A stretch of DNA of 64,000 nt from assembly GCA_026545225.1 (NCBI GenBank), contig CM048848.1, positions 16,171,353-16,235,352 of the forward strand, in the 5' to 3' direction. Both the position numbers and the translations under genes were made by a program. Position 1 is the first letter of the stretch, and every line of letters starts with the position of its first letter. The notes beneath the pieces are model-generated. The model was not told the DNA's origin, made no database searches, and saw nothing but the letters and a program-made list of their open reading frames with translations. Below are positions 1-64,000 of this stretch, one piece after another. This stretch comes from Cornus controversa (lineage: Eukaryota > Streptophyta > Magnoliopsida > Cornales > Cornaceae).

Positions 1-199
1 GAAAATAAACGAATTTTGAAATTAAACAACCACACCTTCTGACCCGATTCAAAAGATTTACGCACAATGTGCTTATTATGGAATATCTTTGTTCTGGCCT
101 AGTATGTCTTTGCACTCTCATAAGCATCATTATGTAATTCTTCCAACTTATTCAATTCTAGTCTCCCAACTGCCTATCAAAATTAAAGTTCTTGATTGC

Positions 200-1190
200 C
201 CACATAGCTCTATGTTCTAACTCCATTGGAAGATGACAAGGCTTCCCACAGACAAGTAAATATGGTGACATGTCAATAGAGTCTTATAAGCTATACAGTA
301 AGCCCAAAGTGCATCATTAAGCCTCAATGACCAGTCCTTCCTATCTAGCTTAACCATTTTCTCAAGAATTCTCTTAATCTCCCTATTAGACAGCTCTTCT
401 TGTCCACTAGTCTGGGGATGGTAAGGAGTAGTAACTTTATGAGTGACAAAGTATTTTGAAAGTAGGGTTTTGAAAAACCTATTACAGAAATGCTTACCTC
501 CATCACTTATAATTGCCCTTGGCGTACCAAAATGACTAAAAATATTTTCTTGAATAAACTTGATCACAACCTTCTTATCATTCGTTCTGGTAGCAACCGC
601 CTCAACCCACTTCAAGACATAATCTACCCTAACTAAAATGTATTCAAACCCAGATGAAAGTGGAAATGGCCCCATAAAATCAATGCTCCATACATCAAAT
701 ATTTTGACAATCAAAATAGGCTTAAGTGGCATCATATCTTTCCTTTTCATTGTCGCCATTCACTGACATCTCACACAAGCCGTACAAAACTGGTACGAAT
801 CCTTAAAAAGTGATGGCCAGTAAAATCCACATTGCAAAACCTTAAAAGCAATTTTTCGGGCACTAAAGTGCCTGCCACAAGCTAGATTATGAGTACACTT
901 TAGATCTCATGCTCAGGAATGCAATGACGGATCACTTGATCCGAATAATATTTGAACAAATCTGAATCTTCGTAATAGTAAGACCTCACTTAGGCAAAGA
1001 AACGGTCTTTCTCATGTTTTAACCAATAAGAGGGAGTCTTACCTATTACTAGATAATTGACAATGTCAGCAAACCAAGGTTCTTTCTCGTAAGTGATGGC
1101 AAAGAGTTGTTCATCCGAGAAGGAATCACATATAAGAAGTGGAGTGCACATTGACTCAACAAAAATACGAGAAAGATAATCAGCAGCCAC
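200..1190 (-). pseudogene. Integrase domain of the Athila-like element
   Basis: Integrase inserts the DNA copy into the genome. The junction 'MAADYLSRI' lies at 1190. A decayed zinc-binding region follows (cysteines visible in 'CTACVRC' just above 760). The 180-codon stretch 759-217 contains the core: D in 'SIDFMGPF', D in 'IISDGGKHF', and E in '[12 protein letters not shown]'. Downstream translation to about base 60 continues with integrase C-terminal wording ('WAIKNF') but has several stops. Confidence 0.85.
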
Positions 1191-1818
1191 ATTCTCATAA
1201 CCCTTTTTTTATCCTGAATTTCATAATCAAACTCTTGTAACAAGAGTATCCATCGAATAAGTTGGGGTTTGGTTTCCTTCTTTGTCAACTGATGCTTAAG
1301 AGCAGCATGGTCAGAATACATCACAACTTTTGAGCCTAAAAGATATGATTTAAATTTATTCAAGGCAAACACCACTGCTAGCAACTCTTTCTCAGCAGTA
1401 GTGTAGTTCAATTGAGCATCTGAAAGAGTTTGCTAGCATAATATATCATAAATGGCAACCTATCCTTAAGTTGCCCCAGAACAGCCCCTACAGTATAATC
1501 TGATGCATCACATATAACTTCAAAAGGTAAAGACCAGTTAGGAGGCTGCATGATGGGAGCAAAAGATAAAAATGACCTAAGCTTTTCAAAAGCCTCGAGA
1601 CACACATTATCAAAATGGAAAGGAACATCTTTAGCAAGCAAATTACACAATCGATGAGAAATCTTCCTAAAGTCCTTAATGAACCTACGATAGAAGCATG
1701 CATGCCTTAAAAAGGAATGAATCTCTCTCAGCAAAGTTGGTGGAGGAAGCTTAGAAATGAGTTCCACCTTAGCCTGGTCAACTTCTATACCTCTACTCGA
1801 CACAATATGGCCCAACAC
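1049..1818 (-). pseudogene. RT connection and RNase H domain of the Athila-like element
   Basis: The stretch 1818-1408 has the thumb/connection signature 'LGHIVSSRGIEVD' and the first RNase H acidic residue in 'CDASD'. A frameshift near 1411-1425 moves the reading into another frame, where '[10 protein letters not shown]' (second acidic residue) and '[11 protein letters not shown]' (third) are seen. RNase H would remove the RNA strand during reverse transcription. The segment runs into 'MAADYLSR', the usual RNase H to integrase junction. Confidence 0.82.
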
Positions 1819-1851
1819 TATACCTTCTTGAACTATAAAATGGCTCTTTTC

Positions 1852-3020
1852 TTAGCTTAATACCAAATTTGTATCCTTACAGCGTTGAAACACAAGGGCC
1901 AAATGTTTCAGACAGCTCTCAAATGAATCTCCAAAAATTAAAAAATCATCCATAAAAATTTCGAGAAACTTCTCTACCATGTCTGAGAAAATAGACATCA
2001 TACAACTTTGGAAGGTGCCAGGTGCATTACACAACCCAAAAAGCATCCATCTATATGCAAATGTACCTAATATGTATGTGAAAGTCATTTTCTCTTGGTC
2101 ATTAAGGTCAACAGCTACTTAGTTATATCCAGAATAACCATCTAAAAAGAAATATAAACTTTGACCTGTAAGCCTTTCTAAGATCTAATAATGAATGGCA
2201 AAGGAAAGTGGTCCTTACGAGTATTGGAGTTCAACTTCCTATAATCAATGCACACACACCACCCTGTGGCGGTTCGTTGTGGCACAAATTCTCCTTTGGA
2301 ATTAGGAACCACAGTGATTCTAGATTTTTTTGGCACCACCTGAGTGAGACTTAGCCACTTACTATCTGAGATTGGGTATTTGATACCTGCTTCTAATAAC
2401 TTCACAACCTCTTTCATCACTACTACCTTCATGTGAAGATTTAAGCGGCGTTGGGCTTCTCTCAAAGGTCTAGCATCTTCTTCTAAGTTAATCCGATGTA
2501 TACAAATTGAGGGATCGATGCCCTTAAGATCTGCCACACACCATCCTATCGCCTCCATATGCTCTCTAAGCACACTCAAAATATCACTCCCTTGATTTCT
2601 CAACAAACTAGAAGAAATGATGACTGGGAGAGTGTTGTTTGATCCTAAAAATGCATAATTGAGCTTGTCATGTAAAGGCTTTAGCTCAAGTTGAGGAGGA
2701 GACACCAAAGATGGAATAGGAGGAATACTCAATAACTTGGGTAGTGACTCCTTAACCACTCTCCATGGAGAAAAATCAACGCTAGCAATACTCTCCAATA
2801 AGGAGTTTACCTCATAGATACTTTGATCTATATCAAAGTTCTCAAAGCCAAAATGGCTTAAACAAGCCTCTAGGGGGTCTGTGGACAGAATGAATAGAAG
2901 TGAATTTTTCACAGCCTCTTCGATGACATCCACGACATAGCACTCATTTTCATCAAAATGATGTTGAGATGCATTAAACACATTCAAGCACACTTTCATA
3001 TTTCCAAAAGAAATATTCAT
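1852..3020 (-). pseudogene. Reverse transcriptase domain of the Athila-like element
   Basis: This domain would copy the element RNA into DNA. The first 280 codons (3020-2178) hold the Athila linker and the RT fingers ('CIDYRKLN' and 'RKDHFPLPF'). After a frame change, 2088-1852 carries 'FGLCNAPGTFQ' and the catalytic box 'FMDDF'. The open frame at 3020 and the one at 2088 are not in phase, so at least one indel lies between about 2180 and 2088. A second break precedes the RNase H connection near 1850. Confidence 0.85.
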
Positions 3021-3023
3021 AAC

Positions 3024-3485
3024 TCATGTTCTATAATTGATATTGGCATTTGCAGTAGTCAAGAAAGGATGACCTAGAATCACGGGAATGGATTTCCTAG
3101 GATCAAGAACAGGTTCTGTGTCTAGGACAATGAAATCTATAGGGAAATAAAACTTGTCCACTTTAATCAGCACATCCTTAATAATCCCAAGTGATTGTTT
3201 AATTGATCTATCTACTAATTGTAACACAGCCGATGTAGGATTGAGGTCACCCAACCCCAGCTGCAGGTACACCGAGTAAGGAAGAAAATTAACACTTGCC
3301 CCTAAGTCAAGAAGTGCCCTATCAACAACAAAATCCCCAATGACACAAGATATAGTAGGTGCACCCGAATCCTTGAACTTAGGAGCAGTATTATGCTGAA
3401 TAATTGAGCTTACTTGCTCGGTGAGAAGGACTTTTATGGAAACACTACCCCTAGATTTACGTTTCTGAGTGCACAAGTCCTTCAA
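3024..3485 (-). pseudogene. Aspartic protease domain of the Athila-like element
   Basis: This is the retropepsin-like domain that would cut the Gag-Pol polyprotein. The 153-codon open stretch contains the active-site motif D-L-G-A-S followed by 'VNFLPYSVY', and near its end 'VILGHPFL', the usual hydrophobic-G-hydrophobic segment. The stop codon at 3024-3026 lies in the same frame as the reverse transcriptase region that begins at 3020, so one nonsense change separates the two domains. Confidence 0.8.
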
Positions 3486-3569
3486 AAAAATTTCATTGGA
3501 TGGGATTTGTCTTATTACATCAAGGAGAGGGATGTTGATCTTTACTTGCTTAAAGACCTCTATTATTTC

Positions 3570-5240
3570 TTACAATTTCTCTCTTTGTTTCCCATAAGGA
3601 GCCAACTCCTTGAAACGTTGAGGGAATGGAGCTTTAGGCTCAAATGTTGTCTCAAGAGTTGAAGCAGGTGTAGAAGGTTTTGCTCTACTAACTCCAGAGT
3701 CCACACTAGGACTCTTTCTCAACTCACCCCTAACCTCTCTCTTCTCTTCCACCTTGTTGTCTATCACTCTCTCACTCCTCAAAGTGGTAATAGCCTGAAC
3801 ATACTCTTGATGAGAACCACTAGATGTAGCATCATCAATTGCATATTGCCTTCTAGGATTAGCGACTGGTTGACTCGGCAGTTTTCTTTCCTCTCAACGG
3901 TTTAGAATGTTAGCTAGCTGCGCCATTTGAGCTTTTAACTTTGAAATGGACTAAGAATGGGAATGAAGCAATTGAGTGTTAGCTTCAAGATTACCCAAAT
4001 CTACCAGCACTTTATCCTTAAATGCTGCATTCTTGGGTGGAGGAGGAGGTTGATGATAAAATTGATTCTAAGGAGAAAATTTAGCTGAAGGATGGAAAAA
4101 TTGATTACCAGACATAAAAACTTGCCCTTGGGCTTGAGGAGCAGGATTTCCTAAGGATGGACTATGTCATGAGAATTTTAGATGATTTCTCCAACTTGGA
4201 TTATATGTATTGGAGAATGGATTACTTCTGAGTCTAGAGAAAGCATCATTGACTTGCTCTAGAAGAAATTCAGGAAATTGCCCCGACACTGGACAATCTC
4301 TTGAATAATGTGTCAAACTAGAACAAATCCCACATACTTCCTGTGGAATATGACCAAGAGTAGGAACTTGACCAGATGTCATAAGTTGATCTAGTTTCCT
4401 AGATAATTCATCCACCTTGGTGGAGACATGATTTACCTACTTCAAAAATTCCCTCAATCTTGTGTTAACTAGTTGTTCAAGCTCGACTTACAGAAGCATG
4501 CTGCGAAGAATTCTCACTCAAATTTTCAAAAAATGTCCATGCCTCATTCTCATTCTTAAGCATGAATGTACCCCCACAAGACGCATCTACCATCTACCTA
4601 TAAGAATCAATCAAACCATCAAAGAAAAATTGCACTAATTGCCATTTAGGAACATCATGATGTAGGCACTTCCTAAGTAGGTTACTATACTCTCTCATGT
4701 CTCATGCAACTGTTCCCCCTCAAATTGGGAGAAACTGGTGATGGACCGCCTCATTTGGTTAGTCTTCCCTATCAGACAATACTTCTTAAGAAACTCTTGT
4801 TGCATTTGAGCCAAAGAGGTGATTGTGTTAGGAGTCTGGGAATTCCTCTAATTTTTAGCCTTATTCTTAAGAGAAAATGGGAAAAGAAGCATCCACAAAA
4901 CATCATTAGAAAATTTTCAAATTTTGACAGTCGAACAGACTTCTAAAAAGTCATCAAGATGCTTGTACGGATCCTTATTATTAAGCCCATAGAAAGACGG
5001 AAGCATTTATATAATACTGGACTTCATTTCATAATTCAGTGCTATGACATTGGGTAACTAAAGGCAAGATGGGGATGTACATACCCCAAGAGCAAAGTGT
5101 TCCTTAAGAGCTTTTGGATTGGTTTCAGCCATGTTTTCAATTGGATTTTCTTCTTCTAAATCTTGATCTCTAATAGCCCCCCTAAGTTCTTTTAAGGTCT
5201 TTTCAATTTCAGAGTTGAATGGCACTATCTATAAATCAAT
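3570..5240 (-). pseudogene. gag of the Athila-like element
   Basis: Gag packages the element RNA into cytoplasmic particles. Reading down from about 5240, fragments include an N-terminal 'MAETNPKALKEHF' near 5131, a 'GKTNQMRR' segment near 4770 and a downstream 'YNPSWRNH' segment near 4200. A cysteine/histidine-rich stretch at 4415-4167 ('CGICSSLTHYSRDCP') resembles a retroviral-type zinc knuckle. These pieces lie in different frames with stops between them. The part nearest the protease (3782-3570) is a Lys/Glu/Pro-rich linker. Its order relative to the protease is normal. Confidence 0.75.
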
Positions 5241-5245
5241 TATTC

Positions 5246-6244
5246 AGTTTTATTGTGTTAGAAACACGTTCATAGAACATTGATGCGAGTCATATATAGA
5301 TAAATTTTGCATCTGCATCTTCCTACACACCCAATGCCAAGAGGTTTACTAATGCTCTGTATGGTAGAATGAATTGAAATATAAAGCGTAGGGAAGGCAA
5401 AATCAATGGAAAAGGGATCCCTAAGTAAAGGAAAGGTAGGGCCTTTCCTACTTTTTATTTGATTGACAAGAGGAAGAAAGAAAAAAAAATTGCCCAATTT
5501 TAACATTTACCCTTACAGATAGAAAGCGGAGCACCAACCCAACCGCCAATGCAGCTACCATGTTCAGCAGCTCTTACTACTTTTCCACCTATAGATGCAA
5601 ATGGTCGTAGGTGAGGGTAAAAAAGTACAGCTTAATTTCTTGATGCATGGCTTTCAGAGATCATTAGAATTCACAATTGAGAATGGGGGCACTATCATCT
5701 CATCTATAGCAGTTCCACCTTGGTGTATCGTGTAGTTATGCAATGCGTACGAGATCATGGTTATCACCTCTAGAGACAATGGTTATGTATAAGACCAATT
5801 TTCAATGTACTTTGTTAAAGAACCAAGGAAGCAGAGATTGCAATTCTATTTTAGAGACCCTAGAGGGGCATGACAGCAATGTCCAGAAGGATTTTCCTTT
5901 TGTGTTTGGAGTGGACCACATCATTTGCCAACCAAAAGAGTTGTTGGTGTCTGTAGTATTATTGTTTGAAGAAGCCTCGTCAAATCCTCTATATTTTTTT
6001 TTTCTGACATGGAAATTATAATGGATGATGGTAGTGACACAAAGTTCTAGAAGGAGCCTCGTCAATGGCCTTTTATTGAGAAAATGATGAGAAATTCATC
6101 AGCGCATGAACTTGCTAAAATATCTGCATTTTTAGATATTTGTCCTTTTCGTTTCATCTCACTATGAAAGCAATTCACTTCCTGGTATACCCTAACCCAG
6201 ATGTTAAAACTTAGACTCCCCATCTCAATTAATCATACTGGTTA
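5246..6244. other. No recognisable gene
   Basis: Two open stretches of 90 codons or fewer exist but resemble nothing I know and overlap each other on opposite strands. This segment could hold the rest of the Athila 5' leader or LTR; I see no primer binding site or TG/CA boundary to prove it. Confidence 0.4.
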
Positions 6245-6354
6245 GATGTGCCTTCCGTATCACTACACAGGGTGCACATGCTATGGTTTCTTACGATTTG
6301 ATGTGCCTTCCGTATCACTACACAGGGTGCACATGCTACGGTTTCTTACGATTT
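6245..6354. repeat. 55-bp tandem duplication across the hAT left end
   Basis: Copies at 6245-6299 and 6300-6354 differ by one base (CTATGG versus CTACGG). Each unit contains the target site TCACTACA plus the first bases of the transposon, so the transposon/target junction itself was duplicated. Confidence 0.9.
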
Positions 6355-7108
6355 TTGATAAAACCGGAACCAAAACCATCTTCAACGATTTTTTAATTTT
6401 GGAGTCAAAATCATTTAGTTCAGTTTGGTTCAGTTCGGTTCCAATTCTCCAACGGTTCTGTTTTTTTTAAATAAATAAAAAATAGTACAAGATATACACT
6501 TATACTTGTGCACCCTTAGTTATAATAATAGATTAGAAAGTATTAGTATTTATTTATACAGAAATGATCTCTTGCTCACCGGTAAGCAAGAAGATCTTCC
6601 ATACCATGCATGGTAACCATTGAATATGATTGCAATGATTTTTGAAAGTTATCTTTTTTATACTTAGATCATATACAACGGTTACTATGTTTGGTGTGTA
6701 GAAAATTTCTTGCTCGCCGGTGAGCAAGAGATCATTACTCTTTATTTATATATCTTATATTATATAAATATATAGAAGATTAGAACTTAAAAGCTAAATG
6801 TATTTATTTATATATTATATATTTTATACTTTATATATAAATAGAACACTAGAATTTAGAAAGTATTAGTATTTATTTTATTTATATATTATATATATAT
6901 ATAGAACACCAGAACTTAGAAGCTATTATTATTCATTCATATATATATATATATATATTTTCTAACGGTTCCGATTCCTTGACTTGAAACCGGTACCAGA
7001 ATCGTAGTGAACGGTTCCTAAAATTTGGAACCGGAACCGGAATCGTAGTGAATGGTTCAATTTGGTTCATCTACGATTCCGATTCTACCGATTCTTTGTG
7101 CACCCCTA
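6323..7108. mobile_element. hAT-like non-autonomous transposon with 8-bp TSD
   Basis: The ends are CAGGGTGCACA (left) and TGTGCACCCCTA (right), an inverted pair matching the usual hAT terminal form. The 8-bp target duplication TCACTACA lies at 6315-6322 and 7109-7116. Subterminal regions are full of GGTTC / GAACCGG motifs, as in many plant hAT elements whose transposase binds short subterminal repeats. The interior is AT-rich with no coding sequence. A second element is nested inside at 6559-6740. Confidence 0.72.
6559..6740. mobile_element. 182-bp MULE-type MITE nested in the hAT-like element
   Basis: The ends form a terminal inverted repeat of at least 24 bp, CAGAAATGATCTC... against GAGTAATGATCTC... 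read from the other end. A 10-bp direct repeat TTTATTTATA flanks it at 6549-6558 and 6741-6750. Length, a 10-bp TSD and long TIRs suit a Mutator-like MITE. Each end also contains its own palindrome around ACCGGT. The TSD is pure A/T, so it is weaker proof than a mixed sequence would be. Confidence 0.65.
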
Positions 7109-7116
7109 TCACTACA

Positions 7117-7700
7117 TGTTACTCTACAACAGGCCCACTTTCTTTAACCAGTATATCATGTCCAAACACAGATGAAGCAATCTCAATAAATCTTCTGTGT
7201 TGCATGTCTTTGAATCTCCCTCATAAGTAACCATAAACTAATACACAATTGGAATGTTTGATTGCTAAACTGAAGCAGAGATGAATAGAAAAACCAAGTT
7301 GGTTACCAAATAAATAACATAAAATAATATAAAGAAAGAGAGAAAAGAAAAGGTAAAATGCTTTAAAACCACTTCCAAGTTCTACCTTATGGGTTATTAA
7401 TGTGCTTACAGTGTTATAATCTCCTTTATAACAAGTTCTAGTGCCCTTTATTCTTTCTTGACAGTCATCGGATTTTATTTGTCCCTCCATAATTGTCAAA
7501 TAAATCATTTGCTTTGAGTCCTCTAGCTCACTACTTGTACAGATGCTCACCAACAACCCAAATAGGATATCAGCCAATAGGTGAACCTTTAAAGGTCCTA
7601 AAAGCCTCAATATCATGACTGGCCCCAGTGACTGGTCATTGTATCCCCCACTAACATTCAAACCTTTAGGACCATAAAGAAAGAAAATATCTCGAAGGCT
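7117..7700. other. 3' flank of the PPR gene, no gene seen
   Basis: This lies downstream of the minus-strand PPR stop codon and probably holds its 3' UTR. A 146-codon open stretch on the minus strand (7661-7221) has no recognisable domain and ordinary AT-rich composition. Confidence 0.4.
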
Positions 7701-7708
7701 TCAAAATA

Positions 7709-9781
7709 TTACCAGTAATCTCCACAAGAACACGATCCATCCACGAAATGGTGAAATCTACTATTATCCCTGACAATAATCTTTCTCCCAACAACTTTGG
7801 AGATAAACTTAATTGCAGAATGGCAATCCACGCACACCCTTATATTTTTCTTCACTATGATCGGTTTCCCACTTGGCATGCTTATTAGCGCAAATGCAAT
7901 GGCTATCCTCTCGCTATGACGCTGAAGAAGCTTCTCCTTCATACTATCATCCATATCAACTGGAATAGAATCTGTGTAGGGAACATATCCAGCTTCCTTT
8001 ATCTGATCCAGAAGACTATCAAGCTTCTCATAAATTTCTATCTTTCGAGGATGAGACCAATCTTCAGCGCCAAAAACATGGGTTTTGTTACCTACATCGA
8101 CCCAACTATAACCAGGCAGTTTCTGAACATTGCCATCTTTCATCATCTTTCTTATACTCCTTACATCATCCCATTGCCGTTCCTTTGCATAAATATTCGA
8201 AAGCAGAACATGAGCCCCACTGTTCTCAGGCTCAAGCCTCATCAGTTGTTCTGCTGCAAGCTTACCCCTTTCCTTATCACCATGTATCCTGCAAGCCCCA
8301 AGAAAAGAACACCAGCCAGAAGCATTTGGCTCAAGAGGCATGCTATATATAAATTGTTCGGCATCTTTAAGCCTTCCGGCTCGGGCAAGCAAATCAATAA
8401 CGCACGAGTAATGTTCTGATTTAGGTGTCACGCCATAAGTATTTTCCATGGAATAGAAATAATTTAAACCTTCCTCTACCAATCCTGCATGGCTACACCC
8501 ATTTAAAAGACTCACAAACGTTATTTCATTTGGTTTCACTCCACAAAGGATCATCCTTCCAACCATTTTTATTGCATCTTTCCCTAAACCATGCTGAGCA
8601 AACACACTCACCAAGGAATTCCACGCGATCTCAGTTGGGTTTTCAATCTCCTCAAACACTTGGATCGAGTGATCAAGCAACCCACTTTTCCCATACATAT
8701 CAACCAGAACTGAAGAAACAAAAAGGTCTATATCGAAGTTGAATTTAATTATTTGCGCATGAAGTTGATGTCCTTGTTCAAGTGCAGCTTGGTCAGCACA
8801 TGCCTTTATCAAACTAGAGAAAGTGAACTCATTAGGCTCAATGCCCCGCCTCCGCAACTCAACAAAAATACTCAAAGCCTTGTCAATTTGATCTGCCTCG
8901 ACATACCCATCGATCAGTGAAGTATAAGACACTACATTCCTACATTCAGAATCAGATCTGAACACATTTAAAGCACTTAGCATACATCCAGCTTTCGAGT
9001 ACATATTTGTAAGTGCGTTGCCCACTGAAATAGCCGATTCAAATCCTAGCCTCACAACACTTGAATGAATGGACTTTGCAAAACTATAGGCATTCAAGGC
9101 CACACAAGCACTCAAAGTACTACAAAGCACATGCTGATCGATAGTTATAGATTCACAAACCATCTCCTTATAAGCTAACAAAGCTTCTTCAAGATCGCCA
9201 TTTTTCGTATACCCATCAATCATCGCAGTCCATGACACCTCATCCTTACATGGCATCTCCTCAAAGACCTTTCGCGCATCAACCATCACCCCGCACTTTG
9301 AGTACATGTCAGCTAAATTACTACCTACATATAGTTCATAACTGAGCCCACATTTTAAAGCAACACAATGCATTTGTTTCCCCAACTCAATTGACCCAAG
9401 AGAGGCAGAAGCTCGAATAACGCTTGAAAATGCAAACTGGTTCGGAGTTTCACCTGCCATTCGCATTTGACAAAAGGTTTTTACAGCTTCTGAAAATTCC
9501 AAATTCTGTGACAACCCAGAAATCATTGTAGTCCAAGAAACCAGATTTCTCTGGGGCATTGTGTCGAACAGTTTGAGAGCGTCGTATAGTTGGCCACATT
9601 TGACGTACATTGTCAGGAGGTGATTCGCGAGGAAGGTGCATAGTGTGTGGCCGGCGCAGATTAGCTGAGCGTGGATCAGTTTTCCTTTATTTAGCTGATT
9701 CGTTTGGGCGTAAGTTTGAATAACGTGCGCCAAGGTGGTAGACTCCCTGATCACGTGCTCGCTGAAGTAGTGAAATTTCAT
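7709..9781 (-). CDS. DYW-class pentatricopeptide repeat (PPR) protein
   Basis: This intronless 690-codon gene encodes a PLS-type PPR protein. Such proteins act in mitochondria or chloroplasts, bind organelle RNA and usually direct C-to-U editing. PPR repeats run from about residue 40 to 515, with typical phrases such as 'YSKCGVMVDARKVFEEMP' and 'GLVEEGLNYFYSM'. E and E+ segments follow. The C-terminal DYW domain has the deaminase-like zinc motif: HSE at 622-624 and CVDC at 650-653, then the CSCGDYW end (684-690). The reading frame is intact and the last residues are D-Y-W. The ATG at 9781 starts MKFHYFSEH, followed by an Arg-poor N-terminus; I cannot tell which organelle is targeted. Many close family members exist, so I give no gene name. 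Confidence 0.95.
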   Translation of the reverse strand: MKFHYFSEHVIRESTTLAHVIQTYAQTNQLNKGKLIHAQLICAGHTLCTFLANHLLTMYVKCGQLYDALKLFDTMPQRNLVSWTTMISGLSQNLEFSEAVKTFCQMRMAGETPNQFAFSSVIRASASLGSIELGKQMHCVALKCGLSYELYVGSNLADMYSKCGVMVDARKVFEEMPCKDEVSWTAMIDGYTKNGDLEEALLAYKEMVCESITIDQHVLCSTLSACVALNAYSFAKSIHSSVVRLGFESAISVGNALTNMYSKAGCMLSALNVFRSDSECRNVVSYTSLIDGYVEADQIDKALSIFVELRRRGIEPNEFTFSSLIKACADQAALEQGHQLHAQIIKFNFDIDLFVSSVLVDMYGKSGLLDHSIQVFEEIENPTEIAWNSLVSVFAQHGLGKDAIKMVGRMILCGVKPNEITFVSLLNGCSHAGLVEEGLNYFYSMENTYGVTPKSEHYSCVIDLLARAGRLKDAEQFIYSMPLEPNASGWCSFLGACRIHGDKERGKLAAEQLMRLEPENSGAHVLLSNIYAKERQWDDVRSIRKMMKDGNVQKLPGYSWVDVGNKTHVFGAEDWSHPRKIEIYEKLDSLLDQIKEAGYVPYTDSIPVDMDDSMKEKLLQRHSERIAIAFALISMPSGKPIIVKKNIRVCVDCHSAIKFISKVVGRKIIVRDNSRFHHFVDGSCSCGDYW

Positions 9782-10481
9782 AGGAGAGCCGTTGAGTAGA
9801 GCATGAGAAGGGATTTTGCAACTTCACACTAGGGGTACTATTGTAATGAAGAAGAAGATACCACAAAGCCAAACCCTAGCCGAGCCTATAAATCACAAAG
9901 CCGGAAATGACAAATTAGGACAACACAAATAGTTATGCCCTGGAAACGCCGATCCAAATTGACCACCGCATCTATGGTTTTGGCTCAAATGAATGAGTGG
10001 GTAGTCGGACTGGCTGCGAAGAAACAAAACGATGGAATTGCGATGTCATTGGATTGCGTTGTGATTGTGCTGCTAAGAGACTATTATTGCATTGTTGACT
10101 GACTGCAATGGTGTTGCAATTGGGGCTGAGTACTAAAGTCGAAAAGGGTAGATGATTCGAACAGAGATGGACTCCACCAAAAATAGATGCAATTGTGAAC
10201 TGATGCTACGAATGGAGTTAAGAGTGGTTATACTACGATGGTGTACCAAACAGGGAATGGAAGCTTCCCTGTTACGAAAGAATGTTACCAAACAGGGTTG
10301 CACCTACCTGTTGAAACGGAAGAGGGTTGCTTGTCCAAAGGCTGAAAGAGGTTTTGGCCCAAGGAGGAGGAGGGTGAATAAAATTGATAAATGTCAACCA
10401 GTATTTATTTACTTTTTTCAGATTGGTGATTGTCAAGCTCTAAGATTGGTGATAATGTCTTATCAATCAATTTTATCTTCC
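9782..10481. other. PPR upstream region; no other gene seen
   Basis: This should contain the PPR promoter and 5' UTR (minus strand). A telo-box-like AAACCCTAG lies near 9880, a motif common in promoters of plant translation and organelle-biogenesis genes. A small inverted repeat AACAGGGAA/TTCCCTGTT occurs at 10249-10273. The 110-codon plus-strand open stretch at 10152 is not recognisable. Confidence 0.4.
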
Positions 10482-10498
10482 TAAGAGCAACAGCCATG

Positions 10499-10952
10499 GG
10501 ATCGCCAGAGCCCAATCTGGCGATCCAAACACTACTGTGGCCCAACAATAGGTTGGCTAAAATGGTGGGCCAAATGTTTGGTTAGCTAGGTGGTTCGCCG
10601 GATTGGGCGAACCACTTAGCTAACCCTGTTCATATTGGGCCTGCTTTAATGCAGGCCCATATTTTTTAAAAAAAATTTCACTTATCGAAACGACGTCGTT
10701 TCAATAAGTGACTTAAAAAAATAAAACACGCGGCGCCCTGTTAGGGCGCCGCGTGTCCTGCAACGGTCACAAGACCTTTGCACACCCAAACACGCCCTAA
10801 GGCCCTGTTTGGCTGCCCAGAAAAGTCATTTTTGACCGTTTTTTGCTTTTTTTTTTTTTTTTTTTTTTTAAAAAAAAAATTTAAGCTCTGCCAAAGAGCC
10901 GTTAAGGCACTGTTTGGCAAAGCCAAAGAGTGCCTAAAACGGCTCTTTTGGC
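10499..10952. repeat. Ladder of inverted repeats in the left subterminal region
   Basis: Successive hairpin-forming repeats: 10499-10509/10516-10526 (11 of 11, 6-nt loop); 10580-10599/10606-10625 (19 of 20, 6-nt loop); 10636-10644/10651-10659 (9 of 9, 6-nt loop); 10678-10694/10695-10711 (16 of 17, no loop); 10726-10739/10743-10756 (14 of 14, 3-nt loop); and 10890-10911/10929-10952 (22 and 24 nt, differing by two extra bases). They lie between the TIR and the ORF1 promoter. Harbinger elements can bind their transposition proteins subterminally, but I do not know of this arrangement. Confidence 0.9.
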
Positions 10953-11005
10953 TTTAAAATAATATTTTTTTTTTTTTTTTTTACTTTTTTCATCTTTTTT
11001 CATTC

Positions 11006-11014
11006 CTATAAATA
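11006..11014 (+). promoter_or_regulatory. TATA box of the Harbinger ORF1
   Basis: CTATAAATA lies about 120 bp before the ORF1 start codon at 11133, a suitable distance for a plant core promoter with a short leader. Confidence 0.55.
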
Positions 11015-11132
11015 CACCACCCCTTCATTCACTAAATTCACAACCAAAAATTCATATTTTCTCCTCCTAAGTCTAGAATCATTTTTATTTTCTCAATCTT
11101 TAGTTAATTGTATTTTTAGAATATCCATTTTC

Positions 11133-12051
11133 ATGGATCCAACACCACCAAATTTCAACTTCAACCCTTTATCCAATGATGATTTTTTATCATTTGACGG
11201 CTCTAATCAATATTATCGTGGCGATTCTCAATTTCCATCTAATCAATCAGCCGCATTTTATTCGCCGGTATTGCCTCAACCCAGTAATGTCAGATCTTCC
11301 CGAAAGCAACCGGTTCCTCGAATGCCTAATTGGTCCAACGAAGAAGATTTTGCTTTGTGCAATGCGTGGCTGGAAGTTAGCAGTGATTCGGTGATTGGTG
11401 CAGACCAAGCGAAGTCGACATTATGGGAAAAAATTCTCGTCGAATTTCAAGTACAACTTGGTACTCCAACTGCCCGAGGCGAGTGCGGTTTGACAAATCG
11501 TTGGTCCACCATCCAAAAAAAAATTAGCAAATGGTCTGTATGCTTGCTTACAATTGAAAATAATCAGACCAGTGGCTTCAACAATCATGATATGGTAAGT
11601 TAATAATTTTAATTAATCTTTTTACTTGATCGTATTTAATAAGTAATTATTTTAAATAATTTGTTTCTTATTATTGTGTAATTATTTAAAGCAGATCACA
11701 GCGGCTCAACATTTATATAAATCCACTATGAATGAGGACTTTAAACTCCATGCTTGTTGGAACATTTTGAAAGACTCTCCAAAATGTCATGCATATTGTC
11801 TCGATCAAGGAAAAAACAAAGCCACAATTGCCCGCGCAAAGAAGAGGAGTACTGGAATCAACATCAACGAGCATGTTGCTCACTCAAACGCATCAAGTCC
11901 ATTAAGTAATGCAGCGTACGAGGGTGTTCCTTCTGAAGGATCGCCACAGTTTGGCATGAATGAATATTCACCGGGTATTGCTGAATCTCAACCATTAGAG
12001 CGACCAGCAGGACGCAAGGCGGCAAAGCAGAGCCGAAATAAGAAGAAATAG
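11133..12051 (+). CDS. Harbinger ORF1, Myb/SANT-like DNA-binding protein
   Basis: In PIF/Harbinger elements this protein binds element ends and brings in the transposase. Two exons fit: 11133-11594 and 11695-12051, with a GT donor at 11595, an AG acceptor at 11693-11694 and phase 0, giving 272 residues. The Myb/SANT-like (trihelix-type) part is at about residues 66-125, beginning 'NWSNEEDFALCNAWLEV' and including 'LTNRWSTIQKKISKW'. The C-terminus is rich in Lys, Ala and Arg ('AAKQSRNKKK'), a probable nuclear localisation signal. The frame is fully open. Plant databases sometimes label such proteins as glutathione transferase-like through domain fusions; that name would be misleading here. Confidence 0.85.
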
Positions 12052-12096
12052 CCAGAATATGAGACCTCACACTCATCATTCGAGGTCAGTTTCCAC

Positions 12097-12165
12097 ATTC
12101 ATATGAAGATCTTTAAGGGAGGAGTACATAAAAAACCAACATAACTTAAAGATCTTCATATGAAT
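12097..12165. terminator. 21-bp perfect inverted repeat between the convergent Harbinger genes
   Basis: Arms 12097-12117 and 12145-12165 are exact reverse complements with a 27-bp loop. The right arm contains the last transposase codons and its stop (12146-12148). The left arm lies in the ORF1 3' UTR and is a mirror copy of that coding end. Transcripts from either gene would carry the hairpin. It may affect 3' end formation or give rise to small RNA; this is inference. Confidence 0.6.
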
Positions 12166-13468
12166 CACCAATCTGATTCCACATCTGTTCTATCAGATCC
12201 TTCCTCAACTGCGTATTTGTCTCTCTACTGCGGTACTGAGTTTGGCGAGCGTAGATGTGTGCCGCAAAAATATTGGGGTCTAATCTTCGAGTATGAATCG
12301 GAATACTCTCTTCCGGTGGCAGCCAAATTCCAATATTGTCGTGGCGCTCATCTTCAATGATCATGTTGTGAAGGATTATGCACGTTCTCATTATGAGACA
12401 CAAGTCCATCTTCTCCCAATATTTAACTGGTCGTTGCAGTATTGCCCACTTGATTTGCGAGACCCCAAATGCTCGCTCCACATCTTTCCTGCATGCCTCT
12501 TGTTTTTCTGCAAATATTTTTTATTTTGGAGTTCTTGGATTTGGGATGGTCTGTATCAAAGTTGCCCATTTTGGGTATATACCATCAGACAAGTAATACC
12601 CCATGCTATACTGATGCCCATTCACCACATAATTAATCGAATGCATTCTACCACTGACAATACGGTTGAATACGGAGGAATGATCCAACACATTTATATC
12701 ATTGTGTGAACCAGCCATTCCAAAAAATGAATGCCAAATCCACAAATCTTTGGAGGCTACCGCCTCCAATATTAAAGTAGCTTTATGGGTGCGACCCTTG
12801 TGTGTGCCATGCCACGCCACTGGGCAATTCTTCCATTCCCAATGCATACAATCGATAGAACCAAGCATACCTAGGAATCCTCTAGCCTCTCCTTCTTGAA
12901 GGAGTCGTGCGATGTCGGTTTCGTTTGGTTCGCGCATGTACTGCTGCTCATACACAGCAACAACAGCAGTACAAAATGCCTTCAAACAACTTATTGCAGT
13001 AGTCTCACCGATTTTAATAGACTCGTCAAATGAATCGGCTGATCCACCATATGCGAGAATGCGTATTGCAGTTGTCATCTTCTGTATAGAAGACAACCCC
13101 AAACTACCAGAAGCGTCTCTTTTTTGGATGAAGAAATCGTCATAAGATTGAACATCATTCAAGATACGAAGAAATAGTTCTCGACGCATCCTGAAGCGTC
13201 TATGAAATTGCTCAGGTGTATATAAGCAATTCTTATCAAAGTAGTCTTTCATTAGCTGACGGTGGCTTCCTTCTCGGTCACGATGAATAAACCGCCGCCT
13301 CTGAGCTGGTTGAAATACTTGCGATATAATCTCCGGCGTACAACAACTCAGAATTTCTTTGTAGGTAGATACATGATCTTCAAGCAATTTGTCAAGATCT
13401 ATTGATGAGGAGGATGACGAAGAATGTGGAGAATTAGAATCTGACAAAGGTCGTGATGACGAAGCCAT
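12146..13468 (-). pseudogene. PIF/Harbinger DDE transposase broken by one stop codon
   Basis: A single frame of 441 codons runs from ATG at 13468 to the stop at 12146, interrupted only by a TAA at 12521-12523 (codon 316). The catalytic triad fits DD35E: D206 in 'GSIDCMHW', D295 in 'LSDGIYPKW' and E331 in 'DVERAFG', with 35 residues between the last two. The stop falls between D295 and E331, so the truncated protein lacks the third catalytic residue. It is otherwise intact, including the N-terminal 'CTPEQFHRRFRM' region that follows a Ser-rich start. The enzyme would cut and paste the element in the nucleus. Related host genes (HARBI1/ALP1-like) are domesticated copies, but the flanking TIRs and TSD show this one is still a transposon gene. 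Confidence 0.93.
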
Positions 13469-13552
13469 TGAAAGTTCTAAGTTGAAAGAGATGGTAAATG
13501 AATTTTTGGAAGATTGAAAGTAGTGGTAATTTTATAAATGAGTAGATGAGTG

Positions 13553-13560
13553 TTTATATA
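13553..13560 (-). promoter_or_regulatory. TATA box of the Harbinger transposase
   Basis: On the minus strand TATATAAA lies about 85 bp before the transposase ATG at 13468. The repeat array of the next entry ends 12 bp upstream of it. Confidence 0.65.
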
Positions 13561-13571
13561 AGAAAAAAAAT

Positions 13572-13660
13572 ATAGCCGTTGGGAATATAACCGTTGAAAA
13601 TATAGCCGTTGGGAATATAACCGTTGAATATATAGCCGTTGGGAATATAGCCGTTAGTAA
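13572..13660 (-). promoter_or_regulatory. Six 15-bp repeats with MSA-like (MYB3R) sites
   Basis: Six units of 15 bp stand head to tail. On the minus strand each contains AACGG. Units at 13573-13583, 13603-13613 and 13633-13643 read CCCAACGGCTA, an exact match to the plant MSA consensus YCYAACGGYYA. Those at 13588-13598, 13618-13628 and 13648-13658 have one mismatch. MSA elements are bound by three-repeat MYB (MYB3R) proteins and drive G2/M expression of B-type cyclins and KNOLLE. Position just upstream of the TATA box makes a promoter role likely. The array could also be a subterminal binding site for the element's own ORF1 Myb-like protein. Confidence 0.7.
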
Positions 13661-13835
13661 ATAAATAAAAAAAATATTTAATAATTTTAAATTTAAATTT
13701 TTTTTAAAAAAAATTATTAAAATATTATTATTTTTGGTTAGCGGAAATCTGGAGAACCTGTTGTGGAGCCAAAATTTGAAGATCCTGACATGATGATGTG
13801 GCTGGGTAAAATGCTGAGGTGGATAGCTAAAATTC

Positions 13836-13855
13836 AAATTTGGAGATCCAAATTT
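13836..13855. repeat. Inverted repeat at the right Harbinger end
   Basis: AAATTTGGA (13836-13844) and TCCAAATTT (13847-13855) form a perfect 9-bp stem with a 2-nt loop, just inside the right TIR. It is the only clear hairpin at this end, in contrast to the ladder at the left. Confidence 0.7.
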
Positions 13856-13880
13856 AGCCATCCCATAGTGGATGCTCTAA

Positions 13881-15390
13881 GGGGCTTGCTTATGTAAGTT
13901 AAATTCTTCAAAATCACATTTGGAATAAAACAAAATTTATGACTCGGGAATCAAATTTATGATGTTCCTTCCTATTAAACAAGGTCCAGATTGTATCAGA
14001 TGGAAACATGGGAATGCCACTTTTGGAAGCATTACAGACTAAATATGTTAGAAAATACTGTACTAGGCTAAGCTAGTTAGTGTCGAATGGAGGGAGATCA
14101 GCAGCTAGTGTAACTTCTTACTTGGCTATCCAAAATAAAGTGCCTATTCCGTCAGTTGAATATTAATTAGACCACTCGGCAGCAAGTTGATGGGGCTAAC
14201 TTTTACCTTCATAATATGTATGGCACAATAATAATAATGGTTTAGAAATCAACACTTCATGACGGCATGCAGGATTTGGAAGGACTGTTCTGTCTCAATG
14301 CTGGTTTTATGTTGATTGTTTTGTCTGTTAGTGTTGGTATGATTTTTTTAGTTGTATTTGTGTACACAAATTTTGAGTCTGAGAATAAGATTAAAACACT
14401 TGAACAAATATATTAAATATATTAATTTCAAAAAATATGTGTTACAAAATTCTGTAAAGCTTTACAAAAGAAAGACAGATTCCTCTGATTCGTCTCCTTG
14501 ATGATATGAATTCAATGACTGTTGGAGTTTGATCTTGAATTGGATTGAAACTTTGGTGAAGAACATCACGTGGATGATGTATTTGTTGTTGTTCTTCTTC
14601 AGAGTTTAGATGTTTTGGAGTTTTAGATTTTGAATGAAGAATCCTACAGAGTTTCAACTTTTTCTGAGTCTTCTAGTTTTTCCGAATTCAAGGGTTACTG
14701 AAACTTGATCTTAAATCGGATTATTGAGAGTCCTCTTTAAGTGTTTGTTGTTGAAGAAAATCGGAGATAATTTCTGATCGAGGGCTAAAGAAACTTGCTC
14801 TCAAACAGTCTTGTTGATAATTCAGTCTTGTTGATAATTCTTTGAATTTGTTGAATCATGAAAGAAGAACGGCACGACTTTGAATGTGTTTAATGTTTTT
14901 CTTCTTCAAAACTCTGAAGGTTGAATGAATGTATATCTTCAAAGCTTCAAGTGTTGATTGAAAACAAAGTCTAAGAAAAGCTTCAGTAATCTTCTCTTCA
15001 TTTTTCTTTCCCCACCCCTGGACCTTTATTTATAAGCTCACTAGAGTGGTAGATTCGTAACTTTCTTTTCTTCTGATAATTATCCTATAATTATCTTTTA
15101 TGATAATTATCTAATATTTACATAATAATTATCTTTGATAATAATTACATATATATTTAATCAAGTGGGCTTGGACTTCTTAGACAATTTGAATCAATTC
15201 ATGACCCATTTATTTATAGTGAGTCTGGACTTTGAATTATCTAACTCATTGGACCACATTCCAAAGTGGGTCAAATTGAAGATAAGCCAAAATTATATTT
15301 TGAATTCATCATGTAATTTTTTTAATGTCTACAGCATTGTTTCTCGGAGATTGACCTCTTTGATTATCGTTTCGTTGGCTGTTTGTTGAT
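13881..15390. other. Intergenic, partly LTR-like, no gene
   Basis: Bases 14400-15060 have the texture of a decayed LTR or leader read on the minus strand, with a short doubled phrase AGTCTTGTTGATAATTC near 14800-14840. I found no primer site or coding domain. Open stretches here are 84 codons or fewer and unrecognised. Confidence 0.35.
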
Positions 15391-15945
15391 AAAAGTTTTG
15401 CTTAAAAAAAAATAATACAATAAATAAAAATAATATAATATAATACAATACAATAAATTAAAGTTTTATAAAAAACAAGAATAAAAAAATTTAGAAGATA
15501 CAATTAATAAAAAATTGGTTACTCAAAAAATATAAATATAACAAAATAAAATACAATAAATAAAAAATATATATAAATATAAAGATATATATAAGATATA
15601 TAAATATAATAATAATAAATATATAATATAATATAATATAATATGAAAATAATACAATAAAATAAGAACTATATATAAATACAATTATATATAATTTAAA
15701 AATATAATATAATAAATACAAAATTATAAGCTAATAAGAATAAAAAAATTAGAAAATACAATAAATAAAATATATATAAATATAAATATATATATAAATA
15801 ATAAATAAATAATATATATACATATATAAAGATATATATAAGAAGAAAATACAATAAAATAAGAGTTATATATAATATAAAAATATAAAAGAAAATAAAA
15901 CAAGTATATATAATAATATATGACAATTACCAAAGACGTGTAAAT
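15391..15945. repeat. Extremely AT-rich low-complexity tract
   Basis: This is almost pure A/T with irregular TATAAATA/AATATA repeats. Open frames on the minus strand are Tyr/Ile/Phe-only artefacts of the composition. It could act as a matrix attachment or base-unpairing region; nothing shows this directly. Confidence 0.85.
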
Positions 15946-16084
15946 AGTTAAAATTTATGACAATTACCAAAACATGCCAATGCTTAAAAATAAATTTTTA
16001 ATTAAAATAAACTAAAATAAAATCCTAACAAATATAATTTCAGAGGAAAGAATATTGATAAAATATGTAATATCACATTTATGT

Positions 16085-16331
16085 TGGTTAAAATGAGTTT
16101 GAACCATATTACTCAAATACAATTTTTAGTCAAAGATACTACTAATTTTTTTTTAAATTAATTTTGAACTATCAAACATATTTTCAAATTTGTCCTAACA
16201 AAATTTCAATAGTATATGAAGTTACCAAACATATTCTGCTTTTAACAGAAATGGACAGCACAACAGATTCTCAGATTTCATTTTTCAAAAATCAAAAAAT
16301 AAAATCTGACAGCATTACCAACAACCCCTAA
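16085..16331 (-). mobile_element. MITE-like repeat, family A (minus copy)
   Basis: Read on the minus strand it starts GGGGTTGTTGGTAATGCTG and matches 32240-32490 (plus) over roughly 240 bp, including CTTTGACTAAAAATT near its far end. It resembles one half of a TIR element whose ends read GGGGTTGTTTGG. Next to it (16333 and 16381) a 48-bp tandem doublet carries GTTATCATATAAACTC. Confidence 0.6.
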
Positions 16332-16419
16332 AGTTATCATATAAACTCATTTTAAACATACATGCCAAACAACCTCAAAGGTTATCATATAAACTCGTTC
16401 TAAACATACATGCCGTCAC

Positions 16420-17480
16420 CATTTACATATTATTTCAACATAACTCGAAAGTCTGCTCACATGATAAATTCCATATGACAGGTTTATGGATGGGGCCACA
16501 AAACCACCCCCTTTTCACCAATATTCCCTATCCTTCCTTTTCACCAAGATTCCCAATTCAGTTTGCAGCGTTCTGCTTATAGACTAAAGGATCAATGTAA
16601 AACTTCAAACCATACAAATATTTAAAATCAAGCCTGTTGAGTTCCATGTATTCAGGAAGTAATTTACTAATATACGTCTCCTGCAGGCACTTATCAACAT
16701 TTAATTATCTGGACAATGCCAGTAGTGACATATTTACACTAGCAAACCACCACAGCAGGGTTACACAAAATCTAAGAGAAAACAGATGATAGTACCTTCC
16801 ACAATGTTTAGAAAAGAAAATAATTTTTTTCCTTTTCTTTTTTTTATTTTATTTTATGTATCTGTTTGGTGGTTGGAAGGGATGGGTAGATCAATTACTC
16901 ACCTGATCAAAGAACTCCACCGGAAATGAATTCAAATAAATATGCTACTTGTTTTGGAGATTGTCAGATAAAATTAGCTTCTGATCTTCACTTCCTGCTG
17001 GCCATCACTTGCAATGCCACATTGACAGGCAGATGAAAAACAGGGGTGCTTCACAATAACAAGCATTACCTCTTCTGACCCTTCTATTTTTAAGCTGAAA
17101 CATCCTCTTCTTTATCTTCTTCCTCTTCATCCAAGTCTATCCACAGATTTGTCTGCTTGCATCCTATCAATTATGTTCCTTAGAATTATTTTCTATTTTC
17201 ACTTGCTGATGTAACATTATTTTCTGGAAACAAACAGAACGACCTTATAAATTGCACGCATCTAATTCTCCACCAAGGCCGGGTAAATCAAGGTGACCGA
17301 GTATGTTGGTCTTCAGAGTCCAATGTCTACAAGTCCATGAAAAGAACAGCTTTATAAGTATGCAAAGAGCAGCTGTCATCTGAAAAAGCAATTTTTTTTT
17401 TTTTGGTTTATTAAAATTGCTGAACATTTTTTTGAGCTAGAGATCTTATTCCAGGCTCAACTGAGCAGGTACTAGACTCA
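16420..17480. other. Downstream region of the FAR1-like gene
   Basis: A possible last exon on the minus strand ends with the stop at 17090-17092 and would read 'NLWIDLDEEEEDKEEDVSA', an acidic tail. I could not connect it to the gene above with confident splice sites. The remainder is plain intergenic sequence. Confidence 0.25.
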
Positions 17481-17490
17481 ATAATGTTGA

Positions 17491-18858
17491 TTAGAGGACA
17501 ATTTTAACACACAATCCTTTCCAAAATACACAACTAAAATGTAAGTTATCACTATATTGAGACGGATGAGTGATTACCAGTGGTAAATGAATATGGCTAG
17601 GAAAGCCATGTTGAATAGTGTAGAAGTTGGACTGTTGGTAAAAGCTGAAATCACTTTGTTGGCACATGGCTAAATTTGGTGCTTCATATGTGAAACTAAC
17701 CAAGGGATTTGTTCCAAAACTATCCAACCCCTGTGCAGTGCATGCAAAAGAATAACAATTGTATAAGTACAAGGTTATCAAAGAGAGAGTAAATCTATCA
17801 TGGAAGCATTAGCTTACGGTGAAAGCACCCTTGTGATAGCTTTTTCCATCGATGAAATCATCAGAATACAAAATATAAAAATTAAGTTGTAGGCAATAAA
17901 AATATATTACCTGTGGAACTAAACTTGGAGTTGGGAGTTGAACTGAACAGCATGCCGGTGTCGGGCATGGAATTGAAGAAATAGCGTTTGGAATGGGAGC
18001 ATGTAAATCTTCACTTAATTTCAGAGAACCAGCAAAAATATTGTGTTGAGCTGCATCATCATCAACGCTCTTTGCTAACCGTTCGCTTTCAGAATCGCTT
18101 GCACCACGTTTGCAAATTTGACTCTCATCAGGAGGTTTTATGTTCATCAACTTTTCCACCTCTTGTATCACCTTATCAAATTGTTCTACAGCAAACTGAA
18201 ATGCTTCTCCTGATTTGGCAGCCCTTGTTGATATCTTAATTGCCTTGAGGCACATATCCTTGTAGCGACTTGATGATGCCAACTTAAGGTCTTCTTGGAC
18301 TCTTAAGTCAGCTTCAACAGCTTGAGCAAATGCTAATCTCCTTTGTGACGGTAACATGTGAACTAGATGTGGGCTAACAACATCATGATTGTGATTTGCT
18401 TCAAAATGGATAATGCGATATTTACCATTAGGTTGACGAGATATGGTCATTTGTGCCAAACAACCAGTTCTTGTTTGTTTTCGTGGTTTCTTCACATTAA
18501 CATCGCGTTTGTCTTTCCGCCTAAATCCTTCTTTGAAGCAAGTGAACCTTCTAGATACAACTGCACCGTTTACCTTACTTTTATTTAAAAAATCTTTCCG
18601 AACACTAAAACCAACTACCCTAGCATATCTATTGTAGAACACATATGCATCCTCTTCTGATTCAAACTCCATGCCAACTGATGGCAACTCATCTATTTTC
18701 AAATCCTCTTCTGCAAATAGAGTGGATTGCACTACGTCGACATTGGCACTGTCTGGGCTGTGACTCTCCAGCTCTAACAAAAAGTCCACCTTGCAATGTT
18801 CTGCATCTACATTCACTTTACATGGACTACACAATTCCCCAACATTCTTCCCATCCAT
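17491..18858 (-). CDS. FAR1-type zinc-finger protein without transposase domain
   Basis: FAR1/FHY3-family proteins are transcription factors derived from MULE transposases. Exon 1 is 18858-17911, with a GT donor just below and phase 0. Exon 2 begins at 17730 after the CTGCACAG acceptor and stays in frame, giving about 396 residues if it ends at the stop at 17491. The FAR1 DNA-binding domain occupies residues 62-160 with zinc ligands C107, C133, H156 and H158 ('NHNH'). After it comes 'RYKDMCLKAIKISTRAAKS', which in full-length FRS proteins lies after the SWIM finger. The MULE transposase core and SWIM domains are absent. The C-terminal end is uncertain; more exons could follow. Arabidopsis has short FAR1-only proteins, so this can be a real gene. 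Confidence 0.8.
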
Positions 18859-19523
18859 TGCCCTTCACTTTCAGAGGTATAAAGAGTGGAACAACAAATA
18901 ATGGCAACAAAGAAGAAGGCATTGTTAATAGCCAAAAAACTTTATTCCTAAAATTGCAATAAATTTAAAAGGCTTTCTATCACTTCACTAAGGTTTCATA
19001 TGAGATTTCCTAACATACATCTCAACATATTTTTCCCATTGTGAGTTTCCCGCTTCCATTTCCCATGCAGCCTACTGCTTCCATTTGAGTGCTAATAGTG
19101 CATGTGTTATCTGTGGAAATATGTACGATGATCTATGCGTGCATTTGGCAATGCTACTGTTTTGTGTTGCCAAAAACAAATAAAAAGAAATTGAACAATA
19201 AAATATGTTTGATGTGCATGCATGCTTTTCAGGAGTTGGACATAAATCATCAAAATCCCAAAACAGGAACAAAACAATAATTATGCTTCCTTGTGTTGTG
19301 GCAAACAAATGGGCGAAAACACTCCAAACAAGGGAAACATATGGGACATTCCATCAAACATCAAAAACCCATACTGTGTGTTCAAATCCTTGAAGGTGCT
19401 CTTCTCTCCTAAAGTACACTGCTCTCTCAGACAAATTCCTCAACTCCCTTATCAACCCTCTTCTTTCGTTTCTCTCTTCTCCCTGAGATGATTCCCAATC
19501 ACCGAAGTTTTCACTTAAGTGCT

Positions 19524-19543
19524 CCCCCCCCCCCCCCCCCCCC
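19524..19543. repeat. C20 homopolymer
   Basis: Twenty consecutive C are followed by A-rich sequence and a further short C run. The complementary strand could form a G-quadruplex, and such runs often mark assembly length errors. Confidence 0.95.
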
Positions 19544-19593
19544 AAAACAAAAAAAAACCACCCCCAATCACCGAACTCCCTCTCTCTCTATAT

Positions 19594-19610
19594 GCGCGCG
19601 CGCGCGCGCG
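19594..19610. repeat. (GC)8G alternating tract
   Basis: Seventeen bases of perfectly alternating G and C sit in an AT-rich plant context. Such DNA favours the Z form and is normally eroded by CpG methylation. Confidence 0.95.
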
Positions 19611-19789
19611 TGAGATCTCTCGTTCACCTTGTCTTCCTAACTCCCTAACCCACACATTCTAAATGTGTTAAGCTTGGAATCTAGATCTTCTCCAAGATTT
19701 TTGCTTATTTCTTCCAAACTCTCTAACTCCCACCCATAGATTTGTAGGTAAACATCTTCTCTTTTGTTTTTATTTGTGATTCATTTTAG

Positions 19790-19925
19790 GGCTCATTCCC
19801 TGCTGTAGTGGTAAACTGCTTGGATTGTTGAGTGTGAGAACTCATGTTCGAATCTCAAGAGCAGCCACTTTGTACAAATGATGTCGAAGGTTAAGTTTTT
19901 ATCCAATTTGTCCCTCCTTGCTAGG
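19790..19925 (+). mobile_element. tRNA-derived SINE, degenerate
   Basis: A pol III A-box-like segment (TAGTGGTAAACTGCTTGG, about 19806-19823) and a B-box-like TGTTCGAATCTC (about 19842-19853) are spaced as in tRNA-derived SINEs. They are followed by GAGCAGCCACTTTGT, close to the conserved body of plant Au-like SINEs. A tRNA pseudogene is the alternative. Confidence 0.55.
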
Positions 19926-20552
19926 TTTGCAAGCCCAACCCGAGACAAACTCAATTTTTTGTCGTGCTTGGGCAACTCTGTTCTTTACTTGGGTTGGGCT
20001 AGGGTTAGAAGATCAATCTGACCTCAATTCGAGTTGGGGTTTAGGTAAAGGGATTGACAACCCAAGCCCAAACCGAACCCAACTTAGCCACTTGTTATTA
20101 TCACTATTAATGTGTGAAAAATTAACATCTTTCATTTAGATCAAACAGGAATACCCTTCCTCTTCGCTTCCATGTGATTCACAGAAAAGACCCTAGCAGT
20201 TGTCACTTAAAAACCCTAGCCGTCATCCTTTATCTAAGCCTCATCAAAAAAATAGATTACTTTCCATTTTTGCCATTGTCGTTGAACCATTGTTAAAACC
20301 CTAGTTGTCATTGCCAAAACCAATCAAATGTGCTCACTGTCATCATCAAACAACAGTTCGAAGCCTACAGTTAATAGCAAACCAAGATTTTTAGAAAACT
20401 TCATTACTATTGTTGTCAATATAAAATTAAAAACCACCGTTGTCATCATCAACATTAAACAACAACCATACAGCCACTATTTGAAGATCTGTAATCTCAT
20501 CAACACACCTCATCTTCAGCTCAAGCCTATTGTACTTGCTTCAATAGTATAA

Positions 20553-20591
<39 letters not shown>

Positions 20592-20740
20592 AATCAAAGT
20601 TAGAGTCCCTAAAGGTTGATTCGGCGTTGCCACATTGGATTAAGAGCGAAATGGTTGATCAAGCTCATGGTGAATGTTTGAAGGATTTGCTCTATAACCG
20701 CTAATAAACCGAGAAAGATAGCAACGGGTAGGATGAAAGA
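19926..20740. other. Intergenic with (CT)n microsatellite
   Basis: A CT repeat spans about 20556-20588. The remainder has no recognisable coding or RNA feature; small open stretches are unrelated to known domains. Confidence 0.4.
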
Positions 20741-20929
20741 AAAAAGGGAAATTTAGAACAAGAAAAGCTTTCACCTAGAAATGCGAGGGGCTAGAAGATC
20801 TTTTTAAGGAATTCGTCGAGGGCTACTACACAAGCAGGAAGGAATGGGCTACCTAGTCACTCAAGGGACGGGAAGGACCAACCAAATGAATTCAAGCCTA
20901 TCTATTCACTCTATCTTCCCATCCCCTTC

Positions 20930-21069
20930 GTCCATTTCTCTTCCCTTTTCTTCTAATCTCATCTCATCTTCTCATTCTCAACCTCTTCTTTCATTCTAAT
21001 TCTATCACTGCTATCACTACCTTTAACTATCATGCGTCGTTTAATGAAACCATACTTATCAAAAAAAAA
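20930..21069 (+). mobile_element. Possible L1 3' tail
   Basis: The segment ends in TTTAATGAAACCATACTTATC followed by nine A, similar to the 3' end and poly(A) of plant L1 elements. No coding part is attached. Confidence 0.3.
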
Positions 21070-21249
21070 TGAATAAGAGTTCAGTCATCTCATAAATCGT
21101 GTATTCTATGACCAATTTTTAAAATTAATGCTTTTTTCAGCTTAACAAAAATCAAGTTCAACAAAAACTATATACAGAATTCCAATGCACGTCCCCCATA
21201 AGCATCCAAAGGACACTTTTCTTGTATTTCAACATCAAAATCTCTAGTT

Positions 21250-23200
21250 CTAGATTTCATTTAGTAAATAGTTTCTCTTGAAAGTTACTCAAATGTCTGA
21301 TCAACAAGCCTTGTTCCTCTCTCCAGTGTATGCTGCTAACTCAGCCATTCAAAGGAGATCCTTATGGAATGCTCTGATCCAATGTAGCTCTTTGTTTAAT
21401 GGTCCTTGGGCTGTGCTAGGTGATCGGAATGTGGTTAGATACCATACAGAGGAGAAAGGTGGTCTCAGTATTCCTCAGAGCATCCTTGAGGAGTTTAATT
21501 CTACTATTTCTGCTGCTAGTTTAATCAATTACCCATGATTAATGGGGGTCGACTTGGTGTAATAGACCATAGAATGGCAGAAGAATTTATGCAAAATTGG
21601 ATAGGTAACAAGGATTGGTTGGATTTGTTTCCTAATTCCGAAGTATATCTAACTGCTGCAAAAGTATTTGATCATTATGCAATGGTTCTTCACTCCACTG
21701 ATCAAATGGCTTATAATCCCACACCTTTCAAGTTTCTGAAAGTTTGGTGCTACCAGGATGAGGTGTCTGAAATTATAAAACAGGCTTGGGAATGTGAAGT
21801 GGTTGGCAATCCCATGTATGTTTTGTTGAAGAAATTTACCGGAATGTTAAAAGTCGGGATGAAGGAATGGAGCAAGAGGTAATCTGGAGAAAATTCAGAT
21901 GGATCTTTTAAATAGTCCAGACAACACAGAGTTGACGGAGGAAGAGAACTTAGCAAAGTTTAAATTGGGTCAGGTTTTGAAGAATAAAGAGATGATTGCT
22001 GCTCAAAAACCAAGAATTAAATGGATTCAAGAAAATGATAGAAATACTAATTTTTTTTTATCAAAAAATAGCCCAAGACAGAGCCTTTAATGCTATTTCT
22101 GCCTCAAGATGAAGATGGAGCTTAGACTACTGATGCGGATAAATTAAGGCAAGGTTTTGTGGAGTACTACAAAAAAGCTTTCTCTGATGACCAGAGTACT
22201 TCCTCATTTGATATTTCCTTTGATCCTAGGATGAAACTGACTGAAGCTGAAGCTCAGTTGCTAGGAGTGGAAGTTTCTGCAGCAGAAATTAAATCAGTTA
22301 TTGATCATTTAGGGCCTGATTAGTTTCCTCCAAGGTTCTTTAAAAAAAATTGGGATATTGTCAGTCACGATATGGTGAAGGCTATTCAGTTTTTCTTCTC
22401 TGTCTGGTCTTGCTGTGACAAGTAAGGAAAGCAAAGTGCTCTGTTCCAAATCTGTCAAAGAGGCAGAGAGGTCTGTTGAGAATCTTGGAGATGAAAACTG
22501 GTTCTTTAACTATGTCCTATCTTAGTCTGCATGTCCTAGACAGAGGTCTGAAAACCGGTGATTGTAAATCCTTGGTTAACAAAATTTCTGCTAAAATAAA
22601 TGGATGGGGTCCTCTAAATTTATCCCTGGCTGGAAGAATTGAGTTGATGAGATCTGTGATTTTTTCATTTATTCAATATTGGTGCTCTTCATTTAAACTT
22701 CCAGCAACCACAATTAGTACTATAGAAAGAATGATTAAGAAAGTTAATTGGGGTTGCAAAGATAACTCTAAGAAGCTGCATTTAATGAAGTGGATAGAGT
22801 GACTTGCGCTAAAGCTGAGGGAGGTGATGGTCTTAGAAAAATTGCAAACATGGACAAGGCTGCCAAATGTGGTCTATTTTTGGATTTTATTCAAGGAAAG
22901 GACAGATGGTGGATTGTTTGGTTCAAAGCTAACTATGTTAAGTCAACTTGTATTACCTCTTGTCTTGCTGGGCAAAATAGAATTCTTGCTCTGTCTAACA
23001 TTCAGTTGAGAGACATTTGTGTTGCTTCTATATGTCACAACTGTATGATAGATAATGATCAGGTAGAACATCTCTTTTTTAGTTGCAATTATGCTCAAAA
23101 CTTGTAGAGTTAGTTGGCTGATCTTTTAATTGGGATTGGAATTCAGTTAATAACTTTGATCAACTTGTTGAATGGTTCATCAATCAGTGTAGTTCTAACT
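21250..23200 (+). mobile_element. Internally deleted L1-type LINE ORF2
   Basis: From 21278 the translation shows the endonuclease part ('GPWAVLGDRNVV'). Later come 'RIKWIQENDRNTNFF' (21899-22090) and the start of the RT region near 22120-22400. The sequence then jumps to the post-RT region ('DRGLKTGDCKSLVNKISAKINGW', 22500-22800) and the zf-RVT part ('VEHLFFSCNYAQNL', to 23107). The catalytic RT core with its F-A-D-D box is missing. Many stops and frame changes confirm that it is dead. Confidence 0.88.
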
Positions 23201-23548
23201 AGTCTAGTTCCCATGATCCAAAGTTTGCCCAATGTCCTGGGCTGACCAAGTTTTCCGAACATTAGCTGCCCAAGAGTGAATTTCTAATATCAATTTTATT
23301 TTAATTAATTTCTAAAAATATTTATATATAGCTAAAAGGTAAACTAGTAGTAAAACAACAATTTCTATTAGTTATTAAATTTGTGAATTAGTTATTTAGT
23401 TCACGGATAATTCTTAGAAATAATATTTTTGTTGTTATTAACTTTGAAAACTAGCTATTTAATTCAGATAAAATTCTTAAAGAGTGATAAATTATGAATC
23501 TATTATTATAAGAGGGAGAGTGACGGAGACGTAAATTATTATTGTGGT

Positions 23549-23770
23549 GACCTTGTGAAAGAGACACTGGCAAGCTACCACATTGGCAGGGTGAGTTACA
23601 GGTTGCGCGATCCCACATCGTCTATGGAAAGGAAATGTGAATGACTTATGTGTGCGCTTTGATTTTCAAATAATACGAGACATTTTGGGGTAAAACCGTA
23701 GAACCCAATAACAAAATCGGCTCAGGTCCAAAGCTTAAAATAATTCTTTCAAATCTATAGTAGAGATACT
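23549..23770 (+). mobile_element. TRIM/Cassandra-like LTR fragment without 5S core
   Basis: It begins TGTGGTGACC and continues with CAAGCTACCACATTGGC and GATCCCACATCG. The same order (TGTGATGACC, GAGCTACCACACTAGC, GATCCCACATCG) occurs in the Cassandra-type LTR at 32625-32909 (minus). No 5S-like core follows here. Confidence 0.5.
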
Positions 23771-23799
23771 ATCGTGATAATATTACTCATTGCCTTTTC

Positions 23800-26215
23800 C
23801 TATCCTTGAAGTTAAAACAAATGTATACACCATTGCACCTCTACAACTCTTATCCTGTCATTGACTCCCCTTCCCCATTTATTCATGCATCTCTCCCCTC
23901 TGACTTTATTGACTCACTAAATTCCATTCCTACTGAGGAGGAGATCCACCCATGTATGTTTTCACTGAGTAGTGACAAGGCTCCTGGGCCTGATGGTTTT
24001 AACTAATTTTTCTTTAAAAAAGCTTGGCCTATTATTGATCATAATGTTACTATGGCCATGCAGGAATTCTTCCCTAATGGCAAGCTGTTAAGAGATTTCA
24101 ATTCAACTTCAATTTCCTTGGTTCCCAAAATGCCTAATCCAACCTCTCTCAATAATTTTAGACCTATATCTTGTTGTTCCACCCTTTATAAATGTATTTC
24201 TAAACTTATTGCCAACAAGCTTAAGCCCACCCTTCCTCATATCATTGGACCATCTCAATCTGCTTTTATTTTTGGTAGGACAATTGATGATAGTATCCTT
24301 ATGGCACAAGAACTTCTCAATGGCTATCATAGATTTTTAGTTCCCCTAGATGTGCCCTTAAAATTGATTTAAGGAAAGCTTTTGACTGTGTCTCTTGGGA
24401 CTTCCTTTTTGATTCCTTTCAGCTTCTAGGATTTCCTCCACCTTTTTTCTCATGGGTCAAAGCTTGTATTTATACTCCCTCATTCACTATCTCAATTAAT
24501 GGTGAATTCCATGGCTTTTTCAATGGTGTCAAGGGCCTTAGACAAAGTGACCCATTATCACCATTTCTCTTTGTAATTGTTATGCAAGTATTTTCCTTAA
24601 TTCTTGGCAAAACTATCTCTGATACTTTCAAATATCATTGGAGGTGTAAGAAACTTTCCCTTACCCATCTTATCTTTGACGATGACCTCATGTTATTCTG
24701 TCATGGCAGCCTTCCTTCTATCCAAACCATTTTGGCTGCCATTGAAAAGTTTTCTTAATTTTCTGGTCTGCAAATTAATTATAACAAAAGCCACATTTTT
24801 CTATTTGGAGTCACTCCCTCTATTGAATCTATCATCATGTCATTGGTTGGATTTGACAAAGGTTCCCTTCCAATGAGATATCTTGGTGTACCTCTTGTTT
24901 CTACCATGCTCAAAGTTGCTGATTGCAAAGTCCTTACTGAGAAATTACAAATCGAATTAGACATTGGTACAGCAAATCACTTTCCTTTGCCGAGCGACTG
25001 CAACTCATTAGAGCCATCCTTTACAACACACAGGTATATTGGAGTTCTATGTTCATTATTCCTAATACTATCTTAAACGTGCTTTTAGGAATTTTTCGAG
25101 CTCTCTTGTGGTCAGGCTGTGAGTTGAAAAAGAGATGCGCAAAGTTGCATGGTCAACAGTGTGCCTTCCTAAAAGAGTTGGTGGCCTTGGACTTCCTAAT
25201 CTCATTTCATGGAATAGGGTTGCAATCATGAAACATTTATGGACAATCATCACGGTCAAGGAGGATATGATATGGGTTAAGTGGGTGAATGTTTACCTTC
25301 TTAAAGGCAGAAGCTTTTGGGAAATGAAGGTTCCTCGGCAATGCTCTTGGAGCTGGATGAAGTTAATTCAACTCAGACCAACCTCTTGTCAAGCTTGAAT
25401 GGAATTAATTCCAATTTTTGGTTTAACAATCAGTCCATTATAGGTCCTTTACACATCAAAATCTCTGGCTATGACAGTAAGACCTCTATTAGCACTTTCA
25501 TCTCTGGCTCCACATGGACTTTCCCTTCCCCTATCACTGATATTCTCCCTCAGCTTTGCATTCATAACACTCTTGCCCTGCCTTGTTCCCACAGACCAGA
25601 TAAATTCAAATGGCTTCCCTCCCCTTCTAGCCAATTTTCCATAGCCCACACCTTGAAATTTATAAACAGATATGTTCCATCATTGCCTTGGCCACACCTC
25701 GTTTGGTCTTCTCCCTCAATCCCCAAACACACTTTTATCTTATGGTTAGCCATCCATTTTAGATTGTCCACACTGGATCGGTCTTCCACACCTTACCTTC
25801 ACCAACAAAATATTGTGCTCTTTGTAATTCCAATCCCGAATCCCATGACCACCTTTTTTTTAACTACCCTTTTGTCAAACTAATTTGGACATTTATTCAA
25901 ACACGTTGCTCCTTTCACATTTCTCCTTCCTTTTGGCTTGATTTGGTCTCTTGGGGTGCCACTCACCGGAAGGGAAAGTGCCCCAACTATAGAGCTTCTA
26001 CAGCAAGGCTTGCCTTTGCTTCTACGATTTACAATGTTTGGCAGGAACGCAACCGTAGGATCTTCAAATGGAAGAGGCTCTCTGCCACCTCTGTTCTACT
26101 TCTGATCATTGACTTTGTTCGCTTAAAGCTCATGTCGTGCTCTATGTTTGACACTCCAATTGCCAGATTAATTGCATCTGAATGGGAATCTCCTAGTTGT
26201 GTGATTCAGCCGCCG
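23800..26215 (+). mobile_element. L1-type LINE ORF2 fragment (RT to zf-RVT)
   Basis: The translation shows 'SLSSDKAPGPDGFN' and 'NNFRPISCCSTLYKCISKLIANKLK' (RT fingers, to 24372), then 'LIFDDDLMLF' near 24670-24700, where the usual F-A-D-D box has become F-D-D-D. Post-RT 'YLGVPLVSTMLKVADCK' (about 24880) and zf-RVT sequence ending with 'VWQERNRRIFKW' (to about 26070) follow. Several stops and frame changes interrupt it. It fills the composite element between the inverted repeats. Confidence 0.88.
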
Positions 26216-26526
26216 GTGGGACCTCCAGATAATAAATTCATAATTTATCACTCTTTAAGAATTTTATATGGATTAAATAGCAAGTTTTCAAAGTTAATAA
26301 CAACATAAATATTATTTCTAAGAATTATCCATGAACTAAATAACTAATTCACAAATTTAATAACTAATAGAAATTGTTGTTTTACTACTAGTTTACCTTT
26401 CAGTTATATATAAATATTTTTAGAAATTAATTAAAATAATATTGATATTAGAAATTCACTCTTAGGCTGCTAATGTTCAAAAAACTTGGTCAGCCCAGGA
26501 CATTGGGCAAACTTTGGATCATGGGA

Positions 26527-26839
26527 TCTATTGATAGGTTGATAGAATATTAAATGGGTTTTTTTTTGGCCAAGCTCATACTGGACTGAGCTCTTTTATT
26601 TGCAACCACGATCGCCCCGCCCGTTTAATGCTTTGATTTTACCAATCTATCCTTATATATTATATTATATTACCTAAACATCCTGTATATAATAAATACT
26701 TGTAAAAAGCCAAGCCTCTCTAGAACTTCTCTAGAGCCACTCTCTGGCAACCGTCTCCGATCGGTGCTTCAAACCAATGTGAAGCCCGTCACTCTGTCTC
26801 CCATCGGTTCATTCTCTCCCTTTCTCTCCATATACAAAT

Positions 26840-26905
<66 letters not shown>

Positions 26906-26999
26906 GTATGTATGTATTGCTCAAAATATCAGATCTCCATCGCTCTATTTTTTTATTTTATTTGTTGTTTCACGAAGGCCGATTTTGATCTTCTATTAA

Positions 27000-27049
<50 letters not shown>

Positions 27050-27099
27050 CTTCTCTATCACATGTTTCTCTGGTTTTTCACATTTGATTATGTTGTGAA
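26527..27099. repeat. Intergenic with two long (TA)n microsatellites
   Basis: TA repeats at about 26844-26900 and 27006-27039 lie between unremarkable AT-rich sequence. Tyr/Ile-repeat open frames here are artefacts of the microsatellites. Confidence 0.7.
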
Positions 27100-27610
27100 A
27101 AGCAGCCATAAACCAAGCACAATCACGAAACACGACACAAAACGAATCAAGCACAATGCACAGAACACAAGAATTTACGTGATTCGGCGATGTGCCTACA
27201 CCCACGGCAAAGATCCGGCAAAAGATTTCACTATGCGAAAATCAGGAGATTACAAGTTTCAACCCAAACCCTAGCTCTCGCGCTCTCTCTCTCTTTCTGC
27301 GGTTTTAGTGTTCTCTCATCAATACTCCAAACCCTTAGATGCCCTTATATATCAGACTACAAGAGATTCCTAACCCGGGTCCAAAACCCGCAAGCGAAAA
27401 ACGGGTCATAAAATTTTTTCCGAGGGCGTTGCCCCCAGACCCCCGCAGCTGTGGTGGCTTAAGGCCACACAAAGCCCATTTTTCGGGTCAATTGGGTCGC
27501 AACGCGACCCGGGCTGAAACAAAATTCAGGCCACAACATAACAGATTATGTTATTTTGATTCATATGGCTATGTTCTGGTTGTTGGTTCTACATCTTCCT
27601 TTACATAGTA
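27100..27610. mobile_element. LTR-like fragment
   Basis: Phrases such as ACACAAGAATTTACGTGATTC and GGCGTTGCCCCCAGACCCCC are of a kind I know from plant LTR retrotransposon ends. A related phrase in the other orientation occurs near 31770-31800. No boundaries or coding region could be set. Confidence 0.35.
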
Positions 27611-28975
27611 ATGTGATTCCTCCACAAACTTTCTGGATATTGGATTAATCATAGAAATAAGACTTTAATATTGAAGATTCCACAAGTGACTCTTTTGTCT
27701 TTGGACTCTATTGTGTTTTGTTTCTATTATACAATTTGTACAGGGCAAGAAACATAAAAGATTATATTGATTTTTCTTAGATAGTTAAGTTAAGTTAGAA
27801 ATGATCTTAACTGCTCTGTTTGTAATTCCTGAAGCAGACAAGAACTCAAGAAATTTAGTTGATTTATTTTGCATAGAAAGCAGATCTCTACAAGCATATC
27901 AGACAATAATACTACACAGGCCAATTAATTATAACCTCCAAATTCAAACATTCGACACTTTCTAGGAGGATTGCAGAAAAAATAATATATTGAGGCTTCC
28001 TTTTTTTTATTTATCTTTATTCCTAAGGATCATCCTACTATTCAAGCATTTGTTCTTACCCCAACCATTCAATCATAGTTCTCAAATTTTTCTCAGTAAA
28101 ATCAAACATTCCTATGTGATAGTCTTTAATTTTTTTGAGTGAATGCTGAAATCCTATTTCCTATCCATCAGCTGCTCTATTATGATTTCCACTAACATGA
28201 ACATGAATGATAAGACCAAATAATCATGTAATGTTTTCCTCAAGACTGAAAAAAGTTGCGATTGAAATTTGTTGTTAATTGCATTGAAAATAATCTTATC
28301 TAACTTGCCTTCCAACCATTGTCAATTAGTTTTTTTTTTTTTTCAGCATAATTATAAGAATTGTTTGAAAGAGAACCCTAATTTTTCCCTAAGTTGCTTG
28401 AAAGAGAATTTGTGTCATTAGTTCCTCAAACCATTTGTTTTAGGTTCTAAGCTTACCTTTCCTTCACCTGGACATGCAACAATTTAAGTCCCTTTTTGAC
28501 TATATACCCAATTAATTAATACTTAGATTCTATTTCCAAATCAATCTAGATGCTAATGAAATTTGGTCCAACAGAAGCTACCAAAAGCTAAAAATGGAAA
28601 GGATTTCATGGTTATACTTTAATCTAAGGACCTTCCTTGCTACATTCATAAGTATACTTGAAGATGAAATTTTTTATTTTTGTCTTGGAAAGATGCTTTT
28701 GGAATGGAGACTATCTAATGTGTTCTTCTGCGAACATATGGATATGCTTTTATAGTTTATTCATTTAATTTATATGTCATGTTTAGAATACTGAAAGACT
28801 AAAGAGATTATAAACATGAATCTGAATATATATAGCTGCAGACTATATATTTTAAAAACTTTGATTGCCGAGGCCTTGATAGTGAATCCTGTTTAGTATC
28901 ATGTTCCCATATGGTTTCTGAGTGGGGATGCAAGCCCCTTCAAGAGAAGACCTGACTTCCTACTTTCTTTTGAAG
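27611..28975. other. No recognisable gene
   Basis: AT-rich sequence with no conserved coding region. I looked here for the upstream exons of the ROP remnant that follows and found none. Confidence 0.4.
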
Positions 28976-29270
28976 GGAGAGGAGCTGAGAAAGCTGATTG
29001 GTGCTCCTGCTTACATAGAATGCAGTTCAAAAACACAGCAGGTGGCTGTATTTTACTTGCATCCTTGTGATAATTTTTGTTTTTCTTTTTTGGGGGTGGG
29101 AATTATGATAATTTTTGTTACAGCTTCATTATTGGGGGTATTTCTAGATCTTCTTTCAATTTACAGAATGTGAGGCGATTTTTGATGCGGTCATTAAGGT
29201 GGTTCTCCAGCCACCAAAGCAGGAGAAGAAAAAGAAGAGAAAGGGACAAAAAGCCTGCACTATATTGTGA
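28976..29270 (+). pseudogene. 3' fragment of a ROP/RAC small GTPase gene
   Basis: ROP GTPases are plant Rho-family switches at the plasma membrane. Two exons remain with normal splice sites. The first, 28976-29041, reads 'GEELRKLIGAPAYIECSSKT' then QQ, and includes the SSK base-binding motif. The second, 29167-29270, holds the C-terminal helix, a Lys-rich stretch and the CTIL end, a CAAX box for prenylation. One base is missing just after the second exon start (AATGTGAGGCG where AATGTGAAGGCG is expected), shifting the frame. The GTP-binding exons upstream are absent. Because introns are kept, this came from DNA duplication or from decay of a gene in place, not retroposition. Confidence 0.85.
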
Positions 29271-29741
29271 GTGGGGGAAGAATTGGTGCTGAGAGAAGAG
29301 ATGACTAACTGGCTGATTAGATCTATTAGTGTCTTGATCTCTCTCATTGTCTTTCCACTTTGAGGAAGCAGGAAGTCGTGGTTTGTAGTCTTGACTAATT
29401 CTACTAGGGAACTCTGTTGCTGATTTTTATATCAATGATTCAAAATGTGCTTGGTACCATGTGGAACTCTATTTTTCTTTCATTCTAGATTTATTTGATG
29501 TATTAACTAGATTGCGAAAGATCTATGTTTATAGAAAACTAAGTTGTTTCCTCTTGTGGACAGTTCTGTATACTATATAAGCTTGTTTAGTATATTTCAA
29601 GTGGCATGAATATATTTATGATTGTATTCAATTGTTCTATATTACATGCATGCTACTAGTCTGTATCACTTGTGCTTTTAATGGTCTAAAATGATTTCGA
29701 AGGGAACTTCCCGTGCTCTCAGATTTCTTGTGCCTTTGCAG

Positions 29742-30165
29742 AAAAGAAATATTTTGTGGTAGCAAGACAAGTTGTAAAAGAGGTAGTTGAAGTTTACAGT
29801 GACTTCTGAAATGAAAAAGCTAGAAAAAAACACAGAATTCTGTGGGAGCATACTAACAATAGTTTAAGTACATCCAGTGGCTTTATAGCATCTCAGCTCA
29901 GATCTAATGGAGGCCTAATTTCTAGTTCTTTCGAAGATTCTATTACTATCCAATCTCTTGGTGGAAGTCAGTTGCCAAATGGAGTGGCTAGTTATCTGAG
30001 ATCAATTTCAAATCCATGTTCTCTTCCAAATTCACACAAAGCAGCTAATAGTCATATCTCTTGCACACATCTTGCTGGATCGTGCATCAAAAAGCTGGTT
30101 CATCTAAAATAGAGGTGTTGCCATCTGATCTTGCGGATCATTCAACTACCAGTCACTTGCTTTAG
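29742..30165 (+). pseudogene. Decayed exon of an unidentified gene
   Basis: After a CTTTGCAG acceptor at 29740-29741 a coding-like frame begins 'KKYFVVARQVVKEVVEVYSD', hits a TGA at 29807-29809, and continues 'NEKARKKHRILWEHTNNSLS' and on to a Ser/Asn-rich region ending at a TAG at 30110-30112. Near 30080 the sense moves to another frame ('HQKAGSSKIEVLPSDLADHS'), suggesting an indel. I do not recognise the family. It follows the ROP remnant by about 470 bp in the same orientation. Confidence 0.5.
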
Positions 30166-30179
30166 TCACTTGCTTTCAT

Positions 30180-30440
30180 GCATCACTGAATAAAAAAAAA
30201 TTGGCAACAATTGGATCTACCAAACGTGTTTTCAGTGTTTTGGTATCAAAATTTTCATAACGCATTAACATTACCAAACATGTCATGCATTTTCTGTTTT
30301 TGTAAATCATGAAACACAACAATGTTACCAAACGCGTTGTCAATTAAAATTCAAAACACTAATATAACATAACATATGTTATGTTATTTGCTAAAACAAA
30401 AACCAATATCAAAACACCCATCCAAACGGGGCCAATGTAA
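30180..30440. mobile_element. MITE-like AT-rich element with 24-bp palindrome
   Basis: Repeated phrases ACCAAACGTG, ACCAAACATG and ACCAAACGCG, ending ATCCAAACGGGGCC, suggest a TIR MITE of the 'CCAAACGGGGCC' type. A perfect 24-bp palindrome lies at 30364-30387. The left boundary is uncertain. Confidence 0.4.
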
Positions 30441-32239
30441 TCTTACCATGTACCTTTATCTTTAAATCTATTAGCTTAGTTTAGCCTAACTATCTTATTT
30501 AGTCATAATTTTTTTCCTAGTAAAATTAAGTGTACAACTCTTATAATCCATGTGGACAATTTCATTCCAGTTAACATCCTTAATTCCAAAATAGTTTCAT
30601 TAGAAACTTCTCACCCTCGAGTCAATCAACATGGAAAGGTAATTGAATTCCCTATTTGCCAATGTCGCCTACCTTTCATGCCACTTATATTGTTAATGAA
30701 ATAAATTTTTCTAGTGAATTAGATCCTGAGTCCAAGTGAATGACATCCCCATGCAAAATCACCAAGGTTGAGACCAAAATCAAGAAAAAACAGGACTCAT
30801 GTTCAAACAGGTTGGAGAAATAAAAGATACAACCACCTCTTTCATCCAACAATGAGAAACAATAAATTCATTTAGAATCACAAGTTTACACAATCTAACT
30901 CAGGGCCGGCTGGAGCCTTAGGCGACTTAGGCGGTTGCCTAAGCCCCATCCAATAGGATTCATTTATTTGGCCCCTAAAACCTTTAATTTCCTTGTATTT
31001 AGGCCTTAACGAATAGAATGTATTAAAGTAGACTTCTATAATTTAATTCTTATTTTCATTGAATAAGTGGTATTGGAAACTGGTAAAACTTTTCATCTAC
31101 TCTTAGATATTTCTCTATTAAACTCTTATTTTTAATTTTTATTGTTATCTCTTGCATTTTTTCTTTCTCTTATCCTTCTTATAGACATTATATTTTTTTT
31201 CTTCTCTCCTCGCGTTTTTTCTCTCTCTTATCCTTCTTAGAGACATTATATTTTTTTATCCTCTCCTCCTTTCACCCAGTAGGAGTGTATTAATATTAGT
31301 ACAGTCTCCCCATGAACCCATCTGTATTAATTTGGTGTAGAACTTCATGCTTGTGCTCTGTCTTTAATTACATGATCAATTACAAGAATATAATTAAAAT
31401 TAAGACTCGATCATGTTCAGTTTTAACACCGAAGATTGCCAATTACAAAAATATATATCTCGGAATTTTTTTGTTAGACAAGTCTTCGGCTCCAAGGAAT
31501 TGGGTTTAAAACGCTATAATAGATATCTAGGATTTCGGTTGAGACTTGTGGGATTGAGAGAGATGTAGTCTTATGAGGGAGTTGACGGGTAGAGATAATT
31601 TATAGGTTAGTAGAGTACGAAAGTCACCGGTGGCATCGGCGGAAAGGAGACAGATCTGTGTAGTAGTACATAGTGAAAAGACATGTACGCGGTGTTGGTA
31701 CTCTATTGTTGTGATATGTCTACGGAATCATAGTAGATTCTCTTCTCATCCATGAATGTAGGCAGGTTTTGACTGGACCACGTTATATCTTGTGTTTGTG
31801 TGATTGTTTTGTTGGCTTCCATTGGATCTCGATGTTTCTCTGGTTTCACTGCCCCAACAAAAGTGGAGCATGTTTAGTTCCAATGGGTTTAAGCCTAATC
31901 CTTGTCCACGAAGCACACCCCGAGATGGGTTTGCTTCCTTTTGGATCCATCTTCTGATTTCTCTCCAGTTGCAGGTGTTGAAAACTCGAACTTAAAGGGC
32001 AATATGGTAAATTTAGTTACACTTTGCTGGCCCCTTGGTGTCGGAGCTCTATAAAACCCTAACCAACAGCAACTCTTGAGAAAACAAACCCTAACGCTGC
32101 TCTGGAAAAGTTAGGAATTAGGGCTTTCGTTCTTCGAGTTGTTCACTGGCCAATTTCAAAGTTAGGCTCCTCTACTTCTTTATTATTGTTTTATCTGTGT
32201 CATTCTATTATTTCTTAATCATATTAATAACATTTTCAA
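30441..32239. other. Intergenic with transposon-like pieces
   Basis: Around 30903-30960 a phrase GGGCCGGCTGGAGCCTTAGG...GCCTAAGCCCC resembles the end of a TIR or LINE element. Bases 31700-31810 are LTR-like. No host exon is recognised. A core-promoter-like segment is listed separately at 32049. Confidence 0.3.
32049..32100 (+). promoter_or_regulatory. TATA box and telo-boxes, candidate promoter
   Basis: CTATAAAACCCTAACC combines a TATA box with a telo-box (AAACCCTAA type), and a second telo-box ACAAACCCTAACG follows about 35 bp later. This arrangement is common in promoters of plant ribosomal protein genes. No coding exon follows before the MITE at 32240, so the gene may have been destroyed. 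Confidence 0.35.
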
Positions 32240-32490
32240 AGGGGTTGTTTGGTAATGCTGTCGGATTCCATTTTTTGAAAAATGAAATCTGAAAATATGT
32301 TGTTCGGTCATTTATGTGAAAAGCAAAATATGTTTGGTAACGTCATATGCTGTTGACAATTTGAAAGCACAAATCTGAAATTATGTTTGGTAATCCAAAA
32401 TTATTATTTTTTTAAAATAGTAATATCTTTGACTAAAAATTATGTTATAAATGTTTTCAAACGGTTTGAACTATGATTGGACATACATTT
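32240..32490 (+). mobile_element. MITE-like repeat, family A (plus copy)
   Basis: It begins GGGGTTGTTTGGTAATGCTG and matches the minus-strand copy at 16085-16331. Only one end looks like a TIR, so this may be half an element. Confidence 0.6.
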
Positions 32491-32499
32491 TCACATCTA

Positions 32500-32624
32500 T
32501 ATATGTGTTTTAAAAGTCGCTTCCGCGGTATTAAGACTCTGTTTGGATGAGAGTAGTCTCAAGAGGGGTATTTTGGCACCTAGTTTCCTATACATGTTTC
32601 GGTGCAGGAAATCGGGGTGTGACA
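32500..32624 (+). mobile_element. Gypsy-type LTR 3' end fragment
   Basis: The segment matches 61000-61131 closely, sharing GTTTTAAAAGTCGCTTC, GACTCTGTTTGGATGAG and TGTTTCGGTG, and ends GTGTGACA where the other copy ends GGTGACA. It is the last ~125 bp of an LTR, cut off from its 5' part. Confidence 0.7.
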
Positions 32625-32909
32625 ATAATATTCTCCGCTTTTGGCTCTCCCGAACCAGAGACTTCCCAGGGAGTCACCCATCCTGGTACTACTCCCAACT
32701 AAGCACGCTTAACTATGGAGTTCTGATGGATTCATGACCAACACAACTTTAAAGCATGTTGTCATAGAAGAGTGATGAACATACATATAACACTTCACAT
32801 TCACCAGCTCAGGCGATGTGGGATCATGACACCAATAGTTTGCTAGTGTGGTAGCTCGCTCAGTGCCTCAAACCCGTCCAGATCACACTCGCCTGCAGAG
32901 GTCATCACA
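32625..32909 (-). mobile_element. Cassandra-type TRIM LTR with 5S rRNA-like core
   Basis: On the minus strand the unit starts TGTGATGACC, contains GATCCCACATCG, and then a segment nearly identical to part of plant 5S rRNA (32660-32733). Cassandra TRIMs are the known plant retroelements whose LTRs carry 5S sequence, and 285 bp fits one LTR. No internal domain or second LTR is nearby, so it is probably a solo LTR. It directly abuts the gypsy-type LTR end at 32624. Confidence 0.78.
32660..32710 (-). promoter_or_regulatory. 5S-type internal pol III promoter
   Basis: Read on the minus strand: an A-box AAGCGTGCTT (32701-32710), an intermediate element GAGTAGTACCAGGATGG (32679-32695) and a C-box-like GTGACTCCCTGGGAAGTC (32660-32677). 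These match the three 5S gene control elements with only a few changes, so TFIIIA binding is plausible. Confidence 0.7.
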
Positions 32910-33126
32910 CTTAAGCCCCTTTAGTTTGCACCTTTGTAACAAATCGAACACTATCGTCAATCAAGCGTGGTCGACAGTGATGTCATCAAACTAAAATTTC
33001 AAAATAATTGTTTTGCCCTTATAATATATGTGAAGACAGGGGCGGACCTAGCATGTGCCCCCCCTGCCCCCCGAATTTTTTTTTCTTTACCTATATATGT
33101 AAAGTTTTTTTAAATTTTCAAAAATG

Positions 33127-33144
33127 CCCCCCCCCCCCCCCCCC
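33127..33144. repeat. C18 homopolymer
   Basis: Eighteen consecutive C, preceded at 33058-33070 by further C-rich sequence. A length error in assembly is possible. Confidence 0.9.
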
Positions 33145-33182
33145 TTCAATTTATTTTTTACACTACAAATTAGATGGGATGT

Positions 33183-33447
33183 TTCATCTATTGAGTTAAT
33201 ACACTTCTTTTAGAAAGGCCCAATTCTCTTGGAGTCCAATACGTTTTATCTATTAGATTAATACACTTCTTTTAAATAGAAAGGCCCGATTCTCTTGGAG
33301 TCCAATACGTTTTATCTATTGGATTAATACACTTCTTTTAAATAGAAAGGCCCAATTCTCTTGGATTCCAATACGTTTTATCTATTGGATTAATACACTT
33401 CTTTTAAATAGAAAGGCTCAATTCTCTTCGAGCCCAATACGTTTTAG
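33183..33447. repeat. 62/66-bp tandem repeat, four copies
   Basis: The phrase TTAATACACTTCTTTTA starts at 33196, 33258, 33324 and 33390, giving periods of 62, 66 and 66. Units also share AAAGGCCCAATTCTCTTGGA and AATACGTTTTATCTATTGG with scattered changes. Confidence 0.92.
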
Positions 33448-33449
33448 AA

Positions 33450-34940
33450 AACATTAACAAAATAACGGGGGCAAGATATAACGCAACAAGCCCTTGCTCT
33501 GTTGCAGTGACACAAATGTTCCTCTTTCGTAAAGGTGTGCATCAAATCCTCTCCTCTCTCCTAACCCAAAGTTTCTATCTTTTGATCTTTTTTTTTTCTT
33601 TTCTTCTTTCTATGGACCAAATGTAATGATATTTTGATATTGATATCTTATTTTGCTTCTGACTTAAAAAGTTAATCAGTAATGGGTTTTGACCTTCAAG
33701 TTTCAATTGGGTATTTCTTAAATATTCTTAATATTTGAGAAGTACAACTCAAACTAGGACATTTAATTTACTGAATTTAGTAAAGCTCTGATTATTTAGA
33801 AAATTAGGTCATTCAGAAATAGTTAATTTTGATTTTGAATTGCCTCATTACAAAATCAAAGATGGTGTTTTACAAAGATTCATACGTTGATGCTGAATTG
33901 TTTCACCCACTTTTATGTGGGTTGAAGCATTGGGTCTTAAACCAGACATCGGGTAGGGTAGCAAGTAACAATAGAGATGCCTCTATTAGTTAAGCGCTTG
34001 GAGGGAGAGTATGATTGTTTTGACATGGCTCATAGTTCAACTAGTATTTAGATAATTTGTGTTCCACTTTAAATGAGTATTGATATGGAATTAGATTAAG
34101 AATACTACACTTCCAAGCACCATCGCCACCATACCCGCCAGTGCCACCATGGAGTGACATACCATGTTCACAAGCATTGAGTAAAATCTGCTACCATCTT
34201 ATGATCGTCCCAGACAGTGACCCCTTGAAGACCACCAAGGTCCTTGATAGTTTTGAGTACAAGCTTATACATTATATATGTATAGCTATGGCCAAAAGGG
34301 AGAAAAATAAGGTAGAGATGGAGTGCTCTTTTCAATTTCATTATCAACAACAAAGTTTAGAGGAGAATCATAAATAAAAATGAAGGCAACCAATTTCTTG
34401 CTAGAATTGGAATTTCTACCGGTCACCTCTTGGCATCTCATGGGTCGTCTAGTATACTTCAATGAAGCAACAAAAAAAATGAAAAGAGGCTTAATTTGTT
34501 CACTTCTAGCATTGGGTTTGGATTTGAATTTGATGGATGTGCTCTTAACAAGAATGAAATTAAAAACTGATCTGGCTATGAAAGAATTGTCACTGAATTG
34601 AAGAAGGAGCAAGGAAGAAAAGATCAAAAGGAACATTGAAACTATCATTAGGCAGAAGAGGAACCTTGAGGGTAGCATGTTCTTCTCTGACATTGATGAC
34701 ATTTGAAGAATCTCAATCTATTATGCTTTTATAAAATTTAACAAAACCTCAGATATTACTCTAGAGGAAGAAATGTATTCAAAGTGTGTCATTAGGAGCA
34801 AAGCAAAAACAATCTACGGCTAAAGCAACAATTCAGAAAATCACTAAAAGTAAAACAAGAACAGTTTGATTTCCTCAATCACTATAAGGAAAAAAACAGA
34901 TCCCCGAAACTAGCAGTAAATTCAATATTCTGCCTTTAAA
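33450..34940. other. No recognisable gene
   Basis: Two consecutive plus-strand open stretches (34141-34377 and 34380-34601) are out of phase with each other and resemble no family I know. They may be the remnant of a coding exon. Confidence 0.3.
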
Positions 34941-34945
34941 CCCTT

Positions 34946-35033
34946 AAGGGTTTTAAAGATTTGAACTCTTTTTATCACAGTGCAATCAGAGGGTTTGAGG
35001 AAATCCAAATGGAACCCGAACCCCACTGGTCTG

Positions 35034-35066
<33 letters not shown>

Positions 35067-35245
35067 CCTGTGATTTTAAATTTAAAAATAATTTTCAAGC
35101 AATTTTAATATAGTAAATTCCCATGATCCATTAACGGAAGTCAACGTTGTAACTATAAAGGGTTTTAAAGATTTGAACTCTTTTTATCACAGTGCAATCA
35201 GAGGGTTTGAGGAAATCCAAATGGAACCCGAACCCCACTAGTCTG

Positions 35246-35278
<33 letters not shown>

Positions 35279-35369
35279 CCTGTGATTTTAAATTTAAAAA
35301 TAATTTTCAAGCAATTTTAATATAGTAAATTCCCATGATCCATTAACGGACATCAACGTTGTAACTGTA
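34946..35369. repeat. 212-bp tandem duplication containing (TC)n(AC)n
   Basis: Copies 34946-35157 and 35158-35369 differ at only a few positions. Each carries a compound TC/AC microsatellite in its middle, of slightly different length. The high identity points to a recent event. Confidence 0.93.
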
Positions 35370-36540
35370 ATTTTTCAAAACTTAAGGGAGGTCCGTGTAT
35401 TTTTCCCTATCTTGAGGGGAGGCCAGTGTATAGGTATATAGGTATTTAGTCTCTCCCTCTGCCGTGTCCTCCACTTGGAATGCAATTATTTTGTTCTCCC
35501 ATCACTTTGAGTAGGTTATGGCCATGGCAGCCATGGACACTCTCCCACTATATTACAGTGATCATACTTTCTCTCTCTATAGTTGATCGCCCCAATTGTA
35601 TGCCATTGTTGATTATATTACGAATTTATGAATCAAAAGAAGGAAAGGACTATTTTCAAGCATGTAGCGTTTGAGCGATCTCTACGATTCATTGGTTTTC
35701 TTAACTTTTCAAATTTTCTCTGTTGTCATTGCTTCGCTAAGACAATAAAGAAATGATCATGAAATGCTAATTTTACCCTCAATTTTTTGTGAATAGACTC
35801 AAATGACCTCATTTAACCTTTTGAATCCCTTATGTAAGATTACCAAGACAACAAATTACTCATTGAATTACATTTAATATACATATCAATTAAATCTAAG
35901 TTAAATTACAATTAACCTAAATTTGAAATTAATTCACTATAATTTATATTTCTTTGAAATCATTACATATATTAAAAATTATTCCAAAGTTTATTGAATA
36001 AATAATATTTGATATATAATTTTGAATGTAGATTATATATGATTATATATTATAAAATTTATTAATATATAATTCAAGTGGTTTTACTAATAAAAAAATT
36101 TATTAATATATATTCGATGCGAAATGTAACATATACTTGCAAATCCGAGTCCAAATCTATATTCTAAAGTCAGAGTCCTATCCAAATCCAAGTTTGAGAT
36201 GGATAATCCAAACAAAGACAAACAAATAAAATACATCTGGATTTGGGCCAAGCCAGATAAAATTCATACCCTGCTTCGATTTTTATTTTGCATTTCAGTG
36301 AGTAAGTTGTGATGAAACCCTACAAATTTTCTCGGGTTTTAGGTCCTGATCAGACCAAATTAAACAAGCTAAGCAATATGTAAACGATATATATCAAAAA
36401 TTAAATATAAAGGAGCAGCACTGAATGCAAATAGATTGACAGTGAAAGGTTCATAATTTAGAGAGAGAGAGAAAAAAAAAAAAAAAAACAAAGTGATTAT
36501 AAGCTTTGAAACATATGAGAGCAAATTGCAAGTATGAGAT
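35370..36540. other. Intergenic AT-rich sequence
   Basis: No coding or RNA feature is recognised. A long A run near 36472-36488 and GA-rich sequence precede the candidate exon on the minus strand. Confidence 0.4.
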
Positions 36541-36542
36541 TG

Positions 36543-36666
36543 GTTGAGTTCTAACCTTTCGCAGGCAAAACAAGCTTCGAGTTCTTGCAGAGAAGAAGCT
36601 CCCAATCTTCAATTTTGGTGCGAAGGGCTTTGCCGTTAATGGAGGTTTGGAAAGACTTAAGTACCA
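36543..36666 (-). CDS. Candidate first exon, unknown protein
   Basis: From an ATG near 36666 the minus strand reads 'MVLKSFQTSINGKALRTKIE' and continues 'DWELLLCKNSKLVLPAKG' up to a possible donor AAAG|GTTAG near 36556. The amino-acid composition looks coding, but I do not recognise the family and see no later exon downstream. A plus-strand leader-like region starts about 50 bp away, so the two could share a bidirectional promoter. It may equally be a leftover of a dead gene. Confidence 0.35.
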
Positions 36667-37259
36667 TAACAGAGAGAAATTAAAAATTACAAAAAGACTA
36701 AAAAGGACAAAAAGAATGGTGTCGCTCGGTTGCCCTCACTTTCACTCCATTTCTTCCTCCACCATTTACCTCTTCACCTCCTAACCAAAACCCTAAAGCC
36801 AACTCTTTGAGACCATTCCTCATCTTCTTCAGCGACAAGCACTCCTCTTACCTATGGAGGCATTATCATGGCAGCGACATTCTATAGGTGAGTTCAATCA
36901 TACCCAGCAACTATATTTATTCCAATTTTATGTTTAAATAGCATTCGAGCTCTTGAACCTCAAAGCTTCACATTGAAATCGAGCTCAACAGTGCTACCCT
37001 CACTTTAGAGCTCAGCGAATCTCTTTGCATGCTTATTGAGTACTTGATATTCAGTTTGTTTCTATTCATATGCCACCACCCACTATTCATATCCTATACA
37101 AGAAGACCCACGGGAGTTTTGAATATAGAGATTTTTTTAATTCAAGAAGAGAGACCCAAATAGAGATAAAAAGAAACCCACTTGGAGAGAGAGAGAGAGA
37201 GAGAAAGAGAGAGTGAGAGAGGATGATGATATGATTGATTAGATCACTTTCACTCCTTT

Positions 37260-38843
37260 CCAAGGATGTCAGAATCGGGATTCTACGTAGGATCGGTGGG
37301 GGTTCCATAGAATCGGAATCGTAGAATGGGATCGTGAATCGTAAGATTCTACAAAACTAGTAGGAAAATAGTTCAAACTAACTTTTTAAACAATAAACCA
37401 GGATGAAACAGTCCAGATTCAAAAAGATGAATTAGAAAGAGACTTAAAACCCAATCAAATTTTGAACACATTCCCATATTTCTCGATTCAAATGAAGCAA
37501 TGACTACTATCACTCTCAGATCCAACTTCCTTTGATGTTCAGGCTGAAGTAATACAATCAATTATTTATACATAAAACATTGAATCGTCCAAAAAATACT
37601 GCACATACACACAAGATGAGCTTTCACTGCCCAAACCCAACTTCAATATAATTAAACAAAAATTGTTACATAGACACAGAACATAAGTGAGTTGTTTACT
37701 GATTGAAGTTGATTTAGATTCAGACTAGTATCACTATACAACTGGCCAAGACCCATCCTAATTAAGCAAGCAAACTATCATCACCATTTAATATAGCATA
37801 CCAAGATCGAAAACTGCAAGTTCGGAACTTTTTATTCTTTTTTTCAATGTAACACAATAGTTGAAATAACTTGTCAAAATAATTTTAAAACACGGATCAA
37901 TTTGATTTTTTTTTCAGCACTAGATCTCCATCTAATATTCTAATTGCCCACTGATACAGCTACAAAAAAGTTCTGCTCAACAGAATAACAGCTAAATTTG
38001 CAAAACAATTAACATGAAACACTCAAGTCTGAATTACAGAGGAATGAACCTTAAAGGCTTAAACAGAGGAATAAACAGAGAAAAAAAATCGAGGACTTGG
38101 TGTATGCATGATTCCTCAATTATTTATCAAAAAAGAAAACAGAGGAATAAAAGAGGAATGAGCCCTAAAGGCTAAAAAGGAGGAATAACCAGAGGAAAAA
38201 AAAACAGAGAGAGAAGTGGAGAACCAAGTTCCAACCAGCAAGAAGAAAATATCTAAAGAGAGAGAGAAAAGAGAGAAGTGGAGAAGATGTACCTTTGGAG
38301 ATTGGGTTAAGAAGAGGCTACTGAATAGCTTGATTTCTAAAAGAGAGAGTAACTTGGAGTAAATCTGGAGCTTGTCGGAGCTGTGCTGGAGGGCTTGGAG
38401 GGCGTCAGAGCTTGCCAGAGTTGTTGGAGAACTTGGAGTTGTTGCTACTTACTGCTGTTCAAGTTCGAGTTCGCAAAAGGGACGACAATCGCAAGAACTT
38501 AGGGCATCTTTTATTTTGCTTCTTTCCTTTTTCCTTTATTTTTAGCTTTTATAACCTTTTTTGGGGTGAAGTATGTTGGGCTTTTATTTAAAAGAAGTCC
38601 ATTGCCCACAAACTCACACAAAACGGCCCAACGTGCTTTAAAAATAGCCCAAAATAGGACATAACATAGAATTGCTGGAATCGTACAGAATTGTACGATT
38701 CCACGATTCAACTCACGATTCCAGCGATTCTACCCCCGATCCTACTCAAACAGCGATTTAGATGCGATTCCAATCGTTTTGGTAAATTTGGATCGTAGAA
38801 TCGTGCGATTCTACAAGTTGGATCGCGATTTTAACAACCTTAG
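37260..38843. mobile_element. 1.6-kb TIR element with AATCG subterminal repeats
   Basis: The left end reads CCAAGGATGTCAGAATCG and the right end, reversed, CTAAGGTTGTTAAAATCG (13 of 18 match). Both ends carry many GAATCG/CGATTC motifs, several as palindromes, as in hAT elements with clustered subterminal binding sites. No TSD is clear and no transposase is encoded, so it would be non-autonomous. The middle (38300-38500) is G-rich, non-coding and unrecognised. Confidence 0.55.
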
Positions 38844-39440
38844 AATATACCATAAAATTTTAGAATATCAGTGTATGTTTTCTTCTTATGATCTCCCTAG
38901 TGATAACTAGATTTTTCCCTACTAACATTTAAAAAGGGAAGTGGGATACCCGGGCCTTCAATAGCCTTGGTCAACTAACTTCACTACGTAGAACTAGAAG
39001 CCGTGTAGAAACAATGTGTACGCTGCAATCGAGCTGAGCTCTTGGCTGTTCGAGCTCGAGATCAAGCTCAACAATCAAACTTTAGTTCAAGCTTAGATAT
39101 GAGTGTTCGATTTCAACTCGAACATTACTTCCTAGTTTGAACTTAGGTTGAGCCCAGATACGAGTATTTGAGATTGAGTGATATGGCTCATTTGGTCAAT
39201 TTCTAGTTCAAATTTGAGCTCATTATCAAGCTTGAAACAAAACAGATAACGTGAAATTTTGATATAAATCCAAACCGGCCATGACAAACAAGTTAGAACA
39301 CTAGTTTTATACAATTTGAGTGTATAGAGACTAGTTGCAACTAGATAAGGCTATAGGAACGTGTATGGCCTAGAATAAAATGTGTTCTAGTTTTACACAC
39401 TAGAATATATTCTAGTAAAATGTATATATATGTGGCAATG
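38844..39440. other. Intergenic with GAGCTCGA-type repeat
   Basis: Around 39020-39240 are many GAGCTCGAG/AAGCTCAA phrases that resemble 44070-44210 (CTGCAATCGAGCCGAG). They probably derive from one subterminal repeat family. No gene. Confidence 0.4.
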
Positions 39441-39448
39441 ACGAATTG

Positions 39449-40374
39449 CTAGGAAGCACAGACACGCCTAAAAAGGCAAAGAACCCGTGTCAAACAAGTG
39501 TCGGACACAGACACGTGTCTGAATTTTTTTATTTTTTTGAATTTTCGGGCACGACGCGGACACGCCATGAATTTTCGAACACGGCACGGACAAATGTTGG
39601 ACACGCCAAATTGTTTTTTTCTCTTTTTCCTCTTGTTTTTATGAATCTTTTCCCTTCCATGAATTATTACTTTATTTTTCACTAATCCCTAATTCTTGTT
39701 CTAACAAAACTCTAATTTTCTTTGTTTCTTTGCTTTTTTTCTCTTTCTTTTTCCTCTTTCTTCTTTTCCTCTTTCTTTCTTTCTTTTTTCCGAGTAAGTT
39801 GAAATGATGTTTAAATGATAAGACCAGTTTTTATTTTAATGTCTCGTTTTGATTTGGTTTTATGACTTTGTGACTCTTTCTTTCTTTCTTTTTCCTAGCA
39901 AAACACAAGTTCTAAAAAGGTTGTTTTAACAATTCAATTACAGCTCATCTCATCTCTTCATCTTTGTTATTTTCTGCTCCTCTTTCTCTTACTATACAAC
40001 TGCTATCTTTTACATGTGACTTTCTGATGATACTTTTGTATTTTGAGTAAGTTGAAATAATGTTTAAATGATAAGACTAGTTTTTATTTTAATGTCTCGT
40101 TTTGATTTGGTTTTATGACTTTGTGACATCGTTCTTTTATAATTATTGTTGCTGTGGAGTAGATTCAATTGTATACTTGTGACTTATTACTTGTGAATTT
40201 TTTCTTTGTTAGGTTGACGAAAAATAATATTACTCTTAATTTTTTAAAGTACAACATCATATATTATATAAATATATATATTTATTATTTGTCGTGTCCC
40301 CGCCGTGTTCGTGTCCTAATTTTTTAGGATTTGCCGTGTCTGTGTCATGTCATTTCCATTTCCATGCTTCTTAG
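39449..40374. mobile_element. hAT-like non-autonomous element, 926 bp
   Basis: The left end is CTAGGAAGCACAGACACG and the right end, reversed, CTAAGAAGCATGG. Flanks ACGAATTG (39441-39448) and ACAAATTG (40375-40382) form an 8-bp TSD with one change. Both ends are rich in GACACG/CGTGTC motifs. An internal 83-bp direct repeat occurs at 39792-39874 and 40045-40127, differing at two bases. No coding sequence. Confidence 0.68.
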
Positions 40375-40399
40375 ACAAATTGTATGGTGATGATCTTCA

Positions 40400-41065
40400 A
40401 TTTTAGGATGGAGGAACTGATATAATATTAATTTAACAAATGGATTCCTAGAGGATACTTTGCTTGTAAATCATGAGTAGTGGCAAATTGAAGATATAGA
40501 ATGGGGAATTGCTAATCAAATGATTTTCCGAAGTCTTGCAGGTGATCAGTGGATTAGCTCTCTAGAAATGATAAAGACCGTGACAAAATTACTTATCAAT
40601 ATCTGATAAATGCAATGGAATACTAAAGCTGAAAGCATAGTGGACCCCGATAGGTGTCTGATAAATGCAATACTAAAACTGAAGTATAGTAGACCCAGTA
40701 AAAGCTGACAAGATTCCTAACTGACTGCACCCTCATCCAGCACACGACGAAATGAATCTGTCAGAGCATCTATCTCATCAACACGGAGAAGATAAGAATA
40801 ATCAAAATTATTGTCTTTTAAGATAAGAAGGAATTTGCTTTATTAAAGTTGTTAAAGCATCTTTTATTCTAGGTCATACATGTTCCTATACCTTTATCTT
40901 GTTTTGTCTATATAAGTGGTGATGGGTAAGCTATAGAGATCAGTGTGCCTTATGCTTGTTTTCTCTCTTGTTCTATAGTTTTCTGAATCCAGTGTGTTAG
41001 TGTTTGCAATATATTCGAGTGAAAAACCAGTGTGTTCTATATTCTGTAAAGGTATCAGAATATAC
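40400..41065 (+). mobile_element. Possible Copia-type LTR remnant with PBS-like site
   Basis: A TATA box (TCTATATAAG near 40907) is followed at about 41050 by GGTATCAGAAT, close to the TGGTATCAGAGC primer site complementary to initiator tRNA-Met. Nothing like gag follows. The left end of the LTR could not be fixed. Confidence 0.4.
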
Positions 41066-41339
41066 AACTAGCTAAGCCTATTCATGAACATGTATCCAAG
41101 TCTAACAAGCTAAGCCATGAGGTCTTCCGTCTTGGCTTGTTTATTACATGAGTTCATTTACTTAGAAAAAGTGGTTGAACTAAGCTGTTTTCAAATCGAG
41201 GCCGACCACGTTAAAAAATTTATGGACCCTTTAGAAGACTGAATAGATCAGAAAAGCACATTGAAAATCTGAGTTTTGAACGTTTATGAGAGGTAGGAGA
41301 TGAACTGGAGACAATGAAACTAAGGTCTCGTTTGATTGA

Positions 41340-41522
41340 GAAAATTTAAGAGAAAAGGAAGGAAAGGATAAAGAAGAATAGCTTATCTTGTGTTTGTTTT
41401 AAAAAAGAGGGAAAGGAAAGGATTAGGAGGGATAACCTAGTCCTTCGAATAGTAGTTTTGTTGTTCTTCCTAAAGTGGGAGAATTTGAAGGAAAAGGATA
41501 CGAGAGTCAAGTGATTGCACAA

Positions 41523-41560
<38 letters not shown>

Positions 41561-42200
41561 CATTTAAGGTTAGTGTTTGAATTTCCCGCCCAAAAAATTT
41601 CATCATCTAACGGTCAAAAATGCTTAAAAAACTCATCTGACGATTCAAAATATCTATGCCTATCTACGGTCTAAAATTACTCTCCCTATCTTCAATCAAC
41701 AGTCACGATTTACTCCCACCTAAATTCAAATTTAAACTTTCACCTACCCTCACTCTATCTCTATATCACTCTCCCACCCATTCATTTCTTTTATTTGTTT
41801 TCTCTCTCCTCTCATCTCACTCACTACTTCCACCACCATCAACTTCATCAAATAACCATATTATATTAGTTTGTTTTATATATCTATTTATTGGCAGACC
41901 GAAGGAAAGGGAGAAGAAGGGCTGAGTTCTGATTAATAGATGGTTTATGGTTTTGAAACTGTTTCTTTCACATGTAACTCTTGCTCTGCATTGTTTTTCA
42001 TTAATAGAATTCTTCATTGAAGGATTACATTTGTTTAGTTCTGGTTTTCTTAGATTCTCAAGCTAGGGAGCTTTTATATTATATACCTTTTGGCTCAAGT
42101 TCTGGTTTTCAGTTTTTGTTATTCTCAATTTTTAAGCATTCATCAAATCTATTGGAATAATTTGTCATTCCAAATTATTCCTAGATTTTGTTGCAGTGTC
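41340..42200. other. Intergenic with (TA)n tract
   Basis: A TA microsatellite lies at about 41526-41559. Small Ser/Leu-rich open stretches around it are unrecognised. Confidence 0.4.
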
Positions 42201-42205
42201 GGTAA

Positions 42206-42733
42206 TTGTCAAGGTTGCAATGTAGAATTTTTGGTGGGATGGATAGATTTGTGAAATTTTTGAGCCGATCCACTCCACCACCATCAACCTTCATCTGCCA
42301 CCATGACCGGGCACAACTACTGCCAAACAGCCGCACCACCACCTTCCACCGCAAGCTCCAGCCAATCCACCACCATATAGCAGCCACCACACCTCCTACC
42401 ATGGCTGCCACCAACCGAAAGACCCACTTCTGCCAAGCTCATCTACACCACCATTTCTTCGACGCTAAGCCACCACAACAGAGCTCCGGTCATCAACCAC
42501 CTTCAACTCCACCACAGTCCACCCCACCCGTTGTCACTACGACCTTCACCATGGCAGCCGAGCTCAACAACCAGCACCATCAACCTTCACAAACACCACC
42601 GGAGCAAACCCACTTCAGCCACCAGCAACCTCCACCCACAGCCTACTCCACTTCAGCCGACCCCAAGCTGCCCTTTTGGTCTCCATCTTCACCCACTGCC
42701 GTCAACATCTCCTCCATCATCATAACCACTTGA
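42206..42733 (+). CDS. Hypothetical Pro/His/Thr/Ser-rich ORF
   Basis: A 175-codon open frame with strong CCA/CAC repetition. There is no domain; the protein would be a low-complexity chain of Pro, His, Thr and Ser. An AG acceptor-like sequence (TTGTTGCAG) stands near 42190. It may be a spurious frame in a C-rich transposon leader. Base composition differs sharply from the AT-rich neighbours. Confidence 0.25.
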   Translation: MSRLQCRIFGGMDRFVKFLSRSTPPPSTFICHHDRAQLLPNSRTTTFHRKLQPIHHHIAATTPPTMAATNRKTHFCQAHLHHHFFDAKPPQQSSGHQPPSTPPQSTPPVVTTTFTMAAELNNQHHQPSQTPPEQTHFSHQQPPPTAYSTSADPKLPFWSPSSPTAVNISSIIITT

Positions 42734-42739
42734 AGCCAC

Positions 42740-44009
42740 CATGCAGAGAGAAGACCCAGTAATTGCCAGTCAATGGTCTCTCTATCTCCACATCACTCTC
42801 TCTATCTCTCTCTCTCCCACGTGTGGCTCTCTGTCTCTACGTACATCACTCAATCTCTATAGATATTACTTTCTCACGCAACACCCAAATGATGAATGGG
42901 TGTAATAATTAAATAAATCAAAAGCAAGAAGAAAAGATTTGGTTAGGTGGGTGGGTGTGTAGACCCCTTAATTGGCAGCTTTTCTTTTTTGCCTTTTTTA
43001 TTTCCTATTTTGTGAGTGTTGTCCAAAGGTTGGCTTGAAGAGTATGGGAAAGCAGAATCTTGCTCATGAATTTGGTTCTCATCTCATTCTTTACTAAAAT
43101 AAAAAATAAATATATTTAAATATTTTAGAAAACAGACAAATATGGAGTAAACTGGCTCGAGAAGTGTAAAGAGCTTGGCTCATGAGCTAATTTCCATGGA
43201 CAAGCATGCTATTCCATATAAAATCATTAGAAATTAATTATGCATTGGCTTTCTCAAAAACTTGCTAAATTGATTTTAACAAATTGCTACAGTTTCTAAA
43301 TTATTTCTGAGGAATAAGATCCTGATGTCATTCAAAGACAATTTATGGTTGAGTTCATTTAATGAAATGCCTCTAAAGTAAAATTTTCTACATCCCATTA
43401 AAATATTATGTCAACTAATAGGTTATGGTTTAAATAAAATCAATTCAACCTTCACTTTCAAAGTCTAAACTCCCTCGATACAAACTCATTGACAATAATG
43501 ACAGTGATAAACATCCCTACACTAATTTTGTGTTATTTAAGTCTGAAAAGAACCCATGTCTAATTGTCTCCATCCTTTAGCCAAAGTTATCTTATGCCGC
43601 ATTTTGACTTCCCATGTAAATAAATCGATCCAATCATAAGCTACTTTAGGATTTTGAATTGAGCACATTTTATTTTTTCGAGTATTTAGGTAAGCATATT
43701 CATTTTTCTCAACATTGATTCTTTTAACCATAGAACATCCAAAAGCATCCTTAATCAATCCAACTTCATTAGGCATTTTGATCCAATTTCTGTTACTAGA
43801 AACTCAAAGTGTAATCCACCTTTAAAGTATGTATTGAATAGAAATATTATGAATTAATGTCTTCATTTTTGCATTTATTATTTTGGTTTAATTCAAGTTA
43901 AACCTAAAAAGGTAAGTCTCCCTCACGTTAATTATATAAAATTAACATTTATTTCAGTTTAATAATTTTTTATTTTATTTATAGTGCCGTAGGCACAGGC
44001 AATACGCTA

Positions 44010-44043
<34 letters not shown>

Positions 44044-44783
44044 AGACGGGGCTTTCCCATTTCAAATATGTTTAGGGCTGCAATCGAGCCGAGTAGTGGC
44101 GTGTTTGAGCTCGGCTCGGCAGTGTAGGAGGGTGTTCTAGCTCCAACCTATGTGTTCGAGCTCGGCTTGATCAGGTTCACGAGCTTTTCGAGCTCGGCTC
44201 GAAACTCGTATAGAGATACAGATATTACACACACATGCACAGATCTATCGTACACATATTACACACACGCATATGCACGATGCACATATCGGTCTAAAAC
44301 TAAATTTCCATCAAAAGATATTTCATTCAAAATTATAAAAAGTAGAATACCTGGAAAACCACCGATCTCGTCAAAGCCACTCCTCCGATCTCACCAAAGC
44401 CATCGTCACCATCCTCCCATGCCACGAGAGAGAGAGAGCAAACACAAAATGCAGATCGGCAGTCGTGACTTGGGACTTAGGATGTAGAGAGAGGAGTGCG
44501 GGACGTGCGGCTAGGGTTTAGAGTAATTCAGTGGTTAAAGAATATATATGGATGGGCTTTCATAACATGGGCTTAGGTTTGAGCTATGTTAATTCTCTTG
44601 GACTTGGTCCATTTTATTTTTAAAAAGTTTGGTAATTCATTTTATTGATTTGGTTGGGCTGGACTAAAGTTATAACTTTAAAGAATATGCTTGTGATTGG
44701 GTGGGCAAATGGATGGCCTGTGATTGGGTTGTGCTGGACTAAACTTATAAGTTTAAAAGAAAATAAATGGCCTAAATTTAGAT
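42740..44783. other. Intergenic, no gene recognised
   Basis: Contains a TC-rich tract near 42780-42820, AT-rich sequence, a short (TG)n(TA)n tract near 44010-44042 and, at 44070-44210, the CGAGCTCGGCTCG repeat also seen in part near 39020. No coding exon. Confidence 0.4.
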
Positions 44784-44960
44784 CTGTTTGGTAACCGTTT
44801 ATATTTAGCGTTTATTGTTTAAGTATTTATATAAACAGTGTTTATGTTACGATTTTGTTTATCCATAAACATAAGTGTTGTTTGATAATGAAAAATCGTT
44901 TGGTTTGTTTTAAAAATCATAAACAGAAAAACATGTTTGTTAACCCTAAACTATTTTTTT
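44784..44960. mobile_element. MITE family B, half copy
   Basis: CTGTTTGGTAACCGTTTAT and the next ~110 bp match the left end of the complete copy at 47852, including GTTTATATAAACAGTG. The sequence then diverges. Confidence 0.6.
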
Positions 44961-45139
44961 TTTTTTAAAAAAAATCAACACAATAAACTGTATAAAAAGT
45001 CAAGTTTATGTTACAACAAATCTATAGAGCAAAAAATATGCATAAAAAAGAAATAAATAATATTGGATTACATATATATCTACACACAGTAAATAATACT
45101 GTAAATCTATAATGACCAATAACCCAGAAAAGCCCTAAC

Positions 45140-46350
45140 AAGTAGGGTAATGCACACGATTCGGTTCTTTTCAGTTATTGGGAGAACCAGAACCAGAATC
45201 GTTCCCAACGGTTCTTTAATTTTGAAACCGGAATAAATAAGTTCGATTCAATTCGATTATTATAGGAATTGTATTTAACCTTATAATAGTTATTTGATAT
45301 ATACTAGTTTAAAGCACGTTCATCAATAAATAATAAATTAAAATTTTATTATAACATTCAAAAAAAAATTAGTAAAAGGAAACCAAAGCCTGAATGTGAT
45401 GACCAGCTAAAATACTCATCAAATAGCCAATTAATTCTTTATATAATCTTATGTATAAAAAAAATGATCTTAAGCAAATAATGGCAGAACTACATAGGCT
45501 AACAAATACCCATCATTTCAAAAGATGTTTGGCAGTAAATCATTCACCAGTTGCCAATTTCTATAGACGGGAAACTAAAATGTGCAAGGAAAGGAAAAAG
45601 ATAAACAACAATAAGAAAAACACAAAATAAAACAAAAGCTTATTGAAACAATACAATACATGCTGGAGGAAGAAATAATTACAAATGTAGAGCAACTATC
45701 ATAAAAACAACAACCAGTTTGTATTGATGTCTCAACCGAAAACTTGAATATGATGGCAAGCTTTTTCTAGGATCCTATCCAAATCAAGGAACATGTTATT
45801 TCATGTTTTCATTACTTTGTCAATACACACACAAATGTCCTTACATGTAAAACTTAAAATATATCTCAAATTAAACTATATGGCTGAACAGTTTTTAAAC
45901 TTTTTATGAATTTATTTATTAAACAAGTCAAAAGCAGTAGGATACTCGGACTTTTAGTTGAAGTGATACCTCCTCATTCCAAATAAAAAGTTACTCAAGT
46001 ATCTACCCATATATATATATATATATACAAACACATTTGATTTAGCTAATTTGAAAATTAGTGGCAATATTTTTTGCTTTCAGAAAAGATATCAATCACA
46101 AAATTGAACTTGAAAAAATAATGCAAAACTGCATAAGCTAAAAAATAGACATCGTCTTAAACATTATATCAAAGTCCAATGATAATAGAATTACTCAACA
46201 CACTAAAGAAATAATTAAATTAATTATCTATAAAAAAAATGAATTTGGGCAAATAATGAATGTTTGGTAGTAAATCGTAAATTACATGAAGTTCTCAATC
46301 TAATCATCAATTCAATAAAGTTTCATTCCAATTTTATGGATCATCACGTT
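45140..46350. other. hAT-like end plus unassigned sequence
   Basis: At 45143-45250 AGGGTAATGCACACGATTCG and repeated GAACC/AACGGTTC motifs resemble the ends of the hAT-like element at 6323. A matching right end was not found. The rest is AT-rich and non-coding. Confidence 0.4.
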
Positions 46351-46356
46351 AGTCTT

Positions 46357-46690
46357 GTCTTGCCACAAATTCAAAATTCCAAAAGTAGAGGGCAGAGAGC
46401 AGTAACACAAATTTAACTACTTTGAAAAGGTAAAAAAAAAAAAAAGGACAAAGAATAATAAGAACTTGGATGCATATTATATATAACTTCATTGTCTTGC
46501 CACAAATTCAAAATTCCAAAAATAGAGGGCAAAGAGCAGTGACACAAATTTAACTACTTTGAAAAGGAAAAAATAATAATAAGGACAAAGAAAAATAAAA
46601 ACTTGGATGCATATTATATATAACTTCATTGTCTTGTCACAAATTCAAAATTCCAATAACAGAGAGCAAAGAGCACTACTTTGAAAATCA
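46357..46690. repeat. 137-bp tandem repeat, about 2.4 copies
   Basis: Copies start at 46357, 46494 and 46631, each with GTCTTG(C/T)CACAAATTC and ending with CATATTATATATAACTTCATT in the complete ones. The third copy is truncated. Confidence 0.92.
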
Positions 46691-46929
46691 GTGCATGCTC
46701 ATCAGACGACCATTAAGAAAAAAAAAAGAAAAGAAAAGAACTCACAAGAGCTGATGTAAGCTGAGACAAAACCAAATCGAATAGTTATTAATAAGATCCG
46801 AGAGGAAGCTGCGAGCCGTGTTGATGAGAGTTAAAAGGAAGATGAGAGCTTAGATGAATAATGGAGAGCCGTGTTTGTGATTTTATAGGGGTTTAGGGAG
46901 AGTCGTGTTTGTGATTTTATAGGGGTGAA

Positions 46930-47850
46930 GAACCTAAAGGGGGAGGGGATGAATAGGTTCTACAATTTTTCTTCGTCATATTGTAAGTTTGGTTGGCAAA
47001 TGCAATCACACAATTATGGACACAAGGATTTATAGAGGAAAACTACAATGTGGGGTAAAAAACCTCTTGGCCCTCAGGCCCGAACTAAGCTCCACTATGT
47101 CTGAAAGGGAAGTACAGTAATTCTCTAATCACTCTCTCACTCACCCAACTCACCACATAGTCACTCCAGTTCTCAACGCAGTTCACAGTCTTCCTAGGTC
47201 TGAACCACTCTCACCAATCCTCACAACAGCTTTTTCGCTCTCAACCCAGCCCAGGCTTCCCAAAGCCCAAGCTATCTCTCACTAATCTCACCACAATCAC
47301 TCACACTCCCCCTGTCCAAAGTATCCTTATACTTGGATTATACATAGTGAATGTGGAGTCAGTTCGATGTAGCAAATAGCAACTCTTCAAGCTTTGATTG
47401 TCGATCTTTAAAGTCCTGCTTGATGATGAATAAAGCACTTAAACTTTAGGCACACAATGACGCTTGAATTTCTTCAAGGATAGGCTTCAGTGAGAATCAC
47501 ATAATGATGCTTGAATTTCTTTAAATATAGGCTTCAGTGCGAATAATTCTGAATGTAGCTTCCAAGGTCTTGTAAACAACTACTCTTTCTATGAATCTCG
47601 TTCTCAGCTATTCAAGTTTCCATTTAGCGTGGTACATTCACTTTAAACAACTGTCTTGGCATTGCTTGTCTTGATACTTGTTCTTAAAATCAGACACATC
47701 TACAACTGGAGTATAAATTAGTAGCACAAAAATCTCAAATACAAGTATAATAGTTTGCAGTTTAAAGGATAGAGAGTATGAGCACAATTCAGCAAAACAA
47801 TAACATAATTGAACAAAATCAGTATATATACGTTCAGCAAACTCAGCAAT
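46930..47850. other. Unclassified repeat-like sequence
   Basis: It begins near AAAGGGGGAGGGGATGAATAGG, a phrase with counterparts near 56955 and 58310, followed each time by a run towards a CACAATT/CTACAATG-type segment. This looks like a dispersed retroelement family, but no domain or boundary is visible. Confidence 0.35.
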
Positions 47851-47851
47851 G

Positions 47852-48437
47852 CCCGTTTGGTAACCGTTTATGTTTTGTGTTTATTGTTTAAGTGTTTATA
47901 TAAACAGTGTTTATGTTACAATTTTGTTTATCCATAAATATGAGTGTTGTTTGATAACGAAAAAACATTTGACTTATTTTAATTTTTAATTTTTTTAACA
48001 TGGGTGCCCCTAAGTAACTATTTCTTATTATCAAGTATATTAGTAATTATTCATATTGTATCCAATATTTTTTTCTTAAGGCAATTGATGTTCTTTAATT
48101 CTGTCAACACTTGATAATTCTAATATTTTGATCGTTGTATCAAATAATAGTCTTTTATAATTTTTTTTCTTTTCATTTTCTCACTTTTAGTTTTAATTTT
48201 TAATTAAAATAATATAATGACCATTTTAGATAAAAAAGAAAAAAAAAGTTTTTTTTTTTTTCATAAACATAAACAATAAACATCATTTTGGTGTTTAGGA
48301 TTTGAAGGTTTATGAACAGTGTTGTTTTAAAAACGTTTATACAATTTATAAACAAAACAAAAATTATCAAACATGTTTATTCTAAAAATTTGTTTTTATA
48401 AACAATAAACACTAAACATAAACGGTTACCAAACGGG
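47852..48437. mobile_element. MITE family B, complete (586 bp)
   Basis: The left end CCCGTTTGGTAACCGTTTAT is matched on the other strand by the right end, and the match runs on (GTTTATTGTTTA) to more than 30 bp. There is no coding sequence. Flanks share AGCAA near the ends but give no clean TSD. The internal region is AT-rich with long A and T runs. Confidence 0.75.
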
Positions 48438-48439
48438 AA

Positions 48440-49700
48440 AAGCAAACTCGACAATTAGATATCAGCAACTCAGCAATATAAAATCAATATATCAACCATA
48501 TGATAGCAGCAATTTCAGTAGTACAAAATTAGCATTTCAACCATAATAAAAGCCAACAAATCAGCATATTAAAAACCACGAATCAACAACATTGAACCAG
48601 CAAATCAGCATATTAGAATCAACAATTCAGCATTTCAAAAACAACAAATCAACATTATTTAAACCTTAAAACAACAACATATTTAAACTCAAAACAACAC
48701 TATTTGATTCTCAAAACAGCAACATATTATGCTCAAAATAGCACCTTAAGTTTTGGACAACAACATCAAAAATTCAGCAACTCAAGTTTTGGACAGCAAT
48801 ATGAAAATTTCAGCAGCTTAAAGTTTTGGACAGCAATATGGAAATTTCAACAACTTAAAGTTTTGGACAGCAATAACATAGCAACACAGACATTAAACAG
48901 AGATTTAAACACATCAAAATAGGCACTCTGCAAATTGTAGTCCAGCTAACTAATTTTAGAGAATTCAGTAGCAATTAGCAACATGAGTTTTAAGAACGTG
49001 AATGCAAGTCAGATTTTTTAGAAACAAGAAAGTTCAGCAACCAGAGTTTTAAGAACACAGATGCAAAGATTTAAGGTCACAAAATTCTAGATGACAGCAT
49101 GTATAATTCAGTAAAACATAAATCCAAATTACAGATTCATTAGCAATATAAGCAACACTTCTGAACCAGAATTTTGTTAGAATAGGAGCAATACACAACA
49201 ACTTGAAGTAGCCGAATAGGAGCAAACACATAACAATCTGAATTTAGACAACATTGAAGCAAACACACCACAATCTGATTTAGATGAAATAGAAGCACAT
49301 ATACCACAAACAAAATTTCAAGAAACAACAAAAAATTGTGTGCGCCTGTGTTTGTGTGTGAATCAAAAACAAAGCCTCCCTGTGAGAATATCTCTCTCTA
49401 GCGGTTCGTGATGTTATCCTCTCTATCATCATCTCTCGACAGCCGGCCACACTCATCTCTCTCCAGCCAACCACACTCATCTCTCTCCAGCGCGGCCATT
49501 GCCATCGACGACCAACCCTCCTCCCCTTATTACCGATTGACAGCCAGCCATCCACTCTCTCTCATCGCAGAGGCCATCAGCCCCTCTTCTTTCTCTTCCG
49601 ATGGCAGTACATCTCTCTTTCTTTGATGTATGTATGTGTAATAATATATATATGTTTGTATGTGTGATATTATATAATATACATCTCTGAAATTTATTTG
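48440..49700. other. CAGCAA-rich low-complexity sequence
   Basis: The plus strand is full of irregular CAGCAA, TCAGCA and CAACAA phrases from about 47760 on, interrupted by the MITE at 47852, which seems to have jumped into it. No coding sequence. Ser-rich open frames around 49408-49626 reflect repeated CATCTCTCTCCAGC phrases. Confidence 0.5.
48749..48878 (+). repeat. 36/37-bp minisatellite, four copies
   Basis: AGTTTTGGACA starts at 48749, 48785, 48822 and 48859. Units carry GCAATATGAAAATTTCAGCA or close variants; the last copy is partial. Confidence 0.9.
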
Positions 49701-52550
49701 GGAATTTGAATGTTATAATTTTTTTTTGAAAAGTGTGTGCAGGGACGGTTATTTATAAATAGAAAGATAGTATCATATTGTTCGCTTTGGACCTAAGTTA
49801 ACACAATTTTGTTATTAGACTTTTAAATCCAAAAGGCCTCGTATTATGTAAATCTTCAAGCTTACTTATATAACGCATCCCCTTTTCACACTATGGCCTT
49901 TTCACACTAAGGCAACGTAGGATCATAAGAATCGTGAACTCTTAGCCGCTAATACAGTAGCTCGACAATCTGCCCACCAACAACTAAGGTCTCCACGATC
50001 AGTTTTCAGAATTGGGAGAGCAAAGAACAAGTCAATATGTTTTTTAAATATAAAATGAGTATATATGTACTCATAGTATTTAAGTATTTATATACTCATT
50101 TTTAATTATATATATACTTATTTTAAATTTATATACTCATTCTTTTTACACTGAGTGACAAAAACACTGTAGCCACTATCTTCCTCCTTTCAACTGAAAG
50201 CCCTGGGCCCCTAACTCGACTTTCTATCTCTGCATCTCATCTGCAACGACCAGCTATTGTCGGCAACCACCGGCCATTATCGACAGTGACCGGCGATTTT
50301 CGGCGACTCGAGTAAATTCTCTCTTTTCATATCTGTATTTTTCTTCCCCTCCCATCCTCATCCTTTTTCTCTCTCTTTATTCTCATACCTCTTTCTCTCT
50401 CTTTGGACTGGTTAGTGTTATCTTTGGTAAATCACAAAAATGCAATTAAATGTTTCCACGGAAATACATTTCAATTTTTTTTCTCCCACCCTATGCAAAG
50501 AAACGAATTCATAATCTATGTGGAGTCATCAGAATCAAAAATTGGTTTATTAGAATCAATACAAATGCATGTACTCTCCTTTGGAAAGGCCAAAATTTTT
50601 ATTTATTTTGGACAAAAATTACATAAAAATGGAAAAATAATAGTTTCAATTGTTCTAGGAATCAAATAAACCACTTTTCAGCCCATGTACAAACATAATA
50701 CAAGAATTGTATTTCTGGGGTATATTGAAACAACCACTAACTGTTATCTATGGTCCCTGTGAGAATACTAGTTTAGTCATATTTGAGTCCTTAGCTGCAA
50801 TATCCTGGACTCTTGGACCTAGCACCAGCTATGTAGATTGAATTTTGATACTGACATTATTATCCAACATTATAATTATATACAAGTATTTTTAGCTTGT
50901 CTTACGTTAAGTGATCATGCTTTTGTTGTTATATTGTACTGTAAGGCCCCCAAGAGGTTTTCTCTATCGCCAACTTGTCACCTCATGTGTGACCTCAAAT
51001 TCTTATATGAATTTGAATTATACTCTAAATTTTCAGAAGATAAAGATGAGATAAATGCTATAAATTTTGTAGGGGAATTTTCACAAGGATAAATTACTCA
51101 GATGTCCCCATGGAAAGTTTCCATAAAAGATAGGTGTATCTGGCAACTTTTCAACATCGTGTAACCTTGCTTGTAGTTAGTCATGCTATGAATTACATTT
51201 CTATCAATTAGATGCTTCGCTTATTGATAATGAGGCTACACTCATTTTGTTGTTTTAAAAGAGGAGAACGCACTATATGGCAGGGTGATAATGAGGCCAC
51301 TCTCATTTTGCTTCTTTTTTGAGCTTTCTTTGCATAAAGCTGGGTTTGGTATTGGAACACACTACCATATAGGGAATGCATTGTTTTATTGGAAATTGAG
51401 GTAGTGAACATTCTATCTTTGCAAATGTGTAAGGGATGTCTAAGTAGCCTTAAAGATGGAACAATATTTAGAAGTTAGCTAACAACAAAGTAAGGGATGT
51501 TCACTTTCACGTGGACTCACATCTCGCCGCTGCATATCATTCTATATCTATCGCTTGTCTAAAACTTCTCCGAAGTGCGAAAAATTTGCAATTTTTTCTT
51601 AATCAATCAAAGATTACAGGTATAAAGATGTTCTTTATTCTTTATATTCACTCATCACTTTAGCATAGATTTTACTCACTTTGTTTGTTTTGTTAATTTT
51701 AATCGGTCTTTCCAATTTATTGAGTGAATTTTGCATATTTCTTCTTAATCAACGATTTGTTTGTTTCTTGTTATTCAATCAGATATTTCTTTTTATGCTT
51801 TTGAGGTCACTCAATTATTTTGTCCTAAATTTATTTTTCAATATGCATGATAGATAATATGATATGTATGTTCTCATAACATTTCAGTTACTTTTGCTTA
51901 TTTTGAGAAAATTAACATAGTATTACACAAATATTGCAACACAAAAGGTGATTGAGATTAAAGAGAACATCAACTTTTGCCTCCTTCTTTTTCTTCTTTT
52001 GCATCATTTACAAAAGTGAACTCTTTTAGACAGTTTTTCGTTAAAATATAATTTTATCAGTGATCAAGTTCTTATGTTGAATATCAAGAAATGAAAATTT
52101 TGTCAATTAGTTCTCGATGTTGAACATCAACTTTTGCTCCTGTTCTTCTTCTCTCTCTGCCTCCTTTTCAAAAAGTGGCTTCAATATCTACTTTAGATAG
52201 CTTTTATTATTCAGATACAATTTTGTCAGTGCCCTATTTTCAATGTTGAATATCAAGAAATGAATATTTAATAGTTAGTTGTTTGTGTGATTTTTTTTTG
52301 ATAAGTTAGTTATTCGTGTGAATGAACATTGCTTCTAGCAAGTTCTATTAAAAATTTATTTGAAAATTTAGCTGTGGAGGGCAGAGGTTGTGGTCTTTTC
52401 ATAGACGGATGATTAAGGAGATTATTTTTCTAGCTTTGGAGAATTAGCAAGAAACTTTTTGAAGATTTGTAATTCTCTTTTATAGTATTGCATCTAGATA
52501 AAATATCAGTTTTTTGAATCAGAACTTCTATTTAGGTTGAGGCAGTCCCG
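49700..52550. other. Upstream region of BDP1; no other gene seen
   Basis: The acceptor TTCTATTTAG just before GTTGAGGCAGTCCCG (52536 on) suggests a 5' UTR intron, whose first exon could lie near 51480-51620 with a donor at ACAG|GTATAAAG. Bases 51228-51310 contain a short direct doublet GATAATGAGGC. The remaining open stretches are unrecognised. Confidence 0.35.
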
Positions 52551-55500
52551 ATGGCATTTGATTTGGACCCTTTTGATGATATCCTTCCTGACCATGCTAC
52601 AAAGATTGGTAAGTAATGGTTTCACACTATTTTCAACTTGTTGTATATTAAGGGTTTTCTTGCTTCAAAGGGATCAATTGTTTATATTAAATGCTGTTGC
52701 AGCTAGGGCTGGTGGCAAATTTCAACCTAAGGCCAAACCCCGACCAAGAAATGGTTCATCCGTGTCTATCACTTCCACACAATTAGTTCAGTCTGTTGAT
52801 GTTGTGGAGAATGGATCAATTGATCTTTATTCATCTTTGTCTACCTCAGAGACTCTCGGGATTAAAGAATCATTGGGAAACTGTAAAAATTCTTTATCAG
52901 GAGTTCATTCTTCCAACAACAATAAAAGCTCTGAATCGGTGAACCCCTCATTAGAATATGTTGCTGTTAGAGAGAGTGTGGGCCCCATAGATGGTTTGCA
53001 ATCACACTTTGTAATGCCTGAAAGCAATGGAGATTGGCATTCTGGCTTTGCAAAATCAACTAGAGAGGTAAAGTTTTGTTTTTCTCTTTCATGTTTGTGG
53101 TGTATTGCGTCTATCTGATCTGCAAGTCCCATTACTTTCAGAATGCAGACATATTTTCTGGGTTGGAATCTCTTAATGAATTTCTTTCTCAATCTACCAC
53201 CAGAACGGGTGAGTAAGCTAAATGCCTTTTAACCTGTTGTTAGATTTCTTCGCCTTGCTTGAATTTACTGAGTGCTTTGTGTATTACTTTGGCAGTGAGC
53301 ACTGGAAATAGGTCTCCACCTAAGATAGACATGGATCCGAAACTAAAAAATGACTCCTCAACATCATGTAGTGTAAATGCAGAGGTAGAGGGTTCTGTTC
53401 TGCCTTCAAAGATGGCAACTTCTAATGTTTCTGATACCAGAAACACTGAAAAGGTACTTGGTATTCCCACTGTTTCTCCCTTTGATGTCTCAACCTCTAG
53501 GGCATCTAATTCTGCCCTAGCTGACACATGTTATGAGCTTTCCATGGGCCTAGCTCCTTTATCCTGTGAAGAAGCTGCTGTTTCTACTAGTGGTGGAGAT
53601 TTTTATGTAGATGATCAAAGGTTGGAAACAGAGGTGAGGACCTGTATTCATTTCTTCTTCTTCTTCTTCCTTTAGATTGTAACCATTCTATTATCTCATT
53701 AGAGTTATGGGGTTAATTTGGTTTGAACTTTGTTAGTTTCAGGATATGGATGTGTTTCCTTGCCTGGATAATTTAGATATTATGTCTGAGTTAACGACTA
53801 GCCCTGGTATATGTAAATTTCACCTTTCTTGATTGTTCATTTTGCTTCTATTTAACAGTGTTGAATTTCTTACTGAGACCATCTTAAATGCAGGACGGCA
53901 GGCTGGCAAGTTTTGACCCAAGCCCAAGGTACACATTGATAAGGAGAAATCTAGAGCTAGCATCTCTGATCAAGAAGTAGTTGAGTGTGTTTCATGTCCC
54001 CAGGATTCTCAGTCGGTTCGTTCTGAAGTTGAATGCATTGGCGAGGTCTCAATCCCTGCATTCCCACCTGACCAACTTCTTGATTTCTCCTCATCGAGGT
54101 TTGGTGCCATTCCCTTAGATCCTACATCTGAACTCACGATGAATGTAGAGCCAACAAATCTTATGGGGACTTCTCAATCAGACGCTGCCATCCCTGGACC
54201 GCAAATGGAGGCTGTTCCTGAAATGCCTGGAGAAGTTGTATGACGTTTGACTTTTGTGGTTCTTTTTGTTTTACATGAATAAATTATTCTATATATTTGT
54301 GTTTATCTGACCGTAATTTTTGTGTGTGTGTTTCTTTATCTTTTAAACAATAATTTTGAGTTAGGTTATTCAAAGGGCTATACATAGAAAAAGAAAAACT
54401 CATACGATATCAGATCTTTCATTGGAACACCAAAATGTTTCCACATCTGTTCAAGAGAATGAAGTCCGCAGATCAGTGAGGCAGTTGAGAAAGCAGAACA
54501 TTGCATTTGAACTTGTTAACGAGTCTGAGGATGAGGGTCATGATGATGTGGACTTCCCCGCAGAACGTCCTAGTGTTTCCGTCGTAGATGAAGATGATGA
54601 CAATGACACTGAATATCATATGGAAAATGAAACCCGAAATAGAAGAGTACCAAGAAAGTCCATGAAACCTGTTGCTGAGAAAGATAAGCCTATTCGAAAG
54701 CGTAACAAGGCCAATGGAGTAACCGTTAAATCTACAACAGTGCCTCCTAAGAAGTTCTCTCACTCTACTCGGCGAAATAAAAGACGAGGTAACTTTAGTT
54801 CCTGGGTGTTAAATTTGAGTGGCATGATGAATTTTTTCAATTACATGTTGAACAAATACCTTCTGTTTTATAGTGGACAAGGTTTTGCTTGAAACTCCAG
54901 AGGATGAAATTGACCTCCAGAAGTTGCCTATTAGGGATTTAATTCTGCTTGCAGAGCACCGGAAGCAAATGGTGCTACATGCCAATCATTATTATTATTA
55001 TTATTATTATTTATTTATTTGTAATGGTTATATGGAGTTACATGGACTCTCCTATTCTCCTCAATGTACTGTTGTTGACGCGAGACAACATTGGTATGAG
55101 TTTAGGATATGTGTTTGACACATGAATACAAATGAGACAATCTAATTCTCTACATGTGATAATGGTGGAGGAATTTTTTTTCAAATTTGATAGCAGATTG
55201 TGATGCTAATAGGTGAAGCTTCCCCCCCATCCCCCCTCCCTCCTCTTTATCCACATCATTCCATTTAATATAAATTCTAATTGATTATATTCTTAAAGAA
55301 TATACTACTTTTCTATATAACATATAACTATAATATATAATGTATTTGAATGTGCTGGACGTGTCTACACTCTACATAACCACGCGAACTATTTAGACAC
55401 ATTTCAGCCAAGTCCCTGTATCCCGAGATTTGGAATTTTTGGAGGTTTGACACTAGCACACCCACACCCATACACATAGTCCATGTAACATAGATCGATA

Positions 55501-58182
55501 AATAATATATGCATTAAGTTTTTCTTTTATCTTTTTTTTCTATATCTTTTTTTCTAATGGAGCAGTCATGATTTTCTCTTCCTTAGTGTAGCATTTCCAT
55601 AGCCTAAGTAGCTTATGCTGCTAATTTTAGCATCTCTAATTTTTTAACTACCTTTTTTTTTTTTTCCTGGAGCAGAATAAAGAGGCAACATCAGAAACAC
55701 CATTAAACAATCACAGGTATTGAAATTCTTTGAACAGGATCTATTTTCTGATCAACTTTCAGGTGCCTCATCTTTGTTTTTCTGTGGGCGTAATGGTTTT
55801 TTTGATACATACTCCATTGCACACCAATTTGTTTTTATGCCACGTAGCAGCACAATGTTAATCCAGTTCAACTTATTTTTTGGTTTGTGCATGACCATAG
55901 GTGTGTCTCTGGAATTGGAAATATATGCCATTTTCTCCATGCCTCACTGAGCTTAGCTTCCATGATATTTTTTCTTTCTTTTTTCCCGTGTTTTTCATAT
56001 TTTTGAAGTTGTCTTCAGGAAATTTTAGTGTTAAATTACTAGTACTAAAGACTCTAAGTTGAAATTCAAGTCTTTGATTAAAATTCAGACCCTTTTTAAG
56101 TGAATTATTTGAAGTATTAACTAATTATGTGCTATCAAGTTTACTTGATTGAGAAACCATAGAGTTTCTTAGTTTTCAGCACTTACAGTATTAGGGGTTA
56201 CCAAGACAGCCTTTTGTTGAATTTGTAGAGAAATTTAGATAAGGAGGGGTCTATTTTTCCTTTGCCATCAATTTATCTAACTTAGAATAGTTACATGAAT
56301 AACCAATATAGGATGTGGAACTAGATGTTACTATGGCATGGATTCCACAAAAAAAAATTAATAAACATGAATTTTCTGACAACTTCTGGGACTCTAGCCT
56401 ATTAATTTCATTTTTTGGGCAGACATTTGTAGTTTATCTTCCAGCCCACTCTCCTCCATGTTGATCTATAGCACCAAATTGTATGGGTTTTATGCGTGTG
56501 CATGTCCGTAATCAAATTTTTGTTTTTGTTTTTGTTGATTAATAAAACTTTTAAGCATTAGGAGTTCAAATGACTCCGTGATTACTGCATTTTCTTTGTA
56601 GCTGGCTCGATTCAATTCTTGACATGCAATTGTTGCTTCCATTGGCCTTTTTAGTTCAACAATTGTAATAAAACTATTTCCATGGCAGCTGAATACTTCG
56701 TTGCACTGCTAGTTGTTTGTTTTAGCTGATGATAATTATATAGGCAAGCCTATTAAGGAAAAATAAACAGACTTGAATGAGCTGGTTTGGTTGGTGGCTT
56801 TAGATACTTGACACTTGGCTGCCAGCTGTTATGTTGACTGGATGGTTTAAGCATTCCAAGTTATGTTTTTTATGTATCTACATTAATGTGTGAATGATTA
56901 TAGGTTGTAACACTATGCCCTAATGGTCAGAGTACACGAAAATACTGACCTAGACATAGAGGGGGTTGGATAGGTTTATTAATGAAATTTAACAAAAGTT
57001 CAAAACTTAAGCTATTAATAACGATATTTTGAATTTCAACTAATTAGCAAGCACGCAAAAATTAGTCATGTTTGCACATATAGAGCAAGTAAATAAAGTA
57101 AACACACAATTTTTACATGGAAAACCCAACAAAGATAAGTTGGAAGACCTAGTCTCATCATCATCATCATCTTTGCCTTATTCCCATATGAATGGGGTCG
57201 TCCACGTGAATTCTCTCCAATTGAGTGAGGGAGAATTCATTAAGAAGATTTGACGTAAGTTTTACAGTTGTCTATCTGACACTAACCCACTTCCTTTTCA
57301 CATCTGGCATGAAGACCTAGTCTAAATATATCAAATGAGAGAAAGATAGATTTGACGAACTTTGCTGCTACTGGTCAATGAATCTACTGCTCATGTGACC
57401 CGTTTCTTCTTTTGCACAATGATCTCATTGACCAGTGATGCATGTTTTATATATTTGCGTGGAAGATGATTCTGGTGTTAAGAAGCCAAGTGGCAAATGC
57501 ATTCTTTTTTTTAATTTTTAAATAAGTGGCAATTCATCCTTTTCTTATCTTATATGTTAGCTTTCTTTGGCATGATGAAGTGTGTATATTTCAGGATTCT
57601 AGATTTAAGTGGGGGGAGTACATTGGAAAGTAATGTTGGCAAGCGGCAAAAATTTGTCTATATAATATGGTTTTGATTAATAAATGAGATGGCCAGTTTG
57701 AATGGTGGGGCAAGAAGTTATCTTGATTGTGTAGAATTGCAGAGGTCATTCTCTATTCAGTTGCCATGCATTGCCATACCCTGAATGTGATAACATAATG
57801 GCACCAAACTTTTCATGTCTTTCATGGATACTTGGTTAGATTTCAGCATTTCCATATCCAATTTTGTTGTTGTGACACATTTCTCGTCTTAAAGCTGGTG
57901 TTTCTCTTAGGAACCAGAATAACCAGTTGAACACTATTACAATGTAATATGTCAACTATTGATTTTTAATTTTGGTTATAATTTCTGCTGTGCAGTGCCA
58001 GAAATTCTTTTGCCCACTATAATGAAGATGGGACCTTTGCTTCAGAGACTGGTGGAATATCTGATGTTGAACAAACAATTCCTACAATCCAGGAGAGCTC
58101 TACCTATTATAATTATCAGTCTTTCATGGGCAAAACGCCTGTTTCAAGGTGGTCGAAACAAGAAACGGAATTGTTCTACGAG
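52551..58182 (+). CDS. BDP1: TFIIIB subunit B'' (BDP1), 5' part, with one in-frame stop
   Basis: BDP1 is the SANT-domain subunit of TFIIIB and opens RNA polymerase III promoters in the nucleus. Ten exons fit with consistent phases: 52551-52608, 52703-53067, 53142-53208, 53296-53633, 53743-53806, 53894-54237, 54365-54788, 54874-54971, 55676-55716, 57996-58182 (662 codons so far). The start 'MAFDLDPFDDILPDHATK' is followed by 'ARAGGKFQPKAKPRPRN', typical of plant B''. Exon 7 is acidic then Lys/Arg-rich. Exon 10 ends inside the SANT domain at 'SRWSKQETELFYE'. The rest of SANT is not found before 64000, so the last intron exceeds 5.8 kb. TGA at 53914-53916 (codon 305, 'AGKF*PKPK') interrupts the frame; it is a CGA-to-TGA type change, a sequencing error or a sign of decay. 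Confidence 0.75.
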
Positions 58183-58309
58183 GTATATATTCATTTACAT
58201 AAATTTATAGATAAACCAAGTATTTACGTCAAATTAATGTTTTAATTGTGAAAGTTTGGACTAGAACCCGAGACTATGATAGAGAGTCGCGCAAGGCCCG
58301 TGATCTAGA

Positions 58310-58800
58310 CCCAAAGGGAGGGTGAATAGGTCTTGTAAATTGAATTACCGAATTTTAACTGCCTTTTAAATTTAAACTAACTTGTCAAAAATTTAAATCA
58401 TACTAGAAATTTAAGTCTACTCAATCACTTAATCAATCAACCAATCATGCATGCAATAAAAAATGGACATTGAGACCTTTTATGTGAAAAATTCGACTGA
58501 AAAAAAAATCACGGACCTAGTCCAGGCAAACCGAAGCCATTATGAGAAACATGGACCACAACCTAGATTATAGTTTTTCAAAACCCTAGATCCATCTTTG
58601 ACACTTATTGATCCACCAAACTCTCCTTGAGTCTTTAGGCACGCAATCCACTCGATAACAAACTTCATTCCTCGTGAGTATGCTTCTCCATCAATGATTC
58701 AATTTCAACCAGTAGCGATGAATTGAATATTGTGCTGATCTCTCCAGTTATAGTACACAACAATAGATGTCAAAACACAATGCAGAATACTCACCAATAC
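58310..58800. other. Unclassified repeat-like sequence in the BDP1 intron
   Basis: Begins near CCCAAAGGGAGGGTGAATAGG and runs through phrases like those near 46930 and 56955. It has the look of a dispersed retroelement family. No coding sequence. Confidence 0.35.
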
Positions 58801-58973
58801 TAAGTATGATGAATACAATTTTTTTCTTTCTTTTTAGATAAGTAATATTTCATTGAAAGAGCGCTCAAAAGGGGAGCGCATCCCGAGAACAAAGCTAGAC
58901 CAAGCCGGTGTGCTATACAGACAACGTATCCACAAAAAGACACTATATCGCCCACACATTTTGTAAAACCTCG

Positions 58974-61234
58974 CATTTTTTTTAATTTAATTACGTGGTT
59001 AATTAATTGTTAAGCGTGATTATATAGTAATTGCATGCTTATGTGTGTGGGTTTCGGGACTACTTTAAAAGTTTTAAAAAGGGTTTTAAAGTACCTTAAG
59101 ACCATAGTGGGATGGAACCAAGGTTCGGGTATTTTTTTTGAATTTTTACGAAAAGTTACTATTCATGGTTCGGGTTTTTTGGAAAAATAACTACGGATCA
59201 CTTAAGTGACGTAGGGGTATGAATGAACTTTGAGGAGCTTTAGTGAAGTTTGTTGAAATGAGGGAGTGCCATTTTGCGATTAAATGGAAGTAGAAAAGGG
59301 TAGAGGAGCAAAACTAAAGAGATGAGGGGCTAATGTGCAATTTTGAGAAACTTTTTATATAAATATCCCAAAATGGTTGACTTGATCATAACTTAAATCA
59401 GATTTCTCTCTCTAGAGATCAGCTCTAGAGCTCTTCCTTCTCCCCTCTTTCATCTTTTTGGTTGATCTTAGTTTTGGAGGATTAAAATTGTGATTCGGGC
59501 TTCGGGATTTTACACGATAGTTGTTCCCCTCGGGATTGCCTACATTCTACACCGATTGGAAATTATTTTCGGCAAATTTTCAAGTATTTTTGGGCTAGGG
59601 CAGATTCTAGGGCTTGGAGCTCTCTTGATTTTTGAGCTTGAATTCGAGGTAGGGGTGTTCTCTCTTTCTTGTCATCGATTCCTTAGAGTTTCGGGTGGAT
59701 TTTAGTGGTTTAATATGCTAGAAAAGACTTAGAAAATTCTGTTTTGATTTCTTTCTTTCTTTTTTGGAATAAGCATGTGTTAAAAGTAGTTTTTATATGT
59801 TCTATATGAAGTCCTTGAATTATATATGCATTGTATATGTATATGGCTGATCTTAGTAATTAAAGTGTGTTAAAAGTATGTGATTCTTGCACTAGAATTA
59901 TATTTTGAGCTTGGATGTCTTATATGCTAGTTTGAAAATGCATGATATCCATTTAGAATCATGTATGAGTTATTGGGATAGCAGGTGTACGTGTTGCACG
60001 CTATGTATTGATTAAAAACATATAAAGGACAATATCGTCATTTTTGCATTTGTATGATTTCTTGTGAAAGAAAGGTTGTTGCATTGTATATGCATGCTTT
60101 AATATAAGTAGCTTATGATGTACTTATATTGAACGTGATTTAAGTGGCTTATGATGTACTTATTTGAAACTATTTATTGTTTGATGATTTTGGGGATAGG
60201 TCGGAATAAAGTAAGATGAGCTCAATGCTCAAGGGTGCAAGACCTCAACCTAGGCCAAGTGGTTTCTTCTAGACCATTGAGTTAGTAACCCGTAAAGATA
60301 GGAAGATAGATATTTAACCCAAGGGTACTTATCTGGTTACTACGAATACTCCCTACTCATGGATTGATTTTGAGCTTATTTGACTTTATGTTTCAAGCTT
60401 TGTTATGAATTGTGATATTCATGGTTATTGTTTAACTTGTATAGTTGCGAAATGCTTTGTGTTTACTTATGGTAAATTAAGCATGTTGGATATGATATAT
60501 ATATATATATATTGGAGCATGATTTGTGCACTATATTGTCGATGTTATGAGCATTGAAAATATGTCATGTAGTGTATAGGAATGTTATGACTGCATTTCA
60601 TGTAGGTTGTATCGAGTCGGTGCATAGGGGGTTTGGATGTCTCTACTGAGCTAGTCGGTTGCTCACCCCGTCCCTACAAACTTTTTTACAGATAAAGCGC
60701 CGGTTGTGGATAACGCTTGATTACAGTGGTAAAGGCCTCGGGCCTTCTTTTGGGCTTTGAGTGTTTTTATGGTATATATATATGCCATGTGTGGGTATTT
60801 TGAGAAGAACTCTATATTTTGTATGTGGAATGGATGTATTAGCATTCTAGATATGGGTACTTTTATATTGTTAAGCAGTGGTTCCATTAGTCTTCTCTAT
60901 GTTGGACAATTGTGTATATTTGGATATGGTTGGACAAGTTACATTTTGATGTATGTATGTAACTCGGTTATATTTTAGTTTTAATGATGTAAATGTGTTT
61001 TAAAAGTCGCTTCTGCGGTATTGAGACTCTGTTTGGATGAGGGTGGTCTTAAGAGGGGTATTCTGGTAATTTCATCCCTTATTCACACCTAATGTCCTAT
61101 ATCTGTTTCGGTGTCGGAGGTCAGGGTGACAGCTTAGTATCAAAGTTTGTTTGTAGTTGTAAGGTGTTGAGGTTTTATTTAATCACCTCCATTTTCCATG
61201 CCCTTCCGGGTGTTGGAATTTTGGGGCGTGACAC
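58974..61234 (+). mobile_element. LTR retrotransposon remnant (long LTR, PBS, 3' stub)
   Basis: It starts TGTAAAACCTCGC and ends GGGGCGTGACA, flanked on both sides by CATTT (58969-58973 and 61235-61239), a 5-bp TSD. The first ~2.16 kb, to TGACA at 61131, looks like one long LTR of the gypsy Tekay type, with a TATA box (TTTTATATAAATAT near 59348). Just after it, GCTTAGTATCAAAGTTTG is a decayed match to the tRNA-iMet primer site TGGTATCAGAGC. About 100 bp later the element ends with a short piece resembling the LTR end, so the interior and most of the 3' LTR are deleted. Confidence 0.72.
61131..61150 (+). other. Degenerate primer binding site
   Basis: TTAGTATCAAAG stands where TGGTATCAGAGC would be expected after an LTR primed by initiator tRNA-Met. 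Several changes from consensus make it non-functional or very old. Confidence 0.5.
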
Positions 61235-61996
61235 ATTTCAACCTTGACCCAATTAAATAAAGTATAAATAATGGATAACTTAAGCACTCAAGCCGGGATC
61301 TCTATCTCATCAAAGATCCACCTATTTTGTTCTCGCCAAAGCCCCCCTCGCATCTCGGGCTTGTTTTCTCACTATACAACCTCTCTTAAGCCTTGAGCAG
61401 ACTCAACGGGGGCTCCGACATGACCCACTAGACTCCAAAAAAATTGCGATCATTGGAGCCCAACAGTCTCGAGCCATCGGACAATGTAAAAGAGGATGAC
61501 TAACAGACTCTTCATCATTCTTGCACAAGCAGCACCAGTTGACGTAAATCTGACCTCTCTTTCTCAAATTATCAATGGTCAGGTTCCTCTCCAAAGTAGT
61601 TGTGCACCCAAGAAAAGCCACCTTGAGCGGAGCTTTGGTATGCCAAAGTGCCTTCAGGGGGGTTGCATAACCAACCGCCAAACACCTGTAGAAGGAGCAA
61701 GCCTCGAAGAAACCATGTTTGGACTCCATCCAAACCCACTTGTCAGATTTAAGCAATCCTGGAAGGGTCTCACAAACTGAACATCCCAAAACAACATGCC
61801 ACTATCAATACGAAAGCAGTTGGCCACCTACTCCTCCTTATCCACACCTATCCGGAAGAGGCATAGATAAGTGGACTCCAAAGATCTCTCCCCTCACCAC
61901 ACATCCTTCCACATATGATTCAACTCTAGAAGCTCTTTCTGATTGTTTGTCTTTATATATATGAGTTGTATAGTATTATGCCCTATCATGGTATAT

Positions 61997-62325
61997 ATAG
62001 GCAAAATAAAAATATGCAGAGTGGGGTTGTTGTGTTTTAATTCAAAAGGAAACTAAATTTTCGTAGGGCTTGTTCGAAAAGTTCGTCGATTGACGTAACA
62101 ATAGTGGCCCTCGATTGATAGCTCGATTCGGTCGAAGTCTAGTGTAGTTTAACTTGGAATATAGGCAAAATAAAATATGCAGAGTGGGGTTGTGTTTTAA
62201 TTCAAAAGGAAATTGAATTTTCGTAGAGCTTGATCGAAAAGTTTGTCGATTGACGCAACAATAGTGGCCCTCAATCGATAGCTCGATTCGGTCAAAGTCT
62301 ACTGCAGTTTAACTTGGAAAAATTC
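61997..62325. repeat. 164-bp tandem duplication
   Basis: Copies begin ATAGGCAAAATAAAA at 61997 and 62161. Both contain GCTCGATTCGGTC and TTTAACTTGGAA, with about one change per 15 bp, so the duplication is older than the one at 34946. Confidence 0.9.
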
Positions 62326-62329
62326 AGAA

Positions 62330-63235
62330 CATGAAGTTTTGAAAAACACTTTTACGCATGAACCCTAATTTGGAGAGTGCACTAATGTGTTATTACATTT
62401 TTTATCTTTGTAGAAAAGGATTACATATCTACCCTTTAGTGTAGCTTCAAATTAATTCTTCAACAATGAGTAGGAGGTAACAACTAACACTAACTTTTGA
62501 AATTTCTAATATAATCTTAACTGGGGGAAAAAAATTTACAGGCTCTAGTTTTGTTCTACAAAATTTGTCACCCAAGTTCTATTGACCTAACAGATTAGAA
62601 AAGCAGAAAGCTTGTCCATTTTCATGCATTGTAGAATTTACTCACAGTTGAGCAAGACTGGTGCATAAACTATTTATCTTGGTTTTTTCAATCCCGAATA
62701 ATCAGCTAAGTTGCAATCATTTGACCTCAATCGGAAACTTAGCAATAATGCAGATGGTTCTGTTTTATCAAATAGTTAACCGTTCTTTCTATGTAGCGAA
62801 AATGGGGAGGGGGGTTTCATGTAGTGAGTTGTTGTGCAAATGTTGTCGGAGAGGTTGGGAGATATGTTTTGACTTTGTTTTCCATTGCTTTTGGAAGATT
62901 TTTCAAAATGTACTCGTTTATGGATGATAGTTCTGTTAGCACCCTGAGACAGGCAATATGTTTTCCTTTGTGGGAGCTTAACATTATTATGATATGTTTA
63001 TTAGGAAATCGCTGGTTTGGCTCCAAAGGAAACCTTGCTAGAGTTGGTGCGACGTTGCAGATTTCTCTAGCCATTAAACTTTAGCTTAGCTCACCGTTAG
63101 AGAGAGAGATAATATCCAGGGTAAGGCAATGGGAGGATTGTATACACACTTTGCTCTACTAAACATAAAAAGAAATAGGGCAAGGTAACTTTTTAAGAAA
63201 AATATGGCCACTGTACCTTAAACTATGTCTTTGAA
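62330..63235. other. Intronic or intergenic, no exon found
   Basis: I searched here for the remaining SANT exon of BDP1 and did not find it. Small plus- and minus-strand open stretches at 62661-63084 are unrecognised and overlap each other. Confidence 0.4.
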
Positions 63236-63239
63236 GCTG

Positions 63240-63850
63240 CAAGACAAGTAATATTGTATTAGAAAGAGTTCAAATGGGGAACGCATTCCACAAAGCTGCA
63301 CAAGGACCAAATAGGGTCCCTACTCTCTCAGTATGTCCAACTAAACTACTCTCTCCCCCATAGATTTACAATTTCTCCCATGAACCAAAAAAAAAAGAGA
63401 ACCAATAATAGAGAATTTCATTGCCCAATAGGATTCTCCTCCCTACTGAATGATCTCCTATTCCATTCCCTCCACAAACACCACCAAACACACAAGGGCT
63501 CCACCCTCCAAAAGTGCCACACGACCTTCCACAGAAAAGCAGTAGAAAAGCTGACCTCATGGTAGCGGTGAGAAGATGCCATCCACGCTAGAGTGTTGGG
63601 CCTACAACCATCCACCACTTGACGATAAATCAACTTCAAAGAGCTAATGGCGTCCTCCAACTCCCAATCTTGGAAGTTCCTCGAAAATTGAACATCCCAA
63701 GTCGTATTACTGCTATCAATACGATAGCAATCGGCGACAAAAATGTGTTTATCCAGGGCAATCCGATAAAGAGAAAATAAGGATTCAAAGTTGTTTATCT
63801 TGTTCTTGCGCGAACAATTTCATAGCTTTCGCTTTGTCAGTTGATGTAGG
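63240..63850 (-). mobile_element. Second 5'-truncated L1 LINE fragment
   Basis: Minus-strand translation shows 'FESLFSLYRIALDKHIFVAD', 'WDVQFSRNFQDWELEDAISS' and, in another frame step, 'VEPLCVWWCLWREWNRRSF', which is the zf-RVT tail. The 3' UTR continues to about 63240 with the same AAGTAATATT phrase seen in the first copy's tail (58860). It lies in the same orientation as the first copy. Confidence 0.8.
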
Positions 63851-64000
63851 ACAGTTTTAGTAGGTTTCATATTATATATATCTATATATATAATTAATGT
63901 TGGGTACTAATTTTCTTTTATTTTAGTTTCCTTTTGGAAATAGATTTCCTTTTCCTAATAGGATTAGGATTTCTACAAGTTTCCTTTTGTTTTTAGGTTT
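63851..64000. other. Possible LTR start at the window edge
   Basis: Phrases such as TTTCCTTTTGG, TTTCCTTTTCC and AGGATTAGGATTTC are like those of some plant Copia LTRs. The window ends here, so nothing can be confirmed. Confidence 0.25.

Follow-up and report, generated by a model that had tools for sequence, protein, structure and literature searches.

Whether a transposon can place its transposase under the control of the host cell cycle is the question raised by the locus described here, and to our knowledge it is an open question how plant cut-and-paste transposons time transposase production to that cycle. The window, by which is meant the whole 64-kb stretch of DNA that was analysed, is plant DNA of 36% G+C with a PPR-DYW gene and a Plant_tran transposase, and directly before the promoter TATA box of the latter lies a tandem array of AACGG cores which resembles the MSA elements of plant genes. 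MSA elements are bound by MYB3R proteins and confer G2/M expression in plants. The array may accordingly be read as a host-responsive promoter part, as a binding site for other host factors or for proteins of the transposon itself, or as a product of DNA slippage.

The element and its two genes

The array is located in the right arm of a transposon (Table 1) which displays two features of the PIF/Harbinger superfamily, namely a 3-bp TWA duplication (TAA on both sides) adjoining matching TIRs (GAGCAACAGCCATGGGAT versus GAGCATCCACTATGGGAT, 14 of 18 positions alike) and a DDE transposase of the Plant_tran/HARBI1 kind (PF04827, E 2.2e-63). The transposase has 4539 relatives in the protein collection at E<=1e-3, and the closest among the 120 matches listed (of 4539) is from Cornus florida with 72% identity. 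A single in-frame stop at 12523-12521, after residue 315 and between the HNDIN and DVERAF motifs, means that the present copy as it stands does not encode a full transposase. The second gene, ORF1, has two exons which are each open in their own frame, and it is convergent with the transposase gene, which leaves one promoter in each arm of the element. The presence of a Plant_tran transposase, a separate ORF1, TIRs and a TAA duplication is shared with Ping/Pong-type elements, whereas the convergence of the two genes, with one promoter per arm, and possibly the AACGG array at the transposase promoter would set the present element apart.

The CpG o/e of the whole element is 0.87 versus 0.49 for the window, a difference suggesting that the insertion is young or has been little methylated. 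Searches with the element (blastn and tblastn) found no second copy inside the 64-kb window, the right TIR has a single match in the window at <=3 mismatches, and Rfam gave no match over 10400-13900. Where the convergent genes meet, an inverted repeat (12086-12176; 32-bp arms, 84% paired, 27-bp loop) has its left arm between the two stop codons, and the transposase frame ends within its right arm (12145-12176). An effect of this repeat on the 3' ends of the two transcripts is conceivable. Four further inverted repeats able to form hairpins are found in the left arm of the element (10485-11132), at 10580-10625, 10678-10711, 10726-10756 and 10893-10948, together with a 28-bp direct repeat (10786-10813 and 10891-10918). 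Among the 25 of 41 repeat pairs listed, just one, which is A+T-rich (13658-13740), lies wholly inside the right arm, besides a short palindrome. The element starts some 0.7 kb upstream of the start codon of the PPR-DYW gene (7709-9781, minus strand), and other ORFs in the window encode a FAR1 DNA-binding domain (17809-18858) and a retroelement-type integrase core domain (rve; 217-759).

Table 1. Features of the element, with positions in the window, strand and basis of each assignment
Feature	Positions	Strand	Basis
PIF/Harbinger (Pong-like) element, 3393 bp	10485..13877	.	imperfect TIRs and flanking TAA
Target-site duplication TAA, left	10482..10484	.	read at element end
Target-site duplication TAA, right	13878..13880	.	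read at element end
Four further AACGG cores, left arm	10762..10942	10762 +, 10836 -, 10899 -, 10938 +	core scan
TATA box TATAAAT of ORF1 promoter (predicted)	11007..11013	+	sequence
ORF1 exon 1, sub-threshold Myb/SANT-like (Myb_DNA-bind_4) match	11133..11594	+	open frame, Pfam
ORF1 intron, GT..AG	11595..11694	+	read from sequence
ORF1 exon 2, NAM-associated C-terminal domain (PF14303)	11695..12051	+	Pfam, E 4.1e-10
Transposase, Plant_tran (PF04827), 440 codons before terminal stop	12146..13468	-	ORF and Pfam match
TATA box TATATAAA of transposase promoter (predicted)	13553..13560	-	sequence
MSA-like array, six head-to-tail 15-bp units with AACGG	13569..13658	-	core scan, TRF

The AACGG array before the transposase gene

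An initial sequence-only reading had described six 15-bp repeats that share an invariant AACGG when read in the sense of the transposase, and this description was confirmed in every detail that was checked. CCGTT is found on the plus strand at 13576, 13591, 13606, 13621, 13636 and 13651, a spacing of exactly 15 bp, and AACGG thus lies on the transposase sense (minus) strand in all six units. In the order of transcription the units read ACTAACGGCTATATT, CCCAACGGCTATATA, TTCAACGGTTATATT, CCCAACGGCTATATT, TTCAACGGTTATATT and CCCAACGGCTATATT; units of the type CCC-AACGG-CTATAT alternate with TTC-AACGG-TTATAT, with one ACT-AACGG-CTATATT unit ahead of them. The consensus YCYAACGGYYA is matched exactly by three of the units, as the same reading had it, and with one mismatch by the other three, which deviate at position 1 or 2, and the YYA flank is present throughout (CTA or TTA in 6/6). 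TRF describes the array with a period of 15 (5.8 copies, 80% matches) and with a better fit at a period of 30 (3.2 copies, 92%).

Between TATATAAA and the last 11-bp site, whose end is at 13573, there are 12 bp. The AACGG cores precede the TATA box by 16-91 bp, and 85 bp lie between the end of the TATA box and the transposase ATG (13468). Both the 12-bp and the 85-bp distance given earlier were thereby recovered, and the attribution to a Harbinger transposase promoter is supported by the Plant_tran gene, the TIRs, the TAA duplication and the position of the array beside the TATA box.

Chance, duplication and selection

The array holds more AACGG than chance would produce. In 100 first-order Markov resamples of the 64-kb window, exact MSA matches occur with a mean of 0.11 per 64 kb (largest value 2) versus four in the window, three of them inside the array, and the density of AACGG reaches at most four per 200 bp (in 2 of the 100 resamples) versus six at the array. 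The sole exact match elsewhere in the window (TCTAACGGTCA, 41606-41616) lies 16 bp after TTTCCCGC (41582-41589), which by its consensus is an E2F-type site; one ORF downstream of it was tested (42206-42733) and has no Pfam match.

Tandem duplication multiplies one seed, and therefore the six sites do not represent six independent events. The array could be a passive minisatellite in which slippage amplified a 30-bp stretch that contained AACGG by accident and which has no binding function. This would account for the likeness of 45-nt copies 30 bp apart (up to 98%), and tandem arrays are frequent in the window, where merging 76 TRF rows by hand gives 50 of them. The sparing of the core is also compatible with slippage, as 5 of the 15 columns of the unit are variable and the chance that five such columns placed at random would miss AACGG is 8.4%; in addition TATAT is just as invariant, and the CpG o/e of the element suggests little decay, so that invariance comes cheaply. 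Given the near-identical 30-bp duplicates and this chance value, the invariance of AACGG is not evidence of selection and was dropped as a signal of it, as was the survival of the six CpGs of the array in view of the CpG o/e of the whole element. A passive origin does not lead one to expect, however, that AACGG would be present in just one of the other 49 arrays (one core per 212-bp unit), that the array would sit directly at the TATA box, or that a second cluster of AACGG would be found at the other promoter of the element, and we regard it as distinctly unlikely that slippage is the whole explanation. The informative point is that an array of short units matches an established cis-element and does so at a fitting distance from a TATA box.

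AACGG cores at the predicted ORF1 promoter

The ORF1 TATA box is preceded, at distances of 69-245 bp, by the four cores of the left arm, two of which fall in the arms of a single inverted repeat (10893-10948). Within the window AACGG is most densely clustered at the two promoter regions of the element, with the left cluster in second place, and the ten cores of the element are all confined to its arms, where they are 222-453 bp away from the nearer end. With the AACGG rate outside the element as Poisson background, the probability of >=4 cores in the 300 bp that precede the predicted ORF1 TSS is about 4.5e-5, or about 1e-3 if the inverted-repeat pair is counted once (>=3 cores), and the corresponding values for the whole 648-bp left arm are 8e-4 and 8e-3. 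By enrichment in the left arm AACGG ranks 10 of 512 pentamers (uncorrected P 0.0016), and of the four sites only that at 10762 is within one mismatch of MSA. The left cluster is statistically modest, and we take it as suggestive. A search for strict E2F sites found none in either arm of the element and one loose match at 10574.

A possible host MYB3R-responsive promoter

Work on SCL28 genes places MSA sites near the TSS with variable number and orientation; in the AtSCL28 promoter the cores at -34, -73 and -101 point forward and that at -54 is reversed, and the NtSCL28 promoter has cores at -191 and -220 (PMC10905365). According to a second study, mutation of the four AACGG cores of AtSCL28 renders promoter activity essentially undetectable (PMC8964727). 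The placement of these cores and the effect of their mutation make a MYB3R reading of the array reasonable, since YCYAACGGYYA is likewise found here with its core in several copies near the TSS, which is itself predicted. To judge from the sequence, the array would differ from MSA sites of the SCL28 type in being a regular 15-bp tandem array inside a transposon with half of its units off the full consensus.

The likeness in core and placement makes a host MYB3R-responsive proximal transposase promoter the first choice and the best single reading, which we nevertheless hold tentatively and put somewhat below an even chance. In its favour count the three exact MSA matches combined with AACGG in all six units, the cluster before ORF1, which in density of AACGG is surpassed in the window by the array alone, and the absence of the array from the other arm, which fits a part of a promoter rather than a structure that is needed at both ends. 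Against it count that the array was read in one copy with near-identical duplicate units, that half of the units are off consensus, that neither arm has a strict E2F site, and that the left cluster has a rank of 10 in 512, one MSA-like site in four and a density of four cores per 200 bp which 2 of 100 resamples also reach. The orientation of the array is not diagnostic because that of MSA sites varies among MYB3R targets.

It is proposed that the array may regulate the transposase promoter from close upstream, through three-repeat MYB proteins of the host (MYB3R) which would occupy its six AACGG cores. Their binding would raise transposase transcription in G2/M of dividing cells, while repressor-type MYB3Rs would keep it low elsewhere. 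Cycling cells would accordingly make transposase once their DNA has been replicated, a timing that may benefit the element. To a weaker degree the ORF1 promoter may respond to MYB3R as well. Activity in dividing tissue would fit with rice Ping, a related element: a paper whose title describes its expression as specific to early embryogenesis reports that mPing activity is highest in 3-5-day embryos (PMC4055405). The phrase 'cell cycle' is absent from the main texts of PMC4055405, PMC5543537 and PMC6327408.

Other proteins that may bind the array

The AACGG core also serves other MYBs and fits general MYB recognition sites. The array could thus be a promoter part for another host MYB, for example an R2R3-MYB in stress, epidermis or reproduction, instead of the cell-cycle MYB3Rs, and its geometry relative to the TATA box would be identical. 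The YYA flank in 6/6 units is that of MSA, although duplication may explain its retention. A reading by another host MYB appears quite improbable.

A further explanation is that the cores bind the element's own proteins, ORF1 and transposase, in a transposition complex at the subterminal arms, perhaps with autoregulation of the promoter. It would agree with the restriction of all ten cores to the arms, with none in 11133-13468, although the empty centre is little surprise as about 1.5 cores would be expected there at the rate outside the element. Clusters of (A)AACGG in both subterminal arms (six and four cores here) are also a likeness to Ac/Ds of maize, but Ac is a hAT element and not a Harbinger, and in the present element one arm carries a regular array beside a TATA box and the other four scattered cores. 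Work on Ac describes subterminal AAACGG repeats at both ends which bind Ac transposase and of which three copies are required, whereas some Ds1 elements transpose without the hexamers (PMC3260210). Within the Harbinger superfamily, a Myb-like protein was reported to bind subterminal regions and to recruit the transposase (PMC4055405), while mPing and mPong, according to another study, share no specific internal sequence that promotes transposition (PMC9921582).

The sequence-only reading had called ORF1 Myb-like, a stronger term than the profile matches bear out. Exon 1 has a match to the trihelix-type Myb_DNA-bind_4 profile at E 0.024, below the cut-off, and the match is not listed with the joined ORF1 protein; a classical Myb repeat was not found in ORF1 by profile search at E<=0.1. 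A single-sequence structure model of ORF1 (mean pLDDT 68) has no Myb or trihelix protein among the 50 entries listed of 528 chains aligned, nor does Foldseek find one among the 50 listed of 144 matches, with no match at E<=0.001, and this comparison bears on the type of domain in neither direction. When solved structures were searched by sequence, a single weak match was obtained (E 0.35). The state of the ORF1 match and the confinement of the 15-bp array to one arm both speak against binding by the element's own proteins, which we consider unlikely; the left-arm sites and the Ac precedent keep a role in a transposition complex under consideration. If ORF1 or transposase did bind the array, it would be a candidate for a specific subterminal binding site of a plant Harbinger protein.

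Searches for relatives and precedents

In viral contigs the transposase search gave one pattern-matching stretch, which was not confirmed, and a profile of 25 transposase sequences gave 5 stretches in viral and 12 in prokaryote contigs, none confirmed; plasmids and phages contained no match to the transposase. The array pattern had no match in viral contigs, and a looser version of it returned, from prokaryote contigs, 14 bacterial records (L001-L014; G+C 0.38-0.73) which were set aside on their titles and G+C. Since its 15-bp unit holds a whole number of codons, the array is translatable, and a 109-aa frame across it gave six candidates in the protein collection, none of them at E<=10. A constructed profile of five-residue repeats gave no candidate in the same collection, and N-terminal repeats of this five-residue type are absent from the 120 transposase relatives listed (of 4539). 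These blanks say little because gene models seldom cover promoters. In the open-licence literature, outside which most subscription journals lie, no report of an AACGG/AACGGCTA array in a transposon or Harbinger promoter was found among the papers listed, and among open-licence work on MYB3R and transposase there was no title on a transposon promoter.

Implications for PIF/Harbinger transposons

A short promoter that bears six candidate sites for MYB3R would open the timing of transposase production to direct tests in synchronized tobacco BY-2 cells. A rather doubtful extension of the MYB3R reading is that it represents a PIF/Harbinger lineage with both genes under the G2/M MYB3R programme of the host, in which the array would act more strongly on the transposase and a weaker set of sites on ORF1, so that the transposition machinery would be made only in cycling cells after replication. 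If true, excision would be repairable from the sister chromatid and copies could multiply. A family with such a promoter would offer a mechanism for transposon activity that is confined to embryos, callus and meristems.
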